Source of the DNA: Methanobrevibacter ruminantium M1
GTDB lineage: Archaea > Methanobacteriota > Methanobacteria > Methanobacteriales > Methanobacteriaceae
Assembly (NCBI RefSeq): GCF_000024185.1
Contig: NC_013790.1
Location: 1,759,501-1,823,500 of the forward strand
Reading direction: 5' to 3'
Length of the DNA: 64,000 nt
Shown here one piece after another: positions 1-64,000 of this stretch; within the stretch, counting starts at the first letter, position 1; each line of letters opens with the position of its first letter. A model generated the notes under the pieces. That model was not told the origin of the DNA. It made no database searches and worked only from the letters and a program-made list of their open reading frames with translations. Made by a program: the position numbers and the translations under genes.

Positions 1-712
1 CCAAGAGATTCTCATCCTTAAGGAGGCCTTCCCTAATTGCAAGGTATTGAACCGGCAGGAGATATTGGTTATCCTTGAGGAGAACATCCCTAAATTCCTT
101 TGGAACCTTAAGACGCTTCATTGCGATTTTAGGTATCTTATCCTCATGAACCTTTATGGTGTCAAATAAAGTCAAGTCTGTATGGGCGAGAGGGTCAAAT
201 CTTGGTGAAAGCATCTCTAAAACATCATCCAAGCTGCCAGTCTTTTCAAGGACCTTCTTGAAGTTTCTAAATACCTTCTTGTCATATCCCCTAAGCTGAA
301 GCTCTCTCTTGATTGTCTCTTCGGCACAGGATTTGCAGATGAGCTGATCATGATAGTTATATGAAAAATCTGAGTTTATAATGGTCACATATCCTTCATA
401 ACTACAATGCTGACAGATGTTTGTAAATCTGACCTTGACATTGTTCTTTTCAAGGAATGCCTCCATTTCATCATCTTTTTGTGCCAAGAAAACAGCTTGA
501 GATCTTAATAAATTGATCGCCTTAGAAGGAGCAAGAGGCTTTTCTTCCTTATCGCTTTTAATTAGAAAACGCTTGATTGATAATCCGTCCTCCCCTTCCA
601 TAAAGCGGAGAATGCCTACAAACTCAGCCTGCCTTTTTGTATTAAGAGCTCCTTTAGGACTTCCAATAGGATATATTTCCCAAGATTTCTTTCTTTTGTT
701 TAAAACTATCAT
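1..712 (-). CDS. DEAD/DEAH-box helicase, DUF5814-type N-terminal part (partial)
   Basis: The reading frame starts at an ATG at 712 and stays open to the left edge, so about 237 N-terminal residues are visible. A four-Cys zinc-binding pattern is present (CQHC, then CKSC some 25 residues later). The visible part ends with a sequence of the form VPKEF-LLPVQ-LAIREGLL. That matches the Q-motif region just before Walker A in superfamily 2 helicases. Methanogens have a helicase with this kind of N-terminal extension (DUF5814), probably acting in DNA or RNA metabolism. No helicase motif proper lies inside the window, so the enzyme class rests on the N-terminal resemblance. The gene is divergent from the reductase at 976. 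Confidence 0.7.
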   Translation of the reverse strand, partial: MIVLNKRKKSWEIYPIGSPKGALNTKRQAEFVGILRFMEGEDGLSIKRFLIKSDKEEKPLAPSKAINLLRSQAVFLAQKDDEMEAFLEKNNVKVRFTNICQHCSYEGYVTIINSDFSYNYHDQLICKSCAEETIKRELQLRGYDKKVFRNFKKVLEKTGSLDDVLEMLSPRFDPLAHTDLTLFDTIKVHEDKIPKIAMKRLKVPKEFRDVLLKDNQYLLPVQYLAIREGLLKDENLL

Positions 713-908
713 TAGTTTATAATTATATTTTTAATAGTTTAAAAAGATTAAGATTAAAATTGTTTTAATCCTCGAAATAAAAATTTTTAGAGATTTTTAT
801 ATATAATTCAAGTAATTTTTAAATTAGAAGAAAAAAAAGAAAAAATACATTTAATTATTTATAATAAAATCGATATAACAAATAATGTATTAAAAAAAAT
901 AACAAAAA

Positions 909-965
909 GAACTTAATTTCAAGAAAAAACTAACTTAATTTCAAGAAAAAACTAACTTAATTCAA
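909..965 (+). repeat. Short direct repeats ahead of the reductase gene
   Basis: Three imperfect copies of AACTTAATTTCAAGAAAAAA (about 22 bp spacing) lie directly upstream of the next gene. The last copy changes into the gene's ribosome-binding site (GAGGA). The remainder of 713-908 is AT-rich sequence in which I see no gene. Confidence 0.7.
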
Positions 966-975
966 GAGGAATAAA

Positions 976-1944
976 ATGAACATACTAATCAATGGAACTG
1001 GAGCTATCGGAATAGGGCTTGGAGCATCTATGATTTCACAAGGTGCAAATGTATCTTTCTTTGCAAGGGAAGAGACTGCAAATGCAATAAGGAAAAACGG
1101 AATTAAAAGAACAGGCATATTCAATCACTATTCATTTGGTCCAGAATCATTTAAAGTCTACACAGATTACAAGGATATTCCAGATAATGAGTTTGACTTT
1201 GTCCTTGTATCAAGCAAAACAATAGCTAATGACGATATAAGCAGAAAGCTAAACGAACACAAGTCCATCTTAAAAGAGGATGCTAAAATAATCATATTTC
1301 AAAACGGCTTTGCAAATGACGAACCATACTTAAGATTCTTTCCAAAGGAACAGGTCTACTGTGCAAGAGTCATTACAGGGTTTAAACGCCCAGAAAGATA
1401 CATCAGCGAAGTCACTGTCCATACAGAACCTATATTGCTTGGTTCTCTTCAAAAGGATGATGACGGCGAGTTCATTGACAGCCGCCCAGTCTCAATCATT
1501 TCAAAGATGATCAACGATTCAGGAATTCCATCTGAAACCACTGAAGAACTGGATAAGTTCCTATGGGCTAAAATGCTTTATAACTGCTCCCTTAATCCTC
1601 TTGGTGCCATATTGAATGGGAATTATGGAAAACTGATGGAAAATGAATATTCCGTTAAAATAATGAATGAGCTTATTGATGAAATATTTGAAGTAATCAA
1701 GGCATCAGGATACAGAACCAATTGGGACAGCCCAGAGGAGTATAGGGAAGTCTTCTATTCAAAGCTTGTTCCAGACACTTATAATCACAGGTCTTCCACA
1801 TTACAAGACATTTCCAAAAGGCAAAAGACAGAAATCGATACATTAAATGGAAAGGTCATTGAACTTGGAGAGAAATATGGTGTTGATGTAAGTGTGAATA
1901 AGACAATTTATAATATTATTAAAACAATAGAGTCTGAATTTTAA
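976..1944 (+). CDS. Ketopantoate reductase family protein (ApbA/PanE)
   Basis: This 322-residue protein has the N-terminal Rossmann fingerprint NGTGAIGIGLG for NADP binding (residues 6-16). A C-terminal WAKMLYNCSLNPLGA block carries the family's catalytic Lys and Asn. Family members reduce 2-dehydropantoate to pantoate with NADPH in coenzyme A synthesis. Length and both domains fit the family. Several paralogues exist in archaea, so the exact substrate is not certain. The start is supported by GAGGA eight bases upstream. A hairpin with a T-tract follows the stop. Confidence 0.85.
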   Translation: MNILINGTGAIGIGLGASMISQGANVSFFAREETANAIRKNGIKRTGIFNHYSFGPESFKVYTDYKDIPDNEFDFVLVSSKTIANDDISRKLNEHKSILKEDAKIIIFQNGFANDEPYLRFFPKEQVYCARVITGFKRPERYISEVTVHTEPILLGSLQKDDDGEFIDSRPVSIISKMINDSGIPSETTEELDKFLWAKMLYNCSLNPLGAILNGNYGKLMENEYSVKIMNELIDEIFEVIKASGYRTNWDSPEEYREVFYSKLVPDTYNHRSSTLQDISKRQKTEIDTLNGKVIELGEKYGVDVSVNKTIYNIIKTIESEF

Positions 1945-1988
1945 TTTAATTTGAGTTTAAATTAAATCAGCTCTTTTTTTCTTTTTTT
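1945..1988 (+). terminator. Intrinsic-type terminator after the reductase
   Basis: An 8-bp stem (TTTAATTT 1945-1952 with AAATTAAA 1959-1966) begins just after the stop codon. It is followed by a pyrimidine tract rich in T (1971-1988). Confidence 0.6.
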
Positions 1989-2042
1989 AAGCTTAAATAG
2001 CAATCCATTAAATAAAACTCCACATCACTTATTTCACTATTT

Positions 2043-2132
2043 TAATGATTATAATAGAAAATGCTAATTGAAAAGCTTAAATTCCCACATTAATGATTAT
2101 AATGGAAAATGCTAGTTAAAAAGCTTAAATTC
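2043..2132 (-). repeat. Direct duplication of the 3' end of the zinc-ribbon gene
   Basis: About 41 bp at 2092-2132, which holds the last codons of the neighbouring gene, is repeated with few changes at 2044-2083, outside the gene. It is one of several duplications in this window that include a gene's final codons. Confidence 0.75.
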
Positions 2133-2837
2133 TCAAAAGTGGAAGGATCGCTAGAGCTTGGAATGTTAATAAAGTAGCCATAATACTCTCCTTTGCTATT
2201 GAAGAAGATATAAGCGTTTCCATCCTCATCTACATCACTATTATATACCCAATCGCTAGATGGAGTATTATAATCCACCTTATACAGACTGACTATATAC
2301 CAAGAGCCATTGTCAAGTTCTATCTCATAGGCCTCATAGCCTGAAATCGTAAAATTCTCATAGGATTCTAATGTGGAATAATTGGAATCCACCATTTTAG
2401 ATTTGCCTTCTCCGCTTAAATAAGTGCCGTTTTCAATATCTATGGTAAAATGAGAAGTCTGATTTTGAATAATTAGATTATTGTCACTGTTATCATTGCT
2501 GTTTGTCAATCCAGGGAACAATCCATAAAAAAGAACTATCAAAATTAAGATAACACAGATTGTAGTGACTATTATCATTAGAGAACTAGATCCATTGGAT
2601 TTGGATTTTTCTTTGCTTTTAGAGGTTTTTGAACTAGAATTATTAGAATTAAAACTAGAACTAGAATTAGAATGGGGATTATTGCTTTGAGAATCATGAT
2701 AATTAGAATTCGCATTGTTTTGAAAATCTGTCCTAATATAATTTGGATCAGGCTCTATCGCCCTTAGTCCACATTTAGGACAGAACTTTTCACTATACCT
2801 TTATCTCATTTCCGCAATTATGACAGTATTTTACCAT
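2090..2837 (-). pseudogene. Zinc-ribbon, membrane-anchored protein with a frameshift
   Basis: The natural start is the ATG at 2837 with an N-terminal zinc ribbon (MVKYCHNCGNEIK), but that frame stops at 2793-2795. The sequence carries on in another frame as YSEKFCPKCG, which is the second half of the same ribbon. A Ser/Asn-rich linker follows, then one membrane helix (about 2510-2578) and an extracytoplasmic domain of about 130 residues. Skipping one base near 2798 restores one protein of about 247 residues. The 3' part alone could start at an ATG at 2578, but I see no ribosome site there. It is a pseudogene, a sequencing error or a +1 frameshift. The function is unknown; zinc-ribbon plus one-helix proteins are common in Methanobrevibacter. 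Confidence 0.75.
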
Positions 2838-3147
2838 AAAAACCCCTTACATATTTAATAAATTAAATACTATTTAAAGATTTGCCACTTGGATTTAATA
2901 TATTTATTTATTTGATTTTTATAAAACCATTAGTGAAAGAATGATTAGTGATGAAAAGAATGAAAATAGCTTTTGTAACTAGATTAGAAAAATAGATAAA
3001 ATAATAATTGTTAAACAACAAGATAAAGGATCTAAAAATAAGAAAAATAGATAAAATAATAAGTGTTAAAAACAAGAAAAGCTATAAAAAATAAGAAAAA
3101 TAGATTTAAAGAAAAAATTATGAATGATTTAAAAAAAGTAAAAAAGA
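2838..3147. other. Intergenic, low-complexity repeats
   Basis: AT-rich DNA with about three imperfect copies of an AAGAAAAATAGATAAAATAA-type unit (2984-3110). No gene or RNA is visible. Confidence 0.6.
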
Positions 3148-3168
3148 GAATAAGTTATAAACTTATTC
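3148..3168 (-). terminator. Terminator hairpin overlapping the DUF5654 stop codon
   Basis: GAATAAGTT (3148-3156) pairs with AACTTATTC (3160-3168) around a 3-base loop. On the minus strand it is followed by CTCTTTTTTACTTTTTTT. The stem includes the stop codon of the gene at 3163. Confidence 0.65.
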
Positions 3169-3405
3169 TTCTAATTCTACGCCCATTTTAGCTGCTATTC
3201 TAGCAAGTATAATGGTTACAACAACTGCAAGAATGGTTACAATAACAGCATAAGTAAATAATCCAGTAAGTGCGTCTCCAGGACCCATTACAGAGTCGAT
3301 TAATTTTTGAATTGCATCGTTCCATGCTAAACCTGCGACTAAACCAAATGCAGTAGTTACTAAAGTAATAATAGTTGTTATTACAGTTTTACCAACATCA
3401 GACAT
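3163..3405 (-). CDS. DUF5654 family small membrane protein
   Basis: This 80-residue protein has two hydrophobic helices (about residues 8-27 and 50-70) joined by a loop with LAWNDAIQKL. The loop resembles the conserved signature of the archaeal DUF5654 family. The family has no known function. The start is supported by AGGAGAT seven bases upstream. It stands alone, with about 400 bp of AT-rich DNA upstream and a terminator at its stop. Confidence 0.8.
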   Translation of the reverse strand: MSDVGKTVITTIITLVTTAFGLVAGLAWNDAIQKLIDSVMGPGDALTGLFTYAVIVTILAVVVTIILARIAAKMGVELEE

Positions 3406-3805
3406 AAAATATCTCCTAATAATTTTTAAAAAAAATAACTAAAAATTAGTTTTTAACTACAATATAACCCAAATTTCAAATTTCTAAAATGTTTATAGTC
3501 AAATATAAATATTACTAATTATTAGTTATTTATAATTTTGTAATTCATTATATATAAAGATATTAGTAAAATAAACTTTAATAAATTCTATAAAATAACT
3601 TTTATTAAATATTTTCAAATTTAATAATGAAATAATGAAAAATAGATAAAATATAAGAAAATCAACTAATAATATAGAATAAAAATCAAAGGATAAAATA
3701 ATAATTTCAATAAAAAAAATTTAAAAAAAAAGTATTACTCATCCATGATTTGAAAAGAGAATTAAAAAAATAAAAATTACCTATTAACTTAGAATAATAA
3801 AAGCA
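3406..3805. other. Intergenic AT-rich DNA
   Basis: I see no gene here. The region presumably carries the promoter for the small membrane protein (TATA-like tracts at about 3500-3560) and the 3' end of the trmO transcript. Confidence 0.5.
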
Positions 3806-4192
3806 CTAAGCATCTTTTATATCAAGGACTGGAGTGCCATTTAACATATCAACACCATTGAATTTGATCACATTTCCATTAATTTCCTTGACTTTTATTA
3901 TTGAAACTCCAATAGGATTTGGCCTATTAGGGGCATGGGTTGAGAACAAGCCTGTTATTGGACCGTCACCTCTAAAAGGAACCCTTTGCTTAAATCCGTT
4001 TGACTTATGGAAATAGAATATAACCATATACTCCTTGCCTGCTTTCATGTCAGACATGCTTTCCAAGTACTCTTCATTGACTATTAGCTCTGCCTCATCC
4101 TCCATGCCTTCCCTTGGGGATTTAGGCATGTTTTCAACTGTTTCATATTTGGATTTAATATATCCGATCGGCTTAAATACTATCTCTTCCAT
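3806..4192 (-). CDS. trmO: tRNA m6t6A37 methyltransferase TrmO (TsaA domain)
   Basis: This 128-residue protein is a single TsaA/UPF0066 domain. It opens with IGYIKS, has FRGDGPITGLFSTHAPNRPNPIGVS at residues 76-100 and ends near NGTPVLDIK. The APNRPNPIG block is the hallmark of the SAM-dependent TrmO family, which N6-methylates t6A37 in certain tRNAs. The C-terminus stops right after the LDIK core, so it is the short form of the family. The start has GGGATGAT upstream. Confidence 0.85.
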   Translation of the reverse strand: MEEIVFKPIGYIKSKYETVENMPKSPREGMEDEAELIVNEEYLESMSDMKAGKEYMVIFYFHKSNGFKQRVPFRGDGPITGLFSTHAPNRPNPIGVSIIKVKEINGNVIKFNGVDMLNGTPVLDIKDA

Positions 4193-4356
4193 TCTATCAT
4201 CCCAAGAACTTAGTTTCTAATTAGAGATATGGTTTCAAGACATAAATTTATATCGATTAGATGAAAAATCCAAAAAAGTTATGAAATGAATTAAGAAATT
4301 ATATCAAAAAAGAATAAAATAAGCAAATAAAGTAAAAAAAAAAGAAAAAAAAGAAT

Positions 4357-4381
4357 GTTTATCTAAATAACTTAGATAAAC
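4357..4381 (-). terminator. Hairpin between glnK and trmO
   Basis: A perfect 10-bp stem, GTTTATCTAA with TTAGATAAAC, around a 5-base loop, followed on the minus strand by a T-rich run. A second stem lies at about 4426-4457 (CAAACTTTT with AAAAGTTTG). Both are downstream of glnK and may be extra terminators. Confidence 0.5.
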
Positions 4382-4460
4382 CGTTTATATGTTTAAAAAG
4401 TTTGAAATATACAAGTTCTAGAAACATTTTGATCAAACTTTTTCTAAAAGTTTGAATAAA

Positions 4461-4503
4461 ATTTTGGTCAAGGTTTTGCGGGCCGAAGGCCCGGAAAAGC
4501 TTG
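4461..4503 (-). terminator. 3'-UTR hairpin element, copy A (glnK)
   Basis: Two bases after the glnK stop the minus strand reads CAAGC-TTTTCCGGGCC, loop TTC, GGCCCGCAAAA-CCTTG, then ACCAAAATTTT. Four other copies occur at 25284, 51901, 52838 and 55932. The outer CAAG/CTTG pair, a C:C mismatch and the trailing sequence are conserved, while the inner stem differs here (GGGCC/GGCCC). Confidence 0.75.
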
Positions 4504-4505
4504 AG

Positions 4506-4844
4506 TTATACCGCCTTAGAACCTCTCTCACCAGTTCTTATCCTAATAACTTCCTCTACATCGGATACAAAGATCTTTCCGTCTCCGATTTCACCGGTCC
4601 TTGCACTTTCAATGATTGTGTCAATAACATCTTCAAGGTCATCTTCATTTACAATCAATTCAAGGCGTGTCTTAGGAATAAGGTCAATGCAATAGTTAGA
4701 GCCCCTATATGATTCTTTAACACCTAACTGTCTTCCCCTTCCCTTTACTTCGGAGATGGTCATTCCTTCACAGCCTATTGCAAGAAGGGCTCTTTTTACA
4801 TCTTCAAACTTTTGTTGACGAAAAACCGCAACTACTCTTTTCAT
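4506..4844 (-). CDS. glnK: PII-type nitrogen regulatory protein GlnK
   Basis: This 112-residue PII protein begins MKRVVAVFRQ, has a T-loop at about residues 37-55 (with Tyr46 and Tyr51) and a nucleotide-binding RTGEIGDGKIFV at 82-93. GlnK trimers sense ATP/ADP and 2-oxoglutarate and plug the ammonium channel AmtB. It lies 79 bp downstream of amtB on the same strand, the usual operon pairing. The start has GGAGTGAT upstream. A conserved 3' hairpin follows the stop. Confidence 0.95.
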   Translation of the reverse strand: MKRVVAVFRQQKFEDVKRALLAIGCEGMTISEVKGRGRQLGVKESYRGSNYCIDLIPKTRLELIVNEDDLEDVIDTIIESARTGEIGDGKIFVSDVEEVIRIRTGERGSKAV

Positions 4845-4923
4845 TCTATCACTCCCATAATTTTTATCTAATTAAAATTATTTTTCCTTAAGCTATTTAT
4901 AATTTATAGCCAAATCCATTAAA

Positions 4924-6135
4924 CTATAATCTATAACCGGATTCCTTGTGTATTTTAGTATCAAGTCCTTCGATTTCAGTTTTCTCATCAACTCTGATTC
5001 CCATGGTCTTATCAAGGATCTTAGCAAGTATGAAGCTTATAGTGAATGCATAGACAATGGTTACAATTACACTTATTACTTGAATTGTGACTTGACCTGG
5101 ATTTCCATAGAGCAAACCTGCTGCACCTCCGACTGCTGGAACTGCAAATATACCGGTTGCAATTGCTCCCCAAATACCTGAAAGACCGTGAACTCCAAAT
5201 ACATCCAAAGCATCGTCGTAGCCGAATCTTGTCTTTAAGTAATAGATTGCAAAGTAGGATACGAATGTGGTTACAAAACCAATGACAATAGCTGCTGGAA
5301 CATCAACGAATCCTGCTGCAGGGGTGATTGCAACAAGTCCAGCCACTCCACCGGTGATTGCCCCTAACATGGTTGGCTTTCCGACTTTTACAATATCTAT
5401 AATTACCCAAGTGATAAGTGCTGTTGCAGCTGCAACGTTTGATACAAGGATAGCTGATGCTGCAAGTCCGTTAGCTGCAAGGGCAGATCCTCCGTTGAAT
5501 CCCATCCATCCGAACCAAAGGAATCCTGCACCGAGAACTGAATATCCTAAGTTGTGTGGCAAAAGGGAAGTGTCTTTTCTTCTTCCGAGAACAAGGGCCA
5601 ATGCAAGAGCTGTTACACCAGAGTTAATATGTACAACTGTACCTCCTGCAAAGTCCAGGGAACCCATCTGCATAAGGAATCCTCCTCCCCATACCCAGTG
5701 GGCAATCGGTACATAAACAAGGGTGACCCAAGCAATGATGAAGACTATCCATGCTGAGACCTTCATCCTTCCGACGATTGAACCTGAGATAAGGGCCGCT
5801 GTAAGACCGGCAAAGGTTAATTGGAACACAATAAACAATATTGTAGGGATGGTTCCTGTAAGATCTTCAATTCCGATTCCGCTCATGAAGAAATGAGCAG
5901 GTTGAGCTATCAAACCGCTTATACTGACATCTCCAAAGGCAAATGGGTATCCATATACAACCCATATTATGCTTGCTATGGAAAATGCAATAAAAGTCAG
6001 AAACATTGTATTTAAGACATTTTTACGTTTTGTTAAACCACTATAAAAGAAAGCTACTTCAGGGATGCTCATTAAAAGAACAAGGATTGTTGCAATGAGC
6101 ACCCATGCAGTATCTCCTGCACTAAGTACTACCAT
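4924..6135 (-). CDS. amtB: Ammonium transporter Amt
   Basis: This 403-residue protein has about 11 membrane helices. It carries the pore histidine motifs AHWVWGGG (about residue 145) and [10 protein letters not shown] (about residue 315), and the FYSGL and [16 protein letters not shown] blocks of Amt/Rh channels. It imports ammonium into the cell. With glnK downstream it forms a nitrogen-responsive operon. I took the ATG reading [11 protein letters not shown], which matches the family N-terminus. A TATA-like sequence lies about 35 bp upstream, but the clear regulated promoter lies much farther up, at about 6685-6753. Confidence 0.95.
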
Positions 6136-6684
6136 ATTATCATTTTCTCATATAATCAATTAAAAAACTATAAATTTAAATTTTAATATTTTTCTCATAA
6201 ATCAATAAAAACTTAGAAATTTAAATTTTAAACTTTGTTTTAAGTAAATAAATATTTTTTATAATTTGTTCATTTTTTCTAAATTTCAATAATCTAGAAT
6301 ATACATTTTCAATTTCAATCTAAAAGATCATGAAAAGCAACTATTTTTCAGTTTTATTGAGATTAAATATTTGTGATTTATAAGTTAAATTTTAAGGATT
6401 AATTTATTTTCAATAGCTGCCTTTCATGAGGATTAGATTTTAAAATCTAATTTCTATAGGCATTTTCATATTTTTAATTTTATTCAAAAATTTATTTTAT
6501 TTCAATAAATAATCAAAAATTTTATTTATTTCAATAAATGAACTAATGAAAAGTTTGTTAAAAAACACCTAAATTTTTTTATTAATATCTTTAATTTTAG
6601 ACATTCTTTTAAAAAGACAAGCCTTAAATAAAGAGATTGATTTTTAAAAGAACTTTAATTTTACCTGATATTAAGTATTTGTCT
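6136..6684 (-). ncRNA. Candidate long leader or small RNA upstream of amtB
   Basis: The 550 bp between amtB and the NrpR-type promoter contain no credible ORF. At 6418-6462 a nested inverted repeat occurs: TGCC with GGCA outside, and the perfect 20-mer palindrome ATTAGATTTTAAAATCTAAT inside (6432-6451). A transcript from about 6715 would carry it, either as the amtB-glnK leader or as a separate nitrogen-regulated small RNA. I cannot define a 3' end. Confidence 0.3.
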
Positions 6685-6753
6685 TATGTCGGAAAACGGC
6701 TTCCGACTTCCGACATATAGTATTTAGTTTCTAATCATATATAAACCTTTTGG
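6685..6753 (-). promoter_or_regulatory. NrpR-type operator with archaeal promoter
   Basis: The minus strand has BRE CCAAAAGG (6753-6746) and TATA TTTATATAT (6745-6737). The predicted start near 6715 falls inside a palindrome. Its core is GTCGGAA-N6-TTCCGAC (6688-6707), which contains GGAA-N6-TTCC, the operator of the methanogen nitrogen repressor NrpR. A further TATGTCGGAA arm lies at 6708-6717 on the minus strand. The position over the start site fits repression in ammonium. The first gene downstream is amtB, 580 bp away. Confidence 0.7.
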
Positions 6754-7089
6754 AAAAATGGATAAGAATAAGCAAAATACCAAATTGAGCAAAAATAAAC
6801 AATTAATCTTAAAAATGAATAAAAAATAGACAATTTAGAAAAATAAGAATAATATTGATTAAGTTAATTAAATAAAAAATAACTAAAATCACCATAATAT
6901 ATAAATACTAATTAATATTAAAATTATAATTGTATTATTGATATACAAGAAATATTAATAAAAAAATAAAATTTTAATTGATTATTGATATGAACAATTT
7001 AAAAATAATCAAATAACTAATCAAATATCGATATACAACAAATATTAACTAGAGTATTTTTAAATAAATTAAAATTTATAGGTGGAAAC
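6754..7089. other. Intergenic AT-rich DNA
   Basis: No gene is visible. It should hold the promoter for the secreted protein at 7090. Confidence 0.5.
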
Positions 7090-7509
7090 TTGAAATCAGA
7101 TAAACGGGCTAAATTTGCCATATTCTTCTCAATTGCAATCCTTGCCTTGGGACTGAGCAATATTGCAGCTGTATGGACTGGAGACTTGATAAGCGGTTCA
7201 CTTCCGGTAATCAATGAAACAGATAAGTTGATTGCCTTGGACAATGACAATTTCTCTCCAGCAAGTTTGAATACAGTTTATGAAGAAAAAAAGGTTGTAG
7301 AAGTAGTTAATGACACATCTGATGCAAACGATACTGATTCCACTCCGAACAATGCAGATTCCAATACGGAAAGTGATGATACATCAAATTCAAACAATAA
7401 TAACAATAATCAAAACAGCAATGGCAACGGCAATCAAAATACAAATCCAAATAACAATGCCGAGCCTAGCTCTGGAGGATCTGCAGGTCAGACAGAAACA
7501 GAGGAATAG
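7090..7509 (+). CDS. Asn-rich, membrane-anchored secreted protein
   Basis: The frame starts with TTG, five bases after a GGTGG ribosome site, and encodes 139 residues. A basic N-terminus (MKSDKRAK) precedes one hydrophobic helix (about residues 8-30), which is a signal anchor. About 45 ordered residues follow, then a low-complexity Asn/Ser/Asp/Thr tail with long Asn runs (residues 75-139). I do not recognise a family. Such short anchors with Asn-rich tails are typical of Methanobrevibacter surface proteins. Confidence 0.65.
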   Translation: MKSDKRAKFAIFFSIAILALGLSNIAAVWTGDLISGSLPVINETDKLIALDNDNFSPASLNTVYEEKKVVEVVNDTSDANDTDSTPNNADSNTESDDTSNSNNNNNNQNSNGNGNQNTNPNNNAEPSSGGSAGQTETEE

Positions 7510-7802
7510 CTATCAAAAACCATTTAATTAAAGAAATAATTTTAATTAAGAAATACTTCTTTTAATATTTCCTTTTTTATATTTATAAACTTTTCAAACA
7601 CCCATTACTTTTTTTATAATTTTTAAATCAAAAAAGAGTAAAAAGAGTATGGAAAATTTAATCATTTTAATAATAACGAATAAATTAATTCAGTTAATTA
7701 GAATATGGCATGAATAATCACTTATCAAACCATATTCGTTTAACTAAATAACTATGATATAAATCATAATAATACTTAAAAACTTTGTATAAAGGTGAAA
7801 CA

Positions 7803-8372
7803 ATGGAAGAAAATAAAAAATTCGCTCAAAAGGTAAAAGACATTAGAGAAAGACAACAAATGAGTATTGAAGAACTTGCAGAAAAAAGCGGCGTAAAGCT
7901 TGAAGTGCTTCAGGCTATGGAAAACGGTGAAATCATTCCTTCACTCACTCCTCTTACAAAGATGGCAAAGGCCCTTGGAGTAAGGCTTGGAACCTTCCTT
8001 GACGATACCGAACAGCTCGGACCTGTAGTTGTAAGGGACGGCAAGATGGAAAACACCTTATACTTCTCAGGAAGGGAAGACGTCGCAAATGCAACAAATC
8101 TTGAATTCCACTCATTAGGTGCAGGCAAGCATGACAGGCATATGGATCCGTTCATGATTGACATAGACCATGACGACGAATATGAATTGTCCTCCCACGA
8201 AGGTGAAGAGTTCATCTATGTTATGGAAGGAGAGATTGAAGTGGTATATGGCCAAGACAGCATTACATTATCCAAAGGAGACAGCATATACTATGATTCA
8301 GTAGTTCCTCATCATTTACATGCAAAGGCTGAAAAGGCTAAAATATTGGCTGTTTTATACACTCCATTCTAG
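7803..8372 (+). CDS. XRE-type HTH regulator with C-terminal cupin domain
   Basis: This 189-residue protein has an N-terminal helix-turn-helix (residues 8-62, with SIEELAEKSGVKLEVLQAME) and a C-terminal cupin_2 barrel (about 115-188, HEGEEFIYVMEGEIEV then GDSIYYDSVVPHH). Proteins of this type are small-molecule-responsive repressors. I start at the ATG at 7803, preceded by AGGTGA, rather than 18 bases earlier. A small palindrome ATGAT-ATAA-ATCAT (7754-7767) in the promoter region may be its own operator. The acyl-CoA ligase downstream is a likely target. Confidence 0.85.
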   Translation: MEENKKFAQKVKDIRERQQMSIEELAEKSGVKLEVLQAMENGEIIPSLTPLTKMAKALGVRLGTFLDDTEQLGPVVVRDGKMENTLYFSGREDVANATNLEFHSLGAGKHDRHMDPFMIDIDHDDEYELSSHEGEEFIYVMEGEIEVVYGQDSITLSKGDSIYYDSVVPHHLHAKAEKAKILAVLYTPF

Positions 8373-8640
8373 ATAAAAAGAAAAGAATAGACAGAATAAA
8401 ACATTATAATATTAGAATTAGCTTTATTTAAATAAAACAAATCAGAATTAACCTTTATACAAATAAAGTATTGAAAATTACAATAATTCTAAAAATTGAA
8501 GAAGGTTAATGATAATACAAATAATATAAAAAAAAAAAAAATTAAAAAAAAAATTTTAAGAAAAAATAATTAAAAAAAATAATTATAATAATTAAAGAAA
8601 TGTTTAAAATCATTAAATCAATACTCATGGCGGTGAAAAT

Positions 8641-10305
8641 ATGAGTGAACTATTTACAGAGCTTCCAATTGGAAAGTTCTTTGAAATGCAAGTGGAAAAG
8701 CAACCGGATCACGAATTTATGGTTTATCCAGACAGAAATCTCAGATTTACATATGAACAATTTAACGAAAGGGTGGACAACCTTGCAAAAGGCATGCTCT
8801 CAATAGGCATAGAACCGGGAGACCGTGTAGGAATATGGGCAAAGAACGTCCCTGAATGGCTTACATTCATGTTTGCAACAGCTAAGATAGGTGCTGCAAT
8901 CGTAACCATCAACACTGCATACCAGTCCCACGAGCTTGAATATGTCCTAAAGCAATCTGAAATGAAAGCGATTGCAATGACTGACGGATTCAGAGACACA
9001 AGCTATTTCGATATCATCTATGGCCTTGTCCCTGAAATAAAGGAAAGGGAAAGGGGAAACCTTAAAAGCGAAGAGTTCCCTTATCTTGAATACATTATCC
9101 ATGTAGGTCAGGAAAAGCATAGGGGAATGTACAACACCAATGAACTTTTATTACTTGGAATGAACTATGACAATGATAAGTATCAAGAGATAAAGGATGC
9201 AGTTACCCAATATGACGTTATCAACATGCAATATACAAGCGGAACCGAAGGATTCCCTAAAGGAGTAATGCTTACAAGCAGAAACATCCTAAACGACGGC
9301 TATTACATTGGAGAAAATATGAACTATACCGAAAAGGACAGGCTTCTCCTCCAGGTACCTCTTTTCCACTGTTTCGGAACCGTGCTTGGGGTAATGGCTG
9401 TAATCACCCATGGCTCAACCATGGTTGTCCTTGAGGAATACGACCCTCTCCTTGCAATATCCCCCATCCAAAAGGAGAAATGCACATCAGTCTATGGAGT
9501 TCCTACAATGTTTATCGGAATGATGAACCATCCTATGTTTGACATGTTTGACATGTCCTCACTTAGAACAGGAATCATGGCAGGCTCAACATGCCCAGTT
9601 GAAACCATGAAAGATGCAATCAACAAGATGAACATGAAGGAAATCACAAGCGTATACGGCCTTACAGAGGCAGGTCCTGGATTTACCCAAACAAATGCTG
9701 CAGACTCATTTGAAAAGAAAATCAGCACAGTGGGAAGAAAATTCCCTAATATTGAGGTAAAGATTGTAGACCCTGAAACCGGAGAGGAGCTTGGCCCTGG
9801 CGAAACCGGAGAGATTATGTGCAGAGGATTCAATGTAATGAAAGGATACTACAACATGCCGGAAAAGACTGCTGAAACAATCGAGCCAGACGGATGGCTA
9901 CACTCTGGAGACCTTGCTACAGTGGATGAGGATGGATACTACTCAATTGTAGGAAGAATCAAGGATATGATCATCAGAGGGGGGGAAAACATATACCCAA
10001 GAGAGATAGAGGAATATCTATTCACCCACGAATGCGTTCAGGATGTTCAGGTGGCAGGTATCCCTGATGAAAAATACGGAGAGATTGTAGGAGCTTTCAT
10101 AATAAAAGAGCCTGGATACGATGACATTACCGAAGCAGACATAAGAGACTTCTGCATAGGCAGCATCGCAAGATATAAGGTTCCTAAATATGTCTTCTTT
10201 GTTGATGAGTTCCCACTTACAACAAGTGGTAAGATTCAAAAATACAAGTTAGGAGACATTGGATTAAAACTCCTGGAAGAGAGAAGAGAAAGAGGAGAAT
10301 TATAA
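8641..10305 (+). CDS. AMP-dependent acyl-CoA synthetase/ligase
   Basis: This 554-residue enzyme of the ANL superfamily has all main motifs: [18 protein letters not shown] (about residue 199), YGLTEAGPG (about 338), [22 protein letters not shown] (about 419) and a C-terminal TTSGKIQK with the catalytic Lys (about 533). It should activate a carboxylic acid to its acyl-AMP and then acyl-CoA. It resembles medium/long-chain ligases more than Acs, but the substrate cannot be read from sequence. The start follows GGCGGTGA. It is probably regulated by the HTH-cupin protein before it. Confidence 0.9.
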
Positions 10306-10438
10306 TTCTTCTCAATTTACTTTTTTTTAAATTAAAGGTGCCAAAAACACCCAAAATATTAAATACACCAAAACACCTTAAATATCAAAATCGTAAAAAA
10401 ATAGCCAAAAATAAAAAAAAAAGAAATAAGACAGAAAA

Positions 10439-11317
10439 TTAATCTGTTCTATAAGGACCAAAGAATTCTAATTTTTTACTTGCAATCAATGATGCAAAAT
10501 CACCAGAGTCCTTTAAATCATTTCCATTTAGAAGATTAGAAATAAATGCAGCCATATAACTATCTCCACAGCCAGTGGCATCCACTATATTATCACATTT
10601 CACTGAATCTATCTTTATGTTTATGCCCTTAAAATCAGTGATTCTTGACCCTTTGCTTCCGTTTGTAATGATAAAAATAGTGTTGGTTTTTTCATCAAAA
10701 CCAATGTCTTGAATTTCAATTTTAGAATCAGACTTATCTTCATCACTGACAATCTTTAATTCCTTTTCATCTAAAAAGATCGCTTCAGCAATATTAAAAA
10801 TATAATCCAAATCTTCATATGACTTTAAAACCATGGAATTATCTTTATCCTTGAATCTCAAAAATCCCTGAAGGGATATAAATATAGGCAAATTAAAACT
10901 GTTTAAATACTCTAGAGTTTCTAAAGGAATGTCATTGCTGTTTAAAGGATTTATGACAAAGGCATCGATATTATCCTCATTCAATCCCAAATTGTTAAAA
11001 ATAGCTTTTAAATCATCAGCCAGAATTGGAATGTCTGCAAAATTAGTGGATTGCTTTCTAATATCTCGATTGTCCTTATCTGGATATTCATTGATAAAAT
11101 AATGGGTATCGTCCTTTAAAATGAGTTCTGTTTTAGACATATCTGGAAATTCATTAATCAAATCAGTGTTTTGAGCATTTACAATAGCAATGTAGTCATC
11201 ATAAAACTCCTCATAGACAAAGCTTTGAAAATAGCTTGCACCTCCTATCCTAGAGCTCTTCTCATTGCCTATTATAATCAAATCCTCACATGCAGGACCT
11301 ATCAAAACAAGTGTCAT
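10439..11317 (-). CDS. PfkB/ribokinase-family carbohydrate kinase
   Basis: About 292 residues. The C-terminal signature DATGCGDSYMAAF (about residue 243) is the PfkB phosphate-binding/catalytic loop, with the Asp as base. Near the N-terminus IGGASYF is the substrate-binding glycine motif. Such kinases phosphorylate sugars or nucleosides with ATP; the substrate is not clear. I start at the ATG reading MTLVLIGPACEDL. A TTG 15 bases earlier is also possible, and neither has a strong ribosome site. It is convergent with the acyl-CoA ligase. Confidence 0.8.
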   Translation of the reverse strand: MTLVLIGPACEDLIIIGNEKSSRIGGASYFQSFVYEEFYDDYIAIVNAQNTDLINEFPDMSKTELILKDDTHYFINEYPDKDNRDIRKQSTNFADIPILADDLKAIFNNLGLNEDNIDAFVINPLNSNDIPLETLEYLNSFNLPIFISLQGFLRFKDKDNSMVLKSYEDLDYIFNIAEAIFLDEKELKIVSDEDKSDSKIEIQDIGFDEKTNTIFIITNGSKGSRITDFKGINIKIDSVKCDNIVDATGCGDSYMAAFISNLLNGNDLKDSGDFASLIASKKLEFFGPYRTD

Positions 11318-11540
11318 ATCAATCAATCCCAATCATCTTAAATATCTAAATCAGTTAAAATAAGTTTCTTTTTAAAAATATATAAACTTAGTGAAACATA
11401 GATTATATTATTCAAAAGCCAATCATTTATAATAAAAATGATTAAGAACTAAAGAAATCTAAATCTAAAAAAAGATAAGGAAATAACATAGATATAAACT
11501 AAAGAAATCCTAAATGTAAAAAAAATATAAGGAAATAGAC

Positions 11541-12092
11541 ATGAACATCTTAAATCTGCCACTTAATATCCTCATAGGAAATGGAATCTCATTCTTTGCC
11601 TCAATTGCACTTATCCTAAGCTGTGTAGTCAATGACAAGAGAGAGGCCTATAAATATCAGGTCATTGAAGCCCTTATCCTAACGGTTTCATCAGCCTTCT
11701 TCCTCTCATGGACTGGCATACTTACAATGCTCATTGCAGCGGCAAGAAACTATCTTGTCATGAATGAGAGATTAAGCTCCAGATTGGCCATAATCTTTAT
11801 CATAATAACACTGATCATATGTCCCCTAATTAATACAATGGGCCTTATCGGACTTCTTCCTATGATTGGAATAATACAGCTTACAATCTGCAACTATTAT
11901 CTTAAGACAATCAAATGGATAAAGGTGGCATTCATTGTAAATGTATTGATATATGCTGTTTACTTCATTGGAATCTATGACCTTGTATCATGTGCAACCC
12001 AAGTGATTACAGCAATAATCGGATTCATATCTTTAGTAAAGCTAATCAAGGATGAAAAAGAGGGCAATATAGACTCTCAGCCCAATAATTAA
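11541..12092 (+). CDS. YgjV-like integral membrane protein
   Basis: This 183-residue protein has six hydrophobic segments and resembles the Imp-YgjV family of small membrane proteins (GNGISFFASIALILSC near the start, SAFFLSWTGILTMLIAAARN in the middle). The function is unknown. The start is the ATG after AAGGAAAT. Its last nine codons and stop form the first unit of a six-copy tandem repeat. Confidence 0.7.
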   Translation: MNILNLPLNILIGNGISFFASIALILSCVVNDKREAYKYQVIEALILTVSSAFFLSWTGILTMLIAAARNYLVMNERLSSRLAIIFIIITLIICPLINTMGLIGLLPMIGIIQLTICNYYLKTIKWIKVAFIVNVLIYAVYFIGIYDLVSCATQVITAIIGFISLVKLIKDEKEGNIDSQPNN

Positions 12093-12265
12093 AAGAGAGC
12101 AATATATATTCTCAACCCAATAATTAAAAGAGAGCAATATATATTCTCAACCCAATAATTAAAAGAGGGCAAATAGATTCTCAGCCCAATAATTAAAAGA
12201 GGGCAAATAGATTCTCAGCCCAATAATTAAAAGAGGGCAAATAGATTCTCAGCCCAATAATTAAG
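12060..12265 (+). repeat. Minisatellite built on the 3' end of the YgjV-like gene
   Basis: Six tandem units of 34-35 bp. The first covers the last codons and TAA of the gene. The pattern is GAGGGCAAATAGATTCTCAG followed by CCCAATAATTAAAA. Units 2-3 and 4-6 form two near-identical subgroups, so the array expanded in steps. There are no spacers, so it is not CRISPR. The rest of 12266-12482 is AT-rich with no gene. Confidence 0.9.
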
Positions 12266-12482
12266 ATTTAAAAAAATAGAAATACCTTTGAGATTCAAAA
12301 ATCCAAAGGCTAAAGAATCTAAAATCCCAATAATTAAAAAACTATTTAAGCAATTAAAAAAAGAATATTTTTATAACTTAATTAATTATTTAATCTAAAC
12401 TAAAATTAAGAATATCTTTCAATTGAAATGAAATAAAGATAATAACTAAAATAAATTAATATAAAACTTGTGCGTGATCTTA

Positions 12483-12755
12483 ATGTCTGATGATGAATTA
12501 TATAGAAGAGCTGAAAGAAAAGTGGATGAAAAAATTGGATTTTATAAGCATTTATATAGCTATATTGGTGTAAACATACTTCTTTTTGCCATAAATGCAA
12601 TCACATCCTTCGGCAAATGGTGGTTCTATTGGGTAACTATCTTTTGGGGAATAGGCATTGTAATTCACTTTTTAAAAACATTTGTCTTGACTGGAAAACT
12701 TGAAGACAACCGAGAGGAAATGATTCAAAAGGAAATGGAAAAGATGAAAAAATAA
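12483..12755 (+). CDS. 2TM domain-containing protein
   Basis: This 90-residue protein begins MSDDELYRRAERKVDEKIGFYKH, then has two membrane helices joined by a short loop (FGKWWFYW), and ends with a charged helix. This is the layout of the 2TM family, often fused to histidine kinases or standing alone. The function is unknown. I start at the ATG at 12483 after GTGAT, not at the ATG 15 bases earlier. Confidence 0.8.
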   Translation: MSDDELYRRAERKVDEKIGFYKHLYSYIGVNILLFAINAITSFGKWWFYWVTIFWGIGIVIHFLKTFVLTGKLEDNREEMIQKEMEKMKK

Positions 12756-12906
12756 TTCATTTCTTTTTAAAAGTCTTCATCAATTCCTTTTTTTAAATTT
12801 TTATCTTACTCCTTTTTATCATTTAGATATAAAAAATTACTCTTTTTTATCTTTGAAATATTAAAATATACTTTTTTTCTTTTATTTAATTAAAATATAA
12901 ATCAAC

Positions 12907-13857
12907 CTATTCCTCATCAGTGAAATATTTTCTAAAAATATATGCAAGTATGGAACCTGCAAAGTTTTGCCATACTGAATACAAGGCTCCTGGAACAGTT
13001 GCAAGGGACAATGCTGGAAAGTGAGTCTTTGCAAGGCTTGTAGACAATCCTGAGTTCTGGAAGGCAAGCTCTATTGCTATGGTCACCATCTGCTTTCTTT
13101 TCATTCCAGAGAGATATCCTATCACAAATCCTAAAAGCATGGCTATGAAGTATTGCACCACGATCGCTGCAATTATCACCACAGATGAGCCAAGAATGGC
13201 CTGTTTATTTGCACCTATCACACCTGCAACGATTATTGCAATCACAAGAGAGGACACTGCAGGCAGATAATCCTTAAGCTCCTCACAGAAGTCTGGAAAC
13301 TTGTAATTCAAGAGCAATCCAATAGCTATTGGAAGAATTACAATCTGAACAATTGAAATGAACATATCCACAGGATTGAATGCAATATTGTTTCCAATAA
13401 GAATCAGAGTGATTAAAGGGGTAAGAATCGGTGATATGACTGTAGAGACTGCAGTAAGGGATACTGAAAGTGCAAGATCCCCCTTTGCAAGGAATGTGAT
13501 AACATCGGAAGCGGTTCCCCCTGGAACTGTTCCCACAAGGACAAGGCCAACTGTCAATGCCTCATTGAGGCCGAATAGGCTGGCAACCCCAATTGCAACA
13601 AGAGGCATGATGATATATTGGGCGCCGACCCCAAGCAATATCTCCTTAGGCCTTTTGAATACGTTTACAAAATTCTCTATCTTCAAAGTGGTACCCATTC
13701 CAAAAAGGATTATTCCAAGTAGAATGTTTATGATGTTGATACCCATAAACTCTCCCATAACCCAATCGAATGAGCCTGGAAAGACAACTGCAATTGCAAC
13801 TGCAATTATGATGATTATAAAGAAATATTTTTCAACTAGCTTAAAAAGTCTTTTCAT
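12907..13857 (-). CDS. Bile acid:sodium symporter (SBF) family transporter
   Basis: This 316-residue protein has about nine or ten membrane helices and the SBF motifs GTVPGGTASDVITFLAKGD (about residue 107) and ELAFQNSGLSTSLA (about 267). These are sodium and substrate sites in BASS transporters. Archaeal members may move organic anions rather than bile acids. The gene lacks a clear ribosome site, and a TATA-like AAATTTATCTA lies about 27 bp before the ATG, so the transcript may be leaderless. A bile salt hydrolase lies at 50.8 kb but is not linked. Confidence 0.88.
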   Translation of the reverse strand: MKRLFKLVEKYFFIIIIIAVAIAVVFPGSFDWVMGEFMGINIINILLGIILFGMGTTLKIENFVNVFKRPKEILLGVGAQYIIMPLVAIGVASLFGLNEALTVGLVLVGTVPGGTASDVITFLAKGDLALSVSLTAVSTVISPILTPLITLILIGNNIAFNPVDMFISIVQIVILPIAIGLLLNYKFPDFCEELKDYLPAVSSLVIAIIVAGVIGANKQAILGSSVVIIAAIVVQYFIAMLLGFVIGYLSGMKRKQMVTIAIELAFQNSGLSTSLAKTHFPALSLATVPGALYSVWQNFAGSILAYIFRKYFTDEE

Positions 13858-14342
13858 AGATTTATATTTGTTGAATAGATAGATAAATTTTTAGTTTAAA
13901 AATTCTCTTAAAACTTGAAGGAATAATTAAAAAAATCATAGGGATATTGAACCGTGACAAAATATCACACTTTGAACTTCATGCATGAAAAAATTAAATA
14001 TAAAATTTAAAATGAGTTATGATATGTATAGATGACATATAAATTATTAAACAAAAAAATATGAAACTACAATAATTTTAAAATAAAACTTTATTAAAAT
14101 AAACAAATATTTATTCTCTTTAATTATATTCATCGTCTTTTTACTTAAATTGTATGAATAATCCAAGCCATAAATATGATAAAATAGCATATAATATAAG
14201 ACATTATAAAAGTTAATGATAATTAGTTGATTAATTAAAAAAAGAATTATTGTATTTGTTAAAAAAAAATTATTGTATTTGTTAAAAAAAATAAAAAAAA
14301 ATAAAATTAATTGGCCAATTAAGACCAATTAAAAATATTCAC
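13858..14342. other. Intergenic region holding a decayed gene fragment
   Basis: AT-rich DNA between the transporter and the metal ATPase. The only feature is the ATPase-like remnant at about 14060-14200. Confidence 0.55.
14060..14200 (-). pseudogene. Remnant of a P-type ATPase C-terminal segment
   Basis: The minus strand reads NLSKKTMNIIKENKYLFILIK, close to LFSLSQKTMNIIKQN in the intact metal ATPase next door (DNA at about 14500-14560). Similarity is also visible in the DNA (TTATATTCATCGTC against TTATATTCATTGTC). It is probably a decayed partial duplication. A 93-residue frame runs through it but is very AT-rich and has no start signal. Confidence 0.5.
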
Positions 14343-17159
14343 CTAAAACAAAGGATCCTTAACCATAGCTATCCTGAATGAGTTCAAGATAACCACCAAG
14401 GTAAGTCCAAGGTCCCCTATACCTACAGACATCATCAAGGTAATCAATCCTAATATTGCAAGGATTACAAAGAGTGCCTTTACCACAATGGCAAGGGTGA
14501 TGTTCTGCTTGATTATATTCATTGTCTTTTGGCTTAAACTGAATAGGTATGGAAGCTTGCTTATGTCATCCTGCATGAGAGCAACATCAGCAGTCTCGAT
14601 TGCAACGTCAGATCCTGCAGCACCCATTGCTATTCCTATGTTTGCCCTAGCCAATGCAGGAGCATCGTTTATTCCGTCACCTACCATAGCCACATCACCA
14701 AACTTGTTTCGGAGGGTATCCAATATGTTTAGCTTGTCCTCTGGAAGGAGGTTAGAATAGACATAGTCAAGGCCTATCTCATCTGCAACCTTACCTGCTG
14801 CAATCTTATTGTCACCTGTGAGCATGAATGTCTTGACACCTTGGCTCTTAAGGTCTTTAATTACTTCTGAAGCGTTGTCACGGATTCTGTCCATTACAGT
14901 GATGCTTGCAATGACAGACTGCTCATCTCCAATGAATATCAGGGTTTTACCTTCTGCTGAGTATTGGTTTATCTCCTCTTGGGAAATGTTGAACTGGCTT
15001 CCTTCAATCAAGGATTCGTTAGCTGCATAATACTGCTTTCCACCTATATTTCCTATGATTCCCTTACCTGGAACGTTTCTGAAGTCTTCAATCTCTTCAA
15101 ATCCTATTTCCTTTTCATTTGCATAGTTTACGATTGCCTGAGCAATAGGGTGGGATGAGCTGTTTTCAAGGGATGCGGCTATCCTTACAATCTCCTCTTC
15201 GCTGTATTCGTCGTTTATTATGTTGATGTCGTTTAATTCAAGCTTTCCCTCAGTGAGTGTTCCAGTCTTGTCAAATATGACTGCCTTTACGTTTCTCATC
15301 TCTTCCACATAGGTACTTCCCTTGATGAGGACACCCTTCTTGGTTGCTGATGTGATAGCTGAAACCATTCCGATTGGAGTGGAGATAAGGAATGCGCAAG
15401 GACATGATATTACCATGATTGAAAGTGCCTTATAGATCCAGTCGATAAGGTCCTGACCAAAGACGAGTGGAGGAACAAATGCAACGCAGGCTGCAATTAT
15501 AATCATCAATGGAGTGTAATATTTGGAGATCTTTTCAACCATGGTTTCAGTTGTTGACCTGTTAAGCTGAGAGCGCTTTACAAGGGTTACTATCTTATTG
15601 ATTACAGAGTCCTTAGCTTCCTTGGTAACCACAACCTCAAGGTATCCGTCTTCGTTCACTGTACCTGAGAATACCTCATCTCCAACGGTTTTTGTTACAG
15701 GAAGGCTTTCACCTGTGATTGATGCCTGATTGATAGATGAAGTTCCATAGACCACTTCACCATCCAAAGGAACCTTGTCTCCAGGTTTTACAAGCACAAT
15801 CTCTCCAACTTTAACCTCTTCAATCCTGCGGGACTCTTCACCGTCACCTACCTTGACCCTAGCGGTTTCAGGAGCGATTTCAACAAGTGACTTGATTGAG
15901 CGCTTTGCCCTGTGCTCAGCAAGGTCCTCAAGGAATTCTGCTATATAGTACAAGAGAGCTACAGCTGCACCCTCTTCACCGTGGCCTATGATGAAGGAAG
16001 CAATACATGCGATAACCACAAGAAGTGCAGGACCGACAGTGTGACGCTTGACAAGGGACTTGTATGCAAGGATTGCTATCTCATAGCCTGCTATAAGTGC
16101 TCCAAGCATGTAGATTATTGTGACAATTGTTGGGCTGAATGAGAGGAATTCGAGGATATGGCCTGTGATAAACAATATTCCACTGGAAACCATGATTTGA
16201 ATAGGTCTGTTGTATATGAGTGGCTTTCCCTCTGCGAGGAGTTCCTCTTGGCCATGGTCATCATCGTCATCATCTGCACAGTCAGGACATGCACATAATG
16301 AGAAGTCGTCATCATCGTGGTCCTCTCCACATCCGCAGGAGTCTCCATGGTCATGGTCGTGATGGCTATGGTCATGTCCATGATGGTCGTGACTATGGTC
16401 ATGGTCATGACTGTGCTCATGATGATGCTCATGGTCGTGATCATGCTCATGACTGTGTTCGTGCTCATGAGAATGTTCTTCATTATGATGGTGCTCATCT
16501 TCATGCTCATGGCTATGATGGTCATGTTCATGTTCATGATGATGCTCATGGTCATGTTCATGATGGTCGTGACTATGGTCATGCTCATGACTATGTTCTT
16601 CTAAATCATCATGGCAGTCATCATCATCGCAACCGCATCCACAAGTATCCTCAGACTCATGCTCATGGTCATGACTATGTTCATGGCTATGCTCATCCCC
16701 ATGCTCATGCTCGTGATCATGGCCATGGTCATGGTCATGACTATGTTCGTGGCTATGCTCATCCCCATGCTCGTGGCCATGTTCATGACTGTGCTCATGC
16801 TCATGCTCATGACTATAAGAATGCTCATGCTCATGACTGTGTTCATGGTTATGGTCATGGTCATGATGATGGTGATGATCATGGTCATGGTCGTGATTAT
16901 GGTCATGGTCATCCGCACAATCAGGACATCCACAAAGACTTATATCAACATCTTCATCATAATCTATCTCTTCTCTATGATCATAAACACTTAAATCAGT
17001 GCTTTCTTGATAATCCCTTAATAGCTGCTTATTGTAATGCTCTTCGTTCAAACATTTCTCATCGTTGCAGTCAGGGTCGAAACAAATGTAATTGTAATGT
17101 TGGGGATTACGGCAATCCTCAGCATCACAATCTGGATCATAACATCTATTTTCAGACAT
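14343..17159 (-). CDS. Zn/Cd/Pb-type P1B ATPase with giant His-rich N-terminus
   Basis: 938 residues. The ATPase core (from about residue 325) has the metal motif SCPCAF (about 585), DKTGTLTEG (about 630), SSSHPIAQA and MVGDGINDAPALA, so it is a heavy-metal exporter of the ZntA/CadA group. In place of the usual metal-binding domain there is a cytoplasmic extension. It starts with two C-DPDC-4-C-N-H repeats (residues 6-43). CGCPDC (76-81) and CACPDC flank a region of about 190 residues with roughly 85 His in Asp/Glu/Ser-His runs. The start follows AAGGTG. The ArsR-type regulator lies just upstream on the same strand. Confidence 0.95.
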   Translation of the reverse strand: MSENRCYDPDCDAEDCRNPQHYNYICFDPDCNDEKCLNEEHYNKQLLRDYQESTDLSVYDHREEIDYDEDVDISLCGCPDCADDHDHNHDHDHDHHHHHDHDHNHEHSHEHEHSYSHEHEHEHSHEHGHEHGDEHSHEHSHDHDHGHDHEHEHGDEHSHEHSHDHEHESEDTCGCGCDDDDCHDDLEEHSHEHDHSHDHHEHDHEHHHEHEHDHHSHEHEDEHHHNEEHSHEHEHSHEHDHDHEHHHEHSHDHDHSHDHHGHDHSHHDHDHGDSCGCGEDHDDDDFSLCACPDCADDDDDDHGQEELLAEGKPLIYNRPIQIMVSSGILFITGHILEFLSFSPTIVTIIYMLGALIAGYEIAILAYKSLVKRHTVGPALLVVIACIASFIIGHGEEGAAVALLYYIAEFLEDLAEHRAKRSIKSLVEIAPETARVKVGDGEESRRIEEVKVGEIVLVKPGDKVPLDGEVVYGTSSINQASITGESLPVTKTVGDEVFSGTVNEDGYLEVVVTKEAKDSVINKIVTLVKRSQLNRSTTETMVEKISKYYTPLMIIIAACVAFVPPLVFGQDLIDWIYKALSIMVISCPCAFLISTPIGMVSAITSATKKGVLIKGSTYVEEMRNVKAVIFDKTGTLTEGKLELNDINIINDEYSEEEIVRIAASLENSSSHPIAQAIVNYANEKEIGFEEIEDFRNVPGKGIIGNIGGKQYYAANESLIEGSQFNISQEEINQYSAEGKTLIFIGDEQSVIASITVMDRIRDNASEVIKDLKSQGVKTFMLTGDNKIAAGKVADEIGLDYVYSNLLPEDKLNILDTLRNKFGDVAMVGDGINDAPALARANIGIAMGAAGSDVAIETADVALMQDDISKLPYLFSLSQKTMNIIKQNITLAIVVKALFVILAILGLITLMMSVGIGDLGLTLVVILNSFRIAMVKDPLF
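16335..16905 (-). repeat. His-codon microsatellite inside the metal ATPase
   Basis: Coding DNA made almost entirely of CAT/CAC alternating with GAC, GAA and TCC-type codons. It gives a near-periodic 6-bp pattern. It creates long false ORFs on the opposite strand and is likely prone to length change. Confidence 0.85.
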
Positions 17160-17284
17160 ATTTACACCTTTTTTTAAATAATTTTAATAAAAGAAAACTC
17201 ATTAATCATACAAATTATAGAAAAGTTATTACTCGATTTTTAAAAAAAAATATATTCTCTAATTTAAAAGCAATGCTCACTTAA

Positions 17285-17668
17285 TTATTCAGTCATATGC
17301 TCTAAGCCCATCTTATAAATCATTTCAACATGAAGGTCTGTCAATGAATACCTTGCTGACTTTCCTTCCTTTTCAAACTTTACAATATTATGTGCACGCA
17401 ATATTCTCAATTGATTGGACACTGCATTCTGGTTCAATCCTAATGATTCGCAGATGTCACATACACATAGGTCCTCAAAGCTTAAAAGGGATATAATCTT
17501 AAGCCTTGTAGGATTTCCAAAGATCTTAAAGAATTCAGCCAAATCAGAATATTCCTCTTCAGAGAGAACATGCTTCTTTGCACGCTCTATTGATTCCTCA
17601 TGAGGATGAAACACTTCACATAAATCGTCATTATGATTGTCGTTTGTAGGCTCCTTATAATCTTTCAT
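17285..17668 (-). CDS. ArsR/SmtB-family metal-sensing repressor
   Basis: This 127-residue winged-helix protein has the ELCVCD-type thiolate motif in helix 3 (DLCVCD, residues 66-71) and an N-terminal Cys17. It also has a C-terminal helix with Asp111, His113, His124 and Glu127, the SmtB/CzrA-type zinc site. Having both sites points to a Cd/Pb/Zn sensor of the CadC kind. It lies 125 bp upstream of the metal ATPase on the same strand. A perfect inverted repeat lies upstream. The start follows AAGGTG. Confidence 0.9.
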   Translation of the reverse strand: MKDYKEPTNDNHNDDLCEVFHPHEESIERAKKHVLSEEEYSDLAEFFKIFGNPTRLKIISLLSFEDLCVCDICESLGLNQNAVSNQLRILRAHNIVKFEKEGKSARYSLTDLHVEMIYKMGLEHMTE

Positions 17669-17707
17669 GATTACACCTTTATGAAATTAAAAGAATAATT
17701 TTCTTAT

Positions 17708-17768
17708 ATAATGATATTATGATATGTTTACATATTTAAATGTTTTCATATCATGATGTTATGATATG
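17708..17768 (-). promoter_or_regulatory. Operator region of the ArsR/ATPase operon
   Basis: CATATCAT-N6-ATGATATG (17747-17768) is a perfect 8-6-8 inverted repeat, and ATAAT-GAT-ATTAT lies at 17708-17720. Both are in the presumed promoter of the ArsR gene. The form is typical of SmtB/ArsR operators. TATA-like elements overlap them. Confidence 0.6.
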
Positions 17769-17871
17769 TTGTTTAAATGGGTTAAGATATGAAAAGTCAT
17801 ATTTTGGAAGAATTTAAAAAGAAGTTTTAATTAATATTAAAGGACTAAATTGAGTTTAAAGAATAAAAAAA

Positions 17872-18160
17872 GCATTTGAAGAAAAGAAGAACCCACAGCC
17901 ACCTAATTGACCATATACTATGGAAAGTCGCCCCTCATCAAGACAAGGACGTGCAGGTTTAACTTCCAAAAAAGCTTTTACCTTCCCATCTTACAATTTT
18001 TTATTTAACTTTGTTTATATTTAAATATTTCGATTAAAACTGTCTTATTTTGCTTAATTTTAAATAAAAAGACTTATTGGTTTACTATTTATTATAAATA
18101 GTTTACTTTACTCTTTTTTATTTTAATTTTCTACTGCTATTTTTAAGAATTTTTTTTAAT
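17872..18160 (+). repeat. DUF3800-associated RNA-like repeat, copy 1
   Basis: About 290 bp shared with 19081-19375. The core (17889-17985) can fold: CCATA-TAC-TATGG (17911-17923), an outer stem AACC-CACA with TGCAGGTT, and the conserved TCGCCCCTCATCAAGAC segment. It ends beyond ACTATTTA-TTA-TAAATAGT (18084-18102). The left end still resembles the tail of a DUF3800 gene (ATTTGAAGAAAAGAAGAACC), so a lost gene copy probably lay to its left. Confidence 0.75.
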
Positions 18161-18487
18161 TTTTTCCAGATTTTTGCAGTTTTTGGCACATTATTTCCTT
18201 ATCATCTAGAGATATTTCTGTGCTTTTTTCTACAATATATTAGATATAATGGCTTTGTTCAGTTTCACATCAATTTTTACTTTAGAATGTAAAATTGATA
18301 TGAACGTGTGAAATTGACTTAAACTTGTAAAATTTACTATATATTATAAATAGTAAACCTAATATTACCCATATTAAATTTTAAGGATATATAAATCTTA
18401 TTATTTAGAAAAAACTTATATACTTCTTTTTACTAATTTAATTTTGTACAATATTTTAGATTCAAATAAATGGGTAAAGTGTTTATC
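18161..18487. other. Leader region of the DUF3800 gene
   Basis: AT-rich DNA with an inverted repeat TTTACTA...TAGTAAA (18333-18357), similar to those that close each repeat copy. TATA-like sequence lies at 18385-18425. No other gene is visible. Confidence 0.45.
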
Positions 18488-19108
18488 ATGTCTTATATTT
18501 TTATTGATGAAAGCGGGGATTTGGGAACTAAAAAATCAAGCTCCAAATACTTTGTGATGGCTGGAATAAAAGTTGAAGATTCTCAAAAATTAGATAGAGT
18601 TATCAGAAAAATCAAAAGAGATGATAAAAAAAATATCATTACTTCTAATGAAATTAAAGGTTCCAATTTACCTCATGACATAAAAATTAAAATTTTAAAA
18701 AAATTAGATAGTGTTAATTATCAAGTTTTTATAATTATTTTTGAAAAAATCAATAGGTATAAAGTTAATGATGGTTATGACAATATTAAATTGTATGATC
18801 TTTTGGCTTGCGAACTAGCTAAACAAATTGATATAAGTAGTTCTTCTAAAATCTTTATTGATAAATCAAAAAATAAAAAAGAAGAAATAGTTAATTTCAA
18901 TAAAGCATTTTTGGAAAATCTGAATAACTTTAAAAAATTTCCTATAAAACTAGAACATGCCAATTCAATGAGTTATAAAGGTTTACAAATAGCAGATCTT
19001 ATTTCTTGGGCTATTTTTCAAAGTGTTGAACACAACAATAATGAATTTATAGATTTAATAAAAAATAAAAAAATAAAAAGAGTATTTGAAGAAAAGAAGA
19101 ACCTATAG
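18488..19108 (+). CDS. DUF3800 domain protein
   Basis: About 206 residues. It opens with SYIFIDESGDLG, the DUF3800 signature, and keeps other acidic blocks (KIFIDKS at about residue 120; QIADLISWA at about 165). Together these suggest an RNase H-like fold with a metal-binding site. I start at the ATG giving MSYIFIDES; an ATG 18 bases earlier is also possible. The protein is Lys/Ile/Asn-rich. The stop codon lies inside the first stem arm of the downstream RNA-like repeat (copy 2), so gene and element overlap. The function is unknown; DUF3800 genes in other genomes are linked with conserved RNA motifs. Confidence 0.85.
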   Translation: MSYIFIDESGDLGTKKSSSKYFVMAGIKVEDSQKLDRVIRKIKRDDKKNIITSNEIKGSNLPHDIKIKILKKLDSVNYQVFIIIFEKINRYKVNDGYDNIKLYDLLACELAKQIDISSSSKIFIDKSKNKKEEIVNFNKAFLENLNNFKKFPIKLEHANSMSYKGLQIADLISWAIFQSVEHNNNEFIDLIKNKKIKRVFEEKKNL

Positions 19109-19375
19109 TTACCTAATTGACCATAAATCATTATGGAAAGTCGCCCCTCGTCGAGACAAGAACATATAGGCTAAACTTCCAAAAAAGCTTTTACCTTCTA
19201 AATCTTACAATAATTACTTTGATTTTGTTTATATTTAAATCTTTCGATTAAAAATGTCTTATTTTGCTTAATTTTAAATAAAAAGACTTATTGGTTTACT
19301 ATTTATTATAAATAGTTTACTTTGCCCTTCTTTATTTTCATTTTCTACTGCCATTTTTAAGAATTTTTTTATATT
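19081..19375 (+). ncRNA. DUF3800-associated RNA-like repeat, copy 2
   Basis: The core at 19100-19199 can fold into an outer stem CCTATA...TATAGG and an inner hairpin CCATAA-ATCA-TTATGG (19121-19136). TCGCCCCTCGTCGAGAC and CTTCCAAAAAAGCTTTTACC follow. Compared with copy 1, both arms of the inner hairpin change together. It overlaps the last codons of the intact DUF3800 gene and ends beyond an inverted repeat at 19295-19318. Confidence 0.6.
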
Positions 19376-19439
19376 ATTAGGAGTTTTTGCATTTTTAGGC
19401 AGTTTTATTGTGTTAATTTGAGCTAAAATTTTAATAATT

Positions 19440-19590
19440 ATCATATTGCAATAAAACATGCTGATTCTAAGAAGATTAAAGGAATCCAAATAGTAGACCT
19501 AAATCTTGATCTGCATTTCAATATATTGAAAAAAAATGATGGATTTAGAAAAAATAATGCATTAAAAAAAGTTTTAAAAAGATTAGAGAA
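19440..19590 (+). pseudogene. Decayed DUF3800 3' end
   Basis: The plus strand reads HADSKKIKGIQIVDLNLDL and later ALKKVLKRLEN. This matches the tail of the intact gene (EHANSMSYKGLQIADL...IKRVFEEKKN). The rest of the gene is missing. It sits in the same position relative to repeat copy 3 as the intact gene does to copy 2. Confidence 0.65.
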
Positions 19591-19776
19591 CTCCTATGCC
19601 ACTGCTTACGCCCCTCATCAGGACGAGGACATAGGAGATGATAATTTTTACCTCCTAAATCTACAATAATAGTTTATTTTGTTTATATTTAAATCTTTCG
19701 ATTAAAACTGCCTTATTTTACTTAATTTTAAATAAAAAAGATTTTTAGTTTACTATTTGTTATAAATAGTAAACCG
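19585..19776 (+). ncRNA. DUF3800-associated RNA-like repeat, copy 3
   Basis: A perfect 8-bp stem, CTCCTATG (19591-19598) with CATAGGAG (19630-19637), encloses CGCCCCTCATCAGGACGAGG. That inner part forms CCTC/GAGG and is the most conserved piece among the copies. This copy lacks the CCATA hairpin. It ends with the perfect inverted repeat GTTTACTATTT-N5-AAATAGTAAAC (19748-19774). Confidence 0.6.
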
Positions 19777-19981
19777 AATTATTATTTAGTCAATCAAACT
19801 AAAATAAGAAAGTTTTATAACAATATCTATAAATTATCCAAAAGCCATGAAAAAGAGTTTTATTGAGAATAAGGTGACTTTATTAGGAAGATGACAACTA
19901 TAAAAAGAAAAAGCAATATAAAAATCGATTATTTAAATAAATAATCGTTTAAATTAAAAATAAATAAAAAAAGAGGAGCAA

Positions 19982-20164
19982 TTAAACTCCTAAGATAGGC
20001 AAGACTACAAACGGACTGAAAGCAGCTGCCAAAAATAGAATTATGCCAAAGGCAGTTATAACCTTCTGCTTGTCCATTATTCCATTAATCATTAATAAGA
20101 TGCTGAAAAATCCTAAAATCAAAGGAAGAATATGAGAAAAAAGTATAATAAATTCTGAATTCAT
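19982..20164 (-). CDS. Small two-helix membrane protein
   Basis: This 60-residue protein consists mostly of two hydrophobic helices (about residues 5-26 and 34-56) with a short charged turn MDKQKVIT. The ATG is preceded by GTGATAAA, a good ribosome site. No family recognised. It stands alone after the DUF3800 repeats. Confidence 0.6.
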   Translation of the reverse strand: MNSEFIILFSHILPLILGFFSILLMINGIMDKQKVITAFGIILFLAAAFSPFVVLPILGV

Positions 20165-20397
20165 TTTATCACATTAAAAAATTAAATAATTAATTTACTA
20201 TTTACAATTAAATTTGAAAACTTTATACACTAATAATAATTTATTTTACTTTATATTTAAATTTAACACAAAATCGGATTAATTCAATCATATTCAAGAA
20301 TAAATAAAAATGATTGAATGATATAAATTTAAGAAAAAATCAATTTACCAATCTGATTCTAGAATAAATAAAAATGATTTTTTAGACCAAATAAGGA
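20165..20397. repeat. AT-rich spacer with a duplicated segment
   Basis: AAGAATAAATAAAAATGATT at about 20294 recurs as TAGAATAAATAAAAATGATT at about 20361. No gene is visible. Confidence 0.5.
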
Positions 20398-21093
20398 TTA
20401 AAAAGGATTTAATCTGATTTGTCCCTTATGCAATGCAGTTCCAACCAATGCCTTCCTGATTCCCAAGGCATCCAATTGACTTATTTCATCTGGAGTGATT
20501 CCGCCACCAAGGATTATCTTGTCCTTAAACTCTTCAAATGATTCCAAGAGAGGCTTATTGAATCCACCTTCTGTTCCTACTGAACTGATGTCAAGCAATA
20601 TTATCTCATTAGGATCGATTCGTCTTAAGACTTCCTTGAATCCTTCAAGGTCAAGATCCATATTCTTTGCATAGAGCTCATTGTTCTTGACATCAACGCT
20701 TACAATGATTCTCTCCTTAGGGTACTTTTCAAATATCTTCCCAAGTTCCTCTATTGATTCAAGGGTTTCGGTAGCGACTATTATCTTATATGCAAATTCA
20801 AGGAGAAACTCAAATGTTTCAAGCTTGTCGACTCCTACATCAAGGATTACAGGCAATACACTGTTAACTTCCTTTATCTTGAAGATATTGTTGTTTCCGT
20901 TTCTTTCAATGAAATCCAAATCTGCAATATACATCTCCTTTGCACCTGCACTCTTAAGTGAAAGTGCAATTTCCAATGGATCAGATGATGACGCATATAT
21001 AGTTTGAAGAGGAGTGTAAGTTTCTCTGTTTCCACTTTTACCAGAAACCGCTACAGAATTCATTAAATCAATTACAGGAATTATTTCTAACAT
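20398..21093 (-). CDS. HisA/HisF-related TIM-barrel protein
   Basis: This 231-residue (beta/alpha)8 protein starts LEIIPVIDLMN and has IADLDFIE in place of the usual HisA phosphate and catalytic segment. It ends with ILGGGITPDEI and ALVGTALHKGQI, the phosphate-binding loops. It belongs to the archaeal HisA/HisF-like family that is distinct from true HisA; its substrate is unknown. The start follows AGGTGAT. It follows the iron-regulator gene on the same strand but after 125 bp. Confidence 0.8.
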   Translation of the reverse strand: MLEIIPVIDLMNSVAVSGKSGNRETYTPLQTIYASSSDPLEIALSLKSAGAKEMYIADLDFIERNGNNNIFKIKEVNSVLPVILDVGVDKLETFEFLLEFAYKIIVATETLESIEELGKIFEKYPKERIIVSVDVKNNELYAKNMDLDLEGFKEVLRRIDPNEIILLDISSVGTEGGFNKPLLESFEEFKDKIILGGGITPDEISQLDALGIRKALVGTALHKGQIRLNPF

Positions 21094-21218
21094 TTAATCA
21101 CCTAATAAAAAGAAATTGTAAGTAAAATAACATTGACTAGTTTAATAAAAAAAAATAAATAAATAAATAAAATACTGATATTTTTCATTATTTAAAGCAA
21201 ACTTAATTTAATTATAGG

Positions 21219-21842
21219 TTATTCATCTAGTTTAATAAATATTTCGTTAGCCAATTCCTTGTCAACTGCCAATTGAGTGTTTCCCAATTGGAAGACATAA
21301 TTTGGAAACTTTTGAATAAGACAGATTCTAGAGCCTGGAATAAGACCAAGATTCATGATCTTTCTTAATTTACGGGCGTCCTCTGTTTTGATATGGGATA
21401 CCTCTCCAGACTCTCCGCTATGGCAGGAGACCAAAGGAACAGAATATTCCTTGCTTATGCCAGGAGTAGTGTCCCCCTTAGGAATCGGGTTATTATGAGG
21501 ACAGTTTTCAGGGTTTCCCAAGATTCGGCAGATGTTCTCTTCAACCTCTGCACTCATAACGTGCTCGATTTGGTCTGCCAACTCTTCCATCTCATCCATA
21601 TCTGCTAAAAACAAGTCGGCAACCACTTTTTCAGCTATCCTATGCTTTCTAACAAGGGATCTTCCCAAATATTCTCCATTTTCAGTCAGATTGACAAAGC
21701 CATCATCTGTTTTGATATATTCTTTTTTAGCTAATAATTCTATATCATCAGCATTGAATTCATCTACAACTAGCTTTTCTCCTCTTTCATATTCTCTAAC
21801 CCAGATATCTCGTAAATAATGTTCTATTTCACTTTTTTCCAT
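21219..21842 (-). CDS. DtxR-like metal regulator with C-terminal FeoA domain
   Basis: This 207-residue protein has the DtxR dimerisation/metal region RKHRIAEKVV (about 66) and HVMSAEVEENICRILGNPENCPHNNPIP (about 93-120) with likely His/Glu/Cys metal ligands. An SH3-like FeoA domain follows (about 132-206). The N-terminal winged helix looks about ten residues shorter than in DtxR/MntR and lacks a clear recognition helix, so DNA binding is doubtful. It sits downstream of feoB and a zinc-ribbon gene. The start follows GGAGTG. Confidence 0.85.
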   Translation of the reverse strand: MEKSEIEHYLRDIWVREYERGEKLVVDEFNADDIELLAKKEYIKTDDGFVNLTENGEYLGRSLVRKHRIAEKVVADLFLADMDEMEELADQIEHVMSAEVEENICRILGNPENCPHNNPIPKGDTTPGISKEYSVPLVSCHSGESGEVSHIKTEDARKLRKIMNLGLIPGSRICLIQKFPNYVFQLGNTQLAVDKELANEIFIKLDE

Positions 21843-21983
21843 TTTAACACTCCGCTCCTTAAAATAATAATGAATAATAAATTAAATTAAATTAAATTTA
21901 TTAAATATGTTAATTAAGATAAATTTATTAAATTAAGTAAAATTAAATTAAATTTATAAATTTGTTAAATTAAGTTAGATTTA

Positions 21984-22202
21984 TTAAATTGACTTAAAAA
22001 GCCTATTCCTTATCTTTTTAACACCATCTTCCAGGAACTTATAAGATTTGGACTCAGGCAAAATCTCATAACCGCAATTAGGACATCTAACCGTTTTGCA
22101 ATTAATAGGGCAGGAATCACAGCTGATGCCATCACACTTTTGAAATGTGAATCCGCAGAATTCACATTTGATTATCTGACTTTTATTATCATTTTCATCC
22201 AT
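21984..22202 (-). CDS. Small zinc-ribbon protein of the feo locus
   Basis: This 72-residue protein has Cys pairs CEFCGF, CDGISCDSCPINC and CPNCGY, enough for one or two zinc or iron-sulfur sites, and a basic C-terminus. I start at the ATG giving MDENDNKSQ, five bases after GGGTG. It lies about 70 bp after feoB on the same strand and before the DtxR/FeoA gene. A role in iron uptake or its control is inferred from position only. Confidence 0.7.
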   Translation of the reverse strand: MDENDNKSQIIKCEFCGFTFQKCDGISCDSCPINCKTVRCPNCGYEILPESKSYKFLEDGVKKIRNRLFKSI

Positions 22203-22271
22203 AAAAACACCCAATTAAATCCTACAAAACTCCAAATAATTAATAAACTTCTTTCTTTAAATTTATAATAA

Positions 22272-24320
22272 CTATAAGACCACATTCAAGCTAGTCAATA
22301 TGAAATTGACAATAAAACCCATGCTGAATGCTAGAACTATGCTCATAACAGCTATAAGACCAGCAAGTTTTACCCCTCTTTCCTTTATCATGATCATAAG
22401 CTGTGCAACGCAAGGGAGGAACAATGTCAAGGTAACAGATGCAACAAGCAATTGAACTCCAGTCAATTGATTTTGGATTGTCATTAGTCCAGCTGCTCCA
22501 AAGTCCCTTCTAAAGAATCCAAGGACAAATGAGGAACTTGTTGAGCCTGGAAGACCTATTGCATTAACGATTGGAGTTACACAAGCAATTATCCATTGGA
22601 AAATACCGACCAAGTCAAGAGCCCAAATGATTACACTTATTAGAATAAATATTGGAATCAGTTCTTTAATATACATAACAAGACGTGTCCAAGTCTTCTT
22701 TGCAATGTGAGAGAGCTTAGGCCATCTGAGGGGAGGCAATTCCATAAAGAAGCTTGGCTGTGCCCCTGGAACGAATCTCTTTGCAAGATATCCTATAACG
22801 ACAAAATTAAAGACAATCACAGCAAGCCAAATCCAGATTGACCTTGGCCTTGCAGACAATAAGGCCATGATTACCCCAAGCTGTGCAGAGCAAGGGATTG
22901 TAAGAGCCATAAGCATTGTTGCAATGTTTCGCTCCCTTTTGGTCTCCAATGTTCTTGTCACCATTGTAGCCATGCTTCCGCATCCAACAGCAAGAACAAA
23001 AGGAATTACGCTTCTTCCGCTTAATCCTATTCTTTTAAATCCGTTATCCACAAGAAGAGCCAGCCTTGGCAGGTATCCGCTGTCCTCCAATATTGAAAAT
23101 ACAATGAAGAAAAGGGACACGATAGGGAGAATGATTCCGAACCCATAGGTCAAACCAAGTGTCACAATACCGTATTCCCCTACAAAAAGGTTCTGTATAG
23201 GAACCCATGGAATGTATTGAACGACCACAGATGTTACAGCAGGGTTTATGTACTGGCCGAATATGGTGTTTTCAAGGAAATCCACAAGAATTCCAGCACC
23301 AAGAACTCCTACAATAAGATAAAGGCCAAAGAACAAAACACAGGCAAGTATGATAAGACCATAGAATGGATGGATCATGATTCTGCTTAGCTTTTCTCCA
23401 AGGCTGTCGGTATCCTGAATGTTTACGCTGTCTATTGTTGTAAAACTTGACTTTATATGTTTTGCATAGTCTGCAAGACGCAACTTAGTCAGATACTTGA
23501 CAGGCTGGTCGAATTTTGCCTTTTGAGCACCAATGACCTGGGATAGATTATCCCAATCCTCACTTTCCATTAGAAGGTCTTCGCTGTCCTCATCACCTTC
23601 AAGAAGAGAAACTGCAAGATACCTTTTGGAAACCGGATAATTCCCTTTGATATTTCTTTGAATCTCAGAGATTGCTATTTCAATTGACCTTCCATAATCG
23701 ACATCCAACAATGTCTTAGACTCGCTTAAGATTTGATTCTCTATTGAATCATAGTTTACGATTGTATGCTTCAAGTCATCCAATCCTCGGTTTTGGGCAG
23801 CTGCAGTAAGCACAACTGGAATTCCAAGCTCATGGGACAATGACGGGGCATCTACAGTTGCACCCATTTTCTCAAGCTCATCCATCATGTTCAATACAAG
23901 GATAACTTCCTTTCCGGCATCTATAAGCTGCAAGGTAAGGTCTATTGACTTTTCTATGTTCTTTGCATCCACAACATGAACCATCAAGTCAAAGCGTTTG
24001 TCCAATACCAATAGCTTGGCTACACGTTCCTCTTCGGTTATTGTGTTTAGATCATAAAGCCCTGGAGGGTCTGTTATATGAACTGTCTTGTTTTCATATG
24101 TGAAATTGCCCTCATCGATATCCACAGTGGTTCCAGGATAATTGGAAACCATAGCTGTCATTCCAGTCAGCTTATTGAATGTCAGGCTTTTGCCTACATT
24201 GGGACTTCCTATCAAAAGGACATTTTTATAGTAGGAATCATTGCCTTTCTTGCTGGCAAGGGCTTTGTTTTTATTATTTGAATATTTAGCCCCACCATTA
24301 GGAGTAATACTTTCACTCAT
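22272..24320 (-). CDS. feoB: Ferrous iron transporter FeoB
   Basis: This 682-residue protein has an N-terminal GTPase with G1 GSPNVGKS (about residue 38), G3 DPPGLYDL and G4 NMMDE. Gate regions with helices follow (from about residue 295), including the paired Cys motifs VGCGSMATMVTRTLE and TIPCSAQLGV. It takes up Fe(II). A separate feoA gene is absent; the FeoA domain is on the DtxR-like protein two genes downstream. The start follows GAGAAGAT. A DtxR-type palindrome covers the likely transcription start. Confidence 0.95.
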   Translation of the reverse strand: MSESITPNGGAKYSNNKNKALASKKGNDSYYKNVLLIGSPNVGKSLTFNKLTGMTAMVSNYPGTTVDIDEGNFTYENKTVHITDPPGLYDLNTITEEERVAKLLVLDKRFDLMVHVVDAKNIEKSIDLTLQLIDAGKEVILVLNMMDELEKMGATVDAPSLSHELGIPVVLTAAAQNRGLDDLKHTIVNYDSIENQILSESKTLLDVDYGRSIEIAISEIQRNIKGNYPVSKRYLAVSLLEGDEDSEDLLMESEDWDNLSQVIGAQKAKFDQPVKYLTKLRLADYAKHIKSSFTTIDSVNIQDTDSLGEKLSRIMIHPFYGLIILACVLFFGLYLIVGVLGAGILVDFLENTIFGQYINPAVTSVVVQYIPWVPIQNLFVGEYGIVTLGLTYGFGIILPIVSLFFIVFSILEDSGYLPRLALLVDNGFKRIGLSGRSVIPFVLAVGCGSMATMVTRTLETKRERNIATMLMALTIPCSAQLGVIMALLSARPRSIWIWLAVIVFNFVVIGYLAKRFVPGAQPSFFMELPPLRWPKLSHIAKKTWTRLVMYIKELIPIFILISVIIWALDLVGIFQWIIACVTPIVNAIGLPGSTSSSFVLGFFRRDFGAAGLMTIQNQLTGVQLLVASVTLTLFLPCVAQLMIMIKERGVKLAGLIAVMSIVLAFSMGFIVNFILTSLNVVL

Positions 24321-24461
24321 TATATCTTCTCAAAAATTGAATAAAAATCAGTAATACAAATTTATTTTTTTATAATACTTATTAATCTTAACCCATTTGT
24401 TTTTTACCTACATATAAATACATATCTATAAAAAATAAGATATTATAGTAGTTATTTTTAC

Positions 24462-24510
24462 AATTAGGTATGCCTAAATTATTATTGTTTTATGAATTAT
24501 ATAAATATTT
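24462..24510 (-). promoter_or_regulatory. feoB promoter with DtxR/IdeR-type box
   Basis: The plus strand reads ATTAGG-TATG-CCTAAAT within a 19-bp near-palindrome (24462-24480), close to the DtxR/IdeR half-site TTAGG. TATA TTTATATAA lies at 24505-24497 on the minus strand and predicts a start near 24475, inside the box. The layout fits iron-dependent repression of feoB, with a leader of about 150 nt. Confidence 0.7.
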
Positions 24511-24807
24511 CCATTAATGGATTTTATAAAAAAGCAATTGTAATTGAATGTGAAAATATTATGAAAAAATCAGCAAAAATTAAAAAGACCAGGCAATGAG
24601 ATTAAAAAAAAAAATAAGCAATGAAATTATAAAAAAATCGATCTTTTAAATCAAAATAAAAATTTTAAAAATAAGCCAAAAATGGATAAAAATCTTTATA
24701 AAACAGAATAAAAAAAATGAGTTTAAAATACTTAAAAATAGGATTGAATAGTAAATAATAGAAAAAATAGTATAAAAAGAGTACAAAATAATTAAAACAA
24801 ATAATGG

Positions 24808-24926
24808 AGAAAAGAAAAGAGATTAAATCTCTTTTCTTACTCTATTGTGTTTAATTATACTAGCTAAGATTAAAAGTTTCAAGAATTGAACCCTTACTAC
24901 TATTTTATCACTCATAGTATATAAAG
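24808..24926 (-). ncRNA. Candidate small RNA upstream of feoB
   Basis: On the minus strand a TATA (CTTTATATAC, 24926-24917) is followed by about 85 nt less AT-rich than the flanks. A perfect 10-bp stem ends it: AAGAAAAGAG (24812-24821 on plus) with CTCTTTTCTT (24829-24838), loop ATTAAAT. Stem and TATA are correctly spaced for a short RNA of about 85-90 nt. No ORF is visible. The surrounding 24511-25283 has no gene. Confidence 0.35.
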
Positions 24927-25283
24927 TTTGCTTGAAAAATTATAAAATTTAGTTGATAGCAATATTTTGCAAAGAGATAGCCATAAATGGGAATATATTT
25001 TTTATAAAAAGATTTGAAAATCATCAAATAGGGAATGAAGAATTAAAAAATTTATCAAATGAATAAATTAAGAAATAAAGAAATATTAAATTAGCCAAAA
25101 GAGGAATGAAAATGATGTAAAAGAAAAAGCATAATAAAAGGAGATGAATGAAAAAATTAGATAAAAGAAGATAAAAAGTGTTAGAAGGAATAAGAGAAAA
25201 ATTTAAAGAAAAAGAAAATTAAAACAATAAACAATTCTTTACACAAATCACAATTTAAACGTGTCTGAAGCCTAAAATAGATA

Positions 25284-25350
25284 AAATTTTTGGTCAAGGT
25301 TTTTAAGGCCGTAGGCCTTAAAAAGCTTGAGCGAAGGCTCAAAAAAAGCT
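25284..25350 (-). terminator. 3'-UTR hairpin element, copy B (lipid reductase)
   Basis: The minus strand reads CAAGC-TTTTTAAGGCC, loop TAC, GGCCTTAAAAA-CCTTG, then ACCAAAAATTTT. Compared with other copies, the stem gains AA/TT on both arms, a paired change. A second small hairpin GAGC-CTTC-GCTC lies between it and the stop at 25359. Confidence 0.75.
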
Positions 25351-25358
25351 TGCTTGGA

Positions 25359-26555
25359 TTAGAGCACAACCTTAAACAACTTCCTAAACTTCAATGCAAG
25401 TCTTGGAGACAGTTTAAAGAAGACCTTTAAAATATCCTTTGGGCTCATGCTCTTATAATCAAGACCTTCAAATGCATGAATGATCTGGTTTAAGTCATCA
25501 TCGCTTAATGAAAGATATACATCACGGCCAACTGCCAATTTAGGAATTGCACCTTGAGTATATTCATCATACAATTCATCATATTCCTTTAACCTTTCCT
25601 TGGAATAATCGCCATCCTTGATTGCTCTTGATGCAACCTGGCCTGCAGTCATGCCTCCAAGCATTCCAAGGATTATTCCCCCTCCTGTTATCGGATCCAC
25701 CTGACCTGCAGCGTCTCCGCAAACAAGCAAGTTATCAGAATAAATCTGGCCTATCAATCCTCCGATAGGGTCTCCTCCTACATTAAGCTCAACCGGCTTT
25801 GCATCCTTCAATGGAGGATAGGATTCAATGAATTCGTTGAGATAGTCAATTGCAGGCCTATCGCTTTCGCTTGATATTCCTATCCCAACATTTGCAATGT
25901 CATCTCCCTTAGGAAATACCCAAGCATATCCTCCACCTGCAAAGGCACCTAAATGAAGCTCTATCAAATCCATACGCTCACAGTTGACCCCAACCATCTC
26001 ATATTGGACACCAGACATCATATACTTTGGTTTTGTAGTTGAATTTACGCCAAATGCCTTAGCTACACGTGATTCAGGACCGTCTGCAGCTATCACTATT
26101 CTTGCCTTCACTTCAATGATTTCTCCCATCTGCTCACAGTCAACAGTATAAAATGAGCCTTTGGAATCTTCACCCCTTTGAATGGACTTTGCTTGAGTCT
26201 TCACCATAATCTGAGCGCCAGCCCTGGCTGCATCCATAGCCATATACTTGTCAAAGACCTTTCTCTCTATGATATAGCCCTTTTCAGGCAGAATTGTCTC
26301 ATCAAGGGTAAGTCTTGTTTTATCCGGAGCAATAAGGGTTCCTCCGTTTATTCTTTGAACAGCCCATGCAGGGTCCGGCTCAATCCCCAGCCATTTAAGT
26401 CCATGGTCATAGATGCCTTCGGCACATCTCTTAGGAGTTCCTATTTCAGACTTCTTATCGATTAGAATAACATCAGCCCCTCCTAAGGCTGCATGCTTTG
26501 CAGCAGCAGAGCCTGCAGGACCTGCACCTATTACCAAAACATCAGTTTCTATCAT
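25359..26555 (-). CDS. Digeranylgeranylglycerophospholipid reductase
   Basis: This 398-residue flavoprotein of the geranylgeranyl reductase family has the N-terminal FAD motif VIGAGPAGSAAA, KRCAEGI with the conserved Cys (about residue 43) and GDAAGQVDPITGGGI (about 282). The enzyme saturates the isoprenoid chains of archaeal ether lipids at the membrane. Length fits. The start follows AAAGATGAT. The gene stands alone and ends with copy B of the 3' hairpin family. Confidence 0.92.
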   Translation of the reverse strand: MIETDVLVIGAGPAGSAAAKHAALGGADVILIDKKSEIGTPKRCAEGIYDHGLKWLGIEPDPAWAVQRINGGTLIAPDKTRLTLDETILPEKGYIIERKVFDKYMAMDAARAGAQIMVKTQAKSIQRGEDSKGSFYTVDCEQMGEIIEVKARIVIAADGPESRVAKAFGVNSTTKPKYMMSGVQYEMVGVNCERMDLIELHLGAFAGGGYAWVFPKGDDIANVGIGISSESDRPAIDYLNEFIESYPPLKDAKPVELNVGGDPIGGLIGQIYSDNLLVCGDAAGQVDPITGGGIILGMLGGMTAGQVASRAIKDGDYSKERLKEYDELYDEYTQGAIPKLAVGRDVYLSLSDDDLNQIIHAFEGLDYKSMSPKDILKVFFKLSPRLALKFRKLFKVVL

Positions 26556-26949
26556 ATTATCATCTTTAAATAAAAAGAAAAATTGTAAATTAGTGTTGTC
26601 TATAAAAAACCTAATATTTAATTGTTATTTTATCTTTTAAAACATATTAAATTGGATTAAAAGTAATTATATAATAATTAAGCAAAGGTATTATTTAAAG
26701 TTTAAGAAAAGTTTGTCTAATGAGTAAAAAGGCAAAGTTTTGTTAAATAAGTAAAAAGAGTAAAATCAATTTATACTAAAATTCAATAATTACCAAAAAA
26801 TAAGATAAAAAAATAATTAAAAAAGAAAAAATAGAATAAAAATATAATAAAAAAGAAAAATAAGATAAATAAATAATTAAAAAAAAATAGAATAAAAATA
26901 TAATAAAAAAGAAAAATAAGAAAAATAAGAAAAAATAAAGCAGAATTAA
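26556..26949. repeat. Intergenic AT-rich minisatellite
   Basis: From about 26770 to 26940 the DNA repeats units such as AGAATAAAAATATAATAAAA and AAAAATAAGATAAATAAATA, with a period near 60 bp. No gene is visible. Confidence 0.6.
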
Positions 26950-27858
26950 CTATTTAAAGTTAACCTTAACAGCATCTGCCTTATCTAATTTACAATCTGT
27001 AGCAGTGCCTCCATACATGGCATTTCCTTCTCCATTTGTTACACTGCATCCGCTGAATGAACAGCCTTTAGCGGTTGTGTTTAAGGTCGCTCCACCATTT
27101 CCATTCTTAGCAAGGGAGTCTTGGAAATTGCAGTTAAATGCAGAGCCTCCACACATGGAACCTCCTTCGCTTGAATAGCAGTTTTTAAAGTCGCAGCCTA
27201 TAGCTTCCACTTCATACAATGCACCGCCTTGCCAATAGGAATAGCAGTCTGTGAAATTGGCAATTGGTTGCCTTATGATAGGAAATTTGCTCCCGCCACA
27301 GCTTTTTGAGAAACAGTCATTGAAGGTGCAGTTGGTAGCAGATCCATCGAATATTGCACCGCCATGGTAGTTTGCGCTGCAATCTTCAAAAGTGCATCCT
27401 ATGGCATTTCCATCTACAGCACCGCCAAATGCATCTGAATAGCAGTTGTCAAATTGACAATTCTTTACTGAACTGCTTGGCTCTTCACCTAATAGAACAG
27501 CACCACCTGCATCGGAAGAATTGCCGTTTACAAAATGAATATTTTCAAAAGTGACATTCTTTGTGCCGTTCGCATTGAAAATCCTTCCTGCACTTTTTGC
27601 ATCTATTGTAATGTCCTTGCCTTCTTCCCCTCTAATGACAAGATTATCTCCAGTGATCTTTATTCCATCTGCATCATATCCGTCAGTATTTGCAAAATTT
27701 TTTGTCAATGTTATAACACCGGTCTTATTATCGCCGGACACTAATTTAGCCAATTCCTTAAAGCTTCCCTCTCCAGAGTCATCTGCTGAAACTATGCACA
27801 TAGATGCAAAGATAACAGCTAATAAGCTTATGGCTAAAACCATCTTCTTATTAAACAT
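26950..27858 (-). CDS. Short adhesin-like beta-helix surface protein
   Basis: This 302-residue protein has a signal peptide (MFNKKMVLAISLLAVIFASM, cleavage near SADD). About ten turns of parallel beta-helix follow, marked by repeated C-F-DC and GGA(I/V/L) steps as in Chlamydia-type Pmp repeats. Cys residues recur at one or two per turn, which is unusual and could form a disulphide or metal ladder. There is no C-terminal anchor, so it may be secreted or held otherwise. The start follows AGGAGG. Confidence 0.8.
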   Translation of the reverse strand: MFNKKMVLAISLLAVIFASMCIVSADDSGEGSFKELAKLVSGDNKTGVITLTKNFANTDGYDADGIKITGDNLVIRGEEGKDITIDAKSAGRIFNANGTKNVTFENIHFVNGNSSDAGGAVLLGEEPSSSVKNCQFDNCYSDAFGGAVDGNAIGCTFEDCSANYHGGAIFDGSATNCTFNDCFSKSCGGSKFPIIRQPIANFTDCYSYWQGGALYEVEAIGCDFKNCYSSEGGSMCGGSAFNCNFQDSLAKNGNGGATLNTTAKGCSFSGCSVTNGEGNAMYGGTATDCKLDKADAVKVNFK

Positions 27859-27881
27859 TTGAATCCTCCTAAAAAATATAA

Positions 27882-28322
27882 TTAAAATGCATCTTCATCA
27901 TCAACATCATCAATACTACTTGTTCGTTTAAAGAACAATGCTCCACAAAATATATTGAATAATGCATAAATCAATACCATCAAATAGCCATTAGAGCAAG
28001 CACTGATATCACTTGTACTAGGAGTAGAGTTAATTAAACCGTTGACATACATATTTGTAAGAACATCATAGGCCCCTAACATTCCACTAATTGCAAAATA
28101 TGCTACAATAATGACTAAAATAAAAGTAAGAGCACCTATTGCTCTACTATTTTTAATTGCATCATTAGGAACAATCAAGGCTATTGCCGGAATTAAAAAT
28201 ACAAATATCAAGTAAAATTCAATATATGGAGGTGTAATGAAATAAACAACTATCGCTAAGATAATGGACAAGATTCCCACAATCATTTTAAAATTATTAT
28301 TGATAAAACTTAAATTCGCCAT
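27882..28322 (-). CDS. Four-helix membrane protein, unknown
   Basis: This 146-residue protein has about four membrane helices (residues 13-30, 36-52, 62-84, 112-130) and an acidic tail DDVDDEDAF. No family recognised. It lies 23 bp upstream of the beta-helix protein gene on the same strand, so the two may be co-transcribed. The start follows GGTG. Confidence 0.65.
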   Translation of the reverse strand: MANLSFINNNFKMIVGILSIILAIVVYFITPPYIEFYLIFVFLIPAIALIVPNDAIKNSRAIGALTFILVIIVAYFAISGMLGAYDVLTNMYVNGLINSTPSTSDISACSNGYLMVLIYALFNIFCGALFFKRTSSIDDVDDEDAF

Positions 28323-28580
28323 ATTAACACCATATCTGTTAAAATAATATTTTTATCATAATTTATTTCAAATTTTTCTAAACAATGTTTAAAAAAACTA
28401 GAATAAATGATAATTAATTAAAATTCTTTAAATATTAATTTATATAAGTTTCTATGTAATTTTTTTAAACTGTAAAATCATTAAGAAAAAAGAGAGGATA
28501 CTAGAAAAGTTGAAATAACTAAAAAAATAAAGTTTATGATTTAAAAGGAAAGAATAAAAAAAGAAAAATAGCTTAAATGA

Positions 28581-28613
28581 AAAAATTCTAATCAAACTCT
28601 TTTAAAAAGTCTG
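28581..28613 (-). terminator. Hairpin after the beta-helix/TIR gene
   Basis: On the minus strand CAGACTTTT-TAAA-AGAGTTTG (one wobble pair) is followed by ATTAGAATTTTTTC, just after the stop codon. It resembles the short second hairpin after glnK and a diverged form of the 3' element family. Confidence 0.5.
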
Positions 28614-28614
28614 A

Positions 28615-30021
28615 CTATTCCTCATCCATCAATCCATACATTACAAAGGCCCTTCTGCATCTTTCCACATAAAACTCTTCAGTCATGGCATATTTCAAAA
28701 TTGCCTGTACTGGAGACAGCTGCAAATCAAGACCATACTGCAATTCAGTCTTTTCAAGATATATTGGAACAACCGGAATCTTCTTATTAATAGCTAAAAA
28801 GATTTCTCGCCTTACATTAATTGATTCCACAGCATTAGCTGAAATAAATGCAATAAAAAGAGTGCAAGCCTTTAACTTACTCTCAACAACACCTTGCCAA
28901 CCAAGTCCTGATTCAATGCCCTCATCATACCAAATATTTAAGCCACAATCATGAAAGCGCTTTAGCTCTAGAAAAACCCTGTTTGCATCATCATGAGAAT
29001 AGCTGGCAAATATATAAGGATCCTCATCACTTGCAGGGAATGGAGTTATCAAATGAGTGAATCCCAAATTAATAGGGAAGGTTGTTTTATTATCAGAGAC
29101 AGTGATGGTATACTTCTGATTCTCATATTCATTGGAATTTACCTTTACAGATATTTCTCCTTCCTCTACATCATCAAAGATGCATTCTCCATTTTCATCT
29201 GTAGAGCCCTTTATGCCGCCAACGCTAACAATTGCATCACTGACAGGCTCACCCTTATGCTTAACTAAAATTTTAATGTCATGCCTTTGAATCAGTCTCT
29301 CTAGCTGAATGTCAAAAAGGACATTATTTTCTGAAACATCAATATTTCCATTAAATGAGATGTAATGCTCAGCAGATACCTCTAGCGAATGTTTTCCCTC
29401 TTCGATTCCTTCTAAAACACATGCTCCCTCATCATTGGAAAATCCGCTTTTATCCCCTATCCTAATAAGGGCGCCCTTTATATGGTCCTTATCACCATTT
29501 ATAAGAAAAGAGACATCATGCTTTGGAATGATTCTTTTAATTTCACCATTATTAGAAATAAGAGGCTTTATCTCATGTTCCTCATCCTTTAAAAGATATA
29601 TTGTACCTAAATTATTGATTGAACCATCAGCATCTGAAAAATTACAATGGCAGATGCTTAATTCAGAGCCGTTAGAAATGTCATTTCCTCCTTTTTTTGC
29701 ACGATTATTCTCAAAAGTGCAATTTATGAGCTTACATTCCCCTGCAACTCTGATTGCTCCTCCAAACTTTTCAGAAAATCCGTTCTTAAAGGTGAAATTC
29801 TTTATGACTACATTTTTAGAGAGCACATTGAAAATACGGTTTTTGCCCCTTGCATCAATGGAATGGCCATTTCCATCAATAACTATATTATCACGCTTGA
29901 TTTCTATTCCCTTCTTAAATTGATGGGCTTCAGACCTTGTTAAAACAACATCATGATTCAAGACAATAGGCTTTTCATAATCTGAAATCCGAGTTAAGAC
30001 ATGGTTAAAATCCAATTGCAT
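28615..30021 (-). CDS. Beta-helix / PEGA-like / TIR domain fusion protein
   Basis: 468 residues without a signal peptide. Residues 1-150 form a right-handed beta-helix as in adhesin-like proteins (NIVIDGNGHSIDARG, FKNGFSEKFGGAI). Residues about 165-323 are two carboxypeptidase-regulatory/PEGA-like beta-sandwich repeats. Residues about 332-468 are a TIR domain: YIFASYSHDD, NIWYDEGIESGLGW and the putative catalytic Glu in NVRREIFLAI (about 406). TIR domains with this Glu are often NAD-cleaving enzymes in immune systems. This domain order is uncommon. The start follows AGGTGAT. Confidence 0.85.
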   Translation of the reverse strand: MQLDFNHVLTRISDYEKPIVLNHDVVLTRSEAHQFKKGIEIKRDNIVIDGNGHSIDARGKNRIFNVLSKNVVIKNFTFKNGFSEKFGGAIRVAGECKLINCTFENNRAKKGGNDISNGSELSICHCNFSDADGSINNLGTIYLLKDEEHEIKPLISNNGEIKRIIPKHDVSFLINGDKDHIKGALIRIGDKSGFSNDEGACVLEGIEEGKHSLEVSAEHYISFNGNIDVSENNVLFDIQLERLIQRHDIKILVKHKGEPVSDAIVSVGGIKGSTDENGECIFDDVEEGEISVKVNSNEYENQKYTITVSDNKTTFPINLGFTHLITPFPASDEDPYIFASYSHDDANRVFLELKRFHDCGLNIWYDEGIESGLGWQGVVESKLKACTLFIAFISANAVESINVRREIFLAINKKIPVVPIYLEKTELQYGLDLQLSPVQAILKYAMTEEFYVERCRRAFVMYGLMDEE

Positions 30022-30034
30022 CCAATCACCTAAT

Positions 30035-30190
30035 TAATCAATGCCAAGAAGAATAAAATTGAATATAAAATAAAAATAAAATTTCTTTTTAGAAATAAAA
30101 CTGAATAAAAAATTAAAGTAAAATTTCCATTTAGAAATAAAACTGAATAAAAAATTAAAGTAAAATTTCCATTTAGAAATAAAATTCAGG
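30035..30190 (-). repeat. Tandem repeat overlapping the 3' end of the EFR1 gene
   Basis: About 2.7 units of 54 bp (AAATTTCCATTTAGAAATAAAA with AAAAAATTAAAGTA). The right-most unit includes the last codons and stop of the flavodoxin-ferredoxin gene. It fills the spacer to the TIR fusion gene. Confidence 0.8.
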
Positions 30191-30931
30191 CTCTTTCCTT
30201 TCTGCATTTGCCTCTTCAAATAGTGGCTTTTTAGATAGGAAAGCATCTCCAGCAAATGATCTTGCATCCTCTGGACATATGTTTATGCATGCAGTGCATC
30301 TTGAGCATATCTCAAGGTCGATATCGGCAGGGTCATCATCTGGAATGGCCTTCTCAGGACATACTGAAACACATTCAAGACAGAATACGCATTTATCCAC
30401 ATCGCATGCCACAACAAATGGAAGCTGCTTATAATCTGTATAAGGCCTGTTTCCTGGAATATCTGATTCAAGGGAGCCTCCATTTTCTATTTTTTCAATT
30501 GCCTTTTGGGCAAAGTCATTAATCTTTTCAATGTCATCTTCATCTGGCCTTCCTAACGCAACACCATCAAAGATGGAATGATGGCTGACAGTGGAAGCCG
30601 CTGCAATCACATCAAAATTGTTTTCATTAAGAATGTCAACAAGCTCTATCAATGCATCATTAACATGAGCATTTCCATAGTTTGCAACAGCAATTGCCTT
30701 TGTATTATTACCGGTTAGCTTTGATAGTCTTTCTGAAGCAGTCTTTGGAAGTCTTCCTGCAAATACAGGCATTCCTACAATAACTATATCATCGGACTCA
30801 AATTCCTTTTTATCATTGAAATATAATAAGTCGCAAATTGATTTTTCCTCTTTGAAGTTCTCTGCTATCTGATTTACAACTTTTTTTGTAGTCTCTGATG
30901 GAGAGAAAAATATGCTTGTCACTTTTGCCAT
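30173..30931 (-). CDS. EFR1-type flavodoxin-ferredoxin fusion
   Basis: About 252 residues. The N-terminal flavodoxin-like half has FFSPSETTKKV (FMN phosphate loop) and PVFAGRLP. The C-terminal half has two [4Fe-4S] motifs (CVFCLECVSVCP and CSRCTACINICP). Such proteins shuttle electrons in anaerobes; partners are unknown. I start at the ATG giving MAKVTSIFF after GGTGAT, not 18 bases earlier. The last codons are part of a tandem repeat. Confidence 0.88.
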   Translation of the reverse strand: MAKVTSIFFSPSETTKKVVNQIAENFKEEKSICDLLYFNDKKEFESDDIVIVGMPVFAGRLPKTASERLSKLTGNNTKAIAVANYGNAHVNDALIELVDILNENNFDVIAAASTVSHHSIFDGVALGRPDEDDIEKINDFAQKAIEKIENGGSLESDIPGNRPYTDYKQLPFVVACDVDKCVFCLECVSVCPEKAIPDDDPADIDLEICSRCTACINICPEDARSFAGDAFLSKKPLFEEANAERKEPEFYF

Positions 30932-30988
30932 ATGATCACCTGAAATCATTTGTTTTAGTAAAATAATATTCTAAACAGAATATGCTAT

Positions 30989-31285
30989 TCATTTCCTATA
31001 ATTGTCGTTAATGTATTCATCAAGTTCCACATAAGAGTCCTCGATTAATTGATTGACTTTTTCATCTGATAAGTTGGACAGTTCATCTGTAGTTATATCA
31101 ACATCTACATCTACCATCAGTTCCTCATTTTCATCATTGTATGCTACTTCTATATCAATATCCATAGCAAGAATCTCTTTTTGAGACTTTACAGAAGATG
31201 CGATTTTCTTATCAATGACTCCTGCAAAAAAGTCAGATATGTCGTCGATATCCTCTTGAGTTAATTTTTTTAATTTTGCTTCCAT
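30989..31285 (-). CDS. DUF3194-like protein
   Basis: This 98-residue acidic protein is rich in Asp and Val (MDIDIEVAYNDENEELMVDVDVDITTDEL). It lies downstream of the prefoldin beta gene, where archaeal DUF3194 proteins usually occur. The function is unknown. The start follows TGGTG. My family call depends partly on the gene order. Confidence 0.65.
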   Translation of the reverse strand: MEAKLKKLTQEDIDDISDFFAGVIDKKIASSVKSQKEILAMDIDIEVAYNDENEELMVDVDVDITTDELSNLSDEKVNQLIEDSYVELDEYINDNYRK

Positions 31286-31547
31286 AATAACACCAAAATA
31301 AATATGATTTAATTAAATTAAAAATAATTAATATTTCAATTTTAATTTAAGACAGTTTAATAAAAATTAAATTTAGATTATTTGAAAGATTATTTCATAG
31401 TATACGAATGAAAAAATTAGAGATAAAAAAATTAAGAAAAAATAGATTTTAATAATCTATTAATCCTTAAGGTTGAATAAATTAGATAATTTATTCGTTT
31501 GAACGTCAAAATATTCGTTTCAACTTTAAAATAAATATTAAGGCTAT

Positions 31548-31895
31548 CTATCCCTGTAAGCCTTGCATAGCTTGTTGAATGGATGCTTGCATCTCTTCAA
31601 GCTTTTTCATGACTCTTTCTTCTTGACGTTGCATGGTTTGCTGTCTTAACTTAAGAGTTTCAACCTTGTCTTCAAGATCTTCTAAAGTGCTTGCACGTTC
31701 AACCTTAATGAGTAAGTTACCTGCGGATTTGTAGACTTCAGCATCTTCTGGAGTTTTCTTGAGTTCGTCGAGAGCTGTTTCTGTTTCTCTTAATTGGATG
31801 TCTACATTTTGCTTTTGAACGGTAACAGCTTGAGCTTGTTGTTGTAATTGTTGGAATTGATTTAATTGATGTTGTACATTTTGTGGAATTTCCAT
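31548..31895 (-). CDS. pfdB: Prefoldin subunit beta
   Basis: This 115-residue protein has two long coiled-coil helices (about residues 5-45 and 70-110) separated by the beta hairpin VYKSAGNLLIKV. It is part of the hexameric prefoldin co-chaperone that passes unfolded proteins to the thermosome. Gln-rich helices and length fit the beta subunit. The start follows AGGTGA. It is in the classical Brix-Pcc1-pfdB-DUF3194 order. Confidence 0.93.
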   Translation of the reverse strand: MEIPQNVQHQLNQFQQLQQQAQAVTVQKQNVDIQLRETETALDELKKTPEDAEVYKSAGNLLIKVERASTLEDLEDKVETLKLRQQTMQRQEERVMKKLEEMQASIQQAMQGLQG

Positions 31896-32036
31896 ATTTT
31901 CACCTTATCTTTTTTTAAATAAATTTTTAATTAGTTGATAAATCTGATAATGAATTGATTAATTGATTTAATATTCAAAATTATCATATTCATGCTAATA
32001 AAACATTATACTATAATATATTGATTAATTTGTATT

Positions 32037-32110
32037 TAAAACTATTGATTTATAGAAATTGCTTTGATTATTGAAATTAAAACTATTGATTTATAGAAAT
32101 TGCTTTGATT
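32037..32110. repeat. Direct duplication downstream of Pcc1
   Basis: TAAAACTATTGATTTATAGA plus AATTGCTTTGATTA occurs twice in succession (period 42 bp). Confidence 0.8.
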
Positions 32111-32119
32111 ATTTGTTTC

Positions 32120-32383
32120 CTATTCTACCAATTCGTTAATCTCTACAGCCAGCTTTATCCATTTGATTGCTGAATTGATTGATGCCCTAAAGGAAGTGGC
32201 GTCCTCGGCATCTATTTTGATTTTTATTGAATTTCCATCTAGAGTGAGCTCCATTGAAGAGCGATAGTCTGGAGCTGTTTCAAATTCAAGGAGAATTGAG
32301 TCATAGACTATTTTAGCCTGCTTTTCATCCTTGAAATCAACTTGGATGTCACTATTGATAGATTCTAATATTTTTTCGCTAAT
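32120..32383 (-). CDS. KEOPS complex subunit Pcc1 (ATT start inferred)
   Basis: The frame ends at the TAG at 32120-32122 and encodes about 87 residues. It contains APDYRSSMELTLDGNSIKIK and IDAEDATSFRASINSAIKW, the Pcc1 dimer and tRNA-contact segments. Pcc1 is part of KEOPS, which makes t6A37 in tRNA. No ATG, GTG or TTG precedes the conserved part in frame (stop codon upstream). A GGGGA ribosome site lies about seven bases before an ATT codon that would give M-SEKILESINSD. The gene has the expected place between Brix and prefoldin beta. Non-canonical start or sequence error are both possible. Confidence 0.75.
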   Translation of the reverse strand: MSEKILESINSDIQVDFKDEKQAKIVYDSILLEFETAPDYRSSMELTLDGNSIKIKIDAEDATSFRASINSAIKWIKLAVEINELVE

Positions 32384-32460
32384 ATTTATTCCCCACAGAT
32401 TTTTATTTTAATTTAACTTTGAAAAAAAGAGAATGAATGTTATGAATCACTTGTAATCAG

Positions 32461-32952
32461 TTAAGGCTCTACAATCTTTTTGACATTGATTCTAAAATCA
32501 ATCTGTTCTCCTTTCTTGTTAATGAAATATAAAATTGCAAAATTGCTCTCGTCATCATAATCTGCATATGAGATCCTTATATAATTGGAGTCTTGAGGTT
32601 CCTTGGTTACTTCAATCCCTAGAACTTCTGCTAGAATATCCAATTCTGGAACTGTTGAGCGTATCTTCAATTCCTCTGGCTTTATGTGAAGACGCTCATT
32701 GGTAGTGTTTACTGATATGAGAAGAGCCAATCTTTCATTTTCTTCCAGGTCATAGAATGTCAGCTTGCTTGGGTTTCCCTTGATTTGATAGACCAAAACG
32801 AGACCGTCGTGACCTAGTTGCTTGGCCTTTACAAGCAAATCCCTTAAGCTGCTTTTGCCTCTGTTTGTATAGTCAAAGCCAAATGCATGTGAGAAATTCT
32901 TGCAAAAGGTTCTTGTTTTCTGTGAAGGTTTTCTTGATGTGGAAATAAGCAT
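32461..32952 (-). CDS. Brix domain ribosome biogenesis protein
   Basis: This 163-residue protein opens with LISTSRKPSQKTRTFCKNF and has GHDGLVLVYQIKGNPSKLTFYDL, the archaeal Brix/Imp4-like domain. It should act in large-subunit rRNA maturation. Length matches the archaeal single-domain form. The start follows GTGAT. The flanking rpoP and Pcc1 genes give the standard context. Confidence 0.88.
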   Translation of the reverse strand: MLISTSRKPSQKTRTFCKNFSHAFGFDYTNRGKSSLRDLLVKAKQLGHDGLVLVYQIKGNPSKLTFYDLEENERLALLISVNTTNERLHIKPEELKIRSTVPELDILAEVLGIEVTKEPQDSNYIRISYADYDDESNFAILYFINKKGEQIDFRINVKKIVEP

Positions 32953-33280
32953 ATTATCACTTTAAAATTGTATAACAAGTTTAATTTATTGATAAATATT
33001 AAAAATTATTATGATAAAACTTCAAAATAAATAAAATAATCTAAATGAATAAAAACACTAGTAAAATAAAAGCGCATAATAAAATAAGTTAAAAATAGTT
33101 AAAAATAACTATTTAGCTAAAAAATAGTTTAATTAATTGTTAAAAAAGGTTATAAGCTAAAATAGTTATTAAGATAATTAATAAATTAATTAAAATTAAT
33201 AAATTAACTAAAATTAATTAAGATTAATTAAATTAGAAATTAGTTAAATATAAAAAAAGCAAATTAAAATTAATCAATAA
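32953..33280. other. Intergenic, AT-only low complexity
   Basis: Simple TTAATTAAAATTAATAAATT-type sequence between Brix and rpoP. No gene is visible. Confidence 0.6.
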
Positions 33281-33412
33281 CTACCTTGCTTTAACGAGTT
33301 TTCTAACTTCAGGAACTTTCTTAAATAAAATCCTATATCTACATTTAGGACATTTATTTTCCATGTATCCTTTATGGTCGACTTCTTCGCCACATTCTGG
33401 ACATTTATACAA
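33281..33412 (-). CDS. rpoP: DNA-directed RNA polymerase subunit P (Rpo12)
   Basis: A 43-residue zinc protein: [10 protein letters not shown], then [15 protein letters not shown], giving four Cys ligands. This is the Rpo12/RpoP subunit of archaeal RNA polymerase. The start is TTG, immediately after the TAA of the L37Ae gene. The ribosome site GGGGGAGAA lies inside the end of that gene, so the two are translationally coupled. Confidence 0.92.
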
Positions 33413-33682
33413 TTATTCTCCCCCAACAACTCTTTTAATACTACGGGTTGCAGATTTAGCCATAGGAGTTTCAGGTACGTAAGCTCCTCCGGTGAATACT
33501 ACACCACATTTTTTACATTCCCAGATTCCAGCGCTTACTCTTTTAACATAAGGTCTGTCACATTTAGGACATACATGTTTCTTTTTCATGTTTTCTTCAA
33601 TGTTCTTTACAGATCTTTTTGCTTTTCTTCCGTATCTAGCACCGAATCTACCAGTTATTCCTACTTTTTTTGTTCTAGCCAT
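33413..33682 (-). CDS. rpl37A: 50S ribosomal protein L37Ae (eL43)
   Basis: This 89-residue protein begins [18 protein letters not shown] and has a C4 zinc ribbon CPKCDRP...[15 protein letters not shown]. It is a large-subunit protein. The start follows TGGAGAT. It directly abuts rpoP. Confidence 0.95.
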
Positions 33683-34170
33683 TTATAATATCTCCAGTAA
33701 AATTGAATTGATAAAAACTTATTAGGCTTTTTAACTAATCTATTTAATTAATTATAATCCTTCCAGCCTAATAAAAATATTATTTAACCGTTTTAATTGA
33801 TAAACAATAAATATGAATTTGATAAGTTAATAAGACATACGATTGTCTTAATTCATAAGATTAAATAAAAAATTGCTTTAACACACAAGGTGTATTAAGA
33901 TAAAAAATTGTTAATTAAACATAGAAAAATTCAGTATAAAATTAACTAATAATATTATATTAGTAAATTGAAAAGTATATAAAAGTTTAATTGGGTATTT
34001 TTTCAAATATTTTTCATTATGAAAAAAAGCTGTTTAAGATAATGGATTTTAAAAAATCTTTGATTTTTTATTTTAGATATGAAAAATATCCATTTTTTAC
34101 AATAAGTTTATATATTAATAAAATTTCTTGAATTAGAAATATTAGGATTTTAATTTGTAAAAAATAAAAG
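33683..34170. other. Intergenic AT-rich DNA with likely promoter
   Basis: No gene is visible. CTTTTATATACTTTTC on the minus strand near 33970 could be the L37Ae promoter, with a long leader. Confidence 0.45.
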
Positions 34171-34198
34171 AAATTTAGATAAATGAATATCTAAATTT
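34171..34198 (-). terminator. Terminator after rrp42
   Basis: AAATTTAGATA and TATCTAAATTT form a perfect 11-bp stem with a 6-base loop, followed on the minus strand by CTTTTATTTTTTAC. It marks the end of the exosome transcript. Confidence 0.7.
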
Positions 34199-34218
34199 AA
34201 TTTTTAAACGGTTTATTT

Positions 34219-35010
34219 CTAGTCGAGATAACTAAGAAGATCATCTTTGGTTTCAAATGCTAAATGGACTGCATCGAGAATGTCATCTCTTGTTAGAGGT
34301 TCTTCTCCGCCTTTTTGCATAGAACAGATATGATTTCCTTCATCAGTTACTCCGATTGTGATTCTTGCATCCAAGATTTCCTCTTCCTCAAGGGAAGGGT
34401 CTAAGATCAATCCATTGCCTATCTTTACAAAAGTGGATAAAGCCAATTTGTCCCTAACAGGAAGGTCCATTGTTTCATCTTCGGATAGGACCACTTCATC
34501 ATCAATGTATTCAGCAACAGGCAATTTTGTATTAAGCAATGCAGACATTACAGCAAGATTTGCACAGTCGAAGAGGTTTCCGTCATAATCGATTACATGC
34601 AAGTCAATGAAAAGCATCCAAACTTTCTTACCTTCTTCAATGCATAGCTTTTCAAGGTCTACCAATTCGCTTTCACGGATTCCACGGTCTACAACACGTG
34701 CAAGCTCAATTGATTCAGGGCTTGGTGGACCTGGTTCAAATCCAGGAGCAGCCATAGGTAAAAGCTCACAGTTGGTCATTAAGACACCTAAGTTAGGAGT
34801 GTCTGCAAATGGTTCGCCAATGGTTGGCTTTACACCTACAATGACTTGAGTGTCTCCTAATTTAACTCTTGCAGAACCTTCTGCCTTATCAATCACATTA
34901 GGTTCAATGAAAATATCTCTTCTTTCATCAAAAGCTCTTCCATCAGCTCTTTTACCATCATTTATAAGTCTTGTAATACTTTTTCTAGTAATTTCAGGTA
35001 CAATATCCAT
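34219..35010 (-). CDS. rrp42: Exosome complex protein Rrp42
   Basis: This 263-residue RNase PH-fold protein has RADGRAFDERRDI at the N-terminus and GFEPGPPSPESIELARVVDRGIRES. Archaeal Rrp42 is the non-catalytic partner that forms a hexamer with Rrp41 for 3'-5' RNA decay. It lies 12 bp after rrp41 on the same strand. The start follows TTGTGA. Confidence 0.95.
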   Translation of the reverse strand: MDIVPEITRKSITRLINDGKRADGRAFDERRDIFIEPNVIDKAEGSARVKLGDTQVIVGVKPTIGEPFADTPNLGVLMTNCELLPMAAPGFEPGPPSPESIELARVVDRGIRESELVDLEKLCIEEGKKVWMLFIDLHVIDYDGNLFDCANLAVMSALLNTKLPVAEYIDDEVVLSEDETMDLPVRDKLALSTFVKIGNGLILDPSLEEEEILDARITIGVTDEGNHICSMQKGGEEPLTRDDILDAVHLAFETKDDLLSYLD

Positions 35011-35021
35011 ATTTTCACAAC

Positions 35022-35723
35022 CTATTGGGAACTATATCTTGTCTTAAGAGCCTCATGTTGGATTTCGCTGATTTTCATACATCCTTCAATTGCTAAATCC
35101 AAAGCCTCTTCAAATTCTTCTTCAGTCAAGTTTCCATCTGCTTGAAGCAAGGTAATCTCACCGGTTCTTGGCATGATTGCAATAGGAACGTCAGCTTGTC
35201 CTTCCTTATCCTCTTTTTCAGATAAGTCCAATACAATCTCATCATTTACCTTACCTGCAGCGCATCCTACAACAATGTCCTTCATTGGAATTCCAGCATC
35301 TGCTAAAGCAACTGCAGCTGCAGTGATTCCAGCGCAACGGGTTCCTCCTTCTGCTTCAATTACTTCTATTGAAACATCCACCATGGATCTTGGGAAAGAT
35401 TCCAACATCAATGCAGGTCTAAGTGCGTCAGCTGCAATCTTAGAGATTTCAGTTGATCTTCTGTCTGGACCTGGTCTTTTACGATCATCCACTGAAAATG
35501 GAGCCATGTTGTATCTTACTCTGATTACACCAGTGTTTGGTTTTAATAAACGTCTAATATAAGATTCTCTTGGACCATAAACAGATGCTAAAATTTTATT
35601 TCCACCTACTTCCAAATAAGCTGAACCATCTGCTCTTTTCAAGACTCCAGCTTCTATTTTAATCGGACGAAGTTCGTCATATGCTCTTCCGTCCCCTCTT
35701 AATTTTTCATTTTCTGAGATAAT
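35022..35723 (-). CDS. rrp41: Exosome complex exonuclease Rrp41
   Basis: About 233 residues, with [26 protein letters not shown] and the catalytic [16 protein letters not shown]. It is the phosphorolytic subunit of the exosome core. The only standard in-frame start (GTG at 35732) lies inside the GAGGTG ribosome site itself. An ATT six bases downstream gives [12 protein letters not shown] and has ideal spacing, so I use it. The GTG start would add three residues. Confidence 0.9.
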
Positions 35724-35750
35724 AAAAAACACCTCTTCAAATCACATTAT

Positions 35751-35898
35751 AATCATTAAATACGAAATAATAATGAATAAAAGATTAAATCCTTAAATAA
35801 GAATCAATTTAATCATTAAATACGAAATAATAATGAATAAAAGATTAAATCCTTAAATAAGAATCAATTTAATCATTAAATACGAAATAATAATGAAT
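35751..35898. repeat. 60-bp tandem repeat between rrp4 and rrp41
   Basis: Two identical 60-bp units (35751-35810, 35811-35870) and a partial third of 28 bp, starting AATCATTAAATACGAAATAA. Zero mismatches between the full units suggest recent duplication. Confidence 0.95.
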
Positions 35899-35915
35899 AG
35901 TTAAAATTCAACTGC

Positions 35916-37376
35916 TTAGATACCTCTTCTTTGTGAAATGTTTAAAGTAGGAGAGTCGGAATTATCTGCACGACTTAAATCAAAAGAAGATTTGTTTTTC
36001 TTTTTCTGTTCGTTAATATATTCGAAAGTGTCTAAAAACTTAGGTTTTTTAGACTTTTCTTCTTTTTCCTTTTCCTCTTCATCTTCACTTTCATCTTCTA
36101 TAGAATCATCTTGAGATTCTTCATCTTCTGAGATCGCTTCATTGATTACTTCTTCAAGCTCATCATCTGAGATTTCTTCAGCTCCATCAAGGACTTCCGC
36201 CTCATCAAATATTTCTGCTTCAGACTCTTCAAGGACATCGAATTCCTCTTCATCATCCTCTTCATTAAGGGATTCTGCATCTTCGTCTAATTCGATGATA
36301 TCCTCTTCAATAAAATCAGAATCCTCATCGGAATCATCCATGAACTCTTCGGTTTCTACTTTTTCTTCTAATTCTTCTATTGCGAGCTCATCTTCATCAT
36401 CTTCAGAATCTGCATAATCAATTTCTTCTTCGGAATCCAAATCATCTTCAGAGTCATCAAAATCTTCATCATCTGAAATATCTTCAGAATCATCAAACTC
36501 TTCATCAGAGTCATCAAGTTCTTCAGAATCATCAAACTCTTCATCCAAGTCTTCTTCAGACTCTTCTAAAGCCATCTCTTCAGCAATTTCTTTTTCAACT
36601 TCATCTCTGAAATCTTGAATTTCAGGCTTTTTCAAGCCTTCTTCAAAGGATTCTTCAACAATCTCTTCCTTTTCTTCCATGACTTCAGTTTCCTCTTCTG
36701 GAAGTTCTCCATCAATAAGCAAGCAGAGCTTGTTTTTAACTCTGTCGGTTAAACCAGAGGTATGAGCTTCTCTTTCGATTAATTTAATGGTATTCTTAAC
36801 GATTTGTTCCATGTCTTCATTACCTTTAACCCAAACAAGACCATTCTGACCTACAACAATCTTACAGCCAGTTTTATCCTTGATCATGTTAATCATAGAA
36901 CCTTTCTTACCGATTAAACGAGGGACTTTGGTAGGAGCGATGTCTACAATGACTCCTCCTCTAAACTTGCCCATTCCACGGCCTTTCAATCCTAACTTAA
37001 CCTTCTTGACCTCATCGACATCGACGATTCTTAAGAAAAGAACGTCACCGATATCGAAAACTCTACTTAATTCCTTTTTCTCTCTTCCGAATACTTCAGA
37101 TGCCGGCAAGATTCCAGAGTAAGGTGAGTTAATGTCAACTCCCCACATTGAAAATCTTACATCATCGATTTTACCGATGACAACATCTCCTTTTTTCGGA
37201 ATGTATTTGCTTTTTAGAGGAATTACACTTATCTTCTTGTTTCTTAAAGAAACCAACCCTAAAAGTTTGGAACATATTTTTCCATCATCTTCAAAGGTTC
37301 CTCTTCCTGAATAATAATCATCCTCTGCCAATAATTCTCCAGGAACTACTAAATCTTTCTCATTCACATATATCAT
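35916..37376 (-). CDS. rrp4: Exosome RNA-binding protein Rrp4 with long acidic tail
   Basis: About 486 residues. The first 230 or so are Rrp4: N-terminal [17 protein letters not shown], an S1 domain, and a KH domain with [20 protein letters not shown]. It caps the exosome and binds RNA. The C-terminal 255 residues are extremely acidic Asp/Glu/Ser repeats ending in a Lys-rich stretch. Normal archaeal Rrp4 is about 220-240 residues. TATA TTTATATAC lies at about 37404-37395, so I use the ATG at 37376 rather than 37391; the transcript may be leaderless. Confidence 0.9.
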
Positions 37377-37592
37377 ACATATACTTCCCATATAAGTATA
37401 TAAAAATATTCAACTACATAAAAAAGCAATTAATAATAAATTAAGCTTTAAATCAAAATTAAAGTATTCATACAAATATAAACTTAAAATCAAAATTAAA
37501 GTATTTTTATTGATTATAATAATTTACACCTATATTTAAAATTTATACAAATATACACTAAAACATCTACAATCATTTGATAAAAGCTTAAA

Positions 37593-38297
37593 TTATTTAA
37601 TTACTTTAGTTTCAGCTTCTCCTCCTGAGATGGAAGCCATTTTATGATTAAAATCATCTTGAAGACCGCCAGGCATTTCAACAATTGCAATCCAAGAACC
37701 ATCTTGTTGCCATTCTTCATTCAAGATTGTTCCAAATGGACGAATTGCAGAATAGCCATTGCCTGCAGCAGTGCTAGGCAATCTGACAGCCATTTTTATC
37801 TTTTCAAATTTAATTGGAATTAAAACTTTAATTGCCTTTAAAGTTGTTTGAACCTGTTCATCCACTGATTTGAAAGCATCAATCTTAACTTTAGATTCGT
37901 TCATTGCATTCTCTATCCTGACTGCCGGATGAGGAAGACCTGTTTGAGGGTTGATTCCCTCTCTTGCTATCTTAGCAACTACTTGCTTTCTCTTATCCTC
38001 TTGCATCTGTCTTCTTTGCTCTGCAGTCAGCTGAACATTTCCCTTATGAAGGATCTGCTCTGCAACTTCCAAAACGTCTGTAGTGTCAAATACCTTTCTC
38101 ATGGATTCCTCTGAAGCCTTGTCACCTTTTTTGGAATCTTTAAATATTTCCTCTACAGCTAATATCTCTTCAATATCAATTTCTTTTTCATTATCAGGAT
38201 TTCTAAAGTCTGCAGCTAAATCAGGATCAACTAAAATCTCAAACTTTTCACCGTAAGATTCTAATCTTGCAATAATAGCATCATCTATATTAACCAT
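37593..38297 (-). CDS. Ribosome maturation protein SDO1/SBDS
   Basis: This 234-residue protein has the SBDS N-terminal domain ([16 protein letters not shown]) and the conserved region [19 protein letters not shown]. It helps release the anti-association factor from the 60S-like subunit. The start follows TTGGTGA. It is between rrp4 and psmA, as in other archaea. Confidence 0.93.
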
Positions 38298-38343
38298 GAC
38301 TATTCACCAATCCAATATAATTTGATACTCTTTTATACATCCA

Positions 38344-38518
38344 TATAGTTAAAAACTAAATAAATGCTAATAAATAGTTAAAAACTAAATGAATACTAAT
38401 TAAATAGTTAAAAACTAAATGAATACTAATTAAATAGTTAAAAACTAAATAAATGCTAATAAATAGTTAAAAACTAAATGAATACTAATTAAATAGTTAA
38501 AAACTAAATAAATATAAT
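38344..38518. repeat. Tandem array of about 30 bp units
   Basis: About six units of AGTTAAAAACTAAATGAATA plus CTAATTAAAT, with two alternating variants. No spacers. Rest of 38298-38648 is AT-rich without a gene. Confidence 0.85.
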
Positions 38519-38648
38519 AATACATTATGTAAATAAAATAAATATAATTAATAAAAATATATAAATATAAAAAGATAAATGAGTTCTAAAAATAAAATAA
38601 AGAACCCACAATCAAAAAAATAAAATTTAAAAGAATTTAAGAAAAATC

Positions 38649-38792
38649 CTACATCATGTCAACAATTTTTCCTAAATGCCTATGCCTATCAAAGAAATCT
38701 GAAGGCACAACAAACATTATTCCCTTCTTTGCGGTTTTTCTAGCAGTTTTGCTAAGAATAACCTTTTTTATGATTAGTTTTTTTACTGACAT
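38649..38792 (-). CDS. 47-residue basic protein between SBDS and psmA
   Basis: The frame reads MSVKKLIIKKVILSKTARKT, then KGIMFVVPSDFFDRHRHLGK and ends at a TAG at 38649. A TTGAT-type ribosome site lies five bases before the ATG. It is very basic in its first half. No family recognised. The codon use and ribosome site look real, and the gene is in line with its operon neighbours. Confidence 0.55.
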   Translation of the reverse strand: MSVKKLIIKKVILSKTARKTAKKGIMFVVPSDFFDRHRHLGKIVDMM

Positions 38793-38868
38793 TTTTATCA
38801 ATTAATATTTTTGAACTGGGAAAATGAATTTTCCCATTCAATTGACAATCGAATGAATCGTCTTGCCT

Positions 38869-39753
38869 TTATTCTTCAGCAGAATCTTTATCTTCAGAAG
38901 CTTCTTCTTCAGAAGTTTCTTCTTCAGATTCTTCAGCAGCGTCTTCTGCTTCTTCTGATTCCTCTACTGCTTCCTCTACTGCTTCTTCTTCAGCTTCTTC
39001 TTCTGGCTCTTCCTCTTCAGCATTTCTCTCAAGAAGATCTTTTACATAGCCAGAAACTTCCTCATCGGAAAGCTTTCTATAAGCTTGGGTTGCAACTTCA
39101 ATTACAGCTATTTCGACGCTGTCTTCAGTTGTTCTGCCTTCAGTAGCTTCATAAAGTGCATCTAAGCCTAAGTTGATTGCATCTTCCAAGCTTAAGTCTT
39201 CTTCATATCTTTCTTCAAAGACATCTACAGCAGCTTGCACTCCAGAACCAATTGCAGTTGCCTTATATTCAATTAAGGCTCCGCTTGGATCTGTTTCATA
39301 TAATCTAGTTTCTTCGCCATTAACTCCGCCTATAATGAGTGCGGAACCGAATGGTCTAACACCCCCATTTTGTGTATATAATTGTTTTAAGTCACAGATC
39401 TTCTTAGCAAGTCCCCCTACAAGAATAGGTTCGTTGTAAGTGATCTTATTAATCTGAGATTCGATTCTAGCTCTTTCAACCAAAGCTCTTGCATCAGCAA
39501 CTAATCCGGAAGTGGCTACGCCAATGTGGTCGTCGATTTGGAATATCTTTTCGATTGACTTTGCTTCCACTAATCTGCTGACGGTTCTTTTATCTACAAT
39601 AAGGACCACGCCGTCTTTTGACTTAAGACCTAAGGAAGTGGTACCTCTTTTTACAGCTTCTCTTGCATATTCTACCTGGAAAAGCCTTCCATCTGGGCTA
39701 AATACAGTAATTGCTCTGTCATAACCTGCATTCTGTTGTTGTAAAGGTTGCAT
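38869..39753 (-). CDS. psmA: Proteasome subunit alpha with acidic tail
   Basis: 294 residues. It has the alpha-subunit N-terminus GYDRAITVFSPDGRLFQVEYAREAVKRGTT and the rest of the 20S fold up to about residue 245. The final 50 or so residues are nearly all Glu/Ala/Ser/Asp. The usual archaeal length is about 240-260. Heptameric alpha rings gate the proteasome; the C-terminal tail would point outside near the ring surface. The start follows AGGTGAT. Confidence 0.93.
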   Translation of the reverse strand: MQPLQQQNAGYDRAITVFSPDGRLFQVEYAREAVKRGTTSLGLKSKDGVVLIVDKRTVSRLVEAKSIEKIFQIDDHIGVATSGLVADARALVERARIESQINKITYNEPILVGGLAKKICDLKQLYTQNGGVRPFGSALIIGGVNGEETRLYETDPSGALIEYKATAIGSGVQAAVDVFEERYEEDLSLEDAINLGLDALYEATEGRTTEDSVEIAVIEVATQAYRKLSDEEVSGYVKDLLERNAEEEEPEEEAEEEAVEEAVEESEEAEDAAEESEEETSEEEASEDKDSAEE

Positions 39754-40642
39754 CTAATATCACCTATCTTTTTAAAATAATTTTTTTTAAAATTTAAAAT
39801 CTTTTAAAATATTTTTTTAAATTTAAAATCTTTTAAATATATTAAATATTATAAATTTAATAATTCAACTGTCTTAGGAAAATAACCAATAATCAAGAAA
39901 CTATTAAAGTGAATATCAGTTTAATCCAATCAATTCATAATACAAAGACATATCTATTTTATTCATTCAAAAAAAGCTTAAAATTAAAACTTCAATTATT
40001 TTTCATGACTTAATAAAAAGAATCTGATAAGTTTCAATAATTAATTGATTGTTTAATTGGATACTTTTTGTTATAGTCTACGAATTCATTATCCTAATAA
40101 AGAATAATTAAAAATCAATCTTTTCAAATCAAATAATCCATTATATTTTCCATCTACGATTCTAAATTACGGCATTAAAAAAATAAAAGTTTCACCATAA
40201 TTTATATTTAAACATTCTTTGAATTAATAAAAAATAAACCAAACATTCTGTTATTTGGCAAATATGTTGTATTGATATTTCTGTTCAATAATATATTATT
40301 ATAAAGTTATTTATAAAGTTAGTGTTTTTATTCTATAATGTTTAAAATAATATTTCTATAGTTCACCATGTTAAACTTAAAAAAGAGATAAAAAATAAGG
40401 AAAATATAAAATTATCAAAATATTCAAAAATGACTTAAAACCGTGAAATATTTAATAATTGTGCTTGATTTTTAAAAAAACTTATATAAAATAAGATTTA
40501 TAATAATAAAATAATAATACTTATATAAAAAATAATTGTTTTGAATGTGTGAAACAAATAATTAATAAATAAATAATAAGTAAACAATTTAATTAAACAA
40601 ATAAAAGATAATTAAAAGCATATTTATCATCTGAGGCATAAT
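39754..40642. other. Divergent intergenic region, psmA and adhesin promoters
   Basis: AT-rich. At 39779-39840 a TTAAAATTTAAAATCTTTTA unit occurs twice. A TATA (CTTATATAA, about 40491) lies in front of the adhesin gene, whose ATG follows GAGG. I see no other gene. Confidence 0.5.
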
Positions 40643-42886
40643 ATGAACTTTATGAAAACAAATCTTAAAAAAACAACAATCATATTGGCACTGCTGATGG
40701 CCATTTTAATTTTATCGATTGGAGCCATCTCTGCAAATGATTTAACATCAGCAGATTCAAATGTAGATATGAATAATGATTTAAACACAAATTTGGATAG
40801 CAATGATATAATCGCCAATTCAAACAGCAATTCAATTGATGCTGAAATTGATGAAGCAAACTATTCAAATCAAAGAGCAGATGCCAAGGAAAAGTTAAAG
40901 GAAAGCAATTCATTAATAGAAAACGAAAATACTGAAGGCAATACACAAATAGAAGATGAAAATTCAAGCCCTTCAAATAAAACAGATACATCAATATCAA
41001 TTGAAACAAACAGCATAGAAAGGGGATCCGATTTAACAATCTATCTAAAGGACATAAATGGAACTGGAATAGCAAATGAAAAGCTATCAATCCAAATAAT
41101 AAACAAGACCTACACAAGAACAACAGATTCAAAGGGCTCTGCCCTTTTTAAAATAAATCTTGCATCTGGAAAATATCCTATAGCAATATCCTACAATGGC
41201 AGCGAAGATTATGAATCATCATCAGATGACTTCAACATAAGCGTTTCCCCTATGAAAACAAAGATCAATATGCTCAGCAATTCCATTGTAAACGGAAGGA
41301 AACTAACTATAGAATTGTTGGATAAGAACAACAATCCATTAAAATACAAAAAGATCTCCATTATCCTAAATAAAAAGCTATATAATCTCACCACAGGCAA
41401 AGATGGAAAGGTTAGCTTAAACATTAATCTGAATCCTGGAAAATTTCCTATCCAAATAACTTTCAGTGGAGATGCAAACTATCATACAGTATCTAAAAGC
41501 TCTGCGATTGATGTATATAAATTAAAAAGCAGCTTTACAGTTCCAAAAACATCAATCATAAAAGGAAAATACTTATATGTCTATTTAAAAGATAGCGAAG
41601 GCAAAGCAATCCCATCCGCAAAGGTTGCCTTCAAGATCAATGGAGTAAGCTCCACAAAAACAACAGACAAGAACGGAAGAATCAGCCAAAAGATAGGCCT
41701 TAAGGTAGGAAACTATACCGTCCAGCTCAACTATAATGGAGACAAGTCCCATTTGAAAAAAGTCCAAAGCTTTAAGATTCGCTCTTGCAACTCCAAAACA
41801 AAATTCACTGTAGCTAATTATACAGTGGTGAGAGGAAAATACCTAAGCGTCTATCTGAAGGATTCAGAAAACGCCAATCTTGCAAATAAGAAAGTGACCT
41901 TCACATATCTTAAAAAATCATATACAAAGACAACAGACAGCAATGGAAAAGCCAGCCTAAAGATGACAGAGGCAGGAACAACTACCGTCAATCTTCAATT
42001 CAAGGGAACAGGCCCATATCTAAAGTCAAGCGCAAATGTCAAAATCAAGGTACTAAAAAACACAACAGCAGATATCATTGCAAAAAACCAGACAAGACAC
42101 TTGAACGGCAGTTCCACAATAAGGTATTATGTAAAGCTTACTGACAATAACGGAAATCCAATAGAAAATGAAACAATAGAGCTTAAGGTCAGATGCAATA
42201 ACATAACAACAGGAAGCGGAAACAAGATTACTAAAAAGACCATCGTATTAAGCTCAGATAACATAATTAACAAGAGCGAAGACAAGAAGCTCCTAAACGA
42301 GATGGCAAAGATCCTCAGGGCAAAAGGATATAAGGTAATCGTTTCCGGAATCGGACCTAACTATCATGTAAGCGATGTAAGGGACTATTCCAATGTCTGC
42401 GTATTCAGCCTTGTAGGAGGAGTCGACAGCGGAATGTTTGTTGACATGTCACACAGCTACTATAAGAACTACCTTAAAAAATACAAGAACCAGTTCGTAT
42501 TGGGATGTGTAGCCCCTCCGGTATATCTTAATTTAGGTAATATGACCTGGCTTAAAAGGGCTCATGATGATGACTACAGTCCGAAAAGCTTTAAAGGACT
42601 TTATTATCCAGGAAAGTACTTCAATACAGTGACTAAACTGGATTATGTCTATGGTGATGGTGCTGAAGAGCTTGTCAATAATTTCTTAAACTATGCAAAA
42701 AAAGGTAAAAGCATAGACCTTGGACAGTCAGTACCTAAGACAACTACAACTTATAAGCTCACTACAGACAAGAATGGAAATGCTTATGTCGATTTGCAAG
42801 TAGGCACTTATACCATTTCCTCATCTATATTAGGCAATAATTATAAGGTTGACACCCAAACAAGCAAGGTAAATGTGATTAAGTAG
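40643..42886 (+). CDS. Adhesin-like surface protein with Ig-like repeats and inserted domain
   Basis: 747 residues. A signal peptide (LALLMAILILSIGAISAND) and a disordered Asn/Asp/Ser part (to about residue 110) come first. Four Ig-like/Big-type repeats follow (about 112-485, each with a TTDSNGKA-type turn). A fifth repeat is split: its first half is at about 490-530 and its end at 697-747. Between them is an alpha/beta domain of about 160 residues (IVLSSDNIINK, GYKVIVSGIGPNYH, FVLGCVAPPV), which I do not recognise. No C-terminal anchor is visible. A strong terminator follows. Confidence 0.82.
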   Translation: MNFMKTNLKKTTIILALLMAILILSIGAISANDLTSADSNVDMNNDLNTNLDSNDIIANSNSNSIDAEIDEANYSNQRADAKEKLKESNSLIENENTEGNTQIEDENSSPSNKTDTSISIETNSIERGSDLTIYLKDINGTGIANEKLSIQIINKTYTRTTDSKGSALFKINLASGKYPIAISYNGSEDYESSSDDFNISVSPMKTKINMLSNSIVNGRKLTIELLDKNNNPLKYKKISIILNKKLYNLTTGKDGKVSLNINLNPGKFPIQITFSGDANYHTVSKSSAIDVYKLKSSFTVPKTSIIKGKYLYVYLKDSEGKAIPSAKVAFKINGVSSTKTTDKNGRISQKIGLKVGNYTVQLNYNGDKSHLKKVQSFKIRSCNSKTKFTVANYTVVRGKYLSVYLKDSENANLANKKVTFTYLKKSYTKTTDSNGKASLKMTEAGTTTVNLQFKGTGPYLKSSANVKIKVLKNTTADIIAKNQTRHLNGSSTIRYYVKLTDNNGNPIENETIELKVRCNNITTGSGNKITKKTIVLSSDNIINKSEDKKLLNEMAKILRAKGYKVIVSGIGPNYHVSDVRDYSNVCVFSLVGGVDSGMFVDMSHSYYKNYLKKYKNQFVLGCVAPPVYLNLGNMTWLKRAHDDDYSPKSFKGLYYPGKYFNTVTKLDYVYGDGAEELVNNFLNYAKKGKSIDLGQSVPKTTTTYKLTTDKNGNAYVDLQVGTYTISSSILGNNYKVDTQTSKVNVIK

Positions 42887-42937
42887 TAAAAGCATTTAAA
42901 TTAGTTAAAAAAAAGCAAAATAAGTAAAAATTAGTTT

Positions 42938-42980
42938 AATTATCTTATATTTTCATATAAGATAATTTTTTTCTTTTTTT
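42938..42980 (+). terminator. Terminator of the adhesin gene
   Basis: AATTATCTTATAT (42938-42950) and ATATAAGATAATT (42955-42967) form a perfect 13-bp stem with loop TTTC, then TTTTTTCTTTTTTT. Confidence 0.8.
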
Positions 42981-43095
42981 TAAGATATTTTATCTTTAGC
43001 CATTTAAAAAAACAGACATTATTAAATTCTTTTTTTAAAAAAATATAAGTTGTTCTATTTTTAAAAAAAAACATAACATTCTTCTTTTTTAAAGA

Positions 43096-43473
43096 TTATT
43101 CGTCAATGAACTTATTAATGCCAGACTTAACAGTTCCAGATATTCCAATCGTATTTATGGATATCTTTTTCTTATTATATCTGTTTAAAGTGGCAAGTGC
43201 AGAGCGAACATCATCTTCATAAGATCTTTGACATCTTAAGACTGTCTTATAATTGAATACAGGCTCATTATTATAGATAGTTTCTTCAATAGGATAGTGT
43301 CTCATGACCCATAGATTGAAGTTACTTGAATGGTTCTCTCCCCAATATCTAATGCAAGCGTCCCATATATAGTGAACTATATCATCTTTGGAAAGTTTTA
43401 CTTCAGACTTTACATCCAGAATAAGATAATGGTGATTCTTACGAAGGGTGGGAGGCAGGACCTTAAGCTTCAT
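43096..43473 (-). CDS. rnp2: Ribonuclease P protein component 2 (Pop5)
   Basis: This 125-residue protein begins LKVLPPTLRKNHHYLILDVKSE and has the Pop5/Rpp14 fold (IRYWGE, NLWVMRHYPIEE, TIGISGTVK). It is a protein subunit of RNase P, which trims tRNA 5' ends. Its ATG overlaps the TGA of the Rpp30 gene by four bases (ATGA), so the two are translationally coupled. Confidence 0.92.
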   Translation of the reverse strand: MKLKVLPPTLRKNHHYLILDVKSEVKLSKDDIVHYIWDACIRYWGENHSSNFNLWVMRHYPIEETIYNNEPVFNYKTVLRCQRSYEDDVRSALATLNRYNKKKISINTIGISGTVKSGINKFIDE

Positions 43474-44441
43474 AATAAATCCTCCTTTTCAAGAGATTCG
43501 AACTCAACATCAGTAAATTCATCTTCAGATTCCCCAACAAAAACTTCATCTTCTTCATCATAATCGGAGAAATCATCTTCAGATTCATCACAATCAAAGA
43601 AATCATCTTCTTTTTGAGATATTGCTTCATCAAAACATTCAGACTCTTCAAATTTAGGAGTTTTTGAATCAATTTCAGTAAAATCACTTGCTCCTTCAAT
43701 CACTTTAACTCCCTTAATAACCATGTTCTTTCTTTGGCGGTTAAAGTCAATTATCTCCCTTGGATAGTAATAGAATCCATTATAAATCTCTTTGTCTGAA
43801 AATCCTATTGACTTAAAGAAGCCGACTATATCCTTTGTTGAGCGAATGTCATAGATTGATTTGGAATCAGTTGTCAGAATGATAGGAAAATTATATTTCC
43901 TATGAAACATCATTATTTCCTTAAAGCTGCTGATTATATTAGCCCTAAACTTCAGGCTGTTCTTTAATACGTCACGGAAGCATAATTCGATAGCCACATT
44001 GTTTCGGGCTGCTTCCTTAGCCAATACATGATTCATGCCGGAATCCCTTCTTTTATAATATGGGCGGGACAATACATCCATCCTATGGTTTTCACATACG
44101 CTACGGTTTACCTTTAAGTCCCCGCCTAAAGCACTCATATAAGAGCAATTGTTCCTATATTTGTTTACAATCTTTCTTATCTCATTTGAATTGGCATTCT
44201 GAATGTTGATTCCCATGGAAATCTCTATGGACTGGCTGTTGTATTTGTTTCTATAGCTGTCTTTCCATTCAAAAAGAGATATTTCCTCAAGCAAATCATC
44301 CTTATAGGATAAGGCTTCCTTATAATGGTCTTGGGAATAATTTAAATTAAGATAATCCCATCCGAACTTATAGGCCTCTTTGATTAGAGCCAAATCGTTA
44401 TTGTAGTCTGTTCCTCTTATGTTCAAGTCATGGAATTTCAT
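43470..44441 (-). CDS. rnp3: Ribonuclease P protein component 3 (Rpp30) with acidic tail
   Basis: 323 residues. The first 240 or so are the Rpp30 TIM-barrel (KFHDLNIRG, SRPYYKRRDSGMNHVLAKEAARNNVAIEL). The last 80 residues are Asp/Glu/Ser/Phe-rich and acidic. The usual length is about 230-250. It is an RNase P subunit and the partner of Pop5. The start follows AAGGTAAT. Confidence 0.92.
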   Translation of the reverse strand: MKFHDLNIRGTDYNNDLALIKEAYKFGWDYLNLNYSQDHYKEALSYKDDLLEEISLFEWKDSYRNKYNSQSIEISMGINIQNANSNEIRKIVNKYRNNCSYMSALGGDLKVNRSVCENHRMDVLSRPYYKRRDSGMNHVLAKEAARNNVAIELCFRDVLKNSLKFRANIISSFKEIMMFHRKYNFPIILTTDSKSIYDIRSTKDIVGFFKSIGFSDKEIYNGFYYYPREIIDFNRQRKNMVIKGVKVIEGASDFTEIDSKTPKFEESECFDEAISQKEDDFFDCDESEDDFSDYDEEDEVFVGESEDEFTDVEFESLEKEDLL

Positions 44442-44616
44442 AATGATTACCTTTAATTAGTTTTAAAAATAGAAAAAAAATCAGTTAATAATTTTTAAAA
44501 AATCAAATTTGTTCATATAAATATTTATTAAAAGTATTTTAAATAGTTTAAAGTTTGAAAGCATTTAAAAATGAAAATGATTAAAAAGTTTTCGATGTCT
44601 AAAATATTAATTAAGA

Positions 44617-44705
44617 ATTTATAATACCATCTGGAAAGACCTCTTTAATCTTTCTTAACTAAGCATTTATAATATCCTCTGGGAAGACTTCTTTAATCTT
44701 TTTTA
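44617..44705 (-). repeat. In-frame duplication of the last codons of the RNA-binding gene
   Basis: The last 14 codons and stop (KKIKEVFPEDIINA) at 44659-44705 are repeated just after the stop as RKIKEVFPDGIINS plus TAA at 44617-44658. The duplicated piece is still in frame but lies behind the first stop codon. Confidence 0.85.
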
Positions 44706-45099
44706 ATGCAACTTCCTTTTTAGCCGGATATGCAGCTATCTTTATCTTTAGATGTATGCTGTCTCCACCATCCAATATTTCCCATTCCTCATCTAATGCC
44801 TTCTCTTTGGATAATCTTAGGAAGAGATTGCCTTTTTCATCCATCTTTCTATCCAAATCATTATATAGCTTGATTAATTGATCTTCTCCAATGGATTCGA
44901 TAAGGGTGTTTAAGAACTCTTTGGTTTCTCTCTTTTTGGAGATGGCTCCAGTTAGAATAAGCATCTTCTCTTCGAGAAGCCCCTCTGCCTCTTCAGCTTC
45001 AGGCTCTGCTGTTGGAAGTATATTGAGTAGGGCTTCTAAAACCTTATCCTTATCTTCATTTTCATAAATAAAAACACGATATCTGATATTATGAATCAT
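44659..45099 (-). CDS. COG1325-type RNA-binding protein (exosome-associated)
   Basis: About 146 residues. It starts MIHNIRYRVFIYENEDKDKV and has HLKIKIAAYPAKKEVALKKIKEVFP at the end, as in the archaeal COG1325 family of predicted exosome/RNA-binding proteins with a dsRBD-like fold. I use the ATG at 45099 after AGGA rather than the earlier TTG. It lies between L15e and RNase P genes, as in other methanogens. Confidence 0.8.
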   Translation of the reverse strand: MIHNIRYRVFIYENEDKDKVLEALLNILPTAEPEAEEAEGLLEEKMLILTGAISKKRETKEFLNTLIESIGEDQLIKLYNDLDRKMDEKGNLFLRLSKEKALDEEWEILDGGDSIHLKIKIAAYPAKKEVALKKIKEVFPEDIINA

Positions 45100-45242
45100 A
45101 ACTAACAATCCTAATTGAAAATTAAAAAGAATAAAATTTGAATATAAAAATCATAAAATAAGCATTAAAATTAATTAAAAGTAGAAAAAATAGTTGTTAA
45201 AAAAAATAAAAAAATAAAAAGAAAAGAAAAATTAAAAAAAGA

Positions 45243-45794
45243 TTATTTTAATCTTTTTTCACTGCCTTTTCCTCCATTTCTACGGCCACGGCCTTTTTTA
45301 CCAGCACTGGTTAAGCCTCTGAGAGCTCTGCTTCTGTGCTGTTTTTCACAAATCCAGTTGATTTTTGGGTCGTTTTTAATGGAAGGACTTTGTGGGTCTA
45401 CTAAGATAACTTCAAAGTATTTGTATTTTCCGTCAGACCATACCCAGTAGGAGTTTAATACTTCCATGTTAGGGTATTTCTTAGCAACACGTTCTTCTCC
45501 GATCCTTTGAATGGATTTAGCCATGGTTATTTTGTTTACACCCATTCTTTTTGGTCTACGACCGTGTTTGAAACGAGTTTTTCTACGTCCACCACGTCTA
45601 ACTTTTACTCTTACAACTACGAAACCTTTTTTAGCTCTGTAACCGAGAGATCTTGCACGATCGATTCTGGTTGGCCTGTCGATTCTGGTAATTGCAGGTT
45701 GTTTTCTCCATTTAGGAACTCTTTGCCACATAAGTTCCCTTACATAAGACTCATCTGGATTTTTCCATGCATCTCTAATATATTTGTACATCAT
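45243..45794 (-). CDS. rpl15e: 50S ribosomal protein L15e
   Basis: This 183-residue, very basic protein has [44 protein letters not shown] and a C-terminal [13 protein letters not shown]. It is a large-subunit protein of archaea and eukaryotes. The start follows GAGGT; two adjacent ATG codons make the first Met uncertain by one residue. Confidence 0.95.
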
Positions 45795-46233
45795 TTATAT
45801 AACCTCTTGTTCAGCTTTTCGCCACATCCAAAGGACAATATTTAAAATGTGTTTTGATTAATCGTTTTAGTTTAAATAAATTGAATTAATAAATTGTTTA
45901 AAACAATTTGAGGTATCATTCTTAATTTTTGAGTTTTACGTTTTTAATTAATTATTTAATTATTAATCAAATTTTAAATATTATAGTCCCATAAGAGTTT
46001 AATAATACACGTTAAAAATTAGTTTTAATGCAAAGGCATGATAAAACTTATAGTAAAATTTCTAACGTAATTATATATTTACAAGTAATCATTTAAAAAG
46101 TTTTTGTATAAAATTAGAGTTTCCTAAAATAAAATAAGGATTTTTATAGAATTTATTAATTTTATGAAAAAAAGTCTTGAGTACAGAAAATTTTTTAAAT
46201 AATTTTAAAATATACGAACAAATATATTTTCCA
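45795..46233. other. Intergenic AT-rich DNA upstream of rpl15e
   Basis: No gene is visible. It should hold the L15e promoter. Confidence 0.5.
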
Positions 46234-46261
46234 TAAAAAAAAGTGGAGTAAAAACTCCACT
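46234..46261 (-). terminator. Strong intrinsic terminator of the small-peptide transcript
   Basis: On the minus strand AGTGGAGT-TTTT-ACTCCACT is a perfect 8-bp stem followed by seven or more T. It is the most bacterial-like terminator in the window. Confidence 0.75.
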
Positions 46262-46406
46262 AGCAGGATTCAATTTTAAAAATTTAAAATTGAAAATCTT
46301 AGTACTTATATAAATATAGTAAAAACTATTATTTAAACTTTCTTAAATTTTCAGATAGGCAAAATAAAAAATCAAATAATTTAAATTACATTTTATTAAA
46401 TTTTAT
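46262..46406 (-). other. 3' part of the small-peptide transcript
   Basis: The minus strand has a TATA-like TTTATATAAG (about 46315) that could start a second, about 50-nt RNA. An inverted repeat TTCAATTTTAAA...AAAATTGAA and ATCCTGCT (46269-46262) follow. ATCCTGCT is complementary to AGCAGGAT in the leader of the small ORF (46536-46529). Confidence 0.35.
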
Positions 46407-46490
46407 TTATAACAAAATCAAATAAAGAGTAACTTGAATAAATGCTAATAAAATAAAGAAAATACTTAATTCTAAAAGAAAATCCATCAT
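46407..46490 (-). CDS. 27-residue hydrophobic peptide
   Basis: The ORF has a full consensus ribosome site (GGAGGTGAT at 46503-46495) four bases before ATG. It encodes MMDFLLELSIFFILLA followed by FIQVTLYLILL, a single membrane helix with almost no charged residues. A TATA-like sequence lies at about 46612-46602, giving a leader of about 90 nt with a CAGGA/TCCTG hairpin. Single-helix peptides of this size are typical of type I toxins or small membrane regulators; no family recognised. Confidence 0.6.
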   Translation of the reverse strand: MMDFLLELSIFFILLAFIQVTLYLILL

Positions 46491-46504
46491 AGATATCACC
46501 TCCC

Positions 46505-46882
46505 AACAATAGTCAGGAAAGTACCAAGATCCTGCTTAAGAAAATTCAGATATCTAGATAAATTACTTGATTAATAAATTGCCTAAAAATAGTTTAAAAA
46601 TACTTATTTATAAAACTAACGATTTAGACATGTAGTTTTAACAAAATCAAATCAATTTAGCCTTTTGAAATCAATTTTACGAAATGACATCAATTTAACA
46701 AGTTCAAATCAATATTGACATGAACTAAAATTTGTAAAATAATGATTTAATAAATCAAAAAAATTAGAAAAAATAATTAAAAAAAATTTGCTTAAAATTA
46801 AAAAAGAAATTAATAGAAAAATAAAAAAAGAACTAAAAAAAATTTATAAAAATAATTAAGATTTTTATTGCTAAAATAAAAA
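46505..46882. other. Leader and promoter of the small peptide, then AT-rich spacer
   Basis: The stretch to about 46615 is the leader and promoter of the peptide gene. The remainder is AT-rich and holds the 3' end of the zinc-ribbon gene transcript. No further gene is visible. Confidence 0.45.
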
Positions 46883-47302
46883 TTACTTATCTTTTTTAAA
46901 TGAAGAGAATAAATCATCGATAAATTTCCCAAACTTAGTAAGCAAATCAGCAATTTGGTCCATTAAAGATTTATTAGACTCAATTAAAGATTTATTGAAC
47001 TCTTGAATCTGATCTGAAGTTGAAGACAAATTAGCACCACAATTATCACAGAATACCGCATCATCATCCAAATTCACACCACAATTAGGACATGTTCTAA
47101 TGATTTTTAATTCCTCTATCTTATTTCCACAGCTTGGACAAATAAACTCATTAATTCCAATGAGTGACCCGCAGCTAGGGCATTTTTTAGAAGCTTCTTC
47201 AGTTTCTTGAACAGATTGGGTAGAATCTAGTTTATTGCCACAATTAGGACATATTTCAGTGTCATCATCAAATTTTAAACCACAATTATCACATTTAATC
47301 AT
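46883..47302 (-). CDS. Multi zinc-ribbon protein
   Basis: About 139 residues with three zinc ribbons of the C-N-CG...CPNCG kind (about residues 3-22, 41-61, 70-88). A hydrophilic helix at the C-terminus ends KFIDDLFSSFKKDK. I start at the ATG giving MIKCDNCGLKF after GGGGTTT. The function is unknown. Two genes upstream on the same strand have related parts, suggesting a common role. Confidence 0.75.
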   Translation of the reverse strand: MIKCDNCGLKFDDDTEICPNCGNKLDSTQSVQETEEASKKCPSCGSLIGINEFICPSCGNKIEELKIIRTCPNCGVNLDDDAVFCDNCGANLSSTSDQIQEFNKSLIESNKSLMDQIADLLTKFGKFIDDLFSSFKKDK

Positions 47303-47389
47303 AATAAACCCCAAAAATAAAAGAAAAATAAAAAAGAAATAAATTTATCTAGATAAACATATAATTAATCAAAACATCCATATATGAAA

Positions 47390-48310
47390 TTAACTAGATA
47401 AAACCTCTTTTTTAAGCTCATCATACTCTTCTTCAGTTATGGCGCCAGAATCCAATAGTTCCTTATATTCCTTTAAAAGATCTGCTTTGCTTGGTTTTGA
47501 ATCAGTCTCGATGACAACAGTTTGAGGACTGTTTCTAGATATTTCAAACAATGCCACCAAATTCTCTCCAAATTCAAAGCTAGGAAGTCTGATTTCAAAT
47601 GAAGTGTTATCTACAAGCTTGATTAATAACCTATCAAACATATCAGCACTATCGTTGTTTACAATAAGATCTTTAAATCTTGTGGCTTTAAGAGATTGGA
47701 TATCATTTTGAATGGCTCTTTTAATGGCATGAGCGGAATTTAGACTTGTTCTTTTAGTAATGTCCTCATATCTTGAAATGTCACCAAGTCTTTTTGTAAT
47801 TCTCATAGAAACAATCTTGTCAAAGTAGAAATTGTTTATTCCCGCATTGACTTTTTTCCAGTCTCTATTATCGATTTCCATAAAGACAAACTTATCATCT
47901 TCTATTAAGAAGAAACCATCAATTGTAGTTTTATTTCCGCCATAAGAGCCAACAGAACCCCAAACTTTATGTTTAGTAGTTTTCTCTTCCAACATATTAA
48001 CCCTTACCACACTGGTTAGGAAATAATCCTTATCCTTAATTCCAAACTCATCTGCAAGCTGATCATATCTTTCAATGATTTGCTGACGTCTAAGTTCCCA
48101 TTCCTTTTGTTTGCGCGCTACAGATTCTGGAACTAATGCATTATCAAATTTCTGACCACATCCAACACAAAATACGGTTCCTTTTGAATTTTCAGTACCG
48201 CATTTAGGGCATATGTTAGAATCTACATTTCCACCATCTACCTTCTCACCACAGGAAAAGCAAAAACTTGCATCTCCCACTTCTGCACCACAATTACTGC
48301 ATTTAACCAT
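47390..48310 (-). CDS. Zinc-ribbon / PH-like / SHOCT domain protein
   Basis: 306 residues. Two zinc ribbons at the N-terminus (CSNCGAEV...FCFSCG; CPKCGTEN...FCVGCG), a basic helix, a middle beta-rich region like bacterial PH domains (about 95-275), and a C-terminal SHOCT helix pair (LLKEYKELLDSGAITEEEYDELKKEVL). The SHOCT domain often accompanies oligomerising or membrane-linked proteins. The start follows GGGGTGAT. The function is unknown. Confidence 0.8.
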   Translation of the reverse strand: MVKCSNCGAEVGDASFCFSCGEKVDGGNVDSNICPKCGTENSKGTVFCVGCGQKFDNALVPESVARKQKEWELRRQQIIERYDQLADEFGIKDKDYFLTSVVRVNMLEEKTTKHKVWGSVGSYGGNKTTIDGFFLIEDDKFVFMEIDNRDWKKVNAGINNFYFDKIVSMRITKRLGDISRYEDITKRTSLNSAHAIKRAIQNDIQSLKATRFKDLIVNNDSADMFDRLLIKLVDNTSFEIRLPSFEFGENLVALFEISRNSPQTVVIETDSKPSKADLLKEYKELLDSGAITEEEYDELKKEVLSS

Positions 48311-48360
48311 TTTATCACCCCTTTTAAGACGATATTAAAAAACCCTTTCATTTGTTATTA

Positions 48361-48894
48361 TTATTGAGAGAAAGTTTTCTTAAGTCTGTTTTCTATCTTG
48401 CTATCTTCAACTTTGCTTCCAAGATTGTTTAAATTACCTGAAATCTCACCGATTGCACTGTTTAAGGAATTGATCTTGTTATCCATGATATCAAGCTCCA
48501 ACTTCATGAATCCCTTTTCAATGTCGGCATAAATCTTAGATTCTTCAGTGATTGTTTCAACTGTTTCTCCTTCAATCAATAAATCCATCAATTGTAAGAA
48601 CACATGCTCGTGGTGCTGCTTTTCATATTCCTTAATCTCTGCACCTTCGTAGATTTTATCCAATAACATTTTTATTACATTAATGAAGTCTTCTTTATCA
48701 GAATCAATATTATCTGGAGCCAAATCAGTTTTTAGTAGGAATATAGAATCGTTTTCGTTGTTCTTTTTTAATACTAGTGAATAACCTTTGTTTTCAATAT
48801 AAACAAGAACGATAGATTTACCTTCATAAATATCTAATTCAACTTTTGAAAATTCCTTTGGAATTGACAAGAAATCTAAATTACGAACTAACAT
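48361..48894 (-). CDS. Unknown protein with C-terminal coiled coil
   Basis: 177 residues. The first 90 or so look alpha/beta (VELDIYEGKSIVLVYIENKGYSLVLKK). The end is helical and heptad-like (MDNKINSLNSAIGEISGNLNNLGSK). No family recognised. It lies 50 bp upstream of the SHOCT protein on the same strand, so they probably form an operon. The start follows TGGTGA. Confidence 0.7.
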   Translation of the reverse strand: MLVRNLDFLSIPKEFSKVELDIYEGKSIVLVYIENKGYSLVLKKNNENDSIFLLKTDLAPDNIDSDKEDFINVIKMLLDKIYEGAEIKEYEKQHHEHVFLQLMDLLIEGETVETITEESKIYADIEKGFMKLELDIMDNKINSLNSAIGEISGNLNNLGSKVEDSKIENRLKKTFSQ

Positions 48895-48923
48895 TTTTTC
48901 ACCATTTTTAAATTTTAAAAATT

Positions 48924-49010
48924 ATACTAAACGGAGTTAAAAACCCCCTAAACTAGGTAAAAGAAGTTAAAAACCCCCTAAACAATATCTAAAAGAAGTT
49001 AAAAACTATT
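48924..49010. repeat. Short tandem repeat upstream of the operon
   Basis: Three imperfect units of AGTTAAAAACCCCCTAAAC with AAAAGA spacers, about 33-37 bp period. Confidence 0.75.
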
Positions 49011-49173
49011 TTACTCTTCGATTTAAATTGTCCTAGAAATAAAAAATTTCATTTCTTAGTTCTATTTAATAATAAATTGATGAAGATAATATATAAATAT
49101 TGCTAATATCATGCTAATAGTGTGCACATAGTATGAACATAGTAATAAATATGCTAAAACTATACTTTAAATT

Positions 49174-49722
49174 ATGAAAGACCCTAATATGGACAGGATT
49201 CTTGAAGATAATAGGAAATTAATGGAAGAAAATAGGAAATTGAAAGAGGATTTAAAAGAATTGAAGAATGAATTCTATCAATTTAAAAAAAATTCAAGAC
49301 CCGGAAAGCCATTCAACTTAGAAAATAATGATGATTATAAACCTTCTGGAAACTATTATTTCCATAATAATTTTAAAGAAGAATTTGATGATGCAAACAT
49401 CAAATACAATTCCAAGGATAATCCAGAAGGAAGCTTCCACAATGACTCTGCAAATATAGTGGATATGAGCCTAATCTCATTTTTAGCAAGGTCCAATAAA
49501 AGGGTTGAAATACTAAAATCATTGAATCAAGGGGACAAAATACCATCCACCATAAGCAAAGAGATTGACGACAGCAGCCACCACGTCTCCAAATACCTCT
49601 CAAGCCTAAAAGAAAAAGAATTAGTCGTTTGCATGAATGAAGAGGATAAAAGATTCAGATTCTATAGAATAACTGCAAAGGGCAAATACTATTTGGAAAT
49701 TATTCAGAACAACCAATACTGA
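49174..49722 (+). CDS. Winged-helix transcription regulator with coiled coil
   Basis: 182 residues. The N-terminus is a charged coiled coil (LEDNRKLMEENRKLKEDLKELK). A polar linker follows, then a winged helix (about 103-175) with IPSTISKEIDDSSHHVSKYLSSLKEKELV and RFRFYRITAKGKYYLE. Likely a DNA-binding regulator. I see no ribosome site; the transcript may be leaderless, and an ATG 15 bases downstream is possible. It is divergent from the zinc-ribbon operon and may control it. Confidence 0.75.
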   Translation: MKDPNMDRILEDNRKLMEENRKLKEDLKELKNEFYQFKKNSRPGKPFNLENNDDYKPSGNYYFHNNFKEEFDDANIKYNSKDNPEGSFHNDSANIVDMSLISFLARSNKRVEILKSLNQGDKIPSTISKEIDDSSHHVSKYLSSLKEKELVVCMNEEDKRFRFYRITAKGKYYLEIIQNNQY

Positions 49723-49926
49723 ATTAAACAATAGCCTATAAAAAATATAAATAATTTTATTTATTTATCAAAAGCAAAAAGATATTTTAAAAACTATAAG
49801 AATTAAAATAAGAGATAAAAATATTTAAATAAAAATAGAATTATAAAATAATAGTTAAATTAAAAAAATAAAAAAAAATAAAAGTTTATATTGATTTATA
49901 AAAAATCAATAGTTTAACTTTAAAAT

Positions 49927-50472
49927 CTAGATATAACTAGTGTCTTGTTTTCTGAAGTGTGCTTGTGGGTGATCACATAACGGACAGACTTCAGGAGCGT
50001 CTTTTCCATAGTGGATATAACCGCAGTTATTACATTTCCAAGCAATCTCTTCATCTTTCTTAAAGACCTTATCTGCTTTTATCTTATCAGTTAAAGCATT
50101 GTATCTGTCTTCGTGAGCCTTTTCTGTTGCTCCAGCTGCATCGAATAATGCTGCAATGTCATCAAAGCCTTCTTCTCTAGCGGTCTCAGCAAATTCCTTA
50201 TACATTGAAGTCCATTCTTCATGTTCTCCAGCTGCTGCATCTGCAAGGTTAGTTAAGGTGTCAGGTACTTTTCCACCGTTTAAGAGCTTGAACCAGATTT
50301 TTGCATGTTCCTTCTCATTGTCAGAGGACTCTTGGAAAATGTCCTTGATTTCAACATAGCCATCCTTTTTAGCTTGGGAGGCATAGAATTCATATTTTAC
50401 ACGTGCTTGAGATTCGCCAGCAAGAGCGGCCTTTAAGTTTTCTTCAGTTTTGGTTCCTTTTAAATCTGCCAT
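49927..50472 (-). CDS. rbr: Rubrerythrin
   Basis: 181 residues. A ferritin-like diiron domain (GTKTEENLKAALAGESQARVKYEFYA; ESSDNEKEHAKIWF) and a C-terminal rubredoxin-like iron site (CNNCGYIHYG...CPLCDHPQAHF). It removes hydrogen peroxide in anaerobes. The start follows AGGAGAG. Confidence 0.95.
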   Translation of the reverse strand: MADLKGTKTEENLKAALAGESQARVKYEFYASQAKKDGYVEIKDIFQESSDNEKEHAKIWFKLLNGGKVPDTLTNLADAAAGEHEEWTSMYKEFAETAREEGFDDIAALFDAAGATEKAHEDRYNALTDKIKADKVFKKDEEIAWKCNNCGYIHYGKDAPEVCPLCDHPQAHFRKQDTSYI

Positions 50473-50815
50473 GATAATCTCTCCTATATTTTTTTTAATA
50501 ACAAATCCTAATTCAATTCATTGTTTAAAAACATGATATAAAAAAGGACAAATCCTAATCCAAATCACCGTTAAAAACAAATGATCCAAATAAAATATAA
50601 AAAGGACAAAATCCTAATTCAATTCACCATTTAAAAACAAATGATCCAAATAAAATATAAAAAGGACAAAATAAATTATTTTGAATCTTTTTATTTAGGA
50701 TAAGTTATTAAATATAATTTAGTTTCATAGTATAAAAACTTTTTGAAAATCTTTTGGAATATTAAAAATTAAAAATTAAAATAATTTAAAAAATTAATTA
50801 AAATTAATTATGAAA
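50473..50815. repeat. 60-bp tandem repeat upstream of rubrerythrin
   Basis: About 2.8 units of 60 bp between about 50500 and 50672 (ATGATCCAAATAAAATATAA, AAAGGACAAAATCCTAATTC). The unit nearest the gene is diverged. The rest is AT-rich, no gene. Confidence 0.85.
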
Positions 50816-51793
50816 TTAATTAATAAAGTTAATCTGTGCCTCATTAATCAAAGGATAAATTATCAATCCATCCCCATCAAGATCTTCCCTATTTAAATCT
50901 ACAGCAGTTATCTGATGATTGTCATAGGTTTTATAATATAAAATACCCTTGTTTGTATTATAGCAAGATGAATAAATGGTATATTCATATAAATCAGGGT
51001 CATTGATAAATGTCAATCCTTTTTGCTGCTCAACAGAACCTAGAATGTGGAAAAATTGAGAGACACTTTCGCTTTCGCTTGTGCCGGAAAATGAATTTTC
51101 CTTTGTGAATGCCACCTTAACAAATCTGGATGCTGATGACAAGTCACCTGGAAGTCCGATTGCTCCCATTCCCCTGCTATAGTCATCCAAATTGAGATTC
51201 TTAGAGAAAGTGTTTTCAGGTGTCTTTACTGACAAGTTCCTATAATCGTTTAAATTAAACAGCTGCATATCAAATTTAGGATTGTTGGTTAAAACTCCTA
51301 CAGGATTGTCATATACCTTCAAGCCGTCTTCCAAAGGCTCTACAATTATAGATGAATCCTTATCGGAAATCATCCAATGAAGAGGAGACAATGGAAGGTT
51401 TTCGGAATAATTGATATTCACTAAATTAAGATTCTGAAGCAATTCTTTTACATCTTCAACACTATCTGCTTGAGATAAGAGGTAAGGGATGAATTCAAAT
51501 GGAGTAACATTAACCATATCCTCTTCCATTTCCCTATATATAGCATTTCCTGCAAAGTTAAGACCTGCAATAGCAACCCCTTTCTCATTGCAAGCATCAT
51601 AGTATAAAGGATACTCGTCAATACCTGCAGCAATTCCAATAATTGCATAATGGGATTTCATATCATCTATTTTTCTATATTTAAATTCATAATTTCTTGG
51701 AGTTATGCAAACTCTTTCCTTGTATGAGATTTCATAATCAAAGTTTCTGCCAAAATAATGGTTTTCTGTTAAATATTCACTTGCTGTACACAT
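50816..51793 (-). CDS. bsh: Choloylglycine hydrolase (bile salt hydrolase)
   Basis: 325 residues of the Ntn-hydrolase family. Cys2 becomes the nucleophile after Met removal. Arg16 and Asp19 (GRNFDYE), Asn79 (GLNFAG), Asn170 (VLTNNP) and Arg223 (SASRF) match the known catalytic set of bile salt hydrolases. It cleaves the glycine or taurine amide of conjugated bile salts. There is no signal peptide. The start follows AGGAGG. It supports a gut host and may have come from gut bacteria by transfer. Confidence 0.92.
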   Translation of the reverse strand: MCTASEYLTENHYFGRNFDYEISYKERVCITPRNYEFKYRKIDDMKSHYAIIGIAAGIDEYPLYYDACNEKGVAIAGLNFAGNAIYREMEEDMVNVTPFEFIPYLLSQADSVEDVKELLQNLNLVNINYSENLPLSPLHWMISDKDSSIIVEPLEDGLKVYDNPVGVLTNNPKFDMQLFNLNDYRNLSVKTPENTFSKNLNLDDYSRGMGAIGLPGDLSSASRFVKVAFTKENSFSGTSESESVSQFFHILGSVEQQKGLTFINDPDLYEYTIYSSCYNTNKGILYYKTYDNHQITAVDLNREDLDGDGLIIYPLINEAQINFIN

Positions 51794-51900
51794 AAATAAG
51801 CCTCCTAAGATAAATTAAGTTAATTAAGTTCTAAAATTTAAAAACTTTCCCCAGCATAGTTTTAAAAGTAAAAAAAATAGTCCGTCTTTCAAAAAATAAA

Positions 51901-51946
51901 TAAAAATTTTGGTCAAGGTTTTTCACCCGAAGGCCAAAAAAGCTTG
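51901..51946 (-). terminator. 3'-UTR hairpin element, copy C (flavin reductase)
   Basis: The minus strand reads CAAGC-TTTTTTGGCC, loop TTC, GGGTGAAAAA-CCTTG, then ACCAAAATTTTT. The stem has one mismatch and wobble pairs, so this copy is partly decayed. It starts directly at the stop codon. Confidence 0.7.
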
Positions 51947-52492
51947 CTAGAACTTTTTACCCAACTCATAAGCTTCTCTCAAGATCTCTGGCTTATCCTT
52001 TACATCACCTGGGAACTTTAAATCTCCAGCATCTATTGCTCCAATAAATTCCATTTCTGTATTGTTTTGGAAAGGCTGGGCAATGGTCAATTGAAGATAA
52101 GCATCATAATCCCCAGGATAAGCATGAGTCAATACAATAGCTGCCTTTGCATCTTTTGAGAAGCTTTTATTTGGATTGTTGAAAATGCTATAGAACCTAT
52201 CCACTATTGTCTTTGCTTGAGCAGACATCTGACCGAAATAGATAGGACTTGCCAATATAACGCTTGCTCCATCTGCCAATTGGTCTATGATTTCAGTGCC
52301 GTCATCTGTATAGCGACAGTCCTTGCCTTTACGGCATAGCTCACAACCACTGCATGGAGCAATATCCAAATCTTGAATAATGTATTTAATCACTTCATGG
52401 CCGTTTTCTTCTGCTCCTTTTGCTATTTCGTCAACGATTGCTTCACAGTTACTGTGTTTTCTAGGACTTCCTATTAATGCTAAGATTTTCAT
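51947..52492 (-). CDS. Flavodoxin-family iron-sulfur flavoprotein/NADPH-FMN reductase
   Basis: About 181 residues. LIGSPRKHSNCE is the FMN phosphate loop. CSGCELCRKGKDC (about residue 47) is a compact Cys motif as in iron-sulfur flavoproteins (Isf), and SPIYFGQMSAQAKTIVDR follows. It should pass electrons with NAD(P)H or ferredoxin. I start at the ATG giving MKILALIGSPR after AGGTG. Confidence 0.88.
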   Translation of the reverse strand: MKILALIGSPRKHSNCEAIVDEIAKGAEENGHEVIKYIIQDLDIAPCSGCELCRKGKDCRYTDDGTEIIDQLADGASVILASPIYFGQMSAQAKTIVDRFYSIFNNPNKSFSKDAKAAIVLTHAYPGDYDAYLQLTIAQPFQNNTEMEFIGAIDAGDLKFPGDVKDKPEILREAYELGKKF

Positions 52493-52837
52493 GAAAAACA
52501 CCTATATTTATGTTTTGTGATAATAAAAAAATATTTAATTCTATTTATGTTTTAAAAATTATTTAAATATTAATATAAATAATTAAGTTATTTTAACTAA
52601 AGCAATTGTATAAAAATAAATTTATTAGAATTAAAAAACATTCATGGAAATGACATTTTTTAAAAATTAAAATGAAAAAAGAGATAGAAAATGAAATTCA
52701 ATGTAAATTAAAGAAATATATAATGTTTAAAGAAAATTTGAATAGAAAAAAAGAAAAATAATCAGTTAAGAGCATTTATACCTATAAAAACTTAAATCAA
52801 ACTTTTAAAAAAGCCTCAATTACTCCCAACTGAGATA
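52493..52837. other. Intergenic AT-rich DNA
   Basis: No gene is visible. AATCAAACTTTTAAAAAAGC (about 52796) resembles the short hairpin relatives of the 3' element family. Confidence 0.45.
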
Positions 52838-52883
52838 AAAATTTTTTATCAAGGTTTTTTGGCCGTAAGGCCAAAAAAGCTTG
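52838..52883 (-). terminator. 3'-UTR hairpin element, copy D (aqpM)
   Basis: The minus strand reads CAAGC-TTTTTTGGCC, loop TTAC, GGCCAAAAAA-CCTTG, then ATAAAAAATTTTT. It begins two bases after the stop. Confidence 0.75.
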
Positions 52884-52884
52884 T

Positions 52885-53661
52885 CTATTCTTCAAAGAAA
52901 GGTTGTGGCAATGCACATGCATCATTGCCTTTAGCTAAGTATCCATATAATATTGCTGCAAGGACTGCACCTACTATAGGACCAATCAAGTAAATCGGGA
53001 AGAATCCCCAGAAATTGGTTCCGCCAAGCAAGGTGTCCATCAAGTAAGGACCAAAGGTACGTGCAGGGTTGATTGAAGCACCGGTGAATGCACCTAAAAC
53101 GATGATTACAGCTGCTACAGTCATACCGATTGAAATACCTGCAAATCCAGGTTCTGCCTTTTCATCAACAGCAACGCCCATTACAACAAGCATAAGGAAG
53201 AAAGTACCTATACATTCGGCAATCAAAGCAGGAAGATATCCCACTCCCATACCTGGAGCGGTAGCACCTAATCCTCCAATTGTTACAGCTTGAGCTCCTA
53301 AACATACATATAGCAATAAGCTTCCTAAACATGCTCCAATTACTTGGGCTACAATGTAGTAGATACTGTCAATTGCAGAGATGTTTTTGCTTGCAAGGAG
53401 TCCTATTGTTACTGCAGGGTTCAAGTGTGCACCTGAGATCTTTCCAAACAAGTAGATACATGCCATTACAGTTAAACCGAATGCTAATGCAATAGCTATC
53501 CAATCTCCAAGACCGCCGAGCAATCCGATGCCAGCTTTTCCTGGAGTTACGCTATCAGAAATAAGTAAAGTTACAACAGCAGCTCCGGTACCGAAGAACA
53601 CTAGGAAAAAGGTACCTATAAGCTCTGCTATGAATTTTTTTCCTATATTACAAGAAGCCAT
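52885..53661 (-). CDS. aqpM: Aquaporin AqpM
   Basis: 258 residues, six membrane helices and two half-helices with NPA motifs (SGAHLNPAVTIG about residue 80; GASINPARTFGP about 200). It starts with FIAELIGTFFLVFFGTG. AqpM channels pass water and glycerol, possibly also CO2 or H2S. The start follows GGAGGG. It ends with copy D of the 3' hairpin family. Confidence 0.92.
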   Translation of the reverse strand: MASCNIGKKFIAELIGTFFLVFFGTGAAVVTLLISDSVTPGKAGIGLLGGLGDWIAIALAFGLTVMACIYLFGKISGAHLNPAVTIGLLASKNISAIDSIYYIVAQVIGACLGSLLLYVCLGAQAVTIGGLGATAPGMGVGYLPALIAECIGTFFLMLVVMGVAVDEKAEPGFAGISIGMTVAAVIIVLGAFTGASINPARTFGPYLMDTLLGGTNFWGFFPIYLIGPIVGAVLAAILYGYLAKGNDACALPQPFFEE

Positions 53662-53867
53662 ATTTTCCCTCCATAATTATTTTTTTAAATAAATCACTTC
53701 AAATAATCGTAAAGATCATAATTGTTTTTAGGCCTAAAACAATTAAAACATCTTAATTTAGATGAAAATTAACTAAATTAAATGTTTAAATAAATAAAAA
53801 AAATAATTAAGCTAAAAAGCTTAATTATAATTAATTTAATTTTAAATTGATTCTAAATCAATTAAAT

Positions 53868-55364
53868 CTATACAGATTCTTTCCATTGACAGTATTCGTG
53901 TTTTGCATCAATTATGCAAGAAGCACAGTTTTTACATCCTCTTACAGGAGAACCAGGAACTTCCTTATTGAGTGCAATGATGTTAGTCATCATGGTTGCA
54001 GTTACAGGTTCAGGAGTAAGGAGACATGGATAGTCTGCAAGTCTCATGAGTGAGGAGAATCTTACTGTAATTCCACAAGCAGGATAAGTGTATCTTTGTG
54101 GGTTCATGAGAACTTCATTATGGGTGATTGCTCCTAAGTCAACAGCAAATCCATTGACTTTAGGTACAAGGTCGATTTTTGCACTGCTTCTTGCTTTTCT
54201 TGCAGCGCTTATGTAAGTGGAACCTCTGTGAATCATGTCCATAAAGTCACAGTTGTGCAATTCTGCAGCTGCTCCTCTGGTAGGATATTGTTGTACAAAG
54301 TTGTGGAATCTTTTGGTTAATAAGTCTACAACCATAGTGGAATTAAATCCATCTAATTCAAGAATGTACTCAGTAGCACATGCAGTTGAACCGGTAGCTA
54401 AGTTCAAGACTTGTGATGGATGCATAAATTTGCCAATGTTGTCTTTCAAGGAAGCTTCCATTACTTTAGCAGTTGCTTGAATAATAGCTAAAGTCACGTC
54501 ATCCTTACACATGTTGTAGCTTGCTTGACCGATGTGGTGACCAATGTCCCCTACACAGTATGCAGGTACGGTTACGATATTACCATAATGCACGCCATCA
54601 TCCATAGCAGCTTTGACAACAGGTCTCATTTCTTTTTTGTATCCTTCCATAAATGCTCTTACATCAAATGAAGAGTGTCCTGCATCGTCCATTAATTTAC
54701 CTTGAGCCTCTACAGGTTCCTTATAGATCATTTGCATTGATTCAACTTCTTTTGCAGCTGCTTCTGCTGCAGTTGCACCGTTTTCAATTGCATGAGCAAA
54801 TGAATCACCAATACCATAGGATGTGTTCATACCCCAAGATTTGGCAGAGAGGATTGCTTGTTTGTGCATTACAGGAATGTGAATGGTCTTCAAGATTTGG
54901 TTTACTACATTGGAAGTGCTTCCTGGCATCAAAGCAAAGTCCACTACACAGGTAGGACCATAGAATCCACCGTAACGGCGGACGGATTCTCTTGTAATCA
55001 ATGTTTCACTGTCAGCAATAGCTTGAATAAATGTAGCCATACTGTCTGCAAATTCACCGTCTTCCTCACATAGGATTTCAAGTATAGGAGGAGTTTGGTA
55101 ATGTTCAATAAATGGATCGTCTTCAGGTCTGATGGTTTCAGCAACGGAAGTCAATACCTTGTAATGGCTTTCCACAGATTTCTTGTGCAAGTCAATTACA
55201 GATTTTGCTTGTCCGTCTATACAGGTCATTCCAGCTACAGCATCTGCATAAGGTTTTGCATCAACAATCTTAAAGTCGTTGTATCTATTTGCACTAATTA
55301 CATCAATATCTGCTTGCAATGCAGCTACTGATTCATTAATCATTTTTTCATATAATTCTTTCAT
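53868..55364 (-). CDS. DUF2193 family protein
   Basis: This 498-residue protein is found in methanogens and is known only as DUF2193. It has several conserved Cys, including a C-terminal VRGCKNCASCIIDAKHEYC that looks like a metal or iron-sulfur site, and a region GDIGHHIGQASYNM. No membrane helix is visible. The function is unknown. The start follows TGTGGTG. Confidence 0.8.
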   Translation of the reverse strand: MKELYEKMINESVAALQADIDVISANRYNDFKIVDAKPYADAVAGMTCIDGQAKSVIDLHKKSVESHYKVLTSVAETIRPEDDPFIEHYQTPPILEILCEEDGEFADSMATFIQAIADSETLITRESVRRYGGFYGPTCVVDFALMPGSTSNVVNQILKTIHIPVMHKQAILSAKSWGMNTSYGIGDSFAHAIENGATAAEAAAKEVESMQMIYKEPVEAQGKLMDDAGHSSFDVRAFMEGYKKEMRPVVKAAMDDGVHYGNIVTVPAYCVGDIGHHIGQASYNMCKDDVTLAIIQATAKVMEASLKDNIGKFMHPSQVLNLATGSTACATEYILELDGFNSTMVVDLLTKRFHNFVQQYPTRGAAAELHNCDFMDMIHRGSTYISAARKARSSAKIDLVPKVNGFAVDLGAITHNEVLMNPQRYTYPACGITVRFSSLMRLADYPCLLTPEPVTATMMTNIIALNKEVPGSPVRGCKNCASCIIDAKHEYCQWKESV

Positions 55365-55931
55365 ATTTACACCACATTATATAAAAAATTCGACAACCAA
55401 AGTTTATTTTATTTAAAAGGTTAAATTAAATTAGCTTATTTTAAAAGGTTAAATAAATTAGTTTATTTTAAGAAATAAATTAAATTAATAAAGATCAAGC
55501 TCAAATAAGCCAATTAAATTAATTTACTTAAGAGGTTAAATTAAAGTAATTTATTCAAAAGGTTAAATTAAAATAAACAATCCAAGATTAAGATTATATT
55601 AAAAAAAGATTAAGAATATTTAATACTTAATAAAGATAATAATTCATCTTTATTTTTTTAAAATATTGAATAAAAATCTGAATAATATAATCTTCTCTTA
55701 TATAATAATTATTTTAGATGATATATAAATTTATTGAAATGATTCTCAATTGTATTTGAAAAGATAATTTTGAAAAGATATAAAAAGAATAGGGAGAGTT
55801 TAAAATTAAAATAAAAGTAATAAAAGAAGGAAATTAGAATAAAAATTGATAAATGAAGATTAAACTAAAAAGAAGAATTAAATAGTACATTAGATAATAA
55901 ATAAAAGAAGAGATTAAACAAAAAAAGAAAT
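55365..55931. other. Intergenic AT-rich DNA with short repeats
   Basis: Repeated AAGGTTAAATTAAA-type words at 55418-55570 (four imperfect copies). No gene is visible. Confidence 0.5.
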
Positions 55932-55976
55932 AAAAATTTTGGTCAAGGTTTTTTGGCCGTAGGCCAAAAAAGCTTG
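55932..55976 (-). terminator. 3'-UTR hairpin element, copy E (upp)
   Basis: The minus strand reads CAAGC-TTTTTTGGCC, loop TAC, GGCCAAAAAA-CCTTG, then ACCAAAATTTTT. It is the most regular copy and starts about five bases after the upp stop. Confidence 0.8.
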
Positions 55977-55981
55977 CTTGA

Positions 55982-56608
55982 TTATTTAGTACCATAAATC
56001 CTATCTCCAGCGTCACCAAGACCTGGAACGATATATGCATTAGGATTTAAGTGCTCATCAACTGTTGCACAGTATATCTGAACATCAGGATGATTTGCTT
56101 CAAGAGCCCTGATTCCTTCAGGGGCTGCAACTATGCATAGGAACTTGATTTGCTTTACCCCATCGGCCTTTAGCTTGTCAATGGTTGCAGATACGCTTCC
56201 TCCTGTTGCAAGCATAGGGTCAATAATCATAGCTATCCTATCTCCGATTCCATCAGGCATCTTATAGTAATATTCAACAGGTTCAAAGGTCTCTTCATTC
56301 CTATAAAGACCTATATGACCTACTTTAGCATTTGGAATCACATTGATGATTCCTTCAACCATACCCATACCTGCCCTTAGGATAGGGACAACTGCATAAT
56401 TGTCTTCATTCAGCTTGCCTGTCTTCATCTTAGCAAGAGGAGTTTCAATTTCTGCCTCTTCAAGCTTTGCGTCTTTGGTTGCTTCATAGCATAAAAGAGT
56501 GGATATTTCTGTAACAAGCTCTCTGAATTCTTTTGTACCTGTGTTTACATCTCTTAAAATAGCCAATTTATGAGTTATTAATGGATGATTTAAAACTATT
56601 TCATTCAT
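55982..56608 (-). CDS. upp: Uracil phosphoribosyltransferase
   Basis: 208 residues. [13 protein letters not shown], then the PRPP loop [17 protein letters not shown] (about 125) and [15 protein letters not shown] at the C-terminus. It makes UMP from uracil and PRPP. The start follows TGGAGAT. The uracil permease gene lies about 590 bp upstream on the same strand. Confidence 0.95.
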
Positions 56609-57196
56609 ATTATATCTCCATATTTAAGTTGAAACTTTATTGATTATATTTATGTATTAAATAAGTTAAATAACTTATTATTTTAATCTGCAATATTAGA
56701 AATCAATGATTGAATGAACTGTATATTAAGAAATTCATAAACAAAATATCTAAGAAAGTAAAATGAAATTAGAATAAAAAGTAGGAAAAAGAATCAGAAA
56801 AAGAATACCTAAAAGAATTAAAACTCTAAAAAAAAGAATCAGAAAAAAGAAAAAGAATACCTAAAAGAATTAAAACTCTAAAAAAAAAGAATCAGAAAAA
56901 AGAAAAAAATACCTAAAAGAATTAAAACTCTAAAAAAAAGAATCAGAAAAAAAAGAAAAAAATACCTAAAAGAATTAAAACTCTAAAAAAAAAGAATCAG
57001 AAAAAAAAGAAAAAAATACCTAAAAGAATTAAAACTCTAAAAAAAAAAGAATCAGAAAAAAAAGAAAAAAATACCTAAAAGAATTAAAACTCTAAAAAAA
57101 AAGAATCAGAAAAAAAAGAAAAAAATACCTAAAAGAATTAAAACTAGAAAAAAAGAAAAAAAGGATTAAAAATTAATAAAAAGAAAAGAATAAGAA
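56609..57196. repeat. Minisatellite between the uracil permease and upp
   Basis: From about 56785 to 57160 seven units of roughly 53-55 bp occur. Each holds TACCTAAAAGAATTAAAACT followed by A-rich sequence and AGAATCAG. Units differ mainly in the length of A runs, which suggests slippage. Left part (56609-56780) is AT-rich without a gene. Confidence 0.9.
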
Positions 57197-58508
57197 TTAT
57201 TTAACTTCAGGAACAAATTTGTTATCTTCTTTTCTTTCTGGAATTATCAAGTTAAGGATTACACCAGCAATAGCAGCAAGAGCCATACCAGAAATTGACA
57301 CAGATAAGTCACCTTGAGCAACGGACAAGGTAGCTCCACCTAAACCTAAAACCAACATGGTAGCTGCTACAACAATGTTTTTGTTATTGTTGAAATCAAC
57401 TTCCTCTTGAATCAAGAGCTTTACACCATTTACTGCAATGAATCCGTAAAGAAGAATAGCCACACCTCCGATAACAGGGTTAGGCATAGCGGCAAGAAGT
57501 GCAGTCAAGTGTCCGGAGAATGCAAAGATAACTGCAAACACTGCAGTAAGACCGATAACATAGATTGATGCAACTCTTGTAAGACCTACAACAGAAGTGT
57601 TTTCACCGTAAGTGGTGTTAGCTGGCCCACCGAGGAGCGCTGCAAAGAAGGTAGCAAGACCGTCACCAAGAAGGGTCTTGTTCAATCCAGGGTCCTGAAT
57701 CAAGTCACGTCCAATGATTTCCCCTAATACCTTGTGGTCCCCAACATGCTCTACCATTGTTACAAGAGCAATCGGAACTATTGTAAGAAGAGCTGTAGGA
57801 TTGAAGCTGTAGTTTATAAACGGCATATAGAACTCTGGAACTTCAAAGAGGCTTGCTGAAAAGAATCCTGAAAAGTCAACCATACCTAATAACGCTGCAA
57901 CGACATATGCTACAATAATACCAATGAGGAAAGGAATAACCTTCAATACTCCTTTTCCACGGATTGCTATTACAGCAGTGGTCAGGAATGCTGCAAGAGC
58001 CACAATAATGTTATTGATTGGAACTACAGCCTGATCAAGTCCTATTTCCTGAATAGCGGTAGGGGCCAAACAAAGCCCAATAACCATAATCATAGGACCT
58101 ACAATTACAGGAGGCAATAGCTTATTGATCCATTCCTTACCGGTGGCCCTGATGATAATTGCAATTGCAACATAGACCAAACCTACAACCATCAATGCTG
58201 AGAAGATACTTGATTTTCCGCCGATGGCATATCCGGCAACCATAGGTGCAATGAATGCAAATGAGCTTCCCAGATACACCGGACTTCTATTCCGTGTACA
58301 GATTACATAAATGAGTGTACCTATCCCAGAAGTGATTAAAGCAACTGGAACAGATAGCACAGGTTCGCCAACAGTTGAATTCACTACAATCGGTACTAAA
58401 ATTGTTGCACCGAAAATAGCGCATAAAACGTTGAAGAGATAATAGAATCCACTCTACAAGAGGTGGCTTATCCCATAAATCATAAATCATATCGCTTTCT
58501 TCACTCAT
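57197..58508 (-). pseudogene. uraA: Uracil permease (UraA/NCS2), frameshifted near the N-terminus
   Basis: The start ATG at 58508 (ribosome site GTGAT) opens MSEESDMIYDLWDKPPLVEWILLSLQ and then runs out of frame. The rest of the NCS2 transporter continues in another frame (VLCAIFGATILVPIVV, VPVYLGSSFAF-type block, PANTTYGEN, C-terminus). A loss of two bases at about 58430 (expected CAA-CAT-GTT) explains it. The 3' frame alone could start at GTG 58384 but would lack the first helix. The family imports uracil with protons; upp follows downstream. Pseudogene or sequence error. Confidence 0.85.
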
Positions 58509-58889
58509 TATATCACACAAAAAACCTGTGAAAATAAATTAAAAATTTTATTAATATTAGAAAATGAAAAAAAATAAAAATTAATAAAACGATAAAAGTT
58601 AATTTATTATCATATTTATTTTTAGCAATACACTTATTAAAACTTTATTGAAATTAAAAAATGATATAATATTTTTTAAAAATCAATTGGATTTTTTAAA
58701 AGAAATAGTAAAAAATTAATAAAAAAATGGATGATTTAATAAAATTTAAATTATATTATTGAAAAAAATGAATAAATATTCAAATGCATAATGAAAAAAA
58801 TGAAATAATGAAAAAAAGAACCTAATGATTAAAACAAAAACAATGAAAAAAATTGAAGAAATGAAAAAAATAATAGGTGAAAAATAAAT
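58509..58889. other. Intergenic AT-rich DNA
   Basis: Simple A/T-rich sequence with many ATGAAAAAAA words; no gene is visible. Confidence 0.5.
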
Positions 58890-59369
58890 TTAATCCTCAT
58901 TAATGAAATCCTCTAGTTCTTGGCCTGTAAAGTGAAATACATTCCAATCCTTCTGTTTTGCACCAATGGATTTATAAAAGTCCTTGCTTGGCTGATTCCA
59001 GTCAAGGCATGTCCATTCGAATCTGCCATATCCTCTCTCCTTTACTATTTTAGCAAGCTCACGAAGAAGAGCCTTGCCATAACCATTTCCACGATATTCA
59101 GGGTCTATGAAAAGATCCTCAAGGTGCATGTTGACATTAGCGATATATGTTGAAAAGCTAAGGAAGAAAAATGCAAATCCTATTTCCTTTCCATCTTCAA
59201 GGGCAAATATGACTTCCGCTTGTTGCTTATCAAAAATCCAGTATTTTAATGCTTCCTCTGTAGCGATAACCTCATCCAATCTATGTTCATAATCTGCTAA
59301 TTTCTTAATGAATTCTAAAATTAAAGGCACATCCTCTTCGCTAGCGTTCCTAAATGTTAATTTAGCCAT
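58890..59369 (-). CDS. GNAT-family N-acetyltransferase
   Basis: 159 residues. It has the acetyl-CoA motif YRGNGYGKALL (about residue 93) and an EDLFIDPEYR strand, and resembles diamine/spermidine-type acetyltransferases (ADYEHRLDEV, FEWTCLDWNQPSKDFYKSIGA). The substrate is unknown. The start follows TTGGAGAT. Confidence 0.88.
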   Translation of the reverse strand: MAKLTFRNASEEDVPLILEFIKKLADYEHRLDEVIATEEALKYWIFDKQQAEVIFALEDGKEIGFAFFFLSFSTYIANVNMHLEDLFIDPEYRGNGYGKALLRELAKIVKERGYGRFEWTCLDWNQPSKDFYKSIGAKQKDWNVFHFTGQELEDFINED

Positions 59370-59609
59370 TGTTAATCTCCAATTATAAGAATAATGATTA
59401 TTATAATATATTTTATTTTAAAAAATATTTAAACATTATTTAAGAAATAACTCAACCTAAATTAAAAGAATAACTAAACCTTAATAAAAAAAAAAGCCTT
59501 ACAATGATTGACTTAAAAATAGAATTTCTATCTATTCAAAAGCAATAAAATAAATCAAACTTAACCCATAATAGTTACTTTTATATTAAATAAATAAAAT
59601 AGTAATATT

Positions 59610-61334
59610 GTGTATATCAAAAGCTTTTTTAATGATTTGAACTTGACCAAGAAGGATGGCATATATCTGCTGGCATTGACTGTTTTTTCAATTCTCTATA
59701 CAGTCCACCTAATCGATGTAAACTATACCCTTAACTTTAAATCAGACCCATTTGTCTATTTAATTAACGGTTTAGTCTATGCTGGAATGCAGGGCCATAT
59801 AGAGAACTATTCCTATGGAATGTTCCTAACACCTGTCGTATCATTCCTGACATCACTTCTCTTTAGAATGGGAATAGTGGACAAGATAGCAATAATGATC
59901 GTTAGCGGAGTCATAAGCATCCTTGGTGAAATTGGATTGTACCTACTATTTAAAACCAAGTTCAATGAGGTCTACTCCTTTTTCGGCTGCATCCTATTTG
60001 CAAGCTTCCACATAGTCCTCACAATCTGGGGCGGGGGAGGCATAGACATTCCAGTATGCGCCTTCAGCATCATTACATTCCTATTCATGGTATTGGCAGT
60101 TGACAAAAACCCTAAATACTACATTCCAACTTCAATATTCCTGATTATATCAATATTCACAAAATATGATGCATTATTCATAATACCTATATTGTTCTTA
60201 TACTACCTAACTAAACATGACTTCTTCAATCTTGTGGATTTGGCATTAAGCGATAGGGATGAGCTTAAGATAGTTATTAAGAACTATATAAAAAGCGAAG
60301 AGTTTAAATACATTGTAATATCTCTGATTATAGCTGTTGTCTTATTTATACTGTTTTGTGAAGTGATATGGTCATATGGAGCTAATCTGACATTCCTGAC
60401 ACAATCTCAAGAGTCTCTAAACGGATTCAACAGTGCAAAAGCAGCGAGAAGTCATTTTTACTATAACGATAAGAAGTTCTATATAAGAAATCTCTACACT
60501 TTCTTCTATCCTCAAATCAGCCAAGAGTTTTCATTGATCATTCCTGCAATCATAGCAATCGGAACAGTGTTCAACTTTGCAAACATAATCAGAAGAAGAA
60601 AGGAATACCCTATGGTGAGAGATTACAAGACACCTCACTTTAAATACCTGTTGGTAGGGCTTATAATAATCCTAATTCCAATAGCTATCATCGGATTTAA
60701 GTATATCTCACATATGGTGACTAATGTTGCACTTCTAACCATCTGCGTATGCCTTCTATCGCTGGCAGATAAGTTCGATATAGATAAGAGGACCTTCAAT
60801 CTGGACATATTTTTCCTAGCTTGGATTTTTGTCTTTGCAGTCTTCTTCAGCTTTATCACAATAAAAGGACAAAGATATCTGATTATAGCATTGCCTGCTG
60901 TAGTCTATTTTGTCTTAAGGACAATAGAAGAGATATTTAATAAGTTCAAGGATTCAAATATCCTTAAGATAACTTTAATAATCATTGCAGCGATAATTAT
61001 TGTCTATTCCCTTTCATTCACATTCACTGACGGAAACTTTGACACTGAAAGAAACAATACCGCAATCCAAGAGGTATACGACTATTTGGTTGAATATGAC
61101 CCTGACTATCTTAATAAGAATTTAAGTTCAGACTATTCATATGGATCCCGTTTTGGAACCTGGACCCTTAAAAAGGACGTTCGTTATGTCAAGCTAGGGG
61201 TGATAGACCAGTCAGAGAGTGATTATCTGATTGTAAAGCATGACAATGTAAGTCTTGCAAATTATACTGAGATTTATAGGGCTGGAAAGATCAAATTATA
61301 TCAAAATAATATGTATGATAATTCCTCAATATGA
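59610..61334 (+). CDS. GT39-like membrane glycosyltransferase
   Basis: 574 residues with about 11 membrane helices and a C-terminal soluble part. The N-terminal loop LNFKSDPFVYLINGLVYAG holds an Asp, as in ArnT/PMT-type lipid-linked sugar transferases. The start is GTG with no ribosome site. TATA TTTTATATTAAAT lies about 26 bp upstream, so the transcript is probably leaderless. It likely transfers a sugar from a lipid carrier to a surface molecule; the acceptor is unknown. Confidence 0.7.
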   Translation: MYIKSFFNDLNLTKKDGIYLLALTVFSILYTVHLIDVNYTLNFKSDPFVYLINGLVYAGMQGHIENYSYGMFLTPVVSFLTSLLFRMGIVDKIAIMIVSGVISILGEIGLYLLFKTKFNEVYSFFGCILFASFHIVLTIWGGGGIDIPVCAFSIITFLFMVLAVDKNPKYYIPTSIFLIISIFTKYDALFIIPILFLYYLTKHDFFNLVDLALSDRDELKIVIKNYIKSEEFKYIVISLIIAVVLFILFCEVIWSYGANLTFLTQSQESLNGFNSAKAARSHFYYNDKKFYIRNLYTFFYPQISQEFSLIIPAIIAIGTVFNFANIIRRRKEYPMVRDYKTPHFKYLLVGLIIILIPIAIIGFKYISHMVTNVALLTICVCLLSLADKFDIDKRTFNLDIFFLAWIFVFAVFFSFITIKGQRYLIIALPAVVYFVLRTIEEIFNKFKDSNILKITLIIIAAIIIVYSLSFTFTDGNFDTERNNTAIQEVYDYLVEYDPDYLNKNLSSDYSYGSRFGTWTLKKDVRYVKLGVIDQSESDYLIVKHDNVSLANYTEIYRAGKIKLYQNNMYDNSSI

Positions 61335-61344
61335 GAGAATTGAA

Positions 61345-61625
61345 TAAAAAGGGTTGAAATTATAAAAAAAGAATCAAAATCTCAAGATTATGAAAAAATA
61401 AATCATAAAACAAGATAAAAACAATAAAGAATTGAGATATTGAAAATATAAAAAAAGAAATTAAAAACCATAAAAAGAATTGGATATTGAAATTATAAAA
61501 AAAAGAAATAAAAAACCATAAAAAGAATTGGATATTAAAATTATAAAAAAAAGAAATTAAAAACATAAAAAGAATTGAAATCTTAAGATTATAAAAAAAA
61601 AGAAATATCTAATCTTAAGATTTTA
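61345..61625. repeat. Tandem repeat between the glycosyltransferase and the DUF11 gene
   Basis: About four imperfect units of AAAAACCATAAAAAGAATTG plus GATATTGAAATTATAAAAAA, period about 49 bp. The first units are more diverged. Confidence 0.85.
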
Positions 61626-61630
61626 AAAAA

Positions 61631-62413
61631 CTATTTTTTTCTAGTATTTAAACCTAAAACTGTCAATAAAGACAAGATAAGTAAAAATATCGGATTTCCT
61701 ACACGAGGTAATTGTTTTGAATGTATAACTTTTTCAAAATGATTGTCATCATCATCTTCCACATCAATTTCTTCTTCCTCGTAACATTCATCCGGATCGA
61801 TAATATCTGTATCGCTTGTTAAATTAGCCTTATTAACCTTTTCACCTGTAGTAACTGCCTTTGTAACGATTTTTAAATACTCTTTCTCACCGACTTTCAA
61901 GTCCCCGATTTTCCAAATGCCAGTTTCAGGATTAAATTCTCCCTTTGTGACAGTATGGCTGACATACTCTAAGCCTTCAGGCAATTCGTCATAGACTTGA
62001 GTGTTTTCAGCATCATAAGGACCATAATTTTTAGCTTCGAGAGTCCAAGTAACCAACTCGCCAATCTTGACATTTTCCTTATCAGCATCGTTATCCAATT
62101 CTAAATTAGTAGCTACACCTTCATTTGGATTAGAAGAGACATCAGATTCATTATTTTCATCACCTGATGAAAGAGTTTCAGTTTCATTGCCGGAATCGCC
62201 ATCTGATTCCCCATCACTTAAAACTTTTTCATCAATATTAGACTTTTCTAAATCATCTGATTCTACAGAATCAACTTGAATGTCTTCAATTTCAATAGAA
62301 TTTAGATTATCTGCTTCAATGGAATCGTCAATTGAATTCAAATCGTTTGCACTAACAATAGACAAACAGGATAAAGAGATTAATAAGATTAAAAGAATAA
62401 CTGCTCTTTTAAT
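61631..62413 (-). CDS. DUF11-type surface protein, ATT start inferred
   Basis: About 260 residues if started at the ATT at 62413. A GGAGGAG ribosome site lies five bases before it, and the extension is a perfect signal peptide: KRAVILLILLISLSCLS, cleavage near VSA-ND. The only standard start is a TTG at 62365, with no ribosome site and inside the signal peptide. A disordered acidic region, one DUF11-like beta-sandwich (NVKIGELVTWTLEAKNYGPYDAENTQVYDELPEGLEYVS) and a C-terminal helix with NTRKK follow. It is anchored to the membrane. Confidence 0.8.
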   Translation of the reverse strand: MKRAVILLILLISLSCLSIVSANDLNSIDDSIEADNLNSIEIEDIQVDSVESDDLEKSNIDEKVLSDGESDGDSGNETETLSSGDENNESDVSSNPNEGVATNLELDNDADKENVKIGELVTWTLEAKNYGPYDAENTQVYDELPEGLEYVSHTVTKGEFNPETGIWKIGDLKVGEKEYLKIVTKAVTTGEKVNKANLTSDTDIIDPDECYEEEEIDVEDDDDNHFEKVIHSKQLPRVGNPIFLLILSLLTVLGLNTRKK

Positions 62414-62738
62414 AAAATCTCCTCCGAATTTTTAAATCTAATAATTATGAAAGTAAATTAAAAATCACATTTCAATCATTTGAAAGTAATATTTAATCAA
62501 AATTTATCAAAACTCTAGATTTATTAAACAAATTGATAAAGAATTAATCTTTAATGAATATTATATAAAAACATATATTTAAACTTATTCTAAACTAAAC
62601 AAAGCACGATTTAAAGATTTTTATGAAAATCATACAATTTAACTTATAATATTTCAAATTAAAAATTATGAAAATCATAGAATATATCGAATTTGAATTT
62701 ATGAAATTAAACCTTAAAATCAAATATAAAAATTATTC
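62414..62738. other. Intergenic AT-rich DNA
   Basis: Beyond the ribosome site at 62419-62425 I see no gene. GAAAATCATA-type words occur twice near 62622-62680. Confidence 0.5.
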
Positions 62739-64000
62739 CTAGAACTTATAATGAATATTATGCAATTTATACAAACAAACAGAACTGCTTGAAGGGAATG
62801 CATAAATCATATTATCAAGCTCTTCAAGAGTAATCTTTTGATTGATTATAAAAGTAAACATATTTGCCACGTTTTCAGCATCTGCAGCATATATTTCAGC
62901 ACCAACTATATTTAAATCCTTATCTACAATGACCTTTGCCTCTGATCTTGTGTCATTTTTAAGCTCAAGGGAATATGACTTTCCATATCTTATCCTATGG
63001 ACATCATATTCATCGCTTTGTTCTGCAATATAGGCTGGAACACCTACTGTTGCTATTCTAGGGATTGTGTATGCAACTGCCGGAACAACAGGATAGACTA
63101 TTTCCTCAGCATCCCCTAACAATGCCTTTCCAAGATATTTGGACTGATGGATTGCAACAGTCACAAGCTTTGCAATTCCAGTATCTGCAATATCTCCGCA
63201 TGCATAGATATTAGGTACAGCAGTCTGCAAATAGTTATTTACCTTTATTCCGGCTTTTGTATAATCCAAGCCAACATTCTCAAGGCCTATTGTATCCACA
63301 TTGGCTGTTCTTCCCATAGCTGCAATAACATAGTCGCCGGTTAAGCTAAGTCCGCTATCACAGTTGACAGTGAATGCATTTTCATAAGCCTTATTGTCCA
63401 CCTTTGCATCTGGGTCCCTTAAATCATCATCAGTATTCTGAGCGTTTTCGAAGATATTAACTCTCTCCTCTGGATTTTCAATGACCACAGAATCATCCTT
63501 AATGACTTCATTTACAGTCTCATTGAAGTGGAATCGAATGTTCTTTTCCTTTAGGATCTCGATTACATTTTGAACATAAGGCTGATGGAAGAATTTCAAG
63601 GCCATGTTTCCTCTGATGATCACATCCGCTTCAAGCCCTGCCTCAGCAAGGATTGATGCAAACTCCATTCCAACAAAGCCTCCTCCAATAATGATTGCAT
63701 GTTTAGGAAGCTCTTCAATGTCTAAAAAGTCAGTGCTGTCATGAAGATACTCCTTTCCCTTAATGTCAGGAATGATTGGCTTTAAGCCAGTACAGATTAC
63801 TATCTTATCTGTTGTGAATGTCTTATCACCAACTCTCACTGTATGCTCATCCACAATGTATCCTTCCCCATGGGCAACATCCAAATCATATTCCTTATAT
63901 TTGCCGTCCAAGAAAGGAGCCATGTTTGCTATTCTTTTTCTTTTGAGCTTCATAAGGGCAGGCCAATCCACTTCAAAATTGCCAGACTTGCCATAGCCTT
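62739..64000 (-). CDS. FAD/NAD(P)-dependent disulfide oxidoreductase-like protein (5' end outside)
   Basis: About 420 residues are visible, and the frame is open to the right edge, so the N-terminal FAD-binding loop and any redox Cys pair lie outside. Visible: VICTGLKPIIPD, the second Rossmann motif AIIIGGGFVGMEFA (about 63690), YACGDIAD (about 63190), and a C-terminal dimerisation domain. This is the glutathione reductase/dihydrolipoamide dehydrogenase class, possibly a mercuric- or CoA-disulfide-reductase-like enzyme. The C-terminal HPT/E-type active His motif is not evident. Confidence 0.82.
   Translation of the reverse strand, partial: GYGKSGNFEVDWPALMKLKRKRIANMAPFLDGKYKEYDLDVAHGEGYIVDEHTVRVGDKTFTTDKIVICTGLKPIIPDIKGKEYLHDSTDFLDIEELPKHAIIIGGGFVGMEFASILAEAGLEADVIIRGNMALKFFHQPYVQNVIEILKEKNIRFHFNETVNEVIKDDSVVIENPEERVNIFENAQNTDDDLRDPDAKVDNKAYENAFTVNCDSGLSLTGDYVIAAMGRTANVDTIGLENVGLDYTKAGIKVNNYLQTAVPNIYACGDIADTGIAKLVTVAIHQSKYLGKALLGDAEEIVYPVVPAVAYTIPRIATVGVPAYIAEQSDEYDVHRIRYGKSYSLELKNDTRSEAKVIVDKDLNIVGAEIYAADAENVANMFTFIINQKITLEELDNMIYAFPSSSSVCLYKLHNIHYKF

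Follow-up and report, generated by a model that had tools for sequence, protein, structure and literature searches.

A predicted NrpR-type promoter with a three-half-site operator and a long leader upstream of amtB-glnK in Methanobrevibacter ruminantium M1

We analyzed a 64,000-nucleotide stretch of the Methanobrevibacter ruminantium M1 genome (the window; its positions on the single contig of 2,937,203 bp are 1,759,501-1,823,500), in which the minus strand carries, in this order, a BRE/TATA element (6753-6738), a palindrome (6713-6689), a stretch free of open reading frames, amtB (6135-4924), and glnK (4844-4506). This arrangement is very probably an NrpR-repressed promoter of the amtB-glnK operon, followed by a long leader that would have grown behind it, and would thus show where ammonium uptake is switched by nitrogen in M. 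ruminantium M1. The amtB promoter is in itself ordinary; what is worth following is the design of its operator and a gene-less promoter of the same type in a sister genus.

The BRE/TATA element consists of CCAAAAGG and TTTATATA. Scored as CCAAAAGGTTTATATAT, with the TATA box starting at 6745, it reached 16.3 with a matrix made from 46 promoters of relatives (its own promoter was left out), a value found at no other position on either strand of the 64-kb window. The transcription start predicted from the position of the TATA box is 6715 (± about 3), and the strong promoter starting there that a preliminary description had proposed is thus borne out as a prediction. The distance between promoter and operator is also fixed, as the gap from TTTATA to TCGGAA was 24, 25, or 26 in all 44 loci with the N13 operator described below. 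A matrix scan of the leader found no other promoter of comparable strength. Against the reading preferred here, amtB might be transcribed on its own by way of a weak TATA-like site at 6252, whose score of 7.2 places it among 30 positions of the window that do as well.

A GGAA-N6-TTCC core (GGAAAACGGCTTCC, 6691-6704, minus strand), the only one in the window, sits at the predicted start inside a longer palindrome (6689-6713), just as previously described. This NrpR-type operator contains three half-sites, TCGGAA at 6713-6708, TCGGAA at 6706-6701, and TTCCGA at 6694-6689, which form an N6 and an N13 palindrome; the operator is conserved upstream of amtB in relatives. The bare GGAA-N6-TTCC motif is not above chance, either in the window (1 found versus 1.32 expected) or genome-wide (80 sites versus 111 for the reversed control pattern). 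Unlike the bare motif, the long palindrome plus the TATA box is above chance: TCGGAA-N6-TTCCGA without mismatches occurs once in the 2,937,203 bp, and TCGGAA-N13-TTCCGA once in the genome versus none for the control, in both cases at the amtB site. Among the 137 genomes of the family, 52 harbor the N13 operator versus 5 for the reversed control, and a TATA box plus CGGAA-N6-TTCC is found in 95 versus 10 for the control. The source genome is not a match in the latter count, its perfect N6 pair lying farther from the TATA box.

The promoter was assigned to amtB-glnK because relatives have the same module in front of amtB, often at 58-65 bp. In the window, amtB encodes an ammonium transporter of 403 amino acids (PF00909; TIGR00836 above cut-off) and is indeed, as had been noted, the next gene, its start at 6135 lying 580 bp downstream of the predicted transcription start. 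It is followed by glnK, encoding a P-II protein of 112 amino acids (PF00543) and presumed to be the second gene of the operon; the same order is seen in relatives. When 381 bp covering the promoter and the upper leader were used as a query, relatives were matched through the first 70-90 bases, that is, promoter and operator, while the other matches were scattered and AT-rich; amtB was present in 14 of the 30 loci retrieved. The gene is found in 16 of the 19 genomes of the genus, which yielded 18 distinct upstream regions (one interrupted amtB, present in both L078 and L081, was counted once). Thirteen of these carry the N13 operator in perfect form and one more with a single mismatch; a simple N6 palindrome is found in two, and two are more divergent. 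The four regions that lack the N13 form all come from a more distantly related type of amtB, with an identity of about 70%. The TATA-operator module upstream of amtB extends across the genus and its sister genera, at 58-571 bp from the start codon. The distance between operator and amtB is 58-65 bp for some species and 100-350 bp for others; with about 570 bp, M. ruminantium has the longest leader of the 18 regions, a point against the preferred reading. Outside the genus, the operator of G010 lies some 650 bp before amtB. The orthologous promoters that stand so close to the gene support the long amtB leader.

Two observations were made on the flanks of this region. The sequence ATGAGAAAATGATAAT directly before amtB (6136-6160, minus strand) is found again in many other members of the genus, and a possible upstream frame of three codons lies within it. 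The gene divergent from amtB (7090-7509, plus strand) encodes a protein of 139 amino acids that is hydrophobic near its N terminus and of low complexity in its tail; it had no Pfam or NCBIfam match. Related proteins are encoded beside amtB throughout the genus, and more weakly similar ones occur in other genera. No papers on transcription starts or on amtB in Methanobrevibacter were found in the literature searched.

The presumed 5′ leader of amtB (6136-6715, minus strand) would be transcribed through to amtB, judging from the relatives. No open reading frame of at least 50 amino acids was found in 6136-7016, and at this cut-off the earlier statement that no frame lies between promoter and amtB holds. 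Repeat comparison of the leader revealed a 45-bp tandem duplication adjoining the amtB start (6143-6231) and a 29-bp tandem duplication (6481-6539), both on the minus strand. The nested inverted repeat pointed out before (6418-6462, minus strand) is real and forms a weak hairpin (z -2.1; 8 of 200 shuffles as good). It competes for the same bases with a hairpin that spans 6328-6429 of the same strand and pairs 6412-6429 with 6328-6345 in a stem of 18 bp (z -4.7; not found in relatives), which makes the two mutually exclusive. Between close species, leader alignments score far above chance. When the M. ruminantium leader was compared with ten further leaders from the genus, however, its best alignments were equaled by 8 and 10 of 200 shuffles, and a search of the genus with this leader gave no specific match, only weak AT-rich ones. 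The conserved structure that was to be sought in 6400-6715 among related species was therefore not found, and a conserved RNA within the leader was rejected, as no alignment was above chance. A mobile element in the leaders of relatives was also rejected: an insert common to four close species, present as two adjacent copies in one of them, had strong matches only in their amtB leaders, the remaining ones being weak and AT-rich. Nor is a CCTT loop motif common to the leaders (19 occurrences in 6,007 bases of long leaders versus 29 in 10,024 bases of upstream control).

The two exclusive folds, nested repeat and 18-bp stem, could make the leader a riboregulator governing amtB, a reading that we consider quite unlikely. 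The stem is above chance, and the leaders of the genus fold somewhat better than upstream controls (p 0.002, Mann-Whitney, 12 leaders versus 10 controls, with six other controls of z -4.72 to +0.81 left out). In addition, a hairpin of 26 pairs in the amtB leader of genus g6 is kept in two species, with one two-sided change, two one-sided changes, and one break. However, covariation from two sequences carries no statistical weight (253 of 500 shuffles), one ordinary intergenic control folds better than the leaders on both strands (z -4.0 and -4.7), the leader is not conserved, and leaders of 58-65 bp manage without such folds.

The preliminary description had left the choice between a long leader and a nitrogen-regulated small RNA. 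The leader stands, whereas the small RNA is unsupported at this locus. Such an RNA would end before amtB, with amtB transcribed separately or by read-through, and it is very unlikely despite the long ORF-free stretch with its hairpins and the two sister-genus species in which an NrpR-type promoter precedes a conserved non-coding element. The leader does not align to relatives beyond chance, a bacterial-type scan found no terminator-like site in it (T-runs are five or six long at most), Rfam gave no match in the window at gathering score, and the relatives with short leaders have the promoter next to amtB. The amtB-glnK promoter with a long leader thus remains the preferred reading, and the case would illustrate that a promoter which is ordinary in other respects can acquire a long untranslated leader.

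The sister-genus species are G009 and G006 of genus g6, in which a second module of TTTATATA plus three-half-site operator faces an ORF-free stretch, some 570 nt long in locus L207, that reaches up to a convergent gene. This NrpR-type promoter and the two conserved hairpins behind it (L207 about 750-1125, G009:C22; L211 about 475-850, G006:C29) constitute a candidate for an NrpR-controlled non-coding RNA, which itself would lie at about 798-1125 of L207 and about 523-850 of L211. The only small frame of at least 12 codons in L207 is 15 codons long, and the longest one in L211, of 26 codons, is not common to L207. In the two species, the first hairpin has z values of -8.6 and -8.3 and the second of -3.5 and -4.3, and both contain the loop motif AAATTCCCTTTGTTT. 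The hairpins are conserved about as well as coding DNA, with 98/110 (89%) and 90/106 (85%) identical positions between G009 and G006, compared with 84-92% in three neighboring genes and with 50% and 55% in the intergenic sequence before and behind the hairpins. A search of Rfam with the two candidate loci gave one weak, chance-level match outside the candidate. Two findings speak against NrpR control in G006: no NrpR domain was found in this genome, and the third half-site of its second operator is damaged, reading TTTCGA. The protein encoded upstream of the candidate resembles, by eye, the one encoded divergently from amtB in the window.

In both g6 species, the first hairpin shows similarity to the G009 amtB leader (0 of 200 shuffles as good), and the G006 amtB leader is similar to the G009 hairpin (0 of 200 shuffles). 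The similarity of the G006 leader to the G006 hairpin is not clear (19 of 200 shuffles), and none was clear between the first hairpin and the amtB leaders of G007 and G008. We regard it as possible, with considerable doubt, that the amtB module of NrpR promoter plus leader can live alone as a regulatory RNA. If so, the Methanobacteriaceae would own an NrpR-controlled non-coding RNA unrelated to sRNA154 of Methanosarcina mazei, and long amtB leaders such as that of M. ruminantium may be the source of the g6 RNA. In any case, the gene-less promoter is a candidate, open to testing, for the control of a non-coding RNA by NrpR beyond the Methanosarcinales; we know of no other in the part of the literature covered.

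A prediction of NrpR control presupposes an NrpR gene, and the source genome has one, an open reading frame of 564 amino acids with an HTH_12 winged helix and two NRD1_2 regulatory domains, which resembles structure 3nek and adjoins a glutamine synthetase gene. The other glutamine synthetase gene of this genome (glnA) is preceded by TTTATATA and then TAGGAAGGAAACTTCCTTCCGA, an architecture like that of amtB. Indeed, amtB and glnA were the only genes with a well-scoring and suitably spaced TATA box in a survey of 79 of the 80 GGAA-N6-TTCC sites in 150 site-orientations (60 stretches plus 17 further loci; the site at 2900584 was left out), which gave one further, weak case with the TATA box farther off. 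The glutamine synthetase gene that adjoins the NrpR gene has GGAAATATATTTCC about 150 bp upstream (C1:505754; L013, L082) and no good TATA box there. In relatives, the TATA-operator module also precedes glnA, named by its sequence and its match to the NrpR-adjoining glutamine synthetase gene of the source genome. The N13 operator is further seen upstream of a nifH-like gene (L208 about 650-674, G133; L209 about 300-324, G135), which we take by eye from its sequence to be nifH. The NrpR gene, the glnA architecture, and the relatives' amtB, glnA, and nifH together support the NrpR-type operator and promoter that had been proposed.

A regulator other than NrpR could own the operator, as NrpR binding is a prediction and as three genomes that have the operator (G006, G027, and G034) are among the 18 of 137 in which no NrpR match was found; many of these 18 assemblies are incomplete, but G006 is rated 99% complete. 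We nonetheless hold this to be highly improbable: the consensus and the targets amtB, glnA, and nifH fit NrpR, which was matched in 119 of the 137 family genomes.

The half-site arrangement was compared in a spacing set of 62 loci, of which 44 have the N13 form, a frequency due in part to selection, as most loci were chosen for that form; the middle half-site was not selected for. Among the 30 distinct N13 operators, a middle half-site lies N6 from the right outer half in 11 and N6 from the left outer half in 18, both are present in none, and neither is present in one. Thus, in 29 of these 30 operators the two outer halves are accompanied by one extra half-site, on the left or on the right, never both. 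The one operator without a clear middle half-site (G064:C2:176322-176346; L161, L205) has a minus-strand TATA box and is aimed at the 3′ end of an opposite-strand gene; a plus-strand gene begins some 300 bp away. That the palindrome serves instead as a stabilizing 5′-terminal mRNA hairpin deserves hardly any credence. Located at the 5′ end predicted for the transcript, it does fold as RNA, with -17.8 kcal/mol and a z value of -6.4. However, the inner RNA pairs form in only 18 of the 30 distinct operators, and the pattern is better read as DNA half-sites, since 29 of the 30 retain a middle GGAA/TTCC half-site at N6 and the motif stands at glnA and, in its N13 form, at nifH as well.

With an NrpR operator as the preferred reading, NrpR would block initiation under ample ammonium by occupying the three-half-site palindrome that overlies the start, and would be released when nitrogen is short; 2-oxoglutarate is the known NrpR signal in other systems. 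Transcripts starting at about 6715 would then comprise an AU-rich leader of some 570-580 nt followed by amtB and glnK. The length of the leader would reflect growth, partly by short tandem duplications, with no conserved RNA held in it. The mirror-image operator with three half-sites provides a concrete, testable design for the seating of NrpR on DNA.

More than one palindrome per promoter is likewise reported, to judge from the title of Lie et al. 2005, for the nif promoter of Methanococcus maripaludis, which is said to have two operators. These are reportedly separate, whereas the two half-operators of M. ruminantium overlap and have a half-site in common. No paper on NrpR operators with such half-sites was found, most subscription journals lying outside the literature searched, and the NrpR papers on the inverted repeat and on Methanobacteriales describe inverted repeats, with further half-sites unmentioned in their accessible portions. 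As far as the available parts of the reports go, the same GGAA-N6-TTCC motif stands before ammonium transporter genes, in organisms with NrpR, among the NrpR-operated promoters of M. maripaludis (nif, glnA, glnK-amtB; PMC2723118 for the motif upstream of glnK-amtB) and Methanobacterium formicicum BRM9 (amt1, amt2, glnA, nifH; PMC4335013 for the motif upstream of amt1, amt2, and glnA). M. ruminantium differs by its three half-sites, its overall N13 palindrome, and its leader of about 570 nt, as against one N6 pair, BRM9 being compared by its described motif only. In M. mazei, the promoter of sRNA154 has, in the excerpts available, an NrpR-type operator, GGTA-N6-TACC (PMC3177094), and the amtB promoter is similar to it in this respect. 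However, sRNA154 is described as an intergenic transcript of its own that is conserved among Methanosarcinales (PMC3177094, PMC9765008), whereas the amtB module would serve a protein-coding operon and its leader is not conserved.

What the first reader, a model, noticed from the sequence alone, without database searches (positions are those of the whole stretch)
28615..30021. Beta-helix adhesin domain fused to a TIR domain in one cytoplasmic protein
An N-terminal surface-type beta-helix, two PEGA-like sandwiches and a C-terminal TIR domain with a likely NADase Glu sit in one protein with no signal peptide. TIR NADases act in immunity, and repeat domains often sense ligands. The beta-helix may have been re-used as an intracellular sensor or oligomer platform. 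A membrane protein and a Cys-rich beta-helix protein lie just downstream on the same strand.
Basis: partly seen in the sequence, partly recalled or inferred. Interest (0 to 1): 0.75.

Follow-up and report, generated by a model that had tools for sequence, protein, structure and literature searches.

The report
Split beta-helix/TIR cassette in gut methanogens
A cell-interior protein that joins a short beta-helix to a TIR domain (the NAD-cutting domain of many immune systems) sits beside the same membrane protein and exported beta-helix protein in all four gut-methanogen genomes where it was found, which suggests an undescribed archaeal pathway that carries an outside signal to a TIR enzyme.

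Summary
The 468-aa protein at 28615-30021(-) has a short beta-helix, two weaker beta-sandwiches and a TIR domain (AlphaFold confidence about 95, 70 and 97). It has no signal peptide. Its candidate catalytic Glu is E406, invariant in 32 of 32 related TIRs and aligned with E279 of TcpO, a proven archaeal TIR NADase. The genome is Methanobrevibacter ruminantium M1.

Among 139 family genomes, the beta-helix-TIR gene, the downstream 4-helix membrane protein and the exported Cys-rich beta-helix protein have orthologues in exactly the same four genomes (three genera). They are adjacent in all four, in otherwise unrelated chromosomal settings. The sandwiches are dispensable (absent from two of four). 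A reversed TIR-to-beta-helix protein sits in a different conserved operon with a ClpB-like ATPase and a Ser/Thr kinase.

Best reading: a three-part membrane-spanning sensor that ends in a TIR NADase, possibly immune. The gene linkage is shown; NADase activity is likely; the signal and an antiviral role are inferred. No defence island surrounds it. No paper on the architecture was found in the open library searched.

The parts
28615..30021 (-). Gene A: cytosolic beta-helix / two beta-sandwiches / TIR protein, 468 aa
   Evidence: orthologues in L135, L136, L137
29572..30021 (-). Beta-helix domain, residues 1-150, with N-terminal helix cap
   Evidence: AlphaFold2 pLDDT mostly 90-97; clade of cassette beta-helices 99/99
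29056..29545 (-). Two CarboxypepD_reg/PEGA-like beta-sandwiches, about residues 160-322; not conserved in orthologues
   Evidence: absent in L025 and L035, one different insert in L038
28618..29043 (-). TIR domain region, residues 327-468
   Evidence: TIR_2 E 3.6e-10; alignment A2; Foldseek SPARTA, SARM1, AbTir
28804..28806 (-). Codon of E406, candidate catalytic glutamate
   Evidence: invariant in 32/32; aligned to TcpO E279
27882..28322 (-). Gene B: 146-aa four-helix membrane protein
   Evidence: hydropathy, AlphaFold2 mean pLDDT 79.8, orthologues A4, exclusive co-occurrence
26950..27858 (-). Gene C: 302-aa exported Cys-rich beta-helix protein with signal peptide
   Evidence: hydrophobic N-terminus and 16 Cys; orthologues A5 at 54-69%; exclusive co-occurrence

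Best explanation
A three-gene, membrane-spanning TIR signalling cassette. An exported Cys-rich beta-helix protein (gene C) and a four-helix membrane protein (gene B), encoded 23 nt apart, report an event at the cell surface. A cytosolic beta-helix-TIR protein (gene A) receives the report through its beta-helix; its TIR domains are brought together and cleave NAD+. Shown here: domain make-up, compartments by prediction, the exclusive three-gene linkage, the conserved Glu. Inferred: contact between the three products, TIR activation by clustering, NAD+ cleavage by this very protein, and the outcome (most likely growth arrest or death of a cell attacked by a virus or competitor).
For: Gene A, B and C orthologues are found in exactly the same 4 of 139 family genomes (C also in only 4 of 152 phylum genomes), adjacent and in the same order in all four, while other flanking genes are not shared. 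B-C gaps are 12-30 nt in 5 of 5 copies. E406 is invariant in 32/32 TIRs and matches catalytic E279 of the tested NADase TcpO (PMC10022894, PMC10937652). Gene A has no signal peptide, B is four-helix, C has a signal peptide. Fold matches are NADase-type TIRs (SPARTA, SARM1, AbTir). Cassette beta-helices form one clade, 99/99.
Against: No biochemical data. The A-B gap is 119-292 nt and AT-rich, so A may be transcribed separately. No known defence gene lies nearby. No interaction between A, B and C was modelled. The four cassette TIRs are not shown to be one clade (AU p 0.067). Only four genomes carry it.
Confidence: 0.5

Rival explanations
1. Gene A is a stand-alone cytosolic immune NADase whose beta-helix directly senses an intracellular viral component; the B-C pair is a linked but separate surface function.
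For: A has its own upstream AT-rich region and is separated from B by 119-292 nt. Reversed TIR-to-beta-helix proteins exist without B or C, in another operon. Other TIR proteins with cytosolic repeats (BspA-type LRR) occur in the same family.
Against: A, B and C are found only together, adjacent, in four unrelated chromosomal settings.
Confidence: 0.25
2. The cassette is an envelope or adhesion signalling device, not defence: the TIR makes a nucleotide signal or acts as a scaffold in response to contact with partner cells or wall stress.
For: Beta-helix proteins are the surface adhesins of these archaea (PMC2812497, PMC11532034); no defence genes nearby; exported component.
Against: Very patchy distribution (4 of 139 genomes) and changing chromosomal context are more typical of conflict genes; no receiver protein for a nucleotide signal was seen next to the cassette.
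Confidence: 0.2
3. A chance or broken fusion in one genome without function.
For: The sandwiches are not conserved and gene A is the least conserved of the three.
Against: Four orthologous loci with intact frames in three genera, invariant Glu, high-confidence fold.
Confidence: 0.02

Closest known systems
TcpO, TIR NADase of Methanobrevibacter olleyae (matching gene in a same-genus genome: L131)
   Same: Archaeal, same host genus, C-terminal TIR with the same catalytic Glu position; NADase shown in PMC10022894 and PMC10937652
   Different: N-terminal part is not a beta-helix; not seen with a B-C pair; a different TIR subfamily
SPARTA TIR-APAZ, SARM1, AbTir
   Same: TIR fold, NADase-type Glu, best fold matches
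   Different: Activated by Argonaute/nucleic acid, by the NAD+/NMN-sensing ARM domain, or not known; no beta-helix, no exported partner
Thoeris ThsB
   Same: Weak profile similarity of the TIR part (PF08937 E 0.0083 for the target; ThsB profiles match orthologues)
   Different: No ThsA next to it
Adhesin-like beta-helix proteins of methanogens
   Same: Same beta-helix type (Pectate_lyase_5/Chlam_PMP-like) and sequence relatives in the genome
   Different: Those are exported and anchored; gene A is cytosolic and carries a TIR
Toll-like receptors (analogy only)
   Same: Outside repeat part, membrane part and inside TIR
   Different: Split over three proteins, beta-helix instead of LRR, no homology outside the TIR fold

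Membership tests
TIR-domain NADase | TIR fold | tested here: met
   TIR_2 E 3.6e-10; AlphaFold pLDDT up to 98; AbTir 7uxu TM-score 0.76 normalised by target
TIR-domain NADase | Conserved catalytic Glu | tested here: met
   E406 in 32/32, aligned with TcpO E279; by alignment only, 3D geometry not measured
TIR-domain NADase | NAD+ cleavage | not testable with these tools
   needs an assay
Thoeris | Adjacent ThsA | tested here: not met
   no PADLOC match of that kind among neighbouring proteins
SPARTA | APAZ domain and adjacent short Argonaute | tested here: not met
   no APAZ in Pfam scan, no Ago among neighbours
Methanogen adhesin-like protein | Signal peptide and cell anchor | tested here: not met
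   gene A has neither; gene C has a signal peptide but no anchor was seen
Anti-phage defence system (generic) | Located among defence genes | tested here: not met
   own neighbourhood and three other loci: no convincing PADLOC match; only a weak PDC-M04A match about 9.5 kb away
Anti-phage defence system (generic) | Protection from virus | not testable with these tools
   needs a virus challenge

The most novel reading that the evidence does not exclude
A split, Toll-receptor-like pathway in archaea: an exported beta-helix detects a virus or competitor outside, a four-helix membrane protein transmits the event, and a cytosolic beta-helix-TIR enzyme destroys NAD+ (or makes a cyclic ADP-ribose signal). 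To my knowledge it would be the first prokaryotic TIR immune system with an exported sensor subunit.
Probability: 0.3. Interest if true: 0.88.

Novelty: new variant of a known kind. Interest (0 to 1): 0.66.

Why it matters
Prokaryotic TIR enzymes studied so far are, to my knowledge, switched on by cues inside the cell. A cassette that ties a cytosolic TIR to a membrane protein and an exported beta-helix would be a route from the cell surface to NAD+ depletion in archaea, here in a dominant methane producer of the rumen. It also shows that the beta-helix fold, known in these archaea as a surface adhesin, is used inside the cell and has been joined to TIR in at least two separate operon types. 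The system is compact and present in a cultured type strain, so it can be tested.

Tried and rejected
Exported-protein reading of the target: rejected (no hydrophobic N-terminus, upstream stop). Single-genome oddity: rejected (four orthologous loci). Membership in Thoeris or SPARTA: partner genes absent. Phage or plasmid origin: no relative in viral contigs or plasmids, and only a weak TIR-only match in one phage record. Solved-structure search with the whole protein by sequence: nothing significant. Fold search with the membrane protein: no significant match, only weak four-helix similarity. Distant relatives of the membrane protein (E 1e-14 to 1e-8, eight genomes): the six loci inspected have no cassette. 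Sigma-70-type promoter scan: about as many as by chance and not the archaeal type, so not used; a TTTATATA box in the A-B gap lies on the opposite strand as listed and was not relied on. Literature: no paper in the open library holds 'TIR domain' with 'right-handed beta-helix', or with 'beta-helix' and 'Methanobrevibacter'. The TIR trees could not decide whether the four cassette TIRs share one origin.

Full report
1. The observation. The window is part of a single 2,937,203-bp contig, exactly the size of the Methanobrevibacter ruminantium M1 chromosome from bovine rumen (PMC2812497 Table 1). The ORF at 28615-30021(-) encodes 468 aa. Pfam finds TIR_2 (E 3.6e-10), two CarboxypepD_reg/PEGA stretches and a weak Pectate_lyase_5 match. 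AlphaFold2 on a 39-row alignment gives a helix-capped beta-helix (residues 1-150, pLDDT mostly 90-97), sandwiches (160-320, about 50-87) and a TIR domain (335-465, about 79-98); the arrangement of the domains to each other is uncertain (pTM 0.53). The N-terminus has no hydrophobic stretch and an in-frame stop lies four codons upstream of the ATG, so by sequence the protein is cytosolic.

2. The TIR. The nearest solved relatives by profile include Cat1, AbTir and SARM1; by fold SPARTA TIR-APAZ, SARM1 and AbTir. E406 is identical in 32 of 32 aligned TIRs from methanogens, rumen Clostridia, marine Gammaproteobacteria, Lokiarchaeota and others. It falls exactly on E279 of a same-genus protein (L131) whose length (341 aa), TIR limits (204-341) and E279 agree with TcpO of M. 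olleyae. TcpO depletes NAD+, makes v-cADPR and needs that Glu (PMC10022894, PMC10937652). TcpO has no beta-helix, so it is a biochemical yardstick and not the same protein. The 3D geometry of the active site was not measured.

3. The beta-helix. The N-terminal module has many matches in this genome. Many lie in exported adhesins, but at least nine beta-helix ORFs inspected start without a signal peptide. One of them fuses a biotinyl-lipoyl domain and a low-molecular-weight phosphotyrosine phosphatase to the module. Beta-helices inside the cell are therefore a general feature of this genome, not a quirk of one gene.

4. The cassette. Among 139 family genomes the TIR query finds beta-helix-to-TIR proteins of the target type in four: G000 (own), G037, G069 and G114. 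In each, the next genes downstream on the same strand are a four-helix membrane protein of about 140 aa and an exported Cys-rich beta-helix protein of about 300 aa. A profile of the membrane protein finds strong matches (E below 1e-58) only in those four genomes. The exported protein finds matches (E below 1e-98) only in those four, and still only in those four when 152 phylum genomes are searched. G114 carries a second membrane/exported pair, preceded by a cytosolic beta-helix without TIR. Gaps between the membrane and exported genes are 12-30 nt in all five copies; the beta-helix-TIR gene lies 119-292 nt upstream and may have its own promoter. All-against-all comparison of the four neighbourhoods finds no other shared genes apart from generic beta-helix/adhesin similarity. 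The exported protein is the most conserved part (54-69%), then the membrane protein (42-56%), then the beta-helix-TIR protein (35-51%). The cassette beta-helices form one clade at 99/99, which also holds one module of a 1,892-aa beta-helix/TIR protein in G074. The sandwiches are absent in G037 and G069 and different in G114, so they are not part of the core.

5. A second, reversed type. TIR-to-beta-helix proteins in G055, G084, G081 and G078 sit in another conserved operon with a ClpB-like AAA+ protein, a Ser/Thr kinase and a protein without Pfam match. Their beta-helices form a separate clade at 98/97. Beta-helix and TIR were thus joined in at least two ways in these archaea. Outside the methanogens no beta-helix was found on the related TIR proteins retrieved.

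6. Mechanism. Best reading: the exported beta-helix and the membrane protein report a surface event to the cytosolic beta-helix, which brings the TIR domains together and switches on NAD+ cleavage. Shown: parts, predicted compartments, exclusive linkage, conserved Glu. Inferred: contacts, activation, NAD+ cleavage by this protein, and outcome. An immune role is favoured by the patchy distribution, the changing chromosomal context and family precedent. It is weakened by the lack of defence genes nearby and by the unusual exported component. Rivals are a stand-alone cytosolic sensor-NADase and a non-defence envelope or adhesion signalling function.

7. Novelty. No paper in the open library joins TIR domains with beta-helices; subscription journals were not searched. 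The TIR belongs to a known kind. The architecture and the three-gene linkage with an exported partner appear undescribed, hence 'new variant of a known kind'.

Noticed in passing
L138:136-7485, L139:188-7611, L140:2-7610, L141:4693-11998: Conserved four-gene operon in four gut methanogens: TIR-(TIR)-beta-helix protein, ClpB-like AAA+ protein, Ser/Thr kinase, and a protein of about 540 aa without Pfam match. The kinase matches PADLOC mad6 and PD-T4-6 profiles, which may be generic kinase similarity. A candidate conflict system of its own.
   Followed up: partly
L014:2512-3858 (own genome, about 55.5-56.9 kb): One protein fuses a biotinyl-lipoyl domain, a low-molecular-weight phosphotyrosine phosphatase and a cytosolic beta-helix module.
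   Followed up: no
L034, L044: TIR-TIR proteins with a long C-terminal part that looks by eye like an HD-type phosphohydrolase; Pfam found only the TIRs in the stretch scanned.
   Followed up: no
L045: TIR - DUF4062 - AAA/NACHT-like protein in a gut methanogen, an NLR-like layout.
   Followed up: no
L026/L037, L027: TIR proteins with BspA-type leucine-rich repeats and no signal peptide in gut methanogens.
   Followed up: no
L074:203-5878: An 1,892-aa protein alternates several beta-helices with two divergent TIR-like domains.
   Followed up: partly
window 26950-27858 and orthologues: A Cys inside the predicted signal peptide (C21) is invariant in all five exported beta-helix proteins although the region is not a canonical lipobox.
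   Followed up: no
L012:1245-3083 (own genome 24.2-26.1 kb): Two tandem TIR genes with C-terminal membrane segments in the same genome; a similar pair is seen in a same-genus genome (L130, L134).
   Followed up: no

What the first reader, a model, noticed from the sequence alone, without database searches (positions are those of the whole stretch)
46234..46612. 27-residue membrane peptide with ideal ribosome site, own terminator and a fold-back pairing: a type I toxin-like locus
The ORF has the full GGAGGTGAT site, encodes a bare membrane helix, and its transcript ends in a near-perfect terminator. AGCAGGAT in the leader (46536-46529) is complementary to ATCCTGCT next to the terminator (46269-46262). 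That could let the 3' end fold back on the leader, as in hok-type toxin mRNAs. A TATA at about 46315 could start a short RNA carrying that complementary stretch. Type I toxin-antitoxins are, to my knowledge, not established in archaea.
Basis: partly seen in the sequence, partly recalled or inferred. Interest (0 to 1): 0.7.

Follow-up and report, generated by a model that had tools for sequence, protein, structure and literature searches.

The report
Archaeal toxin-like peptide with antisense RNA

Summary
The window is Methanobrevibacter ruminantium M1. Ten complete copies occur in 8 of 19 genomes of the genus, none in 131 other genomes of the order. A TATA-like box lies 29-34 nt upstream of the antisense start in 13 of 13 copies, so the 3' part is probably a separate ~73-nt RNA gene. 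Three orphan RNA genes persist where leader and ORF are gone, one in M1 itself; no leader/ORF copy lacks the RNA. One orphan is 98.1% identical to its counterpart while the adjacent gene is 88.8%. The mRNA also pairs its 5' end with the region after the ORF, hides its start codon and carries two competing Shine-Dalgarno-region helices. Best reading: a type I-like toxin-antitoxin module with a same-strand RNA antitoxin. Transcription and toxicity are untested.

The parts
46604..46615 (-). TATA-like box (TTTTATAAATAA) of the toxin mRNA; predicted start about 46584
   Evidence: sequence; an AT-rich box about 29-32 nt upstream of GGCAA, of varying sequence, in 10 of 10 copies; start site inferred
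46559..46585 (-). arm A: 5' end of mRNA, pairs with A'
   Evidence: A/A' -22.7 kcal/mol, 0 of 1000 shuffles as good; -16.0 to -28.3 in 10 of 10 copies
46549..46562 (-). arm C: pairs with the start-codon region
   Evidence: 14 pairs here, 11-15 in 9 of 10 copies; the G009a row was mis-anchored but the fold shows its stem
46530..46536 (-). R1 AGCAGGA: pairs with R2 in the leader or with CCTGCT of the short RNA
   Evidence: AGCAGG was part of the search pattern that defined the copies
46519..46530 (-). B: copy-specific target of the short RNA
   Evidence: 12 contiguous pairs with B'; 10-14 in 10 of 10 copies
46512..46519 (-). R2 TTCCTGAC: anti-Shine-Dalgarno
   Evidence: R1:R2 -7.6 and R2:R3 -9.2 kcal/mol here
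46495..46507 (-). R3 plus Shine-Dalgarno (GTTGGGAGGTGAT)
   Evidence: sequence; R2:R3 pairing in 9 of 10 copies, weak in G009b
46482..46497 (-). arm C': covers the start codons
   Evidence: fold
46407..46490 (-). ORF, MMDFLLELSIFFILLAFIQVTLYLILL, predicted single membrane helix
   Evidence: ORF open in 10 of 10 copies, 25-26 codons from the second start
46356..46383 (-). arm A': pairs with the mRNA 5' end
46338..46344 (-). A-rich BRE-like stretch (AAGAAAG) upstream of the short-RNA TATA
   Evidence: A-rich in the copies; the label BRE is recalled, not tested
46330..46337 (-). TATA-like box TTTAAATA of the short RNA
   Evidence: first base 29-34 nt upstream of the antisense start in 13 of 13 copies, orphans included
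46235..46307 (-). predicted short antisense RNA (antitoxin candidate), about 73 nt
   Evidence: fold z -4.98, 0 of 200 shuffles as good; model R1 finds it in 10 genomes of the genus
46296..46307 (-). B': copy-specific antisense arm
46269..46294 (-). internal hairpin between the two antisense parts
   Evidence: stem kept with different sequence in other copies
46262..46267 (-). CCTGCT, antisense part against R1
   Evidence: identical in all 13 copies; it was part of the search pattern for most of them
46235..46261 (-). terminator hairpin and T run
   Evidence: base-paired change in the M1 orphan

Best explanation
A type I-like toxin-antitoxin module of Methanobrevibacter made of two tandem genes on one strand. 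The first makes an mRNA for a 25-27 residue hydrophobic or amphipathic peptide. The second, with its own promoter just downstream of the ORF, makes a ~70-nt RNA whose 5' end is the antisense arm and which shares the terminator. The mRNA is held closed by pairing of its 5' end with the stretch after the ORF, and its start codon lies in a stem. The short RNA binds the variable loop and R1 in the leader. Inferred step: this frees R2 to pair with the Shine-Dalgarno region and keeps translation off. Shown by comparison: conserved ORF, the helices, cognate-only complementarity, promoter-like spacing, orphan RNA genes. Inferred: two transcripts, repression in trans, toxicity.
For: Ten copies in 8 of 19 genus genomes. 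Cognate core pairs 90 of 90 against 376 of 720 non-cognate; diagonal energy sum better than all of 200000 permutations of 9 copies. Three paralogs of one genome have different antisense cores. TATA-like box at archaeal spacing in 13 of 13 copies. Three orphan RNA genes at two sites where other species keep the full locus; no leader/ORF copy without the RNA. Orphan in G005 98.1% identical to G009a while the adjacent gene is 88.8% (third positions 148 of 200). A/A' helix in 10 of 10 copies. Window mRNA fold z -5.09 and short RNA z -4.98, 0 of 200 shuffles as good in both. ORF pairwise dN/dS 0 to 0.65 in 9 listed pairs.
Against: No transcript, protein or phenotype data. Copies are related, so permutation and shuffle counts overstate independence; for G009c and G015 27 and 23 of 2000 shuffled loops paired as well. 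Predicted Shine-Dalgarno exposure falls on RNA binding in only 6 of 10 copies and rises in 4, the window's among them. G009b has a broken R3. The TATA-like box is cheap in such AT-rich DNA: a perfect match at that spacing arises in 5-7% of Markov sequences. One clade of peptides is only moderately hydrophobic (GRAVY 0.76-0.83). The ORF is too short for a strong dN/dS claim. For the G002 orphan the excess conservation is not seen in two of three comparisons. Not found on phages, plasmids or viral contigs.
Confidence: 0.68

Rival explanations
1. A harmless regulated small membrane protein: the same two-RNA switch controls a peptide with a physiological role, not a toxin.
For: All structural evidence fits equally. 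The loci sit at a few fixed chromosomal sites in several species and were not found on mobile records.
Against: RNA kept without peptide three times and never the reverse; one orphan RNA kept nearly unchanged; tandem copies with separate specificities. These are what a harmful peptide would leave behind.
Confidence: 0.2
2. One RNA only: the 3' end folds back on its own leader in cis, as in hok, and there is no separate short RNA.
For: No own terminator for the mRNA was demonstrated; a read-through transcript would carry both arms. A/A' shows that 5'-3' closure is used.
Against: Orphan 3' halves with the promoter-like box but no leader; box at a near-fixed spacing in 13 of 13 copies. B/B' and A/A' in one molecule would form a pseudoknot.
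Confidence: 0.08
3. A structured non-coding RNA in which the ORF is incidental.
For: Strong fold and conserved leader.
Against: ORF open in 10 of 10 copies, strong Shine-Dalgarno, codon position 2 changes least (32 against 90 and 103 in five copies).
Confidence: 0.03
4. A repeat or miniature mobile element whose inverted repeats mimic antisense pairing.
For: Inverted repeats flank the ORF; one tandem duplication.
Against: Same sites in several species; few copies per genome; complementary arms diverge together between copies. Target duplications were not searched for.
Confidence: 0.01

Closest known systems
AapA/IsoA type I toxin-antitoxin (Helicobacter)
   Same: Short toxic peptide; long-distance 5'-3' pairing of the mRNA; anti-Shine-Dalgarno sequences near the Shine-Dalgarno; small RNA of about 80 nt; module-specific RNAs (passages of PMC6733600).
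   Different: IsoA is encoded on the opposite strand and gives an 80-bp duplex; here the RNA gene is on the same strand downstream, with about 10-14 plus 6-8 pairs. No sequence relation found; archaeal host.
hok/sok
   Same: Hydrophobic peptide, closed mRNA with 5'-3' pairing (recalled; hok passages).
   Different: Sok is antisense to the leader from the opposite strand (recalled); no Pfam or NCBIfam match of the peptide, no Rfam match.
TisB/IstR-1 and ZorO/OrzO
   Same: Separate small RNA pairing to the toxin leader over a short stretch (recalled).
   Different: Those genes are divergent (recalled); here tandem, sharing the terminator.
CreTA (type VIII, Haloarcula)
   Same: Archaeal, short locus with very strong ribosome site and RNA antitoxin (passages of PMC12737573).
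   Different: CreT acts as RNA, and CreA works through Cascade at the creT promoter; here no cas gene was seen in the 1.5 kb on each side that were compared (genes judged by eye), and pairing is with the mRNA leader.

Membership tests
Type I toxin-antitoxin | small protein whose overexpression stops growth | not testable with these tools
   peptide is 25-27 residues, hydrophobic in one clade, amphipathic in the other
Type I toxin-antitoxin | antitoxin is an RNA complementary to the toxin mRNA | tested here: met
   complementarity in 10 of 10 copies, copy-specific; existence of the RNA itself is inferred
Type I toxin-antitoxin | antitoxin RNA has its own promoter | tested here: inconclusive
   TATA-like box at near-fixed spacing in 13 of 13 copies, orphans included; no start-site data; 5-7% by chance per copy
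Type I toxin-antitoxin | RNA blocks translation or destabilises the mRNA | not testable with these tools
   fold modelling mixed: Shine-Dalgarno less exposed in 6 of 10 copies
AapA/IsoA | antitoxin encoded opposite the toxin ORF | tested here: not met
   the RNA candidate lies downstream on the same strand
AapA/IsoA | 5'-3' long-distance interaction of the mRNA | tested here: met
   A/A' in 10 of 10 copies
Hok and other type I toxin families in Pfam or NCBIfam | profile match of the peptide | tested here: not met
   0 families for 5 of 5 peptides at E 10; very short queries limit power
CreTA | crRNA-like antitoxin and cas genes nearby | tested here: not met
   flanks of 1.5 kb show no cas gene by eye; no CRISPR repeat at gathering score in the window

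The most novel reading that the evidence does not exclude
The first type I toxin-antitoxin family of archaea, arisen independently, with a tandem same-strand antitoxin gene and a three-way Shine-Dalgarno switch. Orphan antitoxins stay under selection, acting as standing immunity against the toxin of sister copies or as trans regulators.
Probability: 0.55. Interest if true: 0.9.

Novelty: new variant of a known kind. Interest (0 to 1): 0.8.

Why it matters
Type I systems are described as known only from Proteobacteria, Firmicutes and Tenericutes, with one 2025 report for Cyanobacteria (PMC12390103, abstract and introduction passages). A well-marked archaeal family would show that antisense control of a membrane peptide arose in the other domain too. 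It gives exact predicted RNA ends and compensatory mutants to test, and it lies in a rumen methanogen of practical interest.

Tried and rejected
Mobile element or phage origin: no hits on phages, plasmids or viral contigs with the 3' mark; the first leader pattern gave 80 viral stretches, none followed by the 3' mark.

Pattern hits in G075 and G149 lack the 3' mark. 3' pattern hits in G024, G069, G084, G121, G154 and G004:C41 were judged by eye to lie in coding sequence and rejected. Weak model hits in G080, G016:C78 and G015:C16:3172 were rejected by reading the sequence.

Target of the M1 orphan RNA: 5 matches of a 13-mer with up to 1 mismatch, one being itself, against 2 in the reversed control: nothing clear.

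RNAalifold on MAFFT alignments missed most helices because the variable loop misaligns; pair counts were done on cognate duplexes instead. The count of structure pairs was not used. In one search the frame of G009b was wrong, corrected; the G009a row was mis-anchored and is not counted. In one search one comparison (G002 orphan with G016, neighbouring gene) failed for want of an anchor. A structure prediction was not run (peptide under 30 residues).

Full report
IDENTITY. The window is 64 kb of a 2,937,203-base chromosome, the size printed for Methanobrevibacter ruminantium M1 (passages of PMC2812497). The locus lies on the - strand between an ORF that looks like ribosomal protein L15e (45243-45794) and a zinc-ribbon ORF (46883-47314) (both names recalled, not searched).

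OBSERVATION. All reported elements are there at the stated coordinates. No Rfam family reaches its gathering score in the window; three sub-threshold matches in the locus (E 0.7-1.5) look like chance. Five peptides of the family match nothing in Pfam or NCBIfam.

RELATIVES. A leader pattern (AGCAGG, TCCTGACT and AGGTG with gaps) gave 12 hits in 10 of 138 genomes of the family and none for the reversed pattern. Ten hits, in 8 genomes of the genus, are followed 269-292 nt later by CCTGCTAGTGG; the other two are not. A covariance model of the leader found the same 10 in 8 of 150 genomes of the order (it was built from these ten). A model of the 3' part matched 11 of 150 genomes, one of them (G080) rejected on reading. 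Nineteen genomes of the genus were held, so 131 are others.

SITES. Copies sit at a few fixed places: beside the L15e-like gene (G000, G011, G018 and a copy cut by a contig end in G007), a second site (a tandem pair in G009), a third site (G009, G015, G016, G005), and one elsewhere in G004. Ancestral residence is likelier than recent mobility.

ANTISENSE. The leader loop between AGCAGG and TCCTGACT differs in length and sequence between copies, and so does the stretch upstream of CCTGCT, but each matches its partner. Duplex energies are -12.6 to -18.5 kcal/mol for 10 of 10 cognate pairs. Among nine copies (G015 dropped, its arms being identical to those of G009c) 90 of 90 core pairs are standard against 376 of 720 for swapped arms, and none of 200000 permutations reached the observed sum. 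Related copies lower the contrast: in the nine-copy table the own RNA ranks first for 7 leaders and second for G016 and G005, whose RNAs are nearly interchangeable. Shuffled loops reached the observed energy in 0-27 of 2000 trials per copy. The three G009 paralogs prefer their own arms: a with b's RNA -1.7, b with a's RNA -5.9, against -13.8 and -12.6 for own.

SEPARATE RNA GENE. Thirteen sequences (10 full, 3 orphan) have a TATA-like box whose first base is 29-34 nt upstream of the first antisense base, after an A-rich stretch. That is the usual archaeal distance (recalled) and puts the start at the antisense arm. By itself this is weak: a perfect box in that interval arises in 5-7% of Markov sequences and the copies are related. 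The orphans add weight. G005:C43, G002:C48 and M1 itself at 191062-191139 keep box, antisense arm, hairpin and terminator without leader and ORF, at sites where other species have the full locus. In G002 the gap ends just before the A-rich stretch. From promoter to terminator, the G005 orphan is 98.1% identical to G009a while the last 600 bases of the adjacent gene are 88.8% identical (third positions 148 of 200). The G002 orphan is 96.4% identical to the G005 full copy against 90.3% for the gene, but only 93.6% against 93.0% for G015 and 93.6% against 95.0% for G009c, so that case is not clear. The M1 orphan has changed both sides of its terminator stem. No leader/ORF copy lacks the RNA part. 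This asymmetry is expected if the peptide is harmful.

mRNA STRUCTURE. Arm A, at the predicted 5' end, pairs with A' just after the ORF at -16.0 to -28.3 kcal/mol in 10 of 10 copies; at most 4 of 1000 shuffles did as well. A stem C/C' covers the start codon in 9 of 10 rows; the tenth row was mis-anchored, but the fold shows its stem. The window mRNA folds with A/A', C/C' and R1/R2 together, z -5.09, 0 of 200 shuffles as good; the short RNA has z -4.98. R2 can pair with R1 (-7.5 to -10.8) or with the Shine-Dalgarno side R3 (-9.2 to -10.6 in 9 copies, -3.6 in G009b). Since CCTGCT of the short RNA takes R1, binding should push R2 onto the Shine-Dalgarno. With that region held unpaired the predicted exposure of the Shine-Dalgarno fell in 6 of 10 copies and rose in 4, the window's included. 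The switch is an inference with mixed modelling support.

PEPTIDE. The ORF is open in 10 of 10 copies, 25-26 codons from the second start. G016 has lost the first ATG but has GTG next. Codon position 2 changes least; pairwise dN/dS is 0 to 0.65 in nine listed pairs. One clade is a plain hydrophobic helix (GRAVY 2.0-2.4), the other amphipathic with GRAVY 0.76-0.83.

KNOWN SYSTEMS. In mechanism it is closest to AapA/IsoA of Helicobacter: long-distance 5'-3' pairing, anti-Shine-Dalgarno sequences near the Shine-Dalgarno, module-specific RNA (passages of PMC6733600). It fails that family's opposite-strand layout. A 2025 paper states that type I systems were identified only in Proteobacteria, Firmicutes and Tenericutes, and adds Cyanobacteria (PMC12390103, abstract and introduction passages). 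Searches for archaeal or Methanobrevibacter type I systems listed no report of one that I could recognise from titles and abstracts; PMC7354421 was seen only in the listing. TADB 3.0 predicted types I-VIII in complete bacterial and archaeal genomes using a lower limit of 30 residues for toxin or antitoxin proteins (passages of PMC10767807), which would miss these peptides; whether it lists archaeal type I loci was not seen.

VERDICT. A real, conserved two-part locus (near certain); a separate antisense RNA gene (likely); a toxin (plausible, untested).

Noticed in passing
L292 (G000:C1:191062-191139, - strand), outside the window: M. ruminantium M1 carries a second, toxin-less copy of the short RNA with a base-paired change in its terminator stem; no clear target of its antisense arm was found in the genome.
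   Followed up: partly
L178 (G009:C1, copy b): The Shine-Dalgarno region reads CAGTAGG, weakening the R2:R3 pairing in this tandem copy alone.
   Followed up: no
L169 (G016:C32): The first start codon is AGG instead of ATG, leaving GTG as start.
   Followed up: no
window 46883-51793; flanks of L168 and L173: The gene on the far side of the locus differs between species at the L15e-like site: zinc-ribbon ORF in the window, rubrerythrin-like in G011, bile-salt-hydrolase-like in G018; ORFs like the latter two lie further out in the window (names recalled).
   Followed up: no
   Followed up: partly
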